A stretch of DNA of 41,981 nt from Actinomycetota bacterium. GTDB taxonomy: Bacteria; Actinomycetota; Actinomycetes; S36-B12. The notes under the pieces are model-generated. The model ran no database searches. It was not told where the DNA came from and worked only from the letters and a program-made list of their open reading frames with translations. Positions 1 to 41,981 of this stretch are shown here, one piece after another. The stretch lies in assembly GCA_017856385.1 (NCBI GenBank), contig JAFMFD010000012.1:1-41981 (forward strand), given 5' to 3'. The first letter of the stretch is position 1. Each line of letters starts with the position of its first letter. A program made the position numbers and the translations under genes.

Positions 1-36
1 GGAGCACCCGCTCGGGGCACCCGATTTCCGGGTCGA

Positions 37-79
37 CCCCCCTGACGGGTACCCTCGGGGGGCTGTCCGCTCCGGCGGA
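37..79 (+). promoter_or_regulatory. Two hairpins in the leader of the rpsF operon
   Basis: A C6/G6 stem (37-42 with 57-62) encloses the self-complementary GGGTACCC (47-54). A second small stem follows (66-70 with 75-79) with loop TCCG. They could be the end of a terminator for a gene before the window, or part of an rpsF leader structure. In many bacteria the S6:S18 complex binds an rpsF leader hairpin carrying a CCG motif. The second loop contains CCG, but the expected bulge cannot be confirmed by eye. Confidence 0.3.
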
Positions 80-146
80 TGCGTCGCACACACCCTCCTG
101 CCACGGAACGACCGTGGCCGCTGAGTCCGAAGGAGGTGGGTCGTCC

Positions 147-455
147 ATGCGTCGCTACGAGATCATGGTCATCCTCGATCCAGATCTGGAAGAGAAGACC
201 ATCGCCCCCAGCCTGGAGACGTTCCTCAACGTCGTCCGCGCTGACGGGGGAACCGTCGAGAACGTCGAGATCTGGGGCCGGCGCCGCCTGGCCTACGAGA
301 TCAACCACAAGCCCGAGGGCATCTACGCGGTCATCCACGTGACCGCCACCAAGGAGTCGGTGGCTGAGCTCGACCGCCAGCTGTCCCTCAACGAGGCCGT
401 CATGCGCACCAAGGTGCTGCGCCTCGACGACGCCGTCCCGGCGGGAGCCCAGTAG
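147..455 (+). CDS. rpsF: 30S ribosomal protein S6
   Basis: Ribosomal protein S6 (102 residues) binds 16S rRNA in the platform of the small subunit as a heterodimer with S18. The sequence opens [16 protein letters not shown] and carries the typical GRRRLAYEI segment of the family. The start at 147 is chosen because a strong Shine-Dalgarno sequence (AGGAGGTGG, 131-139) sits eight bases upstream; an in-frame ATG at 114 adds eleven residues foreign to the family. It is the first gene of the conserved rpsF-ssb-rpsR-rplI operon. Its TAG stop shares its last base with the GTG start of ssb, which points to translational coupling. Confidence 0.97.
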
Positions 456-931
456 TGGCTGCCGGCGACGTCGTCACCACGATCGTGGGCAACCTGACGA
501 ACGATCCGGAGCTGCGCTTCACCCCCAGCGGTGCGGCCGTGGCCTCCTTCACCGTCGCCTCCACCCCGCGGGTGCTGGATCGCAGCACCAACGAGTGGAA
601 GGACGGCGAGGCCCTGTTCATGCGCTGCAGCGTGTGGCGGCAGTACGCCGAGAACGTGGCCGAGTCCCTCTCGAAGGGCACCCGCGTCATCGTCACCGGC
701 CGGCTCCGCCAGCGCTCGTACGAGACCCGCGAGGGCGAGAAGCGCACCGTGATCGAGATGGAGGTCGACGAGGTCGGCCCCGCGCTGAAGTACGCGACCG
801 CCAAGGTGAACAAGGTCTCCCGTGGTGGCGGTGGCTTCGGCGGCGAGGGCGGCGGTGGCGGCGCTCCCGCGGACGACCCCTGGGCGTCCGGACCCTCATC
901 CGGCGCCGGCTTCGACGAGCCCCCCTTCTAA
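455..931 (+). CDS. ssb: Single-stranded DNA-binding protein
   Basis: SSB (158 residues) coats single-stranded DNA during replication, recombination and repair, and recruits partners through its C-terminal tip. The N-terminal OB fold (about residues 1-110) is typical, for example the [12 protein letters not shown] opening. It is followed by a glycine-rich flexible linker (about 124-137) and the acidic tip ending FDEPPF, which binds partner proteins. The length fits actinobacterial SsbA. The GTG start overlaps the rpsF stop by one base, so S6 and SSB are probably coupled in translation. The position between rpsF and rpsR is the classical one for the housekeeping SSB. Confidence 0.97.
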
Positions 932-985
932 TCCCCCATTCCCCGGACGTCACCTGACGTCGGCCCCCGACAGGAGCAATACGAA

Positions 986-1252
986 ATGGCACGCGATTCC
1001 AAGAGCCGCCAGTCGGCTTCGCGCAAGAACGAGAAGATGGTCAAGGCCAAGGCCTGCCAGTTCTGCAAGGACGGCGTCAAGACCATCGACTACAAGGACA
1101 CGAACCTGCTGCGCAAGTTCATCTCCGACCGCGGCAAGATCCGCGCCCGCCGCGTCACGGGCAACTGCACCCAGCACCAGCGCGACATCGCCATGGCGGT
1201 CAAGAACGCCCGCGAGGTGGCTCTCCTTCCCTACACGTCCACCGCGCGCTGA
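986..1252 (+). CDS. rpsR: 30S ribosomal protein S18
   Basis: S18 (88 residues) pairs with S6 on the 30S platform. The basic N-terminus is followed by [15 protein letters not shown] and the highly conserved [17 protein letters not shown] segment. The start follows a Shine-Dalgarno-like AGGAG (972-976). The CxxC near residue 26 is one half of the zinc-ribbon-like cysteine set found in zinc-containing S18 forms; only one more Cys (CTQHQ) is present, so zinc binding is uncertain. It is the third gene of the rpsF operon, 54 bases after ssb. Confidence 0.97.
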
Positions 1253-1277
1253 CGCCCGAATTCACGAAGGAACGACC

Positions 1278-1724
1278 ATGAAGCTCATCCTCACCCAGGA
1301 CGTGGCCGGCCTCGGAGCGCCGGGCGACGTCGTCGAGGTCAAGGACGGCTACGGCCGCAACTACCTCGTGCCCAACGGCTACGCCATCCGCTGGACCCGC
1401 GGCGGCGAGAAGCAGGTCACCCAGATCAAGCGCGCCCAGAAGGTGCGCGAGGTCCGCGACCTCGGCCACGCCAACGAGATCAAGCAGGCCCTCGAGGCCC
1501 TGGCGATCACGCTCACCGCGAATGCCGGTGACAGCGGTCGACTGTTCGGGTCGATCACCAACGCCGATGTCGCCGACGCCATCAAGGCGGCCGGCGGCCC
1601 GGTGGTCGACAAGCGCAAGGTCACCCTCGGTGCTCCGGTCAAGACGGTCGGCAAGCACGCCGCCACCGTCGAGGTGCATCCCGACGTGGTGGCGACGGTG
1701 ACCTTCGAGGTCGTCGCCGGCTGA
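1278..1724 (+). CDS. rplI: 50S ribosomal protein L9
   Basis: L9 (148 residues) is a two-domain protein joined by a long helix. It binds 23S rRNA near the L1 stalk and affects translational fidelity. The N-terminal domain shows the signature [19 protein letters not shown] and GYGRNYLVP. The connecting helix spans about residues 42-75, and the C-terminal domain carries [17 protein letters not shown]. The start at 1278 follows GAAGGAA (1266-1272). It is the last gene of the operon and is followed directly by a perfect 21-bp hairpin. In many actinobacteria dnaB follows rplI closely; here small membrane proteins and a phosphatase lie between them. Confidence 0.97.
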
Positions 1725-1745
1725 GAGCGCTGCTCGCACCTGCTC

Positions 1746-1795
1746 CACGTATGAGGAAGGGCCACCTCCACGGGGGTGGCCCTTCCTCATACGTG
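1746..1795. terminator. Perfect 21-bp hairpin, bidirectional terminator
   Basis: Positions 1746-1766 are exactly complementary to 1775-1795, with an eight-base loop. The structure lies between the convergent rplI and the DUF4190-like gene, 21 bases after rplI and 12 bases from the other stop. There is no U-tract, as is common for actinobacterial hairpin terminators. A perfect stem of this length should stop or protect transcripts from both sides. Confidence 0.85.
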
Positions 1796-1807
1796 CGGCT
1801 ATTCGTG

Positions 1808-2107
1808 CTACATGCCCGAGTTCGTGCTCATCGCGGCGGCGAAGAACACGAAGTACAGGATGAGGCCGATCGCGTAGAGGACCAGGCTGATGATGCCCAG
1901 GACGAAGCCGGCCTTCGCGGCTCCCCCGTTGGTGGCGAGGCCCTGCTCCGCCCTCGTCATGCCCATCTTCCCGAAGATGATGGCGAGGATGCCACCGAGG
2001 AACGGCAGGCAGCCGATGATGCCGAGGATTCCGAGGACGAGGGCAGCGGTGCCCATTCCGTTCTGGGGAGCAGCGGGCTGGCCCTGAGCGGGCATGGATT
2101 CGGACAT
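1808..2107 (-). CDS. DUF4190-like small membrane protein
   Basis: A 99-residue membrane protein of unknown function. A short hydrophilic N-terminus rich in Pro, Gln and Ala is followed by two hydrophobic segments (about residues 20-45 and 67-92). The repeated pattern GTAALVLGILGIIG and KAGFVLGIISLVLY is typical of the DUF4190 family, whose members alternate helices and small polar loops in the actinobacterial membrane. The start at 2107 is preferred over one eight codons upstream because GGAGGG lies about seven bases before it. It converges on rplI across a strong hairpin and diverges from the DUF805 gene. No function can be inferred from context. Confidence 0.75.
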   Translation of the reverse strand: MSESMPAQGQPAAPQNGMGTAALVLGILGIIGCLPFLGGILAIIFGKMGMTRAEQGLATNGGAAKAGFVLGIISLVLYAIGLILYFVFFAAAMSTNSGM

Positions 2108-2199
2108 GGGATTCCCTCCGTAGGTGACCAACCGTCATATTCAAGCGCAATCGATGGGGATTGAGGGGAAAGTTCAGGGGAAATCGACCTGTTCCGGCG

Positions 2200-2205
2200 T
2201 AGTGT
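2200..2205 (+). promoter_or_regulatory. Candidate -10 for the DUF805 pair
   Basis: TAGTGT fits the actinobacterial TAnnnT -10 pattern in the divergent gap 2108-2246. Just downstream, 2216-2225 is the perfect palindrome CGTGATCACG, which would fall in the 5' leader. No convincing -35 is visible. Confidence 0.4.
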
Positions 2206-2246
2206 CTGACCCGTTCGTGATCACGGGGGAGGAAGGGCGACGCTCC

Positions 2247-2660
2247 ATGGGGTTCGCCGACGCTGTGCGCACCTGCCTGCGCAGGTACGCGGACTTCAGC
2301 GGACGCGCATCCCGGGCCGAGTTCTGGTGGTTCTTCCTGTTCACCTTCCTCGTCACCATGGTGCTGACGCTCCCTCTGTACATCGTCAGTGTCGTCGTCT
2401 CGCTCATGGACGGCTCGTCGGCCGCCGGCCTAGCCTTCGCGATCCTGCTGACGGGATGGTCGATCCTGGTTGCCGGTGTCTCGATCGCGCTGCTCATCCC
2501 GCTGCTGGCCGTCGGCTCGCGCCGACTCCACGACTACGGGCAGCCCGCCTGGTGGCTGCTGCTGTATCTCGTGCCCTGCGGCAACCTCGTGCTCCTGGTG
2601 TTCTGGGCCCTCGACGGGACTCCGGGTGAGAACCAGTACGGCGCTCGTCCCCTGCAGTAA
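2247..2660 (+). CDS. DUF805 membrane protein (first of a pair)
   Basis: A 137-residue integral membrane protein of the DUF805 family (YhaH-like), whose biochemical role is unknown. The family signature is clear: a short amphipathic start, FSGRASRAEFWWFFLF, two further hydrophobic segments, SRRLHDYGQPAWWLLL and a final segment ending GENQYGARP. The start at 2247 is chosen over an in-frame ATG at 2124 because homology begins at MGFADAV and a purine-rich GGGGGAGGAAGGG precedes it. It lies 41 bases before a second DUF805 gene with the same domain order, so the two are probably a tandem duplication in one transcript. Confidence 0.85.
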   Translation: MGFADAVRTCLRRYADFSGRASRAEFWWFFLFTFLVTMVLTLPLYIVSVVVSLMDGSSAAGLAFAILLTGWSILVAGVSIALLIPLLAVGSRRLHDYGQPAWWLLLYLVPCGNLVLLVFWALDGTPGENQYGARPLQ

Positions 2661-2701
2661 TCCACGAAGCGCGCTCGCGCGCACAACCCGAAGGAGAGGC
2701 C

Positions 2702-3082
2702 ATGGGCTTCGGTCAGGCCATTTCGTACAACTTCAGCAATCTGGGCAACTTCGAGGGCCGCGCGTCGCGGCCGGAGTTCTGGTGGTGGGTCCTGTTCCTG
2801 TGGCTCATCAACCTCGTCGTCAACGTCTTCACCGGCGGCCTCGGCGCGATCCTCGGTGGCAGCACCGAGTTCGGCGTCCTGACCTTCATCGGCTACATCA
2901 TCTGGATCATCATCATCCTCGCCACCATCGCGGTCGGTGCGCGTCGCCTGCATGACTCCGGTCGCAGTGGCTGGCTGCAGCTGCTCTGGCTGCTGCCCTG
3001 CATCGGCCCCATCATCCTGATCATCTTCTGGGCGCAGCAGGGCAACCAGGGAGACAACAAGTACGGGGCGCCGGCGAGCTGA
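2702..3082 (+). CDS. DUF805 membrane protein (second of a pair)
   Basis: A 126-residue DUF805 membrane protein paralogous to its upstream neighbour. It shows FEGRASRPEFWWWVLF near the N-terminus, three hydrophobic segments, ARRLHDSGRSGWLQLLW, and the C-terminal GDNKYG motif of the family. The start follows a good Shine-Dalgarno sequence (AAGGAGAGG, 2691-2699). The two copies share family motifs but differ across the membrane segments, so the duplication is not recent. Function is unknown. A hairpin follows immediately. Confidence 0.85.
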   Translation: MGFGQAISYNFSNLGNFEGRASRPEFWWWVLFLWLINLVVNVFTGGLGAILGGSTEFGVLTFIGYIIWIIIILATIAVGARRLHDSGRSGWLQLLWLLPCIGPIILIIFWAQQGNQGDNKYGAPAS

Positions 3083-3103
3083 GCCGGGGGGACGAAGGGC
3101 CTG

Positions 3104-3142
3104 CGCAGGTGCCGCCGCTCCACGCGGGTGGCGGCACCTGCG
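3104..3142. terminator. 13-bp hairpin, bidirectional terminator
   Basis: Positions 3104-3116 pair perfectly with 3130-3142 around a 13-base loop. An outer GGGC (3097-3100) / GCCC (3143-3146) pairing can extend the stem. The hairpin sits between convergent genes (DUF805 and the tyrosine phosphatase) and has no U-tract. Confidence 0.75.
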
Positions 3143-3148
3143 GCCCGG

Positions 3149-3673
3149 TCAGGCCTGCAGTGAGCTGTCACGAAGGCCGTCGACGATGCCGTCGGCGGCC
3201 TTCTCGATCATCCTGAGGGAGTCGGCGAACCCGTCGGTGTCGCCGAAGTAGGGGTCGGGCACGGCGAGGTCGGCGTGGGGCTCGGGCAGGTGCGCGAGGT
3301 CCGGGTCGTAGGAGCGGAACATGCGCAGGACCGGGCGATCAGCCTCGGCCAGCCCGGAGGTCTCCAGCATGGCGGCAAGGTCGGCGTAGTTGGCCTGGTC
3401 CATAGCCAGCAGCAGGTCGATATCGCCCATCCAGTCGGGGGTGATCTGCCGGGCCGCATGGTCCAGCGGGTAGCCGGCGGCCGTCAGGGTGGCCCGGGCC
3501 CGCGGGTCGGCCGGATGCCCGAGGTGCCAGTCGCCGGTGCCGGCCGAGTCCACGCTCACGACGCCGTCGAGCCCGGCCGCGGCGACCCGCTCCCGCAGCA
3601 CCGCCTCGCCCATCGGCGAGCGGCAGATGTTGCCCAGGCACACCACAGTGACGCGATAGGGGCGAGTGCTCAC
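3149..3673 (-). CDS. Low-molecular-weight protein-tyrosine phosphatase
   Basis: A cytoplasmic phosphatase of 174 residues that removes phosphate from tyrosine residues, or from arginine in some relatives. The active-site loop is intact: Cys12 to Arg18 in VCLGNICRSPMGE (CX5R followed by Ser). The general acid Asp140 sits in the DPYFG motif. Length and motif order match actinobacterial PtpA-type enzymes. No tyrosine kinase is visible in the window, so its substrate is unknown. The GTG start has a -10-like TAGCCT six bases upstream and no Shine-Dalgarno sequence, suggesting a leaderless mRNA. It diverges from dnaB. Confidence 0.93.
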   Translation of the reverse strand: MSTRPYRVTVVCLGNICRSPMGEAVLRERVAAAGLDGVVSVDSAGTGDWHLGHPADPRARATLTAAGYPLDHAARQITPDWMGDIDLLLAMDQANYADLAAMLETSGLAEADRPVLRMFRSYDPDLAHLPEPHADLAVPDPYFGDTDGFADSLRMIEKAADGIVDGLRDSSLQA

Positions 3674-3679
3674 GGCCTC

Positions 3680-3685
3680 AGGCTA
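3680..3685 (-). promoter_or_regulatory. -10 element of the phosphatase gene (leaderless)
   Basis: On the minus strand TAGCCT is followed by six bases and then the GTG start at 3673. This geometry puts the transcription start at or next to the start codon. Confidence 0.6.
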
Positions 3686-3704
3686 CCGAGGGGGTCACGA
3701 CTTT

Positions 3705-3846
3705 CCGTCCACAGGCTTGGGACGCCGTCCGGCCTGCTCGCACGAGGCGACCGGCTCACCTCGTCCTCGCAACTCCCCACGATGTCCACAGGTCGGCCAC
3801 CGTCCGCGGCGGTGAGTTCCGCAGGTCGTCCACAGGTCTGTCCACA
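3705..3846 (+). promoter_or_regulatory. Cluster of DnaA-box-like sites upstream of dnaB
   Basis: The 7-mer GTCCACA occurs four times in one orientation, at 3707-3713, 3784-3790, 3828-3834 and 3840-3846. The 9-mers are CCGTCCACA, ATGTCCACA, TCGTCCACA and CTGTCCACA. The GC-rich actinobacterial DnaA box is close to TTGTCCACA, so two copies match at 8 of 9 positions. The sites fill the gap between the phosphatase and dnaB, next to both promoters, and may let DnaA control dnaB or act as a titration or accessory origin site. Confidence 0.55.
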
Positions 3847-3876
3847 GCGGTGGTGGACGGTGTCAGAGCCCATCCC

Positions 3877-3882
3877 TAGCGT
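3877..3882 (+). promoter_or_regulatory. -10 element of dnaB (leaderless)
   Basis: TAGCGT is followed by exactly six bases and then the dnaB GTG at 3889. No Shine-Dalgarno sequence is present in front of the GTG. The arrangement fits a leaderless transcript. Confidence 0.6.
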
Positions 3883-3888
3883 GGGCCC

Positions 3889-6222
3889 GTGACCGTCTAC
3901 GAGCTGCATCCGGAGGAGGATGCCGGCCTCGACCGCACCCCTCCGAACGACGCGGCAGCGGAGCAGTCGGTGCTCGGCGCGATGCTGCTCAGCAAGGACG
4001 CCATCGCCGACGTCGTCGAGGTGCTGCGCGAGGCTGACTTCTACCGGCCCGCCCACCAGGTGATCTACGGTTCGATCCTCGATCTCTACGGCCGGGGCGA
4101 GCCAGCCGATGCCGTCACGGTGGCGGCCGACCTGACCCGCGCCGGTGACATCGGCCGGGTCGGGGGCGCGCCCTACCTGCACACCCTCGTGTCGATGGTG
4201 CCCACAGCCGCCAATGCCGGCTACTACGGCCGGATCGTGCGCGAGAAGGCCATCCTGCGCCGCCTCGTCGAGGCGGGCACCCGCATCGTCTCCATGGGCT
4301 ACGCGGGCACCGGCGATGTCGACCAGACCGTCGACCGGGCCCAGGCCGAGGTCTATGACGTCACCGACCGACGCACGAGCGAGGACTACGCGCCGCTCAG
4401 CGACATCATGGGCGAGGCGCTCACCGAGATCGAGGCCATCTCCAACCGCAATGGCGAGATGGTCGGGGTGCCCACCGGGTTCGCCGAGCTCGACAAGCTC
4501 ACCAACGGCCTGCACCCGGGTCAACTGATCATCGTCGCCGCGAGGCCTGCCATCGGGAAGGCCCTCGCGCTCGATACCCCAGTTCCGACCCCCACGGGGT
4601 GGACGACCCAGGGAGACCTCCGACCGGGTGACCTTGTGCTCGGTGACGACGGTCGCCCCACTCGTGTCGTCAACATCAGCGAGACCTGGTTCGAGCGCCC
4701 GTGCTTTCGTGTTCACTTCAGTGACGGCACCTCGATCGTCGCCGATGCGGAGCACGAGTGGCTGACGCACACACGTGCGTCGCGTCGTCGCCGAGGCCTG
4801 GCACCTTCCATCGTCACCACCGCCCAGATCGCTGAATCAGTGCGCTGCGACACCGCTGATGCGCGTCTCAATCACTCCATCACCAATGCCGCACCCCTCG
4901 ACCTACCCCACGCGGATCTTCCCGTCGGGCCCTACACCCTCGGTGTCTGGCTGGGCGATGGGACATCCGCGGCTGCTCACTTCACCTCCGCGGATCCCGA
5001 GATCGTGATGCAGGTTGAGGGCGAAGCCGCCGAACGTGGTGATGAGCTTGACCGAATCTGCTCGTTCCTGGCCGAGCTCGGCCGGCAGGGCAACACGCAC
5101 ATACCGGCCCTGTACCTACGTGCATCCGAGCGCCAACGCCGAGCACTCCTTGCCGGCCTCCTCGACACGGATGGAACCGTCGCGACGACGGGAGGCGCTC
5201 AGTTCACGACCACGTCCCGTCGGCTGGCCATGGACGTCCGTGAACTCGTGGCAAGCCTCGGCTATCGCGTGTCGGTCAGCGAGAAGGCGGTCCGGGGCCG
5301 ATCTGTCGAAACCTCGACGGCGTTCGACATCAACTTCACGACCCATGATGATGTCTTTCGCCTCGAACGCAAGCGGCTTCTGGCCAAAGAGCGCATGGCG
5401 GGCAAGTCCGATGCACGGCACGGCTTGCGCTTCATCAAGCGTGTCGAGCAGGTCGCCAGCGTCCCGGTTCGTTGCATCCAGGTCGAGAACGATTCTCACC
5501 TGTACCTAGCGGGCGAGAGCATGATCCCTACTCACAATTCCACGCTGGGCGTAGATATTGCACGATCGGCATCGATCAAGAACGGCCTGACAAGCGTGAT
5601 CTTCTCTCTGGAGATGAGTCGCAGTGAGATCGTCATGCGCTTGCTCTCCGCGGAGGCGCAGGTGCCACTGCACCACATGCGTGCAGGCACGATGAGCGAC
5701 TCCGATTGGACCAAGCTGGCGGGCAAGATGGGCGTGGTGAGCGAGGCGCCACTGTTCATCGACGATTCGCCGAACATGACTCTCATGGAGATCCGCGCCA
5801 AGTGCCGGCGCCTGAAGCAGCGCCACAACCTCCGCCTTGTCATCGTCGACTACCTGCAGCTCATGACAAGCGGCAAGAAAGTCGAGAGCCGGCAGCAGGA
5901 GGTGTCGGAGTTCTCTCGGTCGTTGAAGCTGCTGGCCAAGGAGCTCGGCGTGCCCGTCATCGCGATCAGCCAGCTGAACCGTGGCCCCGAGCAGCGCACT
6001 GACAAGAAGCCCATGCTCTCCGACCTTCGTGAAAGCGGATCGCTGGAGCAGGATGCGGACATGGTAATTCTGCTGCACCGCGAGGATGCCTACGAGCCGG
6101 AGTCTCCGCGTGCGGGCGAGGCCGACTTCATCGTCGCCAAGCACCGCAATGGCCCGACATCCAAGGTGACCGTGGCCTTCCAGGGCCACTACTCACGCTT
6201 CGTCGACATGGCGCAGACGTAG
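3889..6222 (+). CDS. dnaB: Replicative DNA helicase DnaB with intein
   Basis: The hexameric replicative helicase that unwinds DNA ahead of the fork and binds DnaG primase. The 777-residue precursor contains a 326-residue intein, leaving a mature protein of 451 residues, the usual DnaB size. The N-terminal domain (about residues 15-120, PPNDAAAEQSVLGAMLL) is typical. The Walker A loop ARPAIGK (218-224) is cut by the intein and resumes with STLGVDIARS (551 on). Walker B LVIVDYLQLM lies near 650. Later motifs AISQLNRGPEQR, SLEQDADMVILLHR and FIVAKHRNGPT are intact. The insertion is in frame and both extein halves look functional, so this is not a frameshift. The helicase cannot bind ATP until splicing restores the P-loop. 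Confidence 0.97.
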   Translation: MTVYELHPEEDAGLDRTPPNDAAAEQSVLGAMLLSKDAIADVVEVLREADFYRPAHQVIYGSILDLYGRGEPADAVTVAADLTRAGDIGRVGGAPYLHTLVSMVPTAANAGYYGRIVREKAILRRLVEAGTRIVSMGYAGTGDVDQTVDRAQAEVYDVTDRRTSEDYAPLSDIMGEALTEIEAISNRNGEMVGVPTGFAELDKLTNGLHPGQLIIVAARPAIGKALALDTPVPTPTGWTTQGDLRPGDLVLGDDGRPTRVVNISETWFERPCFRVHFSDGTSIVADAEHEWLTHTRASRRRRGLAPSIVTTAQIAESVRCDTADARLNHSITNAAPLDLPHADLPVGPYTLGVWLGDGTSAAAHFTSADPEIVMQVEGEAAERGDELDRICSFLAELGRQGNTHIPALYLRASERQRRALLAGLLDTDGTVATTGGAQFTTTSRRLAMDVRELVASLGYRVSVSEKAVRGRSVETSTAFDINFTTHDDVFRLERKRLLAKERMAGKSDARHGLRFIKRVEQVASVPVRCIQVENDSHLYLAGESMIPTHNSTLGVDIARSASIKNGLTSVIFSLEMSRSEIVMRLLSAEAQVPLHHMRAGTMSDSDWTKLAGKMGVVSEAPLFIDDSPNMTLMEIRAKCRRLKQRHNLRLVIVDYLQLMTSGKKVESRQQEVSEFSRSLKLLAKELGVPVIAISQLNRGPEQRTDKKPMLSDLRESGSLEQDADMVILLHREDAYEPESPRAGEADFIVAKHRNGPTSKVTVAFQGHYSRFVDMAQT
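4561..5538 (+). other. Class 3-type DnaB intein with LAGLIDADG domain
   Basis: A self-splicing element of 326 residues inserted between Lys and Ser of the DnaB P-loop. Position 1 is Ala, so the standard Cys1/Ser1 nucleophile is missing. The Trp-Cys-Thr triad that defines class 3 inteins is present: Trp67 in block B (ADAEHEW), Cys305 at block F position 4 (VPVRCIQVEN) and Thr324 in MIPTHN. It ends in His325-Asn326, followed by Ser as the +1 residue. A homing-endonuclease domain lies between, with LGVWLGDG (127-134) and LLAGLLDTDG (196-205); both catalytic acids (Asp133, Asp204) are kept, although the two motifs are only about 70 residues apart. Codons are less GC-rich than in the N-extein, consistent with horizontal arrival. 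Confidence 0.93.
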
Positions 6223-6234
6223 GCGCCACCCCGC

Positions 6235-6240
6235 TAGCCT
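6235..6240 (+). promoter_or_regulatory. Candidate -10 upstream of the inositol-dehydrogenase-like gene
   Basis: TAGCCT lies 43 bases before the GTG at 6283 and would give a leader of roughly 36 bases. No -35 consensus is visible. Confidence 0.4.
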
Positions 6241-6282
6241 GCCGATCGTCGGTGTGACCTCGGGCGGAAAGCAGGTGCTGCA

Positions 6283-7332
6283 GTGGTGAAGGATCTTGGT
6301 TTCGGCCTGGCCGCTGGTGTCGACGGGCCCGTCCTGCGGGTAGGCGTCATCGGCTGCGGCCGCATCGGTCGCCTGCATGCCGGGATCATCGACCGGGACA
6401 TCCCCGGCCTCGCCGTCGGCGGAGTTGCTGACGTGGCGCGGGACCTTGCGGAGAGCCTCGCTGCCTCGACGCAGGCGCCGGTGATGTCGGTGGACGAGAT
6501 GCTCGCCTCTCCCGAGATCGACGCCATCGCCATCTGCAGCAGCACCGACACCCATGTCGACCACATCGTGGCCGCCGCTCGTGCGGGCAAGCCGATCTTC
6601 TGCGAGAAGCCCGTGAGCCTGAACCTCGCCGAGGTGGAGCGGGCCGCGGCTGCCGTCGAGGAGTCCGGCGTCCCGTTCATGGTCGGCTTCAATCGTCGCT
6701 TCGACCCCACGCACCAGTCCGTGCATGACGCGGTCGCGCAGGGCACCATCGGAGTCCTGCACATGGTGCGGATCACCAGCCGTGATCCCGCTCCGCCACC
6801 GGTCGAGTATGTGGCGGTCAGCGGGGGGATCTTCATGGACATGATGATCCACGACTTCGACATGGCGCGGTACGTCTCCGGCAGCGAGGTGGTGGAGGTC
6901 TACGCCCGCGGCGCGGTCCGTGTGGATCCACGGATCGGTGCGGCCGGCGACGTCGACACGGCCGTCGTCCTCCTCACCCACGCCGACGGCACCTTCACCA
7001 CGATCGACAACAGCCGCGAGGCTGTCTACGGCTATGACCAGCGCCTGGAGGCGTTCGGGTCCGAGGGCATGGCCCAGTCGGGGAACCAGCTCACCCACAC
7101 CGGCAGCGTGACGACCCGAGCCGGCACGGCCTCGGAGCCGCTCGCCTGGTTCTTCCTCGACCGGTACACCCCGGCCTACCGGCGGGAGTGGGAGGCCTTC
7201 CGTCGCTACCTGGTGGACGGCGGCCCCTCGCCGGCAGGTGCCCAGGATGCGCTGGCCGTCACGCGTATCGCGATGGCGGCGGACCTGTCGATGCGTGAAG
7301 ACCGCCCCGTCAGGGTGGCGGAGGTGGGCTGA
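6283..7332 (+). CDS. Gfo/Idh/MocA oxidoreductase, inositol 2-dehydrogenase-like
   Basis: An NAD(P)-dependent dehydrogenase of 349 residues, most like myo-inositol 2-dehydrogenase (IolG). It would oxidise a ring or sugar hydroxyl to a ketone. The Rossmann motif GVIGCGRIGRLHAG is near residues 21-34, EKPVSLN carries the catalytic Lys, and FMDMMIHDFDMARYV holds the conserved Asp and His of the active site. The N-terminus has about 17 extra residues before the Rossmann strand; the GTG start at 6283 is uncertain since no good Shine-Dalgarno sequence is seen. It is two bases from the next gene, an epimerase-like reductase, so the two form an operon. Family members act on many polyols, so the substrate is not fixed by sequence. 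Confidence 0.85.
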   Translation: MVKDLGFGLAAGVDGPVLRVGVIGCGRIGRLHAGIIDRDIPGLAVGGVADVARDLAESLAASTQAPVMSVDEMLASPEIDAIAICSSTDTHVDHIVAAARAGKPIFCEKPVSLNLAEVERAAAAVEESGVPFMVGFNRRFDPTHQSVHDAVAQGTIGVLHMVRITSRDPAPPPVEYVAVSGGIFMDMMIHDFDMARYVSGSEVVEVYARGAVRVDPRIGAAGDVDTAVVLLTHADGTFTTIDNSREAVYGYDQRLEAFGSEGMAQSGNQLTHTGSVTTRAGTASEPLAWFFLDRYTPAYRREWEAFRRYLVDGGPSPAGAQDALAVTRIAMAADLSMREDRPVRVAEVG

Positions 7333-7334
7333 CG

Positions 7335-8285
7335 ATGGCGCGCATAGCGGTGACCGGGGCGACCGGATTCGTCGGAGGCACAGTGGCTGCCGTCCTCGCC
7401 GACAAGGGCCATGAGGTGACCTGCCTGGTGCGACGTGATCCCGGACCTGACTTCCCATGGCCGTGGCAGGTCGTCGACTCCTCGGACGTGGGTGATCTCG
7501 AGAGCGCTCTCGACGGCAAGGACGCCGTGGCGCACCTGGCGATCCTGAACGACTTCGCCCTGATGTATGCCGACCGTCGAGCCGGCTGGGACGGATACGT
7601 CGGCCTCACTGAGCGCGTCGTCGCAGCCGCCAACGTGACAGGAGCCCAGGTCGCCTTCATCTCCAGCGACTGGGTGTTCGACGGGGTCGGCCACCTGTAC
7701 CCGGAGGACTTCCCACCGAACCCGGTCAACTACTACGGGGTGCTGAAGGTGGCGTCCGAGCTCGTGGTCCTGCACCAGGCCGATCGGGGATTCGTTGCCC
7801 GTGTCGGCGGCGTCCAGGGGCTGCACCAGACGAAGGCGCACGGGCCTCGCCTGCAGGACTGCGGCTTCGGCTTCTTCGTCCTCGCCCTCGTCGACTCCGT
7901 GAGGGCCGGTCGACGGTTCACGGTCTGGGAGGACCCCCACATCAACAACGTGGCCACGCCGATCGTCGCCCCGGAGATCGGCGCCCTGCTCGGTCGTGGG
8001 ATCGACCGCGGGGTCGACGGCATCCTGCACTTCGCCGGCGCAACGTCCGTCACCCGCAGGGAGCTGGCCATGGCCACCTGCGAAGCGTTCGACCTCGACC
8101 CGGGCATGGTCGACTTCGGCCCGGTGCCGGACGAGGCCCGGCTTCCCGCCCCGGTGCCCTTCGACACCAGCATGGACGGGTCCCGCACCATGGCCCTCCT
8201 GGGCACCGTCGCGCACCCGATCGAGGCGCAGCTTCGCGCCCTCGCGGCGGAAGTGGAGACCGGGCGCCCGGTGCCGCTGAGCTAG
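7335..8285 (+). CDS. NAD-dependent epimerase/dehydratase or RmlD-like reductase
   Basis: An extended short-chain dehydrogenase of 316 residues. The N-terminal VTGATGFVGG binds the cofactor. A YYGVLK motif supplies the catalytic Tyr and Lys, and the preceding SSDWVFDGVGHLYPE is characteristic of the dTDP-4-dehydrorhamnose reductase (RmlD-like) branch. It probably reduces or epimerises a keto group on a sugar, possibly the product of the dehydrogenase encoded two bases upstream. No nucleotide-sugar genes are nearby, so a free-sugar or lactone substrate is as likely as a dTDP-sugar. An inverted repeat follows the stop. Confidence 0.8.
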   Translation: MARIAVTGATGFVGGTVAAVLADKGHEVTCLVRRDPGPDFPWPWQVVDSSDVGDLESALDGKDAVAHLAILNDFALMYADRRAGWDGYVGLTERVVAAANVTGAQVAFISSDWVFDGVGHLYPEDFPPNPVNYYGVLKVASELVVLHQADRGFVARVGGVQGLHQTKAHGPRLQDCGFGFFVLALVDSVRAGRRFTVWEDPHINNVATPIVAPEIGALLGRGIDRGVDGILHFAGATSVTRRELAMATCEAFDLDPGMVDFGPVPDEARLPAPVPFDTSMDGSRTMALLGTVAHPIEAQLRALAAEVETGRPVPLS

Positions 8286-8338
8286 CGACGGGATTCTCGG
8301 GAAGGTCCTCGCCGGCCGCGGGGATCCCTGCCGTCGCT
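8284..8338. terminator. Possible terminator, 8-bp inverted repeat
   Basis: AGCGACGG (8284-8291) pairs exactly with CCGTCGCT (8331-8338). It starts within the stop codon of the preceding gene and encloses a GC-rich 39-base loop. The long loop makes this a weak terminator call. Confidence 0.35.
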
Positions 8339-8366
8339 CGTCATGCGGCCCTGCTCGCTGCGGGCC

Positions 8367-8372
8367 TATCCT
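8367..8372 (+). promoter_or_regulatory. Candidate -10 for the Rieske gene
   Basis: TATCCT matches TAnnnT 48 bases before the ATG at 8421. It would give a leader of about 40 bases ending in a GAGGGGG ribosome-binding site. Confidence 0.4.
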
Positions 8373-8420
8373 TCAGGAGTCACTGGGTGACCCGGTGCAT
8401 GTCACTCGAGGGGGATGTCG

Positions 8421-8846
8421 ATGAAGTCCACACCCGCCGGTCGGGTCTCCCGCCGTGCCTTTCTCGCAGGTGCCTGCGGGCTTGCCGTCGCCGGCATGGC
8501 CGCCGCCCCTGCCGCGGCGGAGTCGGCGATCAAGCGGCTGCCCGACGGGCGGGTCGCCGTGCGCGTAGCCAAGGTGCCCAGCCTGGCCAAGGTCGGCGGG
8601 GCCGCCCAGCTCGGCACGGTCAAGGGCACTCCGGTGGCGGTCGTGCGCACCGACACCGGGTACGAGGCGTTGTCGCTGCGGTGCCCCCACGCGGGAGCGA
8701 CCGTGCAGCGGCAGTCACCCGGGTGGGTCTGCCCTGCGCACGGCTCGCAGTTCGAGATCGACGGCGAACTCGTGCGTGGGCCGGCGACGACCTCCCTGGC
8801 CGAGGTACCGTCGCGCCTGCGCAGGGGCGTGCTGACCGTCGGATGA
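8421..8846 (+). CDS. Tat-exported Rieske [2Fe-2S] protein
   Basis: A small exported iron-sulfur protein of 141 residues. A twin-arginine signal (SRRAFLAG, Arg11-Arg12) followed by a hydrophobic Ala-rich stretch indicates folded export by the Tat pathway. The Rieske ligands are complete: Cys88-Pro-His90 and Cys104-Pro-Ala-His107, the latter in CPAHGSQF. The start at 8421 is preferred over an ATG two codons upstream because GAGGGGG (8408-8414) is then correctly spaced. Such single-domain proteins pass electrons to an exported or membrane partner. None is encoded next to it; the neighbours are cytoplasmic sugar dehydrogenases, so its partner is unknown. Confidence 0.9.
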   Translation: MKSTPAGRVSRRAFLAGACGLAVAGMAAAPAAAESAIKRLPDGRVAVRVAKVPSLAKVGGAAQLGTVKGTPVAVVRTDTGYEALSLRCPHAGATVQRQSPGWVCPAHGSQFEIDGELVRGPATTSLAEVPSRLRRGVLTVG

Positions 8847-8877
8847 CGCGCCACCCGGCGCATGGACGGGGATAGGG

Positions 8878-10356
8878 GTGTCGACGGTGAAGCGACTCGG
8901 TCCGGCAACGCTGGCCGACCTGCCTCCAGGCGTGCAGCGGCCGGGGTACGACCGGTCCGAGGTTGCTGCCGGCATCGTGCATGTCGGTGTCGGCAGCTTC
9001 CACCGGGCGCATCAGGCCCTGGCGATCGACCGGCTGCTTCAGGCGGGCCAGGGTCGAGACTGGGGCATCCGCGGTGTCGCGCTGCTGCCCGGCGATGAGC
9101 CCCTCGTCCGGCGGATGCAGCAGCAGGACGGCCTCTACACGCTCGTCGAGAAATATCCGGACGGCACCTGGGACCTGCGCGTCATCGGCAGCATTCTCGA
9201 CGTCCTCTTCGGCCCTGACGACATGACCGCCGTGCTCGAGGCCATGGCGGATCCGCGGGTCCGGATCGTCTCGCTGACTATCACCGAGGGCGGCTACAAC
9301 GTCGATCGGCGCTCTGGGGAGTTCATCGCGGACGAGCCGTCGATCCGCGCCGAGCTCCAGCCCGGCGCCGCGCCGGCGACAGTGTTCGGTGTCGTGTGCT
9401 CGGCGCTGCGCATGCGGCGTGATCGCGGAGTCGAGCCGTTCACCGTGCTGTCGTGCGACAACATCCAGGGCAACGGCGACGTTGCACGCAGGATGTTCTG
9501 CGCCTTCGCGGACCTGTGGGACCCGCAGTTCGGGGAGTGGATGAGGGGGAGTGTGAGCTTCCCGAACACCATGGTCGATCGGATCACGCCGGTGACCACT
9601 CCCGCCGACGTCGAGACGGTCAGCGAGCTCCTCGGACTGCGGGACGAGTGCCCCGTGGTGTGCGAACCGTTCTTCCAGTGGGTCATCGAGGACGCCTTCC
9701 CGACCGGTCGTCCGGCCTGGCAGGAGGCCGGGGCGCACCTGACCGAGGACGTCGCCCCGTACGAGAAGATGAAGCTGCGCCTCCTCAACGCGAGCCATCA
9801 GGGCCTCTGCTACTTCGGCCACCTCGCCGGATTCGACCTCGTGCACGAGGCCATGCAGTGGGAGGCGCTGCGGATCTTCCTCCGGCGGTACATGGACGAG
9901 GAGGCGACCTCGACCCTCGACCCCGTGGCCGGCGTGGACCTCGATGCCTACAAGGCGCAGCTCATCGACCGCTTCAGCAACCCGGAGGTCCGTGACACCA
10001 TCGCGCGCCTGTGTGCGGAGTCCTCCGACCGCATCCCGAAGTGGCTCCTCCCGGTCGTGCACGACCGTCTGGCGCAGGGGGCCTCGGTCGATCTCTCGGC
10101 GGCGATCGTCGCGAGCTGGGCCCGCTACGCGGAGGGGGTCGACGAGCACGGCGGCGAGATCACCGTCGTGGACCCGCTGCGGGATTCGCTGATCCCGCTC
10201 GCCCGTCGACAGCGTGAGGACCCGGCGGCCTTCATCGGCAATCGCGCACTGTTCGGCGACCTGTCGGACGACCCTCGCTTTCGGGAGCCGTACCTGTCCG
10301 CGCTCGCAGGGCTGCATGCCCGGGGATCGCGCACAATGCTGGAGGAGCTGACATGA
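8878..10356 (+). CDS. Mannitol dehydrogenase family polyol dehydrogenase
   Basis: A long-chain, metal-independent NAD-dependent polyol dehydrogenase of 492 residues (mannitol 2-dehydrogenase, D-arabinitol dehydrogenase or fructuronate reductase type). The N-terminal segment VGVGSFHRAHQA is the cofactor-binding signature. NTMVDRITP lies mid-protein. The catalytic set Lys, Asn and His is present in KLRLLNASH, matching the K-x4-N-x2-H pattern of the family. It would interconvert a hexitol or pentitol and a 2-ketose. The GTG start has GGGATAGGGG nearby. Its stop overlaps the start of the sorbitol-type dehydrogenase (ATGA), so the two polyol dehydrogenases are co-translated. The substrate cannot be fixed among mannitol, arabinitol and uronates. 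Confidence 0.9.
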   Translation: MSTVKRLGPATLADLPPGVQRPGYDRSEVAAGIVHVGVGSFHRAHQALAIDRLLQAGQGRDWGIRGVALLPGDEPLVRRMQQQDGLYTLVEKYPDGTWDLRVIGSILDVLFGPDDMTAVLEAMADPRVRIVSLTITEGGYNVDRRSGEFIADEPSIRAELQPGAAPATVFGVVCSALRMRRDRGVEPFTVLSCDNIQGNGDVARRMFCAFADLWDPQFGEWMRGSVSFPNTMVDRITPVTTPADVETVSELLGLRDECPVVCEPFFQWVIEDAFPTGRPAWQEAGAHLTEDVAPYEKMKLRLLNASHQGLCYFGHLAGFDLVHEAMQWEALRIFLRRYMDEEATSTLDPVAGVDLDAYKAQLIDRFSNPEVRDTIARLCAESSDRIPKWLLPVVHDRLAQGASVDLSAAIVASWARYAEGVDEHGGEITVVDPLRDSLIPLARRQREDPAAFIGNRALFGDLSDDPRFREPYLSALAGLHARGSRTMLEELT

Positions 10357-11387
10357 GTGATGCACTGCCATCCGTCCAGCGGGCGAGCGTGCTGCGCGAG
10401 GACCTGACCCTCGTCATGGAGGAGCGGTCGGTCCCGCGGCCCGGTCGGGGCGAGGTGCTCGTGCAGGTGCGCTCCGTCGGAGTCTGCGGGAGCGACATCC
10501 ACTACTTCGAGCACGGCCGCATCGCGGACTTCGTCGTCGAGTCGCCGATGATCCTCGGGCACGAGTCGTCGGGCACGGTCGTCGACGTGGGAGAGGGCGT
10601 GCACGACCTGCCGATCGGCACGACCGTGGCACTTGAGCCAGGCATTCCTTGCGCGACCTGCGAGCAGTGCCGCGCCGGGCGCTACAACCTGTGCCCCGAC
10701 GTGCGCTTCTTCGCCACGCCTCCTATCGACGGCACGCTGTGCGACTACGTGGTGGTCCCCCGGGCCTTCGCCCATCCCGTGCCCGATCACGTCTCGTTCG
10801 ATGCGGCTGCCCTCGTCGAGCCCCTGTCAGTGGGCGTCTGGGCGTGCCGCAAGGCGAGGGTTGGACTCGGCACACGGGTGCTGGTGACCGGCGCCGGTCC
10901 GGTGGGGATGATGGCCGCCCTCGTCGCGCGTGCCAGCGGTGCTGCGCAGGTGACGATCACCGACACCAACCCCGCACGGCGTGCGCACGCCGCGGTGCTC
11001 GGGTTCGCCGTGGTGGATCCGGGCGCGGCAGCCGTGGCCGATGAGGTCACCGCGGACGTGCTGCTGGAGTGCAGTGGTGCGGCGGCCGCGATCGACGCGG
11101 GAATCCGCGCGGTGGTGCCCGCCGGCGTGGTCGTGCTGGTGGGCATGAGCCCGACCACGATGGTCGAGTTGCCGGTCGGCGTGATCCAGGCGCGCGAGCT
11201 GTGGGTGACCGGGACCTTCCGTTATGCACATGCGTACCCGACGGCGATCTCCCTGGTCGCATCGGGCGCTGTGGACCTCGATGCCCTGGTGTCGCACACC
11301 TTCCCGCTTGAGGAGGCGGAGCAGGCACTGACCCAGCCGCGCATGGACCCGGCGACGATGAAGGTGGTCATCCGTGTCTCGGCGTAA
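10353..11387 (+). CDS. Zinc-dependent polyol (sorbitol-type) dehydrogenase
   Basis: A medium-chain zinc alcohol dehydrogenase of 344 residues, closest to the sorbitol/xylitol/L-iditol dehydrogenase branch. Catalytic-zinc residues lie in GVCGSDIHYFEHG, GHESSG and VEPLSVG. The structural-zinc cysteines are spaced CATCEQCRAGRYNLC. The nucleotide-binding motif is VTGAGPVGMMAA. It would oxidise a polyol at C2 to a ketose. A GGAGGAG ribosome-binding site (10341-10347) sits inside the previous gene. The ATGA overlap suggests that it and the mannitol-type enzyme act on related polyols, giving two different entry oxidations into one ketose pathway. Confidence 0.9.
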   Translation: MSDALPSVQRASVLREDLTLVMEERSVPRPGRGEVLVQVRSVGVCGSDIHYFEHGRIADFVVESPMILGHESSGTVVDVGEGVHDLPIGTTVALEPGIPCATCEQCRAGRYNLCPDVRFFATPPIDGTLCDYVVVPRAFAHPVPDHVSFDAAALVEPLSVGVWACRKARVGLGTRVLVTGAGPVGMMAALVARASGAAQVTITDTNPARRAHAAVLGFAVVDPGAAAVADEVTADVLLECSGAAAAIDAGIRAVVPAGVVVLVGMSPTTMVELPVGVIQARELWVTGTFRYAHAYPTAISLVASGAVDLDALVSHTFPLEEAEQALTQPRMDPATMKVVIRVSA

Positions 11388-11769
11388 GCGGAGCGCAGCA
11401 GCCGTGGTTCGAGGGCAGGCCGTCGGCTGGCTCGCCTGCGCTGCCGTGGCCGTCTCGCTCGCGGGATGCGGGGGAGGCTCCACCGTCGACGCGTCGTGCG
11501 ATGTCGACGGTGTCTCGCATGAGATCGAGCACATCCTCTCGGAGGCCGATGCCGAACTCGGCACCCTCACGTCTCTCTCCTGTGCCGATGACTGGGCCCA
11601 CGCGACCGTCCAGGTCGTCGAGCCGACCGGTGAGCGCGCGGAGTCCTTCCTGCTGCGGGGCAGCGACATGGGCTGGATCCTCTCCTCGCCCATGGACGCG
11701 TGCGTCGAGGGCGGGCCGATCGCCATCCCCGAGGCGCTGCGCGACGTGGCCTGCGCCGCCGAGGGGTGA
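11374..11769 (+). CDS. Small hypothetical lipoprotein
   Basis: A 131-residue protein with a basic start, a hydrophobic stretch and a lipobox (VSLAGC, Cys32), so it is probably anchored on the outer face of the membrane. The mature part has no domain I recognise. It contains three further cysteines besides the lipobox (ASCDVD, LSCADD, DACVE) and a fourth near the end (VACAA), possibly forming disulfides outside the cell. The GTG start at 11374 lies 14 bases inside the upstream dehydrogenase; an alternative GTG at 11404 would still keep the lipobox. Confidence 0.7.
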   Translation: MSRRKRSAAAVVRGQAVGWLACAAVAVSLAGCGGGSTVDASCDVDGVSHEIEHILSEADAELGTLTSLSCADDWAHATVQVVEPTGERAESFLLRGSDMGWILSSPMDACVEGGPIAIPEALRDVACAAEG

Positions 11770-11803
11770 GGGCTGCGTTCCGCGGGATCGTGCGCCCCGT
11801 GGG

Positions 11804-11822
11804 CGAAATCCTGCGGATTTCG
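11804..11822. promoter_or_regulatory. Perfect 19-bp inverted repeat before the first aminotransferase
   Basis: CGAAATCC (11804-11811) and GGATTTCG (11815-11822) are perfect complements around TGC. The arm is AT-richer than its surroundings. It lies 35 bases after the lipoprotein stop and about 37 bases upstream of a TAGCCT -10 candidate (11859-11864). It could be an operator or a compact terminator; no U-tract follows. Confidence 0.5.
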
Positions 11823-11858
11823 TCGTCACATTCCCTAGCCATGCGCCAATCCGTGAGC

Positions 11859-11864
11859 TAGCCT
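11859..11864 (+). promoter_or_regulatory. Candidate -10 for the first aminotransferase
   Basis: TAGCCT fits TAnnnT, giving a leader of about 27 bases that contains an AGGGAG ribosome-binding site before the ATG at 11898. GATAAC at 11868-11873 is an alternative. Confidence 0.4.
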
Positions 11865-11897
11865 GCAGATAACTGCGGAATACACAGGGAGCCCACC

Positions 11898-13301
11898 ATG
11901 ACCGCTGTCACCATGGCCCACGACCCCGCCACGTGGCGCACGCTGCCGGACAGGTCCACCCCGATCGACCACGAGCGGGTGGCGGCCCTGATGGCGCAGG
12001 AGTGGGCGCGATTCGCCGCGACCACGCCGGCCTCCGGGGAGCACAACGCCCGGGCGAGCCGGTCGCTCCCGTTGGGGGTCACGTCGTCGTTCCAGCACTG
12101 GGACCCGTACCCGATCTCGGTCGTCTCGGCGCGTGGGGCGTGGCTCACCGACGTCGACGGCCGGCAGCTGCTCGACCTGTCGATGGGGTTCGGCGCGATG
12201 CTCGTCGGCCACCTCAACCCCGTCGTCGTGGAGAAGGTGAAGGAGGCGCTCGAGAAGACCGGCACGCTCTTCGTCACCCCGTCGCCGACGGCCACACAGG
12301 TGGCGGAGCGGTACCAGCAGCGTTTCGGCCTGGACCGCCTGCGCTTCACCAACTCCGGGACGGAGTCGACGATGTACGCGGTCCGCACGGCCCGCGCCTA
12401 CACCGGCCGCAAGGCGATCGTGAAGCTCGAGGGCGGCTACCACGGCGGCTATGACGCCCTCTCGGTGTCGGTCAAGCCAGCGGTCGCGGATGCAGGGCCT
12501 GAGGACGCCCCAACTCCCGTCACCCCGTTCGAGGTCGAGGCGGGCACCGTGCACGTCGTGCCGTACAACGACATCGACCGCCTGCGCGAGGTGCTCGAGC
12601 AGAGTTCGGCTGAGATCGCCGCGGTCGTGATGGAGCCGGTCATGGAGAACATCGGGATCGTGCTGCCGGATGCCGGCTACCTCGCAGCGGTGAGGGCGGC
12701 ATGCGACGAGTACGGCGTGCTCCTGATCTTCGACGAGGTGAAGACGGGCCTCACCGCGGGGTACGCGGGCGCGGCCAAGCGCCTCGGTGTCACGCCCGAC
12801 CTGGTCACGCTGGCCAAGAGCATCGGGGGCGGCCTTCCGCTCGCGGCCTTCGGCGGCCGTGAAGAGGTCATGCAGGCGGTCGTCGACAACCGCATGCCGC
12901 ACTTCGGCACCTACAACGGCAATCCGCTCGTCATGGCCGCGGCGATGGCTGTCGACGAGGTCTGCACCGAGGCCGCGCTCGATGCGGCAGAGGGAATCAA
13001 CGACGACGCGCTCGTCGCCCTCGATGCCGTCATCGCGGAGTACGAGCTGCCGGCCCACACCGTCGGCTTCGGGGTCAAGGGGGCGGTCACCTGGTCGGCC
13101 ACCCCGGTGCGGAACTACCGCGACTACAAGCGCACAGACTTCGAGGTCGCCGAGCTCAGCTGGCTGTGGGGCATCAACCGCGGGGTGCTGACACCCCCGG
13201 GGCTGGATGAGCAGTGGCTGGTGTCGCTGGCGCACACCAAGGACGACATGGACCTGCTGGTCGGGGAGTTCCGGGATCTGGCGGAGGCCCTTCGGGCGTA
13301 G
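11898..13301 (+). CDS. Class III aminotransferase (first copy)
   Basis: A PLP-dependent fold-type I enzyme of 467 residues in the group that holds glutamate-1-semialdehyde aminomutases and omega-aminotransferases. The PLP phosphate loop reads TNSGTEST, YHGGYDALS follows, the cofactor-ring Asp lies in LIFDEVKTG, and the catalytic Lys is in LAKSIGGGLPLA. It is not the heme enzyme HemL by context: it lies in a sugar/polyol island and has an extended N-terminus of about 50 residues. It may aminate or deaminate a keto sugar, keto-polyol or semialdehyde. A second, more divergent class III enzyme lies at 20232-21587. Confidence 0.88.
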   Translation: MTAVTMAHDPATWRTLPDRSTPIDHERVAALMAQEWARFAATTPASGEHNARASRSLPLGVTSSFQHWDPYPISVVSARGAWLTDVDGRQLLDLSMGFGAMLVGHLNPVVVEKVKEALEKTGTLFVTPSPTATQVAERYQQRFGLDRLRFTNSGTESTMYAVRTARAYTGRKAIVKLEGGYHGGYDALSVSVKPAVADAGPEDAPTPVTPFEVEAGTVHVVPYNDIDRLREVLEQSSAEIAAVVMEPVMENIGIVLPDAGYLAAVRAACDEYGVLLIFDEVKTGLTAGYAGAAKRLGVTPDLVTLAKSIGGGLPLAAFGGREEVMQAVVDNRMPHFGTYNGNPLVMAAAMAVDEVCTEAALDAAEGINDDALVALDAVIAEYELPAHTVGFGVKGAVTWSATPVRNYRDYKRTDFEVAELSWLWGINRGVLTPPGLDEQWLVSLAHTKDDMDLLVGEFRDLAEALRA

Positions 13302-13342
13302 TCGGTGCCGCGCGGGACCGCACGGTGGCCGGTCTGGTCTCC

Positions 13343-13348
13343 TACTGT
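13343..13348 (+). promoter_or_regulatory. Candidate -10 of the response-regulator operon
   Basis: TACTGT fits TAnnnT 36 bases before the GTG at 13379. GAAGGGG (13364-13370) then serves as ribosome-binding site. Confidence 0.4.
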
Positions 13349-13378
13349 GTCGACCACGGACCTGAAGGGGTGACGAGG

Positions 13379-14101
13379 GTGTCGGACAGTGCAGTCGGGC
13401 AGGAACGCGCTTCGCGGACCGTCCTGGTGGTGGAGGACGACGCGGCGATCCGGCTGGTGCTCCGCACCAACCTCGAGGATGAGGGGTATCGCGCCCTCGA
13501 GGCGGAGACGGCCGAGCAGGGGCTCGTGATGATCATGGACGAGCGCGTGGACGTCGTGCTCGTCGACCTGCGGCTCCCGGGCATTCAGGGCCTCGATCTC
13601 GTGCGCACCCTGCGGGCGACGAGCTCCGTGCCGATCATCATCGTCACGGCGCAGACCGACAGCCAGGACGTCGTGGCCGGGCTCGAGGCGGGTGCGGACG
13701 ACTACGTGACGAAGCCGTTCGTGGCCAAGGAGCTGATGGCGCGCATCAGGACCCAGCTGCGCCGGTCGCAGGTCGACGACGAGCCGAGCGAACCCACCCC
13801 CGCCGTGCTTGTCTGCGGACCGATCGAACTGCGCACCGACACCGCCGAGGTGCGGCGCCATGGCGACCTCGTGCCGGTCTCGCGCATCGAGTTCTACGTG
13901 CTGGCGGAGCTCATCGCGGCGCGCGGCCGGGTGCTCAGCCGTGACTACCTCCTGCGCAAGGTCTGGGGCTACGGCAACGCCGGAGACGGGCGGGTGGTCG
14001 ACAACCTGATCTACCGGCTTCGCAGCAAGATCGAGGACGACCCGGCCAATCCCCGCCTGCTCACGACAGTGCGCGGCTTCGGGTACCGCATGAAGGCCTG
14101 A
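13379..14101 (+). CDS. OmpR-family response regulator
   Basis: A DNA-binding response regulator of 240 residues. The receiver domain holds the acidic pocket (VVEDD), the phosphorylated Asp63 (LVDLRLPG) and Lys112 (DDYVTKPF). The C-terminal winged-helix domain shows RVLSRDYLLRKVWGYG and the NLIYRLRSKIEDDPANP recognition region. Receiver motifs resemble MtrA/CseB-type actinobacterial regulators (TDSQDVVAGLEAGADDYVTKPF). The start at 13379 is chosen for spacing to GAAGGGG; a GTG nine bases upstream is possible. It is followed by a histidine kinase and a GerMN lipoprotein, a layout like a small MtrAB-LpqB or Cse system. It may control envelope functions rather than the flanking sugar genes. Confidence 0.92.
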   Translation: MSDSAVGQERASRTVLVVEDDAAIRLVLRTNLEDEGYRALEAETAEQGLVMIMDERVDVVLVDLRLPGIQGLDLVRTLRATSSVPIIIVTAQTDSQDVVAGLEAGADDYVTKPFVAKELMARIRTQLRRSQVDDEPSEPTPAVLVCGPIELRTDTAEVRRHGDLVPVSRIEFYVLAELIAARGRVLSRDYLLRKVWGYGNAGDGRVVDNLIYRLRSKIEDDPANPRLLTTVRGFGYRMKA

Positions 14102-14131
14102 CCTCGAGCCCGCAGTCCCGGCCAGGCTGGA

Positions 14132-14137
14132 GATGAT
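14132..14137 (+). promoter_or_regulatory. Possible -10 of the histidine kinase (leaderless)
   Basis: GATGAT is followed by six bases and the GTG at 14144. The hexamer is a poor match but the spacing equals that of other leaderless candidates here. It would give the kinase a promoter separate from the regulator. Confidence 0.35.
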
Positions 14138-14143
14138 GCCCCC

Positions 14144-15472
14144 GTGAGGATGGGACTTCGCACGCGTGTTGCCGCCGCCTTCGCGGTGCTGTCGCTGACG
14201 GTCGCGGGCTCGGTCTCCCTCGCCACCTACGTCGTCGCATCCTGGTACCTGGTCAGCCAGCGGGAGTCGGCCGCCCTCACCCGCGCGGTTCTCGACTCCC
14301 GCGCGGCCGGCGCTGCGCTCGAGGCCGGGGCCTCGCCGGGACAGGCGCTCGCCCAGATCCCCTCGGTCGGGTCCTCGCAGCCGATGCTGCGCCTCGAGGG
14401 CACGTGGTACACCGCAGGTGTCACGATCCAGCCGGACGAGATCCCGCAGTCCCTGGTGAGCACTACCCAGGGGGCGACGCAGCGGACCAACGTCGGCGGC
14501 GACCCGTTCTACATCGCGGCCATCCCGGTCGGCAGCGCCCTGTACGTCGAGGTGTTCCCGCTGCGCGACCTGGACACGATCCTGGTGTGGGGAGGCTGGA
14601 CCAGCGTCGTGCTCACGCTGCTGGCCGGGGCCCTGGGCGCGGTCCTCGGGGCGACGGCGGTGGGCCGCCTGCTGCGCCCGGTGCGTCGCCTCGGTGTCGC
14701 TGCGCAGCGAATCGCCAGCGGTGAGCTGGCCACCCGCATCGACCTGACGGGAGATCGCGACCTCGACCCCATCGCCGAGTCCTTCAACGACATGGCTGAG
14801 GCCGTGGAGACGCGGATCGCCCGTGAGCGCCGCTTCAGCGGCAACGTCAGCCACGAGCTCCGGTCGCCGGTCACCGCCGCACTCGGCACCGCGGAGCTCC
14901 TCGAATCACGCAGTGACCGGCTCCCCGAGCGGGAGGCCGGCCTCGTCACTGTCCTCAGCCAGCAGGTTCGGCGGATGGCCCAGGTGCTGCTCGACCTGCT
15001 CGAGATCAGCCGCATCGGCTCAGACGATCCGCCGCTGTGGGAGAGCGCGGACATCCAGGCGCTGTGCCGAGAGGTGCTGCAGCAGCGGGGCATAGATCCA
15101 ACCATCCTGACGGGGGTCCACCCCGTCATCCGGACCGACGCCCGGCGCTTTGAGCGGATCATCGGCAATCTCGTCGACAACGCCCAGTCCCACGGTGGTG
15201 GCATCACGTCTGTGACCGTCGCGGCCGAGGGCGCGCAGGTCATGATCAGGGTCGACGACTCCGGGCCCGGCGTCGACGAGGCGATCCGGGAGAGGCTGTT
15301 CGAGCCGTTCGCCCGAGGCAGCACCGCCCACCGCACCTCCGGCGCAGGACTCGGCCTGGCCATTGCCCGCGAGCAGGCGCAGGTGCTCGGGGGAACGCTG
15401 CGGGTGGAGTCCGCACCGACAGGAGGGGCTCGGTTCGTGGTGGCCCTGCCCGACGTCGGGGAGGACGAGTGA
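14144..15472 (+). CDS. Membrane sensor histidine kinase
   Basis: A sensor kinase of 442 residues, probably partner of the upstream response regulator. One transmembrane helix (about 8-32) and another (about 145-172) bound an extracellular sensor region. A HAMP linker follows (RLLRPVRRLGVAAQRIASGEL). The dimerisation domain carries the phosphorylated His237 in VSHELRSPVTA. The ATPase domain shows NLVDNAQSHGG (N box), VDDSGPGVD (G1) and GAGLGLAIAREQ (G2). Its stop overlaps the GTG of the lipoprotein gene (GTGA), so kinase and lipoprotein are co-translated. The signal it senses is unknown; the lipoprotein could modulate it. Confidence 0.93.
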   Translation: MRMGLRTRVAAAFAVLSLTVAGSVSLATYVVASWYLVSQRESAALTRAVLDSRAAGAALEAGASPGQALAQIPSVGSSQPMLRLEGTWYTAGVTIQPDEIPQSLVSTTQGATQRTNVGGDPFYIAAIPVGSALYVEVFPLRDLDTILVWGGWTSVVLTLLAGALGAVLGATAVGRLLRPVRRLGVAAQRIASGELATRIDLTGDRDLDPIAESFNDMAEAVETRIARERRFSGNVSHELRSPVTAALGTAELLESRSDRLPEREAGLVTVLSQQVRRMAQVLLDLLEISRIGSDDPPLWESADIQALCREVLQQRGIDPTILTGVHPVIRTDARRFERIIGNLVDNAQSHGGGITSVTVAAEGAQVMIRVDDSGPGVDEAIRERLFEPFARGSTAHRTSGAGLGLAIAREQAQVLGGTLRVESAPTGGARFVVALPDVGEDE

Positions 15473-16164
15473 GGCGCGCCGCCGCGTGGGTCGCGGCAGC
15501 AGCCGTCCTGCTCAGCGGATGCGGGGTGTCCATGCAGGCAGAGCCAGCCCCGATCCCGTCCGGCGTGCTGCCCGCAGCCGAACCGCTCACGCCCGCCGAC
15601 GTGGCGGTGTCGCCGTCGCCGTCGGGTACGCCCACGGTCGCCGAACCTCCCTCGGCGCGCCCCTCGGCGACGCCCCTCGCGACCATTGAGCCGCCTGACT
15701 CCGTGCCCGGCGGCGGGTCCCTGCTGCTCTGGTTCGTGGAGGAGGGCCGGCTGACGCCGGTCGAGTCGGCACTGCCCGCCGGCACTGGATTGGACTACGT
15801 GATGCAGGCCCTGGTCGTGGGGCCGACGCCGCTGGAGGCCGAGCGCGGACTGCGGACGATCGCGAGCGACCCACCCACCGGGCGGCCGCTCGCGAAGGTC
15901 GTGGGACCCCTGCTCCCGGAGGCGACGACATCCCTGACCCTGCCTCTCACGGTCGAGCTGAGCCCGGACTTCCCCTCCCTGCCCCCCTCGGAGCAGCTGC
16001 TGCTCCTCGGCCAGGTGGTGCTGTCGTTGACGGGAGCCGGTGCCCCGTCGGTGATCTTCGTCGACGAGTCCGGCACGCCGCTCGCGGTGCCGCTGCCCGG
16101 TGGCCGCCTGCTCGACGGGCCGGTGCGTGCATCCGACTTCGCACTGCTGGTCCGACGCCCCTGA
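15469..16164 (+). CDS. GerMN-type lipoprotein
   Basis: A 231-residue lipoprotein. The signal ends in LLSGC with Cys18. A Pro/Ser/Thr/Ala-rich linker (about residues 22-80) leads to a domain resembling GerMN, the fold shared by sporulation GerM and actinobacterial LpqB (LLLWFVEEGRLTPVE, YVMQALVVGPTPLEAERGLRT, a C-terminal VIFVDESGTPLAVP). The gene overlaps the histidine-kinase stop by four bases. In MtrAB-LpqB the lipoprotein touches the kinase's extracytoplasmic domain; by analogy this one may tune the neighbouring kinase. LpqB itself is more than twice as long, so this is not LpqB. Confidence 0.8.
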   Translation: MRRAAAWVAAAAVLLSGCGVSMQAEPAPIPSGVLPAAEPLTPADVAVSPSPSGTPTVAEPPSARPSATPLATIEPPDSVPGGGSLLLWFVEEGRLTPVESALPAGTGLDYVMQALVVGPTPLEAERGLRTIASDPPTGRPLAKVVGPLLPEATTSLTLPLTVELSPDFPSLPPSEQLLLLGQVVLSLTGAGAPSVIFVDESGTPLAVPLPGGRLLDGPVRASDFALLVRRP

Positions 16165-16176
16165 CGGAGCGGAGAC

Positions 16177-17325
16177 TCACGACACGGGCGGTTCCGCGCT
16201 CCCCGACCTCGCTGACCGCAGGGCTGCGTCGAACACGCGATGGGCGCCGACGGCCTCGTCGACGGTCGCCGTGCCGAAGCGGTCGCCGAGTCCTCCTGCC
16301 CGCTCGGCGAGGTACGAGGCCCACATCTGGAGCAGCGCATCGGAGAAGCCGAACTCGAAGATCCCGCCGGAGATGGTCGGCCATGCCGACAGGTTGCCCG
16401 GCTGCACCTCCTCCCACACCTGCTCCCCGTCCCGCCGCACGAAGCGCTGCAGGGTCGTCGGGGTGCGCGTGGAGAAGCGCACGCCGCCGTCCATGCCCAG
16501 GGCCTCGAACGACCACGAGTTCATCTGGCCTGGCGCGATGCGCCGGGTCTCCCACAGCATGGAGAACCGCCGCGGTGCGTCGGTGCTCGACGGCACACGG
16601 CAGGCGAGGAGCGCGTTGTCCCAGGTGTCGCAGTCGACGCCGGATCCATCGGCGCCCGGACGTGACGTGACGACGTTGTCGAGCATTCCGTAGACGGTCT
16701 CGGGCAGGTACCCGAGGCGAAGGGGCACGTGCGCGACGTGGAGCCCGAGGTCGCCCATCACCCCGAGCTCGCCGCAGGTCGCGGCGCGGCGCTTCCAGTT
16801 GATGGGCTTGCCGCGGTCAAGGTCGGACGAGTGCGAGAACTGCGAGCGCACGTCAAGGATGTCGCCGAGTGCTCCCGACGCCGCGTAGGCGTACGCACGC
16901 AGGGCACCGGGGAAGAACGGGAACTCGCTGGACACGCGCACGAAACTGGTCGACGCCCGGACGGCGGCGGCGATCCGCCCTGCGGCCGAGAGGTCGATGC
17001 CGAACGGCTTCTCGGCAAGAAAGTCCCGTCCGGCCTGCGCCGCCGCGACATAGAGGTCCTCGTGCAGGTCGTGCGGCACGGCGAGGTAGAGGACGTCGAG
17101 CGTGGGGTCGTCGACCAGCGCCCGCCAGTCGTCTGCGAACGTCTGGACGCTCGGCACGCGCCGGAACCACTCGCGTGCCGCAGGCTGCGGATCCGCGACC
17201 GCCACGATCTGCGGCAGGCAGGGGTGGTCGACGAGCTGCGACCAGCGTCCGCAGACGGCCGCCAGCTCGCGTCCCATAAGACCGGCGCCGACCACGCCGA
17301 TGCGCACGGGCTGCGGGGTGCTCAT
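16177..17325 (-). CDS. Gfo/Idh/MocA family oxidoreductase
   Basis: A second Gfo/Idh/MocA dehydrogenase (382 residues). The Rossmann motif GVVGAGLMGRELA is at the N-terminus, EKPFGIDLS holds the catalytic Lys, and GVMGDLGLHVAHVPLRLGY replaces the usual DxxxH region. It is only distantly similar to the inositol-dehydrogenase-like gene at 6283. It would oxidise or reduce a sugar or cyclitol carbon. Its ATG overlaps the stop of the upstream class I aldolase (ATGA), so the two enzymes are made together and probably work in one pathway. It converges on the GerMN lipoprotein gene, 12 bases away. Confidence 0.87.
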   Translation of the reverse strand: MSTPQPVRIGVVGAGLMGRELAAVCGRWSQLVDHPCLPQIVAVADPQPAAREWFRRVPSVQTFADDWRALVDDPTLDVLYLAVPHDLHEDLYVAAAQAGRDFLAEKPFGIDLSAAGRIAAAVRASTSFVRVSSEFPFFPGALRAYAYAASGALGDILDVRSQFSHSSDLDRGKPINWKRRAATCGELGVMGDLGLHVAHVPLRLGYLPETVYGMLDNVVTSRPGADGSGVDCDTWDNALLACRVPSSTDAPRRFSMLWETRRIAPGQMNSWSFEALGMDGGVRFSTRTPTTLQRFVRRDGEQVWEEVQPGNLSAWPTISGGIFEFGFSDALLQMWASYLAERAGGLGDRFGTATVDEAVGAHRVFDAALRSARSGSAEPPVS

Positions 17326-18161
17326 GACGCGGCGATGATCCCAGCGGCGGCCTTGGCATCGGCCCCGTCGTGCAGCATGGCCATGAGTGCTCGTGTCATC
17401 CCAGCTGGATTGTCGTGCTGGATGATGTTGCGCCCGTAAACGATTCCCGCAGCGCCCTGCTCGAGCACTGCCTGGGTGCGGCGGAACAACTCGGCGTCGT
17501 CGACCTTGCCGCCGCCTCGCACGAGCACCGGGATGCCGGACGCCGTCTGGATGACCTCGTGGTACTGGCTCGGGTCGTCACAGGGGTCTGCCTTGATGAT
17601 GTCGGCGCCGAGCTCCACCGCCTGGCGCACCACCGGGATGATCCGGTCGAGATCCCCGTTCACGGTGTAGCCGCCCGATGATCCCTCCTTCATCACCAGG
17701 GGCTCGATCATGAGGGGCATGCCGTACCTCTCGCAGTCGACCTTCGCGTTCAAGATGGCGCGCAGGCACGCCTCGCGCACCTGCGGCCGGTCGGGCAGGT
17801 CGAAGAGGTTGACCACGACGCAGGCGGCATCGAGCTGGACGCCTGCCAGTCCGGGATTCGGCAGGGTGAGGTCGAACATGTGGTCCGGCAGCGGGGAGCC
17901 GTACACGTTGGCGACGTCCGTGCGCAGCACGAGGGCCGGGCGCTCGCGGCCGCCGAGCGACTGGAGCAGACGGGCCTGGCCCTTGGTCAGCTGGATCGCA
18001 TCGGGAGCGGCGGCGGCGAGGGTGGCGACGGCGGCCGGGAGGTCCTCGATCCCCTGCAGAAAAGCCTTCTCGCCGAAGAAGCCGTGATCGACCGCGATGT
18101 CCAGGCATCTCCCGGACGCAGGGTTGAACATGCGCCGCATCCGGTACTCGACGTCGCTCAT
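17322..18161 (-). CDS. DhnA-type class I aldolase
   Basis: A (beta/alpha)8 aldolase of 279 residues in the DhnA/FbaB/LsrF family, which cleaves phosphorylated sugars through a Lys Schiff base. Recognisable parts are LDIAVDHGFFGE near the N-terminus, ADIIKADPCDD with the likely Schiff-base Lys, VLVRGGGKVDD (phosphate binding) and GAAGIVYGRNIIQHDNP at the C-terminus. The start at 18161 follows GAGAGGA and removes an implausible low-complexity upstream extension. It is coupled to the downstream oxidoreductase and diverges from an FGGY kinase. The plausible role is cleavage of the ketose phosphate made by that kinase. Confidence 0.88.
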   Translation of the reverse strand: MSDVEYRMRRMFNPASGRCLDIAVDHGFFGEKAFLQGIEDLPAAVATLAAAAPDAIQLTKGQARLLQSLGGRERPALVLRTDVANVYGSPLPDHMFDLTLPNPGLAGVQLDAACVVVNLFDLPDRPQVREACLRAILNAKVDCERYGMPLMIEPLVMKEGSSGGYTVNGDLDRIIPVVRQAVELGADIIKADPCDDPSQYHEVIQTASGIPVLVRGGGKVDDAELFRRTQAVLEQGAAGIVYGRNIIQHDNPAGMTRALMAMLHDGADAKAAAGIIAAS

Positions 18162-18217
18162 GGCCGTCCTCTCGCGTTCTCGTCGTCCGACTGGGGCCCG
18201 TGATGCACGGGGAGCCG

Positions 18218-18238
18218 CTAGCGTCGGGTCGACACTAG
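18218..18238. promoter_or_regulatory. 21-bp near-palindrome between aldolase and kinase genes
   Basis: CTAGCGTCG-GGT-CGACACTAG is an inverted repeat with eight of nine pairs matching. It lies in the 93-base gap between the divergent aldolase and kinase genes and overlaps two TAnnnT elements facing the kinase (TAGCGT, 18219-18224) and the aldolase (TAGTGT, read on the minus strand, 18232-18237). It looks like a shared operator for a sugar-responsive repressor. Confidence 0.55.
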
Positions 18239-18254
18239 TCGCGGAGGCCACCCC

Positions 18255-19604
18255 ATGGATCGGAAGGTGCTGGTCGGCGTCGACGTCGGCACCACGTCGG
18301 TCAAGGCGGTCGCGGTCACGACGGAGGGAAGCGTCGTCGGCGAGGCCGCCGTGGCCACGCCGTGGCGGCACCAGGGCCCGTGGGCGGACGCGGATGCGAC
18401 CGATCTCGCCTCGATCGCGCTCGACGTGTGCGCACGCGCGGCGACCGACTCGGGGGCCACCGAGGTGACCGCCATCGGCGTCACCGGAATCGCCGAGGCG
18501 GGGGTGCTCCTGGACCGCCACGGGCGACCGTGCGCCCCGGTGCTGGCGTGGTTCGACCCCCGTGGGGACGCGGGCGCCGTGCGGGCGGTGGTCGAGCCAC
18601 GCGAGTACCAACGGGCCACCGGGCGCAGGCTGAATTCGAAGCCGTCACTGATGAAAGTGATGTGGCTGCGGCAGAACGTCCCCGGCGCGCTCGACGCGGT
18701 GCGGCACCTGTGCGTCGCTGAGTGGGTCGTTCGCGCCATGGGCGGCGACGAGGTGAGCGAGGCTTCCCTGGCCTCGCGGACCGGGATGCTCGACATCTCC
18801 CTGCGTGAGCCGTGGCCCGTGGCAGTCGACCTTGTGGGCGACCTGCTGGCGCGTGAACGGGTGTGGGCCGGTGATCCTGCGGGGCGGGTGCGCGGGGAGG
18901 ACGTGCCGCCCCTGCTCCACGGTGCGCATCTGACCGTCGCGGGCCTCGATCACCAGGCCGCGGCTCTGGTCAGCGGGGCTGCGCGGGACGGTGCCCTGTT
19001 CGACTCGATGGGCACGGCGGAGGCGCTGATCCGCACTGTCCGGCAGCCGCTGTCACATGACGAGATCGAGCAGCTCACCGACAGCGACATCGATGTCGAC
19101 TGGTCCGTCCTGCCCGACCACCAGATCCTGCTCGCGGGCCGACTGACGGGGCTCACCCTCGAGCGGATCGCCGCACTCGTGGGCGCGGACGATCGCGCCG
19201 CGCGGCTGGCCCTCGGCGAGGCCGCCTTGGCACTCCCGCGCGGCGAGGACAGTCCGCGCCTGTTCGAGGTCGGCAACGACGCCGTGGTTCTCGGCAATGT
19301 GACGGACGGCGTGAGCCCCGCAAGCACGTGGCGGGCAGCTGTCGAGGACCTGACGCGGATGGCGGGCGAGGCGCTGGCGGAGATGGACCGGGTCGCCGGC
19401 CCTCACCGGTCTGCCGTCCTGGCGGGCGGCTGGACCCGCAATGCGATGGTGGCCGACGCCAAGCGGCGGCAGCTGGGCGATGCCACGTTCGTCGACATCG
19501 GCGAGCCGGGCGCCCTCGGCGCGGCCTACCTCGGCGGCGTCGCCGCGGGCCTGCTGGCGCGACCGGCTGCTGATGGGCGACTCGACTGGGTGGTCAGTGC
19601 GTGA
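18255..19604 (+). CDS. FGGY-family carbohydrate kinase
   Basis: A sugar kinase of 449 residues with two actin-like ATPase domains. The phosphate-1 loop is GVDVGTTSVKAVAV. The central GLDHQAAALVSGA region carries the catalytic-base motif, and the C-terminal LAGGWTRNAMVADAKRRQLG is the adenosine-binding FGGY signature. Candidate substrates are ketoses such as xylulose, ribulose or rhamnulose; sequence alone does not decide. With two polyol dehydrogenases supplying ketoses and an adjacent class I aldolase, a ketose-1-phosphate or ketose-5-phosphate product is likely. The start follows GGAGG (18242-18246). Its last 11 bases overlap the end of the convergent membrane-protein gene. Confidence 0.9.
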   Translation: MDRKVLVGVDVGTTSVKAVAVTTEGSVVGEAAVATPWRHQGPWADADATDLASIALDVCARAATDSGATEVTAIGVTGIAEAGVLLDRHGRPCAPVLAWFDPRGDAGAVRAVVEPREYQRATGRRLNSKPSLMKVMWLRQNVPGALDAVRHLCVAEWVVRAMGGDEVSEASLASRTGMLDISLREPWPVAVDLVGDLLARERVWAGDPAGRVRGEDVPPLLHGAHLTVAGLDHQAAALVSGAARDGALFDSMGTAEALIRTVRQPLSHDEIEQLTDSDIDVDWSVLPDHQILLAGRLTGLTLERIAALVGADDRAARLALGEAALALPRGEDSPRLFEVGNDAVVLGNVTDGVSPASTWRAAVEDLTRMAGEALAEMDRVAGPHRSAVLAGGWTRNAMVADAKRRQLGDATFVDIGEPGALGAAYLGGVAAGLLARPAADGRLDWVVSA

Positions 19605-20145
19605 GGGCGAGCTCGACCACCACCACGATCAGGCCCATCAGCGAGTAGCTCAGCCCGGTGCGCACCTGCGCCCAGCGGCCGAGCCTGGCCATCCGTGCGG
19701 CGAATGCACCCCAGAGGAACAGGCTGATCAGCCCGCTCGCCACGATGATGTCCAGGATCAGGTTGGGTGGCACCGACGTGGGTCCGAGGACTCCGATGAG
19801 CAGCAGCGGGGGAACGGCGATGTACATGTACTCGAGGTTCGACGCCAGAATGTGACGCCGATCGCGGCCCGTCAGTCGCCGGCCGAGCCTGATCTGCATG
19901 TCGAGGGCGTCGGAGAACGCATGCGCCATCGTCAGGGCGAACAGGGGCGCGATGAGCACCGCGGACAGCACGACTGCCGTGCCGGCGGTGAACTCCTTGA
20001 AGTCGCTGTCGCCGTAGATCGAGAGTGACACGATGATGATCAGCGTCGAGTAGATCAGCCGGTGGGGGTCGAAGGTCAGGCCGAGGAAGTGCAGCTTGAC
20101 CTGTGCTGGATCACTCGGCGGCGGGTCGGGCGCGATCTCGCTCAC
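19594..20145 (-). CDS. Hypothetical membrane protein
   Basis: A 183-residue protein I do not recognise. It has four to five hydrophobic segments (about residues 28-45, 52-75, 105-122, 126-147 and 160-180) and a short Pro/Asp-rich cytoplasmic start. Between the second and third segments lies a charged RLGRRLTGRDRRHILASNLEY stretch. There are no transporter signatures, so it does not fill the missing-transporter gap of the sugar island. Its 3' end overlaps the FGGY kinase gene tail-to-tail by 11 bases. A GTG start at 20145 is assumed with a weak GAGAGG upstream. Confidence 0.65.
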   Translation of the reverse strand: MSEIAPDPPPSDPAQVKLHFLGLTFDPHRLIYSTLIIIVSLSIYGDSDFKEFTAGTAVVLSAVLIAPLFALTMAHAFSDALDMQIRLGRRLTGRDRRHILASNLEYMYIAVPPLLLIGVLGPTSVPPNLILDIIVASGLISLFLWGAFAARMARLGRWAQVRTGLSYSLMGLIVVVVELALTH

Positions 20146-20162
20146 CGGGGCAGCCTCTCATG

Positions 20163-20192
20163 TGCGAGAGTCGCCTCGGGGACTTGCGAGAG
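20163..20192. repeat. Direct repeat of TGCGAGAG upstream of the second aminotransferase
   Basis: TGCGAGAG occurs at 20163-20170 and 20185-20192, a 22-base period, in the 86-base divergent gap between the membrane-protein gene and the aminotransferase. Two direct copies two helical turns apart can be a regulator site, but the unit is short. Confidence 0.3.
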
Positions 20193-20231
20193 GTGTGGCC
20201 GCGTGCGGCCCCGAGGAGTGGAGGTCTGCTC

Positions 20232-21587
20232 GTGACGATCGACCGGGATCGGCTCAGGGCCCTCATCGTCGAGGAGCATGCGCGCCACCAGAAGCGGACT
20301 CCGCGCTCGCGGGCGGCATTCGAGGCGGCTGATCACCTGCTCGGGCGTGTTCCGATGACCTGGATGAACAAGTGGTCGGGAGGCTACCCCGTGTACCTCG
20401 CCACCGCCCATGGCAACCGCATCACGGACATCGACGGCAATGAGTACGTGGACTTCGCGCTGGGCGACACCGGATCGATGGCGGGTCACTCACCACGAGC
20501 CACGGTGGAGGCCGTCCAGCGGCGCATCGGGGACCTCGGCGGCATCACGACGATGATGCCGACGGAGGACGCGGAGTGGGTCGCGGCGGACCTGACGCGC
20601 AGGTTCGGCCTGCCCTACTGGTCGTTCAGCCTGACGGCGACCGATGCCAATCGGTGGGCAATGCGCATCGGCCGCATGGTGACCGGACGCCCAAGGGTGA
20701 TGGCCTTCTCCTACTGCTACCACGGCTCGGTGGACGAGACCTTCGTCATCACCGGTGACGACGGCGGCACCGCACCTCGAGGCGGCAATGTTGGTCCGGC
20801 CGTCCCCGTGGACCAGACGACGCGCGTAGCCGAGTTCAACGACATCGCGTCCGTCGAGGCGGGGCTGGCGCACGGTGACGTCGCGGTCCTCATCATGGAA
20901 CCGGCCCTCACCAATATCGGCATCGTGCTCCCGGAGCCCGGGTTCCTCGAGGCCGTGCGCGACCTGTGCACCGCGCACGGGACGCTGCTGCTCATCGACG
21001 AGACGCACACCATCTCGGCGGGACCCGGTGGATGCACGGCGGCGTGGGGCCTCGAGCCCGACATCTTCGTCATCGGCAAGAGCATCGGCGGCGGGGTCCC
21101 CAGCGGTGCGTACGGGCTCACGGCGGCCGTGGCGGACGAGGTCGCGCTGCACGTCGAGGCTGACCTGGTCGATGTCGGCGGTGTTGGCGGAACACTCGCG
21201 GGCAACGCCATGTCGACCGCTGCGATGCGGGCGACCCTCGGTGAGGTGCTGACCGACGCCGCCTTCACGCACATGATCGACCTTGCGACGCGCTTCCGCG
21301 AGGGGGTCGAGCAAACGCTGGCCGAGTTCGACGTCCCGTGGTCGGTGACTCAGCTCGGGGCGCGGGCGGAGTACCGCTTCACCAGACCGGCGCCGCTCAC
21401 GGGCACGGCGTCGGCCGCAGCCCATGACGACGATCTCGAGGAGTACCTGCACCTGTTCCTGTCGAACAGGGGCGTCATCATCACGCCGTTCCACAACATG
21501 GCGCTCATGTGCCCCGACACCACCGGCGCCGACGTCGACCTGCACAGCGAGCTGTTCCGTGAGGCCGTCTCACGGATCGTCCCGTGA
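20232..21587 (+). CDS. Class III aminotransferase-like enzyme (second copy, divergent)
   Basis: A PLP-dependent fold-type I enzyme of 451 residues related to glutamate-1-semialdehyde aminomutases. The catalytic Lys is kept ([16 protein letters not shown]). The PLP phosphate loop SGTEA is replaced by [10 protein letters not shown], and the cofactor-ring motif reads [10 protein letters not shown] rather than DEVxT. The start at 20232 (GTG) follows GGAGG with eight-base spacing; homology-poor sequence lies upstream. Its stop overlaps the GTG of an SDR gene (GTGA), so an aminotransferase and an alcohol dehydrogenase are made together. That pairing suits alcohol-to-ketone-to-amine chemistry or the reverse. 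The altered loop suggests an unusual substrate or a non-transaminase reaction. Confidence 0.85.
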
Positions 21588-22369
21588 GCGGCATCCCGGC
21601 GGCCTTCGACCTTGCCGGACGAGCTGCGCTCGTCACCGGGGCCGGGTCCCCGGGCGGCATCGGATTCGCCACCGCACGGCTTCTCGTCGACCTCGGTGCC
21701 GATGTGGTCGTGACGTCAACGACGGACCGCATCCATGAGCGTGCCGAAGCTCTCGTGGCGAGAGGTGCCCGATCCGTCGGAGTCGTGGCCGATCTCACGG
21801 ACGGTCGGCAGGCCCGTGACGTCGTGGCGGCGACTGTCGAGGCACTCGGCCGCCTCGACATCATCGTCAGCAATGCGGGCATGGTGAGCATCGGATCCTC
21901 GGGGGAGGCAGGTGCCGTGGGCGAGCTGACGGATGAGGCGTGGCGAGCCGGCCTGGCACGCAACCTCGACACCGCATTCCATGTGCTGTCCGCGGGACTG
22001 CCCCACCTGCACCACAGCGACGCGGGACGCATCGTCAACGTCGCCAGCGTGAGCGGACCGGTGATGGCGATGCGCGGCGAGGCCGTCTACGCCGCCGCGA
22101 AGGCCGGCATGGTGGGCCTGACCCGCGCTGTCGCCGTCGACCTCGCGGGGGTCGGGATCACCGTCAATGCGGTGGCCCCGGGATGGATCGCCACTGAATC
22201 GCAGACCCCGCACGAGACCCAGCAGGGTCGGCGCGTGCCGATCGGGCGCAGTGCAACACCCGATGAGGTGGCCAGCGCCATCGCGTGGCTGTGCACCCCC
22301 GGCGCGTCCTACATCACCGGCCAGGTCATCGTCGTCGACGGCGGCAACAGTGTCGCCGAGGAGCGATGA
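21584..22369 (+). CDS. Short-chain dehydrogenase/reductase
   Basis: A classical SDR of 261 residues that interconverts an alcohol and a ketone with NAD(P). The cofactor motif is [15 protein letters not shown], with an extra residue compared with the usual GxxxGxG. NAG is in IVSNAGMVS, Ser lies in VNVASVSG, and the Tyr and Lys of the catalytic site are in [11 protein letters not shown]. The C-terminal region ([13 protein letters not shown]) is canonical. The GTG start overlaps the upstream aminotransferase stop. The gene ends one base from the convergent glycoside-hydrolase gene. The substrate is probably the same small molecule handled by the coupled aminotransferase. Confidence 0.9.
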
Positions 22370-22370
22370 C

Positions 22371-23636
22371 CTACTTCTTCAGCAGCACCGGTGCCGAGAC
22401 CCGGATCGACTTTCCGGAGATCGGGGTGCACGTGCCGTTGAGTGAGCAGACCTCGGTGAAGCCCCTCGTCTTGAACTTCTTGGCGCCGCGCTCGGTCCAC
22501 ACGACCTTCATGGGTGCACCGGACTTGACGAAGTTGCAGACCACCGGCCTGGCTCCGCGGCAGCCCTGGTAGCTCGCTCCGACGATCCAGTCCTGCAGCG
22601 TTGCGAAGGCCGTGGCGGCGGGCGTTCCGTCGTACATCTGGATGCCGACGAGGTCGTTCTCCGGACCCCACGCGTACCAGTACACGCGGCTGATGCCCAG
22701 CCGGAGCGCGTCGAGGTAGGTCTGCGCCGTCCACGACGCCGCGCGACCGTCGGTGATGTCCTGGTCGGGGTTCTGCGGCCCCGGGCCCGCGAGGCCGAAG
22801 TTGTTCTCAGTGTCCCAGATCGGCCGGCTGGGAGCCCCGTACTGCTTGAGCATGTCGAGGTAGGTGCGCGCGAGGGCCGCGCGATCGGCGGGGGTGCCGA
22901 GGGAGTGCGGGTAGGTGTGCACCGCCCAGACGTCCACCGGCCAGTCGCGCTTCTTCAGCTCCTGCAGGTAGGCGGGGTAGAACTTCTTGAACGGCCCGCC
23001 CAAGCGCGTGCCCGTGCTGGGCGCGACGACAGTCGCACTCGGGTCGATGCTCTTGATGATGTCGTATGCGCGCTTGGTGAGCTCGGCCATCTCGGCAGGG
23101 CTGCCGGTCGAGAACGTGGTCAGGTTCGCCTCGTTCCACACCTGGTACGCGGAGATGCGGCCCTTGTAGCGGGTGGCGACCTGGGTCACGAAGTCATCCC
23201 AGTCCGCCAGGTTGCGGGGCATGCCCGCGGCGCCCGGAAGGACGCCGGCCGCTCCACCGGAGGCCGGGTCGTCGGATGCCCAGGACGGCGTTCCGGCAAG
23301 CACGTACAGGATGTCCTTCATGCCGTTCTTCTCGGCGTTGGCCACCGCATTGTCGAGCTTGCCCCACGCGAAGGCGTTCTGCAGCGGCTCGATCACCGAC
23401 CACGTGGTCTCGTTGTCCCACAGGCGCAGGCTCCCGACGGGCACGGTGGGCCAGACGTCGTCCTCGACGTTGAACACGTGCATGCCGAACAGCGAGCGCG
23501 AGATCGTCGTGCCCTTGAGGTCGGCCCGGGTCTGCGGACCCTCGGGGGGAGCGGCGCCTGCCGGGGACGCGAGGGCGAGGCCGGCGGCGAGGGCGATGGA
23601 CAGGGTCAGGCTGGTCACGGAGAGGAGTCGGCGCAT
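22371..23636 (-). CDS. Secreted glycoside hydrolase (clan A TIM barrel)
   Basis: A secreted protein of 421 residues with a Sec signal peptide (about residues 1-28, ending SPAGAA). The catalytic domain resembles GH39/GH5-like clan A hydrolases. The likely acid/base is Glu169 in YQVWNEANL and the likely nucleophile is Glu277 in PIWDTENNFG. The WAVHTYPHS segment fits the His-Tyr region of the same clan. The last 70 residues form a small extra part with two Cys pairs (YQGCRGARPVVCNF, EVCSLNGTCTP). It may release sugars from plant or microbial polymers and feed the neighbouring catabolic genes, but it is the only exported hydrolase seen here. Confidence 0.82.
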   Translation of the reverse strand: MRRLLSVTSLTLSIALAAGLALASPAGAAPPEGPQTRADLKGTTISRSLFGMHVFNVEDDVWPTVPVGSLRLWDNETTWSVIEPLQNAFAWGKLDNAVANAEKNGMKDILYVLAGTPSWASDDPASGGAAGVLPGAAGMPRNLADWDDFVTQVATRYKGRISAYQVWNEANLTTFSTGSPAEMAELTKRAYDIIKSIDPSATVVAPSTGTRLGGPFKKFYPAYLQELKKRDWPVDVWAVHTYPHSLGTPADRAALARTYLDMLKQYGAPSRPIWDTENNFGLAGPGPQNPDQDITDGRAASWTAQTYLDALRLGISRVYWYAWGPENDLVGIQMYDGTPAATAFATLQDWIVGASYQGCRGARPVVCNFVKSGAPMKVVWTERGAKKFKTRGFTEVCSLNGTCTPISGKSIRVSAPVLLKK

Positions 23637-23677
23637 GAAGCCATGCTGCCATGGCCATCCCCCGGCTGGACGACCGC

Positions 23678-26951
<3,274 letters not shown>

Positions 26952-26952
26952 T

Positions 26953-26958
26953 TAGCAT
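26953..26958 (+). promoter_or_regulatory. -10 element of the bestrophin-like gene (leaderless)
   Basis: TAGCAT is followed by six bases and the ATG at 26965. It lies only one base beyond the sensor-kinase stop, so the gene has a promoter of its own. Confidence 0.55.
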
Positions 26959-26964
26959 CGCAGG

Positions 26965-27876
26965 ATGTTTCTCCAGAACGCCCTCTACGGCCTGCCTATC
27001 TGGCTCTGCGTCACCCTTGCCGTCGTGCCGCCCCTTGCGGTTATCGTCGCGGTCACGGGGTTGCGCCGCCGCCATGTCGATGAGTCGGGTGATCGAGCCT
27101 CCCTCACGGCTCTGCAGGCGCTCCTCAGTACGGCCTTCGTCTTCAGCCTGACCTTCTCTGTCCAGCAACTGTGGTCCGATGACAAGGCCGTCTACGAGAA
27201 GGGGTCGGAGGTGGTGGCCGCCGTCCTCAAGGTCGAGCGCGCGATCGAGGGCGTGCCCGGAGTGACGGAGACCGCTGCCGATGAGCTCTTCACCACGTTC
27301 CTCACCCTGACCACCTTCGACATCTCGAATCGATCCCTGCGGGGCGACCCGCAGGTTGCCGAGGCCCTGGACGTGGTCTCGACAGCTCTCGCCAAGTGGG
27401 ATGCCGACCTGACGGAGGACAAGTGGTCCCAAGCCGACCGCGCGCTGGCGAAGGAGGGGATGGCGGATCTGGAGGAGGCACGTGGTGCATGGCTGGCCGC
27501 GGTCAATGGGTTGGGAATCCCCGATGTCATCTGGATCAACATCATGCTCCTCGGCCTGGCCTTCGTGGGAGTCATGGCATGGCAACCGCCGTCGGGGCGC
27601 CCTCGGACGAGCTTCGTCGTCGTCGCGCTGTCAGGTCTGGTCGTGGGGCTCTTCCAGATCCCGTTGTTCGTTCTCAACAGCGCCCAGTTCGCCCAGACCG
27701 TTGCCCGTGACGTCTTCGACGAGTTCACGGGCACGCAGCCCTCGGCGCTCGGCTTCTGGACGGGCGTGGCGAGTTTCGTCATCATCGGAGCTCTCTTCTG
27801 GCTGGTTCTCGATCGGATGATGTCGCGGCTCCCCTCTGACCCGGATGCTGTCGATGCTGGGCAGAATGAGGGCTGA
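26965..27876 (+). CDS. Bestrophin-like (DUF4239) membrane protein
   Basis: A 303-residue membrane protein with two N-terminal hydrophobic segments (about 9-30 and 45-65), a long soluble middle part and two to three C-terminal segments (about 188-208, 214-235 and 265-285). This layout, with SLTALQALLSTAFVFSLTFSVQQLW near the N-terminus, fits the DUF4239 or bestrophin-like group. Members are of uncertain function; some may be anion channels. It starts 13 bases after the sensor-kinase stop but has its own leaderless promoter. No functional link to DevS-type signalling is shown by sequence. Confidence 0.7.
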   Translation: MFLQNALYGLPIWLCVTLAVVPPLAVIVAVTGLRRRHVDESGDRASLTALQALLSTAFVFSLTFSVQQLWSDDKAVYEKGSEVVAAVLKVERAIEGVPGVTETAADELFTTFLTLTTFDISNRSLRGDPQVAEALDVVSTALAKWDADLTEDKWSQADRALAKEGMADLEEARGAWLAAVNGLGIPDVIWINIMLLGLAFVGVMAWQPPSGRPRTSFVVVALSGLVVGLFQIPLFVLNSAQFAQTVARDVFDEFTGTQPSALGFWTGVASFVIIGALFWLVLDRMMSRLPSDPDAVDAGQNEG

Positions 27877-27903
27877 TCACCCGCCAGCCACTGAGGAGCA
27901 CCC

Positions 27904-28914
27904 GTGTCACTCGCTGACTTCCCCCGCCACCCGCTGACGTTCGGCCCGAGCCCGGTGCACCCGCTTCCGCGTCTCTCCTCCCATCTCGGGGGTGCGCAGA
28001 TCTGGATGAAGCGCGAGGACGTCAGCAGCGGCCTGGCCTACGGCGGCAACAAGGTGCGCAAGCTCGAGTACATCGTCCCCGACGTGATCGGCTCCGGTGC
28101 GGACACACTCGTGTCGATCGGTGGCGTCCAGTCGAACCACACACGGCAGGTGGCCGCCGTCGCCGCTCACCTCGGGCTGAAGGCAGTGCTGGTGCAGGAG
28201 GCATGGGTGGACTGGCCGGACTCCGTCAATGACCGGGTCGGCAACATCATGTTGTCGCGCATCATGGGAGCGGAGGTCCGCCTGGACTCGTCCGGCTTCG
28301 ACATCGGCATCCGTGACAGCTGGCAGCGGGCCCTTGCCGATGTCGAGGCCCGTGGCGGGAAGCCGTACGGCATCCCGGCCGGAGCCTCCGAGCATCGACT
28401 CGGGGGCCTGGGCTTCGCGAACTGGGCCTACGAGGTCGAGCAGCAGGAGAAGGAGTTGGGCATCTTCTTCGACACCATCGTCGTCTGCACCGTCACGGGG
28501 AGCACCCACGCCGGCATGATCGCTGGCTTCGCCGGCCAGGACCGGCCCCGCCGCGTCATCGGCATCGATGCGTCCGCGACGCTGGAGAAGACGCGGGACC
28601 AAGTCGCCCGCATCGCGCGTCACACGGCCGACCTCATCGACCTCGGGCGTGACCTGCGTGACGACGAGATCACCGTGCTCGAGGGCTGGGCCGGTGACTA
28701 CTACGGCATACCGGTCGAGTCGACCCTCGACGCCATCCGCCTGACCGGGCGCCTGGAGGGGGTCATCCTCGACACCGTCTACGAGGGCAAGTCGATGGCC
28801 GGGATGATCGACCTGATCGCCTCGGGGGAGATCCCGCGCAATTCGACGGTGCTCTACGCGCACCTCGGCGGGCAGCAGGCACTGAACGCCTACTCCGCGC
28901 TCTTCCGGGAGTAG
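27904..28914 (+). CDS. acdS: 1-aminocyclopropane-1-carboxylate deaminase
   Basis: A PLP enzyme of 336 residues that opens the ring of ACC, the plant ethylene precursor, to give 2-oxobutanoate and ammonia. Fold-type II features are complete: the Lys50 Schiff base in [31 protein letters not shown] and [11 protein letters not shown]. The residues that separate true ACC deaminases from D-cysteine desulfhydrases, Glu294 (TVYEGKSM) and Leu321 (YAHLGG), correspond to the Glu295 and Leu322 of the Pseudomonas enzyme. The GTG start follows GAGGAG. It suggests contact with plants or algae, or the use of ACC as a nitrogen source. Confidence 0.93.
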
Positions 28915-28924
28915 GCACCGCAGG

Positions 28925-29587
28925 TCAGCGGTGGTCGCTCTCCGCGTTCGTGCGCGCGACGAAGGCCGCAGCCTGCGTGCGCCGCTCCATGCCCAGCTTG
29001 GCCAGCAGACTGGAGACGTAGTTCTTGACGGTCTTCTCGGCCAGGTGCATCGACTCGCCGATCTGCCGGTTCGTCATCCCCTCGCCGATGCGGTCGAGGA
29101 TGCGTCGCTCCTGGTCGGAGAGGCCGGCAAGTCGATCGTCCTGCGGGCTTCCGTTGCGAAGCCGGTCGAGTACTCGCGCCGTCGCCTTCGGATCGAGGAG
29201 CGACCGGCCCTGCGCGACGTGGCGGATCGCCTCGATCAGGTCGTTCCCGCGGATCTCCTTGAGCACGTAGCCCGCGGCCCCGGCCATGATCGCGTCGAAC
29301 AGCGCCTCGTCATCGGCGTAGGACGTCAGCATCAGGCAGTTGACCTCCGGCATCGACGAGCGGATGTCGCGGCACACCTCGACACCGTTCCCGTCGGGCA
29401 GGCGCACGTCGAGGACGGCGACCTGCGGATGGACGGCGGGGATGCGCAGCAGGGCCTCCCGCGTCGAGCCTGCCTCACCCACGACCTCCATGTCGTTCTC
29501 GAGCCCGATGAGGTCGGCGAGGCCGCGGCGCACGATCTCGTGGTCGTCCATGAGGAACACGCGGATGGTGCCGTCGCTCGCGGCCAT
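28925..29587 (-). CDS. devR: DevR/DosR-like response regulator
   Basis: A NarL-family response regulator of 220 residues, close to mycobacterial DevR (DosR), the hypoxia and dormancy regulator. The receiver shows [16 protein letters not shown] and the phosphorylated Asp in [13 protein letters not shown]. The C-terminal helix-turn-helix reads [26 protein letters not shown], nearly the DevR sequence. The start is placed at 29587 because a CACAAT -10 lies exactly seven bases before it; an ATG three codons upstream is possible. It converges on the ACC deaminase gene, ten bases away. The likely kinase is the DevS-like protein at 25269. I found no clear DevR box (GGGACT-type) upstream of the local genes. 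Confidence 0.93.
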
Positions 29588-29594
29588 GCTCGCC

Positions 29595-29600
29595 ATTGTG
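29595..29600 (-). promoter_or_regulatory. -10 element of the devR-like gene (leaderless)
   Basis: On the minus strand CACAAT is followed by seven bases and the ATG at 29587. The same hexamer lies six bases before the gene at 39300. Confidence 0.5.
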
Positions 29601-29660
29601 CCGGACGGCGATGAGCGGAGTCCTGCCCACGGCCGGGGCCACGACCCCGTGAGCCGCCGG

Positions 29661-30488
29661 TCAGGGCGTCATCGTGAGCGACGCGAGGAGCCGCGCCCCG
29701 CGTTCGGGGCTCCCGCCCACGTGCACTCGTCCATGCACGGACTCCGGTTCCGCGCGCCCGGCCGCGAGGGTCAGGAAGTCATCCCAGCCGAGCGTGAGCT
29801 CGACATCAGGGTCGTCCACGGGTGCGGACATAGCCCCCTGGCCGTCCTCACCGACGAGGACCCAAGCCTCCACGCCGCGTCCGACATCGCTGATGACGAC
29901 GTGCGCGACGCTGCCCGCCGGCGCACCCACCTGCTTGGCCCACGCCTTGGGCAGGCCGTCGAGGAAGACCTGCAGCGCGACGATCGCCCCGTCCGACGCC
30001 ATGCCCCCCGGCTGCCCGATGGCACGTCGGATGTCCTGCTCGTGCACCCAGGTGTCGAGGATGCGCATCCGCAGGAGCCGCTCCTGGGTCGTGGGGCGGC
30101 CGAACGGGCTCAGCACCTCGGCGTCCGATGGCAGCGCGCTGAGAGCGGTACGTCGCGCGGCGAGGGTTGCGCGAAGCTCGGCGACGACGTCGTCGCGGGT
30201 GCGACCGCGCCGGACATCGACGCCCACCTCGGTGAAGCGCCCGACGTCGCCCGTCGCATGCGGAAGCGCGTCCCAGTCGGGCTCATGCTGGGGCCGGGGT
30301 GCCTGGTCGAGGAGCTGCTCGATGTCGATGACGTGGGACACGAGGTCGCCGGCGGTCCAGCCCGGGCAGGGGGTGGGGGCGGACCACTGCTGGTCGTCAA
30401 GGGAGGCCGCGAGGTCGAGGAAGCCCGTCGACGTCGCGTCCCAGATGCCGATGAGCTCATCACGGTCAGGTGAGTGCCGAGGATCCAT
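29661..30488 (-). CDS. Maleylpyruvate isomerase family mycothiol-dependent enzyme
   Basis: A 275-residue protein of the DinB-like four-helix MDMPI family, which uses mycothiol, the actinobacterial thiol. The N-terminal domain shows [20 protein letters not shown], whose His is one metal ligand, and the later [14 protein letters not shown], which supplies the other histidine. A C-terminal sterol-carrier-like domain (about 180-275) follows. True maleylpyruvate isomerases lie in gentisate clusters; none is present, so the substrate is unknown. The ATG at 30488 has TACGGT six bases upstream and looks leaderless. It diverges from the nitrilase gene. Confidence 0.85.
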
Positions 30489-30494
30489 GTCAGC

Positions 30495-30527
30495 ACCGTA
30501 GCCGCGGCGTGCCCTGCGCCCTAGGGT
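30495..30527. promoter_or_regulatory. Divergent leaderless promoters, MDMPI and nitrilase genes
   Basis: TACGGT on the minus strand (30500-30495) lies six bases before the ATG at 30488. TAGGGT on the plus strand (30522-30527) lies seven bases before the ATG at 30535. The whole gap between the two genes is 46 bases, so the promoters overlap. Confidence 0.6.
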
Positions 30528-30534
30528 TCTCGCC

Positions 30535-31317
30535 ATGACGGTACGCGTGGGACTCATCCAGCTCGAGGTCTCGTCGGACGAGCCGGTGGCGCATCGTGTC
30601 ACGCGGACGCTCTCGCTGGTCGACGACGTGGCGTCGGACTGCGACATGCTCGTGCTGCCGGAGCTCTGGCATGTGGGTGCCTTCGACATCACCGCTGCCC
30701 GGGAGCATGCGCAGTCGATCGACGGCCCGCTGGTCGAGGCGTTGAGCGGTCTTGCCCGGCAGCGGGGCATCTGGCTCCATGGCGGATCGATCGCGGAGAT
30801 CGACGGCGACGACCACTACAACACCAGCGTGCTGTTCGCCCCCGACGGTGCACTCACTGCGGCGTACCGCAAGATCCACCTCTTCGGTTTCGACGGCGGT
30901 GAGACCGTGCTCATGAGCGGTGGCGACGAGCTGTTCGTGGTCGAGACGCCGCTGGGGCCGACCGGCCTGGCGACCTGCTACGACCTGCGGTTCCCGGAGC
31001 TGTTCCGCGCGCTCACGGAGGGTGGTGCCACGGCCTTCGTCATCTCGTCGGGCTGGCCCACGCCGCGGATCGAGCACTGGGATGTGCTGACGCGTGCACG
31101 CGCGATCGAGAACCAGGCGTGGCTGCTGGCCTGCAATGAAGTGGGCAGCCAGCCGGGGATCACGCTGGGCGGCCACTCGGTCGGTATCGACCCGAAGGGC
31201 GCCGTCGTGGCCCAGGCAGGGTCAGGACCCGAGGTGCTCATCGTCGAGGTCGACCCGGATGCGCCGCTGCGCTGGCGCACCGAGTTCCCCGTGCTGGAGG
31301 ACATTCGGATCGGCTGA
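30535..31317 (+). CDS. Carbon-nitrogen hydrolase (nitrilase superfamily)
   Basis: An amidohydrolase of 260 residues with the Glu-Lys-Cys triad: Glu43 (LPELW), Lys113 (YRKIHLFGF) and Cys148 (ATCYDLRFPELFR). The sequence around the catalytic Cys and RKIHLF is typical of the omega-amidase/Nit2-type branch, which hydrolyses 2-oxo-dicarboxylic acid monoamides or related small amides. With transsulfuration genes a few kilobases away, an omega-amidase role in methionine-related metabolism is conceivable but unproven. It converges with the L,D-transpeptidase gene 13 bases away. Confidence 0.88.
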   Translation: MTVRVGLIQLEVSSDEPVAHRVTRTLSLVDDVASDCDMLVLPELWHVGAFDITAAREHAQSIDGPLVEALSGLARQRGIWLHGGSIAEIDGDDHYNTSVLFAPDGALTAAYRKIHLFGFDGGETVLMSGGDELFVVETPLGPTGLATCYDLRFPELFRALTEGGATAFVISSGWPTPRIEHWDVLTRARAIENQAWLLACNEVGSQPGITLGGHSVGIDPKGAVVAQAGSGPEVLIVEVDPDAPLRWRTEFPVLEDIRIG

Positions 31318-31330
31318 TCCCCTCGCTCGA

Positions 31331-32110
31331 TCAGCGCAGGGTGCCCACCGGGCCCACCACGAGCACGGGATCCTTCCGCGGATCCAGCCACTGCAGGATC
31401 CCGCGCATGCGCGGCCGTGCGATCGCGATGCAGCCTGCGGTGGGCGTGCCCTTGCTCACGTGCAGGAAGATTCCCCCGCCCGCGCGCGTGTCGGCCGGCG
31501 TGCTGGTTCGCCTGACTCCGCGGGCATTGCGGGTGATGTCACCCGTCGGCAGGTTGTAGTCCAGCACGGTCACGTAGTCGTACTGCCGCCCGTAGGACCA
31601 GAGCATCTCGACGTACGAGCCGTACGACGACCACGAGACGGGCGCGTCCTGGAAGAGGTTGTACGTCGCGGGCACACGTGGGTTGTAGGTCCATGCGTCG
31701 TCGCGGTCGACGCGACGGTAGGGCATCTGCGTCCCGGGATCACCCCTGCGACCGAAGGCGTCGACGATGGCGAACGTTCCCGCAGGTGTCGTGCCCGTGG
31801 CCTGGCGACGCGTCGCCGCGGGCGCCAGGCCGCCGTAGCCGAGGTTCGCCGGGATCGCATCGACGACGATGCGCCAGTCGCCGTCGTCAGTGCGCTCGTA
31901 GGCACGCAGGGTGCCGGTGGTCGAGCGCCACGACGGTGCGGTCACCACGATGACCTGGCGCGCGTCGCCGATGGACTCCAGCCGCGAGGGATGGAACCCG
32001 GGGGACGCCTGAGCGGGGGCGGCTGCGCCGATCATGCCGGCAAGGACGGAACCGAGGAGGGCGGCTCCCACCGCAGCGATGGCGGCGCAGCGGCGCCGGT
32101 AAGTGCTCAC
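31331..32110 (-). CDS. L,D-transpeptidase (YkuD) with signal peptide
   Basis: An exported enzyme of 259 residues, probably acting in the cell wall, where YkuD enzymes form 3-3 cross-links in peptidoglycan. The N-terminal signal peptide (about 1-36, ending APAQAS) is clear. The YkuD active-site motif reads IFLHVSKGTPTAGCIAI, with His217 and the nucleophile Cys227. There are no mycobacterial-type Ig domains upstream of the catalytic part, so it resembles compact actinobacterial YkuD proteins. The GTG start has TACCGT six bases upstream (leaderless). It follows the rhodanese gene on the same strand. Confidence 0.9.
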   Translation of the reverse strand: MSTYRRRCAAIAAVGAALLGSVLAGMIGAAAPAQASPGFHPSRLESIGDARQVIVVTAPSWRSTTGTLRAYERTDDGDWRIVVDAIPANLGYGGLAPAATRRQATGTTPAGTFAIVDAFGRRGDPGTQMPYRRVDRDDAWTYNPRVPATYNLFQDAPVSWSSYGSYVEMLWSYGRQYDYVTVLDYNLPTGDITRNARGVRRTSTPADTRAGGGIFLHVSKGTPTAGCIAIARPRMRGILQWLDPRKDPVLVVGPVGTLR

Positions 32111-32116
32111 CGCACC

Positions 32117-32122
32117 ACGGTA
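32117..32122 (-). promoter_or_regulatory. -10 element of the L,D-transpeptidase gene (leaderless)
   Basis: On the minus strand TACCGT is followed by six bases and the GTG at 32110. It separates this gene's expression from that of the rhodanese gene just upstream. Confidence 0.55.
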
Positions 32123-32131
32123 CGGCGCCTG

Positions 32132-32569
32132 TCAGCGCACGACCGGCAGACCTGCCTCCTGCCAGCCGACGATCCCGGTCTGCAGTTCGTACACGCTCGT
32201 GAGGCCCGCCTGCCGCATTGCGTCGACGGCGGCCTGCGACCGGTTGCCGCTGCGGCAGTAGACGGCGTAGGTGCCGGCGGGGTCGAGCCCGGCAACCTGG
32301 GTCGCGAAGTCCGGGCCCTGGAGGTTGTAGTTGACGGCGCCCTCGATGTAGCCCTCCGCGAACTCCTCGGGCGTGCGGACGTCGATGATCTGCACGCCGG
32401 GTGCGGCCACGACCTGTGCGAAGGCCTGCGCATCCACGCGCTGGGGGGCGGTCGCTGCCTTGATCGGTACGGCCTCGGCGGTGCCGGTGGGGCTAGAGGA
32501 GCAGCCGGCGAGGGCGATGAGGGCGGTGGCGGCGAGGGCGGCCGCGGCCGTCCGGGTTGAGGTCAGCAT
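32132..32569 (-). CDS. Rhodanese-domain lipoprotein
   Basis: A 145-residue extracytoplasmic sulfurtransferase-like protein. The lipobox LIALAGC (Cys23) anchors it on the outer face of the membrane. One rhodanese domain (about 42-145) carries the active-site Cys105 in YCRSGNRSQ and the family's DVRTPEEFAEGYIEGAVN. It would bind or transfer sulfane sulfur, or thiols, outside the cell. A 16-bp palindrome covers its promoter and start codon, strongly suggesting tight control. It lies 13 bases downstream of the CopD-CtaG fusion on the same strand, so it may serve copper or cytochrome-oxidase thiol chemistry. Confidence 0.92.
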   Translation of the reverse strand: MLTSTRTAAAALAATALIALAGCSSSPTGTAEAVPIKAATAPQRVDAQAFAQVVAAPGVQIIDVRTPEEFAEGYIEGAVNYNLQGPDFATQVAGLDPAGTYAVYCRSGNRSQAAVDAMRQAGLTSVYELQTGIVGWQEAGLPVVR

Positions 32570-32583
32570 ACCCCCTAGGGTAT
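32568..32583. promoter_or_regulatory. CsoR/CstR-like operator over the rhodanese promoter
   Basis: ATACCCCCTAGGGTAT is a palindrome of two perfect 6-bp arms (ATACCC and GGGTAT) around four bases. It resembles operators of CsoR (copper) and CstR (persulfide) repressors, which have AT-flanked, GC-rich centres. It overlaps the last base of the CopD-CtaG gene, the whole -10 (TACCCT, 32582-32577, minus strand) and the first two bases of the rhodanese start codon. Protein bound here would block transcription. Confidence 0.6.
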
Positions 32584-34619
32584 CAGGCCCGATCCTGCCG
32601 GTGGAGAGATGCCAGCCGCTCGTTGTAGGCCCGCAGCTCGGCGTCGTCGTCCCGGTCGGCCTGCCGGTCGTGCCGCTTCGCGTCGCGTGCGTCGCTGCGC
32701 GACCACTGCACGGCGATGGCGATGAGCACGATGAGGTTCGGGATCTCCCCGAGCCCCCATGCGACCTGTCCGCCGTTCAGGCTGTCCTGCAGCGAATCGC
32801 CGATCCACGGCGGCCGCACGATGCCGTACCACTCGGTCGCGAGGGGTTCGGTCCCCATCATCATCGCCACGGCGAAGAAGCCGTGCACGGAGATGGCGAG
32901 CAGGAGCAGCAGGAAGCGACCCCAGTAGGGAAGGGGGCGCGGACGCGGATCGATGCCGATGAGCACCCAGTAGAACAGGTAGCCGGAGAACAGGAAGTGC
33001 AGCTGCATCACCACGTGCCCGACGTGGCTGCCCATGAGCCAGCCGAAGGCGGGCGTGAAGTACAGCGCGTACAAGCCGATGACGTAGACGAAGAACACGT
33101 AGAACGGGTTCGTCAGGATGCGCGTGATCCAGCTGTGCAGGAACCAGACCAGCCACTCTCGCGGGCCGCGCTCATTGCCCACCGCGGGCTTGAGTGCGCG
33201 CAGCGCGAGCGTCGCCGGGGCTCCGAGCACGAGGAGGATGGGGGCGAGCATCGTCAGCGTCATGTGCTGGACCATGTGCAGGCCCACCGACACCTGCGAG
33301 TAGACGGAGATCCCCGCGTTGGTGCACCAGATCACGACGCCGAGGCCTGCCAGCCAGGCCACCGTGCGCATCACCGGCCACGCATCGCCGCGCGCGCGCA
33401 GGCGGAACACCCCGGCGACGTAGAGGCCCGCGGCCACGAGTGCGCCAGTGAGGAACAGCGGGTCGAAGGAAAACCCGAGTGCAACGTTCGCGATGGTGGG
33501 CGCGGGCGGGTACGGGAACCCGAGCAGGCTCTCGCCGTAGGTCGTCATCAGCACCTCGACCCGGGGAGTCGGGCTGCTGGCGAGGGCGACGCCAAGGCCG
33601 ACCGCCGTGACCATGACGAGCAGCTCGATGCCGGCGACCCTCGCGAACACGGATGCCCGGGAGGAGCGGCCGAGGGTCGAGGTGACGCGAGCGCGCATGA
33701 GCCATCCGAGGATCCCCAGTGTGACGATCAGTCCGGCCTTGAGCAGGAGCATCTGCCCGTAGCCGGTGGTGACGAGCTGGCCCGCGTTGTCCAGTCGCGT
33801 GTAGGCGTTTGCCACACCGCTCGCGGCGAGCAGCAGGATCGAGACTAGGGCGATGGTCGAGAAGCGCTCGACGGGCCGTGCGAGCGGCAGGTCGCGCCGA
33901 GCGGCGTGCACAGCCAGTGCCAGCAGGCCGCCAATCCACAGCACGGCCGCCACCACGTGGGCGACACCCGCTGTCGTCGCGAGGGCATGGTCGCCGAGGC
34001 CGGCCGCGTGCCCTGCGAGCGCGGGCAGGACGGCGGCGGCGATGGCGACGATGAGCCAGGCTGCCCCCACGCCCGTCGTGACCGTCACCAGCGAGCCGAC
34101 CGCGACGACGAACGCGAGGATGGCCATGAACAGCAGCGCCCGGGTCGCCGGGATCTCGTTGGAGTAGGTCGAAACCACGTCGGGGTTGGCGGCGTCTGCC
34201 AGGGGCAGTCCGAGGATCGCGGCGAGCTCGACGAACATCTGCAGCACCGCGAGGACGGCCCAGGCGAGAGCGGAAGCGGTGGCGCGCCTCAGGTCCGTCC
34301 GTCCCGCGCGTGAGACGACGCCCTCGCGCGACGAGGGGTCGAGGAGGGTCGCGGCGAGCAGCCACCCGATCGTGGCGATCGCGGCGAGGTTGGTCAGGGC
34401 ACGCAGCACCGGGGCGCCCCAGCCCACGAGCGGACCGGGGTCCGGCAGTCCGTCAGCGGCCGGGATGTACGAGCCGTCGGCGACGACCAGCCCGAACGCG
34501 GTCGACACCACGGTCAGAGCGACGAGCGACGCGGCGATGAGGCCGAGGATCGGCCCGCTCACCGGTCGCCAGGTGGCGGAGGAGGCACGTCCGGTGCCTG
34601 CCGAGGCCGTCCTGGTCAC
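32583..34619 (-). CDS. CopD-CtaG fusion membrane protein (copper and oxidase assembly)
   Basis: A 678-residue polytopic membrane protein. The N-terminal half (about 1-360) is a CopD-type copper-resistance domain with several helices and HAAGLGDHALATTAGVAHVVAAVLWIGG-like His-rich segments. The C-terminal half (about 360-625) is a caa3-type CtaG oxidase-assembly domain, with SVGLHMVQHMTLTML and GSHVGHVVMQLHFLFSGY as His-rich copper-binding candidates. A charged tail ends the protein. Actinobacteria often carry this fusion. The start is set at the GTG at 34619 (TACGCT six bases upstream) because the upstream part is low complexity. It diverges from cystathionine beta-synthase. Confidence 0.87.
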   Translation of the reverse strand: MTRTASAGTGRASSATWRPVSGPILGLIAASLVALTVVSTAFGLVVADGSYIPAADGLPDPGPLVGWGAPVLRALTNLAAIATIGWLLAATLLDPSSREGVVSRAGRTDLRRATASALAWAVLAVLQMFVELAAILGLPLADAANPDVVSTYSNEIPATRALLFMAILAFVVAVGSLVTVTTGVGAAWLIVAIAAAVLPALAGHAAGLGDHALATTAGVAHVVAAVLWIGGLLALAVHAARRDLPLARPVERFSTIALVSILLLAASGVANAYTRLDNAGQLVTTGYGQMLLLKAGLIVTLGILGWLMRARVTSTLGRSSRASVFARVAGIELLVMVTAVGLGVALASSPTPRVEVLMTTYGESLLGFPYPPAPTIANVALGFSFDPLFLTGALVAAGLYVAGVFRLRARGDAWPVMRTVAWLAGLGVVIWCTNAGISVYSQVSVGLHMVQHMTLTMLAPILLVLGAPATLALRALKPAVGNERGPREWLVWFLHSWITRILTNPFYVFFVYVIGLYALYFTPAFGWLMGSHVGHVVMQLHFLFSGYLFYWVLIGIDPRPRPLPYWGRFLLLLLAISVHGFFAVAMMMGTEPLATEWYGIVRPPWIGDSLQDSLNGGQVAWGLGEIPNLIVLIAIAVQWSRSDARDAKRHDRQADRDDDAELRAYNERLASLHRQDRA

Positions 34620-34625
34620 GGGCCG

Positions 34626-34735
34626 AGCGTACGACGGGCTCCGCCGGGCCGCGGTCCCGCCGGGCCCCGGACTCCCGCGAAGCCTTCGCAGGTGCATGAG
34701 CCGGACTTGCACCCCGATGATCCGCTTGCCACGGT
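34626..34735. promoter_or_regulatory. Divergent leaderless promoters, CopD-CtaG and CBS genes
   Basis: TACGCT (minus strand, 34631-34626) is six bases before the CopD-CtaG GTG. CACGGT (plus strand, 34730-34735) is six bases before the CBS GTG at 34742. No ribosome-binding site is seen before either gene. Confidence 0.45.
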
Positions 34736-34741
34736 CAGGTC

Positions 34742-36118
34742 GTGGACTACGTGGACTCGGTGACGGACCTCATCGGCAACACCCCCCTCGTGCGCCTCGG
34801 TCGGGTGCTGGACCGACCGGATGGGGGGAGCGGGCCGCTGGTCCTGGCCAAGGTCGAGTACCTGAACCCCGGTGGGTCGGTCAAGGACCGCATTGCGTCG
34901 CGGATGATCGACGCGGCCGAGGAGCAGGGGCTGCTGGCCCCGGGTGGCACCATCGTCGAGCCCACCAGCGGCAACACTGGCGTGGGCCTGGCGCTGATCG
35001 GCCAGCAGCGCGGGTACTCCTGCATCTTCGTCTGCCCGGACAAGGTCAGCGAGGACAAGCAGAACGTCCTGCGTGCCTATGGCGCGCAGGTGGTCGTGTG
35101 CCCGACGGCGGTGGACCCCGAGGATCCGCGCTCGTACTACTCAGTGAGCGACCGACTCGTGCAGGAGATCCCGGGAGCGTGGAAGCCGGACCAGTACAGC
35201 AATCCGGCGAACCCCCGCACGCACTACGAGACCACCGGTCCGGAGATCTGGCGTCAGACCGACGGGCGGATCACGCATTTCGTCGCGGGCATCGGAACGG
35301 GCGGCACGATCTCAGGCACGGGCCGCTACCTGAAGGAGGCCAGCAACGGCGCCGTGCGCATCATTGGCGCCGACCCGGTGGGCTCGGTCTACTCGGGAGG
35401 CACGGGTCGGCCCTATCTCGTGGAGGGCGTGGGCGAGGACTTCTGGCCCGCGGCCTACGACGAGGGCATCTGCGACGAGGTGATCGCGGTGTCCGACGCC
35501 GATGCCTTCGCGATCACCCGACGCCTCGCCCGCGAGGAGGGCCTGCTCGTCGGTGGCTCGTGCGGGATGGCGGTCGTCGCCGCGCTCGACGTGGCCCGCC
35601 GAGCCGCGCCTGACGACGTCATCGTCGTGCTGCTGCCCGACGGCGGTCGCGGCTACCTGTCGAAGGTGTTCGATGACGCGTGGATGCGCTCGTACGGCTT
35701 CCTCGCCGGCGATGCCGACCGCACGCTCGGCGACATCCTGCGCGAGAAGGGCGGCCTGCTGCCCCAGTTCGTCCATATGCATCCGACGGAGACAGTGCGC
35801 GAGTCGATCGACGTGCTTCGCGAGTTCGGCGTCTCGCAGGTGCCGGTCGTGCGCGCCGAGCCGCCGATCCGCGCTGCGGAGGTGGTCGGCTCGGTCTCCG
35901 AGCGCGACCTGCTCGACGCGGTGTTCTCCGGACGGGCACTGCTCTCCGACCGCGTTGAGCAGCACATGTCGCCGCCGCTGCCGATGATGGGAGCGGGGGA
36001 CTCGATCCAGGCGGCTGTCGGATCGCTGGCCGATGCGGACGCCATCATCGTCGTCGAGGGCGGCGTTCCCGTCGGGGTGGTCACTCGGCAGGATGTGCTC
36101 GCGCACCTCGCCTCCTGA
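34742..36118 (+). CDS. cbs: Cystathionine beta-synthase
   Basis: A PLP enzyme of 458 residues that condenses serine (or O-acetylserine) with homocysteine to form cystathionine in reverse transsulfuration. The PLP Lys is in NPGGSVKDRIASRM, the phosphate loop is SGNTG, and GIGTGGTISGTGRYLKE is typical of the family. Two C-terminal CBS domains (about 330-455) follow and may bind adenosyl ligands. The GTG start at 34742 has CACGGT six bases upstream. It is followed 50 bases later by cystathionine gamma-synthase/lyase. Length and the CBS pair match actinobacterial Cbs (Rv1077-like) rather than plain cysteine synthase. Confidence 0.93.
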   Translation: MDYVDSVTDLIGNTPLVRLGRVLDRPDGGSGPLVLAKVEYLNPGGSVKDRIASRMIDAAEEQGLLAPGGTIVEPTSGNTGVGLALIGQQRGYSCIFVCPDKVSEDKQNVLRAYGAQVVVCPTAVDPEDPRSYYSVSDRLVQEIPGAWKPDQYSNPANPRTHYETTGPEIWRQTDGRITHFVAGIGTGGTISGTGRYLKEASNGAVRIIGADPVGSVYSGGTGRPYLVEGVGEDFWPAAYDEGICDEVIAVSDADAFAITRRLAREEGLLVGGSCGMAVVAALDVARRAAPDDVIVVLLPDGGRGYLSKVFDDAWMRSYGFLAGDADRTLGDILREKGGLLPQFVHMHPTETVRESIDVLREFGVSQVPVVRAEPPIRAAEVVGSVSERDLLDAVFSGRALLSDRVEQHMSPPLPMMGAGDSIQAAVGSLADADAIIVVEGGVPVGVVTRQDVLAHLAS

Positions 36119-36168
36119 CTACGTCCAGTGGGTGCCGGGATGACGCGGCCGAGCAGAGGGGATCGACC

Positions 36169-37323
36169 ATGACGGGCTTCGAGACGCGGGCCATCCACGC
36201 TGGGCAGGAGCCGGATCCGTTGACCGGCGCTGTTGTGCCGCCGATCTACCAGGTCTCCACCTTCAAGCAGGACGGCGTCGGTGGCCTGCGCGGCGGATAC
36301 GAGTACGCGCGCAGCGGCAATCCCACGCGGACGGCGCTCGAGGAGTGCCTCGTCGCGCTCGAGGCGCCGGGTGTCGAGGGAGCACGCTGCCTCGCGTTCG
36401 CGTCCGGACTGGCCGCCGAGGACACCCTCATCCGCGCACTGTGCCGTCCCGGTGACCATGTCGTCCTCCCGCACGATGCCTACGGCGGCACCTACCGGCT
36501 GTTCACCAAGGTGGCCGGGCCGTGGGGTGTGGAGGTGACACCCGTGAACGTCACCGATCCGGACCTGCTGAGCGCCGCCCTCGTCCCGGGCCGTACGCGG
36601 CTCGTCTGGATGGAGACCCCGTCGAACCCGCTGCTGTCGATCGCGGACATCGCAGCAGCTGCGGAGGTGGCTCATGCGGCGGGCGCCCTGCTCGTCGTCG
36701 ACAACACCTTCGCGTCGCCGTACCTGCAGCAGCCGATCGGCCTCGGGGCCGACATCGTCGTGCACAGCACCACGAAGTACATCGGCGGCCACAGCGATGT
36801 CATCGGCGGTGCACTCATCGTCTCGGACCTGCAGGTCGCCGAGACCCTGGCCTTCCACCAGAACGCGCAGGGGGCGGTACCCGGACCATTCGACGCCTGG
36901 CTGACCCTGCGCGGCGTGAAGACGCTCGGCGTGCGCATGGACCGCCACTGCGCGAACGCGAGGGCCGTGGCCGGCTTCCTCGTCGACCATCCCGCGGTGG
37001 CGCAGGTGATGTGGCCCGGCCTCCCGGATCATCCGGGGCACGACGTCGCCACCCGGCAGATGCGCGACTTCGGCGGCATGGTCTCGTTCCGGGTCGCGGC
37101 CGGAGAGGAGGCGGCCCTTGACGTGTGCAGTCGCACGACGGTGTTCACGCTGGGAGAGTCGCTCGGCGGCGTCGAGTCGCTCATCGAGCACCCTGGTCGC
37201 ATGACCCACGCGTCCGTCGCCGGCAGCCCCCTCGAGGTCCCGGCCGACCTGGTGCGGCTGTCGGTTGGCATCGAGTCGGTCGACGACCTGCTCAGCGACC
37301 TCGATCGGGCGCTGGGCGGCTGA
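36169..37323 (+). CDS. metB: Cystathionine gamma-synthase/lyase
   Basis: A PLP enzyme of 384 residues in the Cys/Met metabolism family. Motifs include the start ETRAIHAGQEPDPLTGAV, YEYARSGNPTR with the Tyr and Arg of the active site, and the Schiff-base Lys203 in HSTTKYIGGHSDV. Family members either make cystathionine from O-acyl-homoserine or split it to cysteine. Pairing with cystathionine beta-synthase favours a lyase role in reverse transsulfuration, but the sequence is of the MetB type and both activities may occur. The start follows AGAGGGGA. It converges on the acyl-CoA dehydrogenase gene. Confidence 0.9.
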   Translation: MTGFETRAIHAGQEPDPLTGAVVPPIYQVSTFKQDGVGGLRGGYEYARSGNPTRTALEECLVALEAPGVEGARCLAFASGLAAEDTLIRALCRPGDHVVLPHDAYGGTYRLFTKVAGPWGVEVTPVNVTDPDLLSAALVPGRTRLVWMETPSNPLLSIADIAAAAEVAHAAGALLVVDNTFASPYLQQPIGLGADIVVHSTTKYIGGHSDVIGGALIVSDLQVAETLAFHQNAQGAVPGPFDAWLTLRGVKTLGVRMDRHCANARAVAGFLVDHPAVAQVMWPGLPDHPGHDVATRQMRDFGGMVSFRVAAGEEAALDVCSRTTVFTLGESLGGVESLIEHPGRMTHASVAGSPLEVPADLVRLSVGIESVDDLLSDLDRALGG

Positions 37324-37351
37324 CGCCCCCGCTCGGCGCCGACGCGACGCG

Positions 37352-39202
37352 CTAGAAGGACTCCTCCGGCAGGTCCATCAGGTCCAGGGTCGTCGCCTCT
37401 GCGATGGCGCGCTCCGCCGCCAGGAGCGGCAGTCGGTTGTGCGCGAACCACCGGGCGGTCTCGATCTTCGCCTCGTAGAACCTGCGATCGCGGTCGGACG
37501 GAGATCCGGATAGCGCAGCGATCGCCACCTCCGCCTGGCGCAGGAGCAGCCAGCTGATGATCAGGTCACCGCTCGCCATCAGCAGGCGCGTGGAATTGAG
37601 CCCGACCTTGTAGATCTCGCGCGGGCTCTCCTGCGAGGCCATCGCCCACTGGCCCATGACGCCGACCATCGCCTGCACGTCCTCCAGTGCCCTGCCGAGC
37701 AGGTCGCGCTCGGCCTGCAGGCGCCCGGAGCCCTCGTCGCCCTTGACCGTGTCGGTGATCTGTGCGGCGAGATGGAAGATCGCGGTGAACTGGTCCTTGA
37801 TCATCTTGCGGAAGAAGAAGTCCAGGCCCTGGATCGCGGTAGTGCCCTCGTAGAGGGTGTCGATCTTGGCGTCGCGGACGTACTGCTCCAGCGGGTAGTC
37901 CTGCAGGAAGCCGGAGCCGCCGTACGTCTGCAGGCCGACGGCCAGCAGCTCGTACGAGCGCTCCGAGCCGACACCCTTGACGACCGGCAGCAGCAGGTCG
38001 TTCATCCGCTCCGCAAGGTCCAGGCTGATGCCCTCGGGCAGCTCGGCTCCCGCACGTCCCATCTGGACGAGGTCCTGCCAGTACGCGGTGTAGGCGATGA
38101 GCGCACGCATGCCCTCCGCATAGGACTTCTGCAGCATGAGCCCGCGCCGCACGTCGGGATGGTGAGCGATGGTCACGCGCGGTGCCGTCTTGTCGGTCAT
38201 CTGCGTGAGGTCGGCCCCTTGCACGCGGGTCTTTGCATACTCCAGTGCATTGAGGTACCCGGTCGACAGCGTGGCGATCGCCTTCGTGCCGACCAGCATG
38301 CGCGCGTACTCGATGACGCTGAACATCTGGGCGATGCCGTTGTGGTCGTCGCCGAGCAGCCAGCCGATGGCGGGTTCGTCGGGATCGGCGCCGAAGGTCA
38401 GCTCGCACGTCGTCGAAACCTTCAGCCCCATCTTGCGCTCGACGTTCGTGGCGTAGACACCGTTGCGCTTGGTCAGCTCACCGGTGGCCGGATCGAACAG
38501 GTACTTGGGGACGATGAACAGCGAGAGGCCCTTCGTGCCCGGCCCGGCGCCCTCGGGGCGCGCGAGCACCATATGGACGATGTTCTCCGTCATGTCCTGC
38601 TCGCCATTGGTGATGAAGCGCTTGACGCCCTCGATGCGCCAGGTGCCGTCGCCGTTGTCGATCGCCTTCGCGCGTCCGGCACCGACATCGGATCCGGCAT
38701 CCGGCTCGGTCAGCACCATCGTCGCGCCCCAGTTGCGATCGATCATGAGCTGCGCCCAGTGCTTCTGCTCCTCGTTGCCGTAGTAGTCCATGACCGCGGC
38801 CATGCTCGGGCCGTTCATGAACATGAACGCCGCCGGGTTGCTTCCCACCATCAGCTCGCTGGCCGCCCACCGCAAGGACGGCGGTGCGCTGGTGCCGCCG
38901 AGGTGATCGGGCAGGTCCAGCCGCCACCACTCGGCCTGCTGGAGTGCGGCGAACGCCTTCTTGAAGCCCTCGGGCATGGCGATCGTGCGCGCCTGCGGGT
39001 CGTAGACCGGGGGAGTGCGGTCCGCCTCGGCGAACGGCTCGGCCAGCGGGCCGGTGGCGAGTCGGTCGACCTCGTGCAGGACCTCACGGGCGGTGTCGGC
39101 GTCCATCTCGGCGAACGGGCCGGTGCCCATCCGCTCGGCGCCGCCGAACACCTCGAAGAGGTTGAACTCCAGGTCGCGCAGGTTGCTCTTGTAGTGGGAC
39201 AT
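37352..39202 (-). CDS. fadE5: FadE5-like acyl-CoA dehydrogenase
   Basis: A flavin enzyme of 616 residues, the large type with an extra C-terminal domain. It oxidises fatty acyl-CoA to trans-2-enoyl-CoA in beta-oxidation. The sequence is strikingly like mycobacterial FadE5: the start [58 protein letters not shown] and the catalytic Glu in [10 protein letters not shown]. The start at 39202 follows CGGAGG and matches the FadE5 N-terminus. FadE5 has broad chain-length use. Two related near-palindromes lie just upstream, so a TetR-type fatty-acid regulator probably controls it. Confidence 0.93.
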
Positions 39203-39216
39203 GCCGAGGCCTCCGT

Positions 39217-39255
39217 AGTTACCGGCGAGTAACTCCATGATCCTACTCGTCGGTA
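39217..39255. promoter_or_regulatory. Paired near-palindromic operators upstream of fadE5
   Basis: AGTTACCGGCGAGTAACT (39217-39234) has 6-bp perfect arms around six bases. A second site, TACTCGTCGGTA (39244-39255), reads TACCGACGAGTA on the other strand, matching TACCGGCGAGTA of the first at 11 of 12 positions. Their centres are 24 bases apart. The first lies 15 bases before the start codon. Such short inverted repeats suit TetR-family repressors of fatty-acid genes. Confidence 0.6.
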
Positions 39256-39287
39256 GCTTCCGCAAGGGGGACGACCCGGCGGCCTGA

Positions 39288-39293
39288 CACAAT
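39288..39293 (+). promoter_or_regulatory. -10 element of the DUF6069-like gene (leaderless)
   Basis: CACAAT is followed by six bases and the ATG at 39300, the same hexamer and nearly the same spacing as before the devR-like gene. Confidence 0.5.
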
Positions 39294-39299
39294 GACCCC

Positions 39300-39788
39300 A
39301 TGTCCTCTCCCTGGCTGGAGTCGGTGACCCCCATCGCACCACCGGCCTCCGCCAACCCGAGCGTCCGGCAGCTCGTTTACGCCGGGGTCGTCACCGGTGC
39401 CTGGGCTGCGGTGATCTCACTCGTGCTCTACGTCATAGGACGGCTCCTGGGTACGGACTTCTCCTTGGTGTGGTGGGGCGGCGCGGTGCAGCAGCCCATC
39501 CCCTGGATCTTCTTCGTGCTCCTGCCGCTGGTCTCGGCGGTGCTCTTCGCGCTGGCCGCCTCCCTCGCGCGCGGCCTGCTGCACGCCCGCGCGATTGCCT
39601 ACTGGGTGGGCACGGCCCTGGCCGTCGCCTCCCTGTACCCGGCGATCAACCAGCCTGCATCGGTCGGCTGGGGCACCCGAGCCCTGCTGGTCCTCATGCA
39701 CCTGGTCACCTGGTTCCTCGTGGTGCCGCAGGTGGCACGGATCGTCGGCGACTCCGCACCCGGTCAGCATGAGGAGCGCAATGCCTGA
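39300..39788 (+). CDS. DUF6069-like membrane protein
   Basis: A 162-residue membrane protein with four hydrophobic segments (about 25-48, 66-92, 97-118 and 128-146). A short Pro/Ser-rich cytoplasmic start precedes them. The layout and a Trp/Gly-rich loop resemble the actinobacterial DUF6069 family of unknown function. Its stop overlaps the start of the DPPR-synthase gene by eight bases, so the two are co-translated. A role tied to decaprenyl-phosphate or cell-wall arabinan synthesis is possible but only by position. Confidence 0.65.
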
Positions 39789-40701
39789 CGCGCCCGCTGC
39801 GGCGGTGGGCCGACGCTCCCTGCCCGTGGCGATCGTGGTCGCCCTGCGTCCCCGGCAGTGGCTGAAGAACGTCCTCGTCTTCGCCGCACCGCTCGCCGCC
39901 GGCTCGCTGTTCGAGCCCGACGTCCTCGTACCGTCGCTGGTGGCCTTCGTCGCGTTCTGCCTGATGTCGAGTGCGACGTACCTCATCAACGACGTGCGCG
40001 ACGTCGAGGCCGATCGCGCGCACCCGACCAAGTGCCGGCGCCCGATCGCTGCCGGTGACCTCGCACCGGCCATCGCCATTGCGATCGCCGCGATCCTGGC
40101 GATCGGCTCGCTGGCGCTCTCCCTCGCCGTCTCGATGTCGCTGTTCGGCGTCGTCCTGGCCTACGCGGCCTTCACCTTGGCCTACTCCCTGCTGCTGAAG
40201 CACGAGCCGGTCATCGAGCTCGCCCTGCTGTCGATGGGATTCCTGCTGCGCGCGGTGGCGGGCGGCGCCGCGGCCGACCTGCCGATCTCGCCCTGGTTCC
40301 TCATCGTCGCGGCCTTCGGCTCGCTGTTCATGGCCGCGGGCAAGCGGTTCAGCGAGCTCGCCCGCTCACAGGCGGACGACGATGCCGAGGCTGGGGCGCC
40401 ACGTCGTCGCAGCCTCGCCGGCTACACCACCACCTACCTGCGCTTCGTGTGGGGCACGGCAGCAGCGGTCACGATCACTGCGTACTGCCTGTGGGCCTTC
40501 GAGGTGGGGCTGGCGGACTCGTCCTTCCCCTGGTCCCAGTGGAGCGTGCTGCCCTTCGTGCTCGCCATCCTGCGCTATGCGGTCGACGTCGACCGCGGTG
40601 AGGCGGAGGCGCCGGAGGAGGTCGTGCTGCACGACCGGGCACTGCAGGCGCTCGGCCTGGCCTGGCTGGTGCTCTTCGGACTCGGTGCGCTGGGAGTGTG
40701 A
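39781..40701 (+). CDS. Decaprenyl-phosphate phosphoribosyltransferase (UbiA family)
   Basis: A 306-residue UbiA-type membrane prenyltransferase, similar to Rv3806c, which transfers phosphoribose from PRPP to decaprenyl phosphate, the first step to the arabinose donor DPA. The N-terminal RPRQWLKNVLVFAAPLAAG and the Asp-rich motif NDVRDVEADRAHPTKCRRPIAAG are diagnostic. Eight to nine hydrophobic segments follow. The ATG at 39781 is preceded by GAGGAG inside the previous gene. Its stop overlaps the start of dprE1 by four bases (GTGA), which fixes the function by context. Confidence 0.93.
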   Translation: MPDAPAAAVGRRSLPVAIVVALRPRQWLKNVLVFAAPLAAGSLFEPDVLVPSLVAFVAFCLMSSATYLINDVRDVEADRAHPTKCRRPIAAGDLAPAIAIAIAAILAIGSLALSLAVSMSLFGVVLAYAAFTLAYSLLLKHEPVIELALLSMGFLLRAVAGGAAADLPISPWFLIVAAFGSLFMAAGKRFSELARSQADDDAEAGAPRRRSLAGYTTTYLRFVWGTAAAVTITAYCLWAFEVGLADSSFPWSQWSVLPFVLAILRYAVDVDRGEAEAPEEVVLHDRALQALGLAWLVLFGLGALGV

Positions 40702-41981
40702 GCGCCGTGCCAACGACAGCAGCCTCGCCGCTCGAGCGGCGCGAGGGCGAGCAGGTCCTCACCGGATGGGGACGGACGGCACCCAGCGCGGCGACCGTCG
40801 TGCCCGTCACCTCCGTCGATCAGGTGCAGCAGGCGATCCGCGATGCCGGGCCGCGAGGCATCCTCGCCCGCGGGCTCGGCAGGTCCTATGGCGATGCCGC
40901 TCAGTCGGGTGGTGCGACTGTGCTCGACCTGTCGGCCCTCGACCGCATCGAGCTGGACCCTGGCTCGGGCACCGCGACGGCGGGTGCGGGAGCGAGCCTC
41001 GACGCGGTGATGCGCACGCTGATCCCGCACGGCTGGTTCGTGCCCGTCACGCCCGGCACGCGCATGGTGACCGTGGCCGGCGCGATCGCGGCTGACGTGC
41101 ACGGCAAGAACCACCATCGCGAGGGCACGTTCGGCTCGCACGTGCGCGTGCTGTCCTTGGTCGACGGGCACGGCGAGATCCGCGAGCTCGACCCCGACGG
41201 CTCGCCCGAGGCCTTCTGGGCGACGGTCGGCGGGATGGGGCTGACGGGCGTCATCACCCATGCCACCTTCGACCTCATCCCGATCACCAGCTCGCGGATC
41301 AGCGTCGACACCGAGCGCACGACTGACCTCGACGACGTCATGGAGCGCATGCTCACCGGCGACGACGCCTACCGATACAGCGTCGCCTGGATCGACAGCG
41401 TGCACCCGAGCGGCCGCGGCGTCCTCACCCGTGGCGATCACGCTCCGGCGGAGCAGCTCACCGGCAAGGACGCGCAGGCGCCGCTCGCATTCGACCCGAA
41501 GGTGCGGGCGAAGGCGCCCGCGATGGTGCCTAACGGCGTGGTCAACCCGTGGACCATGCGCGCCTTCAACGAGGCCTGGTTCCGCAAGGCTCCGCGCAGT
41601 CGAGCAGGTGAGCTGCAGGAGATCGCCGAGTTCTTCCACCCGCTCGACATCGTGCAGGACTGGAACCGCGCCTACGGTCCGCGCGGCTTCCTGCAGTACC
41701 AGTTCGCCGTCCCTGACGATGCGGGCCACATTGTCGGGCGTGCGCTGGCCGCGCTGCGGAGCGTGGGTGCGCTCTCCGCCCTCACGGTGCTCAAGCGCTT
41801 CGGTGCGTCGAACCCGGCACCGCTGTCGTTCCCCCAGCCTGGCTGGACCCTCGCGGTCGACGTGCCGGCGGGCGTCGACGGCCTCGGTGCCGTGCTCGAC
41901 GGCCTCGACGAGGACGTCCTCGCCGCAGGCGGCCGTCTCTACCTCGCCAAGGACTCGCGCATGTCACCGGCCATGATGGCC
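40698..41981 (+). CDS. dprE1: Decaprenylphosphoryl-beta-D-ribose 2-oxidase DprE1 (cut by window end)
   Basis: The first 428 codons of a flavoprotein that oxidises decaprenylphosphoryl-ribose at C2; DprE2 then reduces it to the arabinose epimer, the donor for cell-wall arabinan. FAD-binding motifs are clear: ARGLGRSYGD, GTRMVTVAGAIAADVHGKNHH and TVGGMGLTGVITHATFDL. The substrate half shows GPRGFLQYQFAVP and the typical GGRLYLAKDSR near the cut. The residue matching the Cys387 targeted by benzothiazinones lies in this half, but I could not place it with certainty. The GTG at 40698 overlaps the upstream stop; a GTG at 40707 is an alternative. Confidence 0.95.
   Translation, partial: MSAVPTTAASPLERREGEQVLTGWGRTAPSAATVVPVTSVDQVQQAIRDAGPRGILARGLGRSYGDAAQSGGATVLDLSALDRIELDPGSGTATAGAGASLDAVMRTLIPHGWFVPVTPGTRMVTVAGAIAADVHGKNHHREGTFGSHVRVLSLVDGHGEIRELDPDGSPEAFWATVGGMGLTGVITHATFDLIPITSSRISVDTERTTDLDDVMERMLTGDDAYRYSVAWIDSVHPSGRGVLTRGDHAPAEQLTGKDAQAPLAFDPKVRAKAPAMVPNGVVNPWTMRAFNEAWFRKAPRSRAGELQEIAEFFHPLDIVQDWNRAYGPRGFLQYQFAVPDDAGHIVGRALAALRSVGALSALTVLKRFGASNPAPLSFPQPGWTLAVDVPAGVDGLGAVLDGLDEDVLAAGGRLYLAKDSRMSPAMMA

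Follow-up and report, generated by a model that had tools for sequence, protein, structure and literature searches.

In the window, that is, the whole stretch of 41,981 nucleotides analysed here, a gene for a rhodanese lipoprotein follows a gene for a CopD-CtaG fusion protein, and the junction between them is occupied by a 16-bp palindrome. The features at this junction are as follows.

32568..32583, no strand assigned: predicted CstR-class operator of 16 bp, ATACCC-N4-GGGTAT (equivalent to ATACC-N6-GGTAT), from the sequence, genome scans and conservation.
32577..32582, minus strand: putative -10 hexamer TACCCT inside the operator, from the sequence; also present in six relatives with the same junction.
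32567..32569, minus strand: ATG start codon of the rhodanese gene, 7 nt past the putative -10 and with two bases in common with the operator, an arrangement that would be leaderless.
32132..32569, minus strand: rhodanese lipoprotein of 145 residues, predicted regulon member (Pfam Rhodanese, lipobox LAGC, loop CRSGNRS).
32583..34712, minus strand: CopD-CtaG fusion, upstream neighbour in conserved synteny (Pfam CopD and Caa3_CtaG), whose stop codon abuts the operator.

The sequence at 32568-32583 is ATACCCCCTAGGGTAT (ATACCCTAGGGGGTATG on the minus strand), an exact copy of the palindrome that the earlier note had described there. On the minus strand, it begins at 32583, on the final base of the ctaG stop codon, and runs two bases into the rhodanese start codon. 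The actinobacterial -10 consensus is TANNNT; it is fitted by TACCCT (32582-32577, minus strand), which is followed by 7 nt and then by the rhodanese ATG. Because this -10-like hexamer lies so close to the start codon, the rhodanese transcript is plausibly leaderless, with a transcription start predicted from the sequence, and the proposal that the operator covers a probably leaderless rhodanese promoter is in agreement with a hexamer inside the palindrome and an overlap of two bases with the ATG. The Pfam matches and the lipobox also bear out the two neighbours that had been named, a copper/oxidase fusion upstream and a rhodanese lipoprotein downstream. Beyond CopD-CtaG, at 34742-37323 of the window, a PALP+CBS-domain protein (cystathionine beta-synthase-like) and a Cys/Met-metabolism PLP enzyme are encoded, both of kinds able to make sulfide and persulfides, with no operator beside them.

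No second operator site with two mismatches or fewer was found by a pattern scan of the window. For matches of this quality the shuffle expectation is 0.34, and at least one was present in 30 of 100 shuffled windows, so that the window by itself proves nothing about the operator. CopD-CtaG was considered as a regulon member and rejected, the window offering it no further site and conserved synteny being its only tie. In the source genome (2.6 Mb, 161 contigs, 95.8% complete), a search for further copies, as the earlier note had advised, revealed four exact 16-bp sites in all and none of the reversed control. When up to two mismatches were allowed, 22 matches stood against 10 in the control, and weak matches are thus largely noise. 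A site with one mismatch at C114:8632, located within a molybdopterin oxidoreductase reading frame and some 260 bp ahead of a TauE gene, was treated as a probable chance match.

Over the order, 142 exact sites were counted in 40 genomes (source genome included), 32 of which carry such sites, and the reversed control gave 0 in each genome; chance is thereby excluded and the operator palindrome is beyond chance. The junction itself, ctaG - ATACCCT[A/G]GGGGGTATG - rhodanese, is kept in all seven genomes where it was met (the source genome, G001, G002, G008, G011, G012 and G023). There the 16-mer reads ATACCCT[A/G]GGGGGTAT, followed by G, and overlaps the rhodanese ATG. The overlap with the ctaG stop codon would also suit a chance or structural palindrome, such as a terminator or a repeat, with no regulatory role, but with 142 sites against a control of 0 and with 16 bp exactly conserved between diverged flanks this explanation is exceedingly improbable.

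The genes beside the sites were then taken as the predicted regulon. In the source genome, the exact sites adjoin the rhodanese lipoprotein gene, an MBL-fold + rhodanese gene (interrupted by a contig end), a thioredoxin gene and a gene for a 38-residue Cys-rich peptide, and the site with one mismatch lies between the regulator gene described below and a divergent gene for a CMD-family protein, which we take to be AhpD-like. The thioredoxin gene is divergent from a DUF3039 gene across the operator; this pair with a common operator-bearing promoter was seen at several loci (L004, L061, L062, L099, L119), and at L056, where the contig end cuts the locus, DUF3039 stands alone. A census was made of 91 distinct exact sites among the 142 of the 40 genomes, the four of the source genome included, with genes counted up to 130 bp away. 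A gene of one recurrent set was found at 89 of the 91, against a background of 2 in 270 window positions, a count that is partly circular because nine of its reference proteins came from these very sites, and that includes proteins without a proven sulfur role. With the source-genome references alone, 65/91 sites match, and 44 when the peptide is left out. At the two sites lacking a recurrent gene, the contig ends 28 and 33 bp past the site.

When only neighbours of assigned role are counted, leaving out peptide, transporter and membrane protein, 59 of the 91 sites remain, each beside a sulfur, thiol-redox or regulator gene; a further 30 have no recurrent neighbour but the peptide or the transporter/membrane pair. 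By family, as read from representatives and with a site counted twice where it serves two divergent genes, the neighbours are the peptide (23), rhodanese (18), thioredoxin (11), the regulator (9), a 170-residue membrane protein (9), a SLAC1/TDT transporter (7), persulfide dioxygenase (PDO)-like proteins (6), CoA-disulfide-reductase-like proteins (6), CMD (5), DCC (3), SQR-like proteins (3), thioredoxin reductase (2), peroxiredoxin (1) and a CcdA-like protein (1). The PDO assignment is based on the combination of MBL and rhodanese domains, with no equivalog cut-off reached. At six loci (L051, L052, L076, L079, L109, L120), the SLAC1/TDT transporter gene is divergent, across one operator, from that of a membrane protein of 165-177 residues with a GCPVCNK-type motif, whose L051 representative has no Pfam or NCBIfam match; the two are possibly an export or thiol pair.

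A search of the source genome for a csoR/cstR-like gene, likewise advised earlier, yielded a single PF02583 (DUF156) protein (78.5 bits, cut-off 22.8), encoded outside the window at C144:26860-27117, which is the candidate cognate regulator. Its aligned residues are C35, G60 and C64, with a glycine where copper sensors have a histidine. Upstream of its gene lies the 16-bp form with one mismatch and no 17-bp site; among 12 regulator promoters of the genus, three match the palindrome exactly, eight end in TAG and one in TAC. The exact 17-bp form, ATACCC-N5-GGGTAT, is absent from the source genome. The best PDB sequence matches are 7mq1 and 7mq3, labelled CsoR there and presumably a CstR. The CstR of S. 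aureus is a CsoR paralogue that lacks the copper ligand set. In the protein found here, the PF02583 domain, two cysteines with no histidine between them, an N6 operator at its own gene and at its targets, and sites at sulfur genes are the marks of a CstR; of those of a copper CsoR, the C-H-C set and the 17-bp operator are missing and the linkage to copZ and copA is present. The 16-bp spacing together with the missing copper-ligand histidine points to the CstR (persulfide) class rather than CsoR, and on the same two grounds a copper CsoR was rejected as the cognate factor. The earlier note had left the choice between CsoR and CstR open, and its class assignment can now be narrowed to the second. 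From sequence comparison, the palindrome is thus very probably the operator of the sole CsoR-family repressor found in the source genome, a predicted two-cysteine persulfide/polysulfide sensor of the CstR type.

copZ begins 13 bp beyond the regulator gene and its stop codon overlaps the start of copA; the only two HMA-domain matches of the source genome are at this locus. This is the classical CsoR arrangement and, with the CopD-CtaG gene adjoining the site in the window, it would suit a different explanation, in which the operator is that of a copper CsoR, a sensor of Cu(I), and the rhodanese belongs to a copper response. To weigh it, the operator spacing was compared between paralogues. Over the order, the PF02583 family comprises 13 distinct proteins of the C-H-C group and 34 of a group without the histidine; the latter are not independent, as they include near-identical pairs (G002/G009) and the broken or misassembled L159, and in their alignment L155 and L159 lack the second cysteine. 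Among the no-His genes, 25/34 are preceded by ATACC-N6-GGTAT within one mismatch (9/34 have no such site; reversed control, 2/34) and 0/34 by the N7 form, whereas the C-H-C genes have N6 in 0/13 and exact N7 in 10/13. Counted over whole genomes, exact ATACCC-N5-GGGTAT is present in 12 of the 13 that encode a C-H-C CsoR vs 1 of the 27 that do not (p = 3e-8), with one match each of the reversed control in G025 and G038; in G029, G035 and G037 the site lies away from the CsoR gene. G027 has three exact 17-bp sites and a C-H-C CsoR as its sole PF02583 protein, a candidate small copper regulon.

The comparison was extended to the phylum by searching 198 genomes twice, which gave 59 best-match loci besides our own (L294-L352) with 58 distinct regulators; these are the best matches of each query and not a random draw, and they were counted by alignment with one duplicate dropped. 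The 16-bp site (at most one mismatch) was detected at 20/29 no-His vs 0/29 C-H-C regulators (p = 1e-8), and the 17-bp site at 1/29 vs 17/29, the sole no-His exception matching both the N6 and the N7 form with one mismatch each. One base of operator spacing therefore separates the no-His and the C-H-C paralogues. No statement of this rule was found in the literature searched, which lay largely outside subscription journals.

These results speak against the copper CsoR explanation, since the spacing of our site was met at none of the C-H-C regulators (0/13 in the order, 0/29 in the phylum) and the ligand histidine is replaced by glycine. In the three genomes of the family where both paralogues were seen (G014, G021, G022), the C-H-C CsoR is the one beside copA and has the 17-bp site; a 16-bp site, with one mismatch in G022, goes with the no-His regulator, whose gene has a divergent CMD neighbour. 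As 59/91 sites also adjoin sulfur, thiol-redox or regulator genes, a copper CsoR operator is improbable. At the genome level, exact 16-bp sites are present in 29/33 genomes with a no-His regulator vs 3/7 without (p = 0.02), a hand tally giving a modest link that is weakened by incomplete genomes and by G032. The latter is 97% complete and has five exact sites with no PF02583 match, which may reflect a missing contig or another regulator. A no-His regulator without an exact CCC-N4-GGG site was seen in G031, G035 and G037, and also in G020, which has two ATACC-N6-GGTAT sites.

The regulator-copZ-copA order was found in 12 of 14 genomes of the genus, plus G016 and G020; the remaining two (G005, G008) gave no PF02583 match. 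A CopA match is present in each of the 14, and neither a C-H-C CsoR nor an exact 17-bp site was detected in any of them, several of these assemblies being incomplete (73-85%). No CsoR-family regulator of either kind was found within the fetched copA flank of G015, G017, G018, G019 and G023. In the phylum, same-strand copZ/copA was seen in the flank of 0/28 best loci of the CstR query (L306 has them on the other strand) vs 16/31 of the CsoR query; the capture of copZA by a CstR-type regulator thus looks lineage-specific. The CopA tree is poorly resolved, and its starred branches force at least two changes of the CstR-linked label. A unit with CopD-CtaG, as put forward in the earlier note, is not supported, since no site with up to two mismatches precedes ctaG; a copper-sulfur link does exist, but at regulator-copZ-copA.

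A sensor of both signals in the genus could account for this locus: Cys35 and Cys64 alone would answer persulfide and Cu(I) (or Ag(I)), so that the protein could replace CsoR at copZA with copper control kept. The regulator preceding copZ-copA in 12/14 genomes that have CopA and no sign of a C-H-C CsoR or its exact site would be in line with such a role, which we consider possible but rather unlikely, as no genus member has regained the histidine at that position and a loss of copper-specific control is equally compatible with the data.

The peptide that is the most frequent neighbour of the sites has the motif MC-x4-C-x2-C ... GCGQH ... RC-x-C, with 10 invariant positions in 45 sequences, and gave no Pfam or NCBIfam match at E values up to 1. 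Its scan of the genome collection confirmed at least 553 places, and the best 80 of these, all with actinobacterial titles, were kept. Within 150 bp upstream, ATACC-N6-GGTAT was present at 38 of these best 80 of at least 553 (35 exact, 3 with one mismatch), and the controls were 0/80 for the reversed site (at most one mismatch) and 26/2039 exact in other windows; 42 of the 80 are without the operator, among them L178, which has just 65 bp upstream. A fold search with its AlphaFold model (pLDDT 86, pTM 0.47) returned no match at E < 0.001; nine weak ones at E 4 to 10 are without meaning. The peptide might be a zinc, copper or sulfane-sulfur carrier; no mention of it was found in the articles searched, mostly ones outside subscription journals. 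Directly downstream of the operator-bearing peptide gene of the source genome lies a heliorhodopsin gene (PF18761; L003:1797-2600, C123). At L044, L049, L071, L085, L087, L097 and L108 the peptide is longer and ends in a tail such as FFARLFG, which may seek the membrane.

According to the proposed mechanism, the reduced CstR-type repressor would bind DNA over the -10 and the start codon of the rhodanese gene, which is probably leaderless, and keep this gene off. Persulfides, as inducer, would modify Cys35 (with Cys64) and the repressor would leave the DNA, so that the exported rhodanese would be made together with the PDO-like MBL-rhodanese protein, thioredoxin, the 38-residue peptide and the CMD-family protein. 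Because the regulator gene heads copZ-copA, probably as a co-transcribed operon, copper export in the genus would be placed under the same persulfide sensor. A wider interpretation, to which we give slightly less than an even chance, is that the 1-bp difference in spacing insulates the paralogues (16 for persulfide, 17 for copper), that the genus lost its copper sensor and the persulfide sensor captured copper export, and that the peptide is a core effector throughout the phylum. If so, copper export in the genus would be an arm of the reactive-sulfur response, and the Cys-rich peptide, which is widespread and matches no Pfam or NCBIfam family, would have a role in reactive sulfur. The spacing rule would allow copper and persulfide sites of Actinomycetota to be told apart from sequence alone. 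The genus also seems to provide a natural example of a copper regulator supplanted by a paralogous sensor, so that the way in which paralogous repressors avoid cross-talk becomes directly testable through the gain or loss of a single base pair.

In S. aureus, the CstR regulon comprises cstAB-sqr and cstR-tauE (PMC6299908), and likewise PDO-rhodanese, SQR-like and CoA-disulfide-reductase-like genes adjoin the sites in relatives of our genome; S. aureus, however, keeps a separate CsoR for copZA (PMC6299908), whereas one CsoR-family gene was found in the source genome. The Thermus regulator TTHA1953 is also a CsoR-family regulator of sulfur genes, with a site that the cell's own copper CsoR does not share, but that site, TACNNTACNNNNGTANNGTA, is without a continuous G/C tract (PMC10318464). 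The copper CsoR of S. lividans has sites in front of its own gene and of copZA operons. Their consensus, ATATACCCCTNAGGGGTATAT, has a 5-nt spacer, with 17 bp counted between the outer half-sites ATA and TAT; the half-sites are the same as here and the spacer is one base longer (PMC3902906). In S. coelicolor, ScCsoR (SCO0620), a protein with two conserved cysteines (Cys37/Cys66), binds the persulfide-dioxygenase promoter with ATACCn6GGTAT and is released by polysulfide (PMC7533328), so that both published Streptomyces sites, of a sulfane-sulfur sensor and of a copper CsoR, obey the spacing rule. ScCsoR is reported to act by persulfidation of one cysteine and not by cross-links of the S. aureus CstR type (PMC7533328), and the chemistry may therefore differ. 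ScCsoR is the closest published case: it shares the 16-bp site and the two conserved cysteines, and it is a repressor of its own gene and of those for a persulfide dioxygenase and a rhodanese. There, however, the four genes are united with a sulfite transporter in a single circuit (PMC7533328), whereas here the sites are scattered, thioredoxin, the Cys-rich peptide and an exported rhodanese lipoprotein are added, and the regulator heads copZ-copA.
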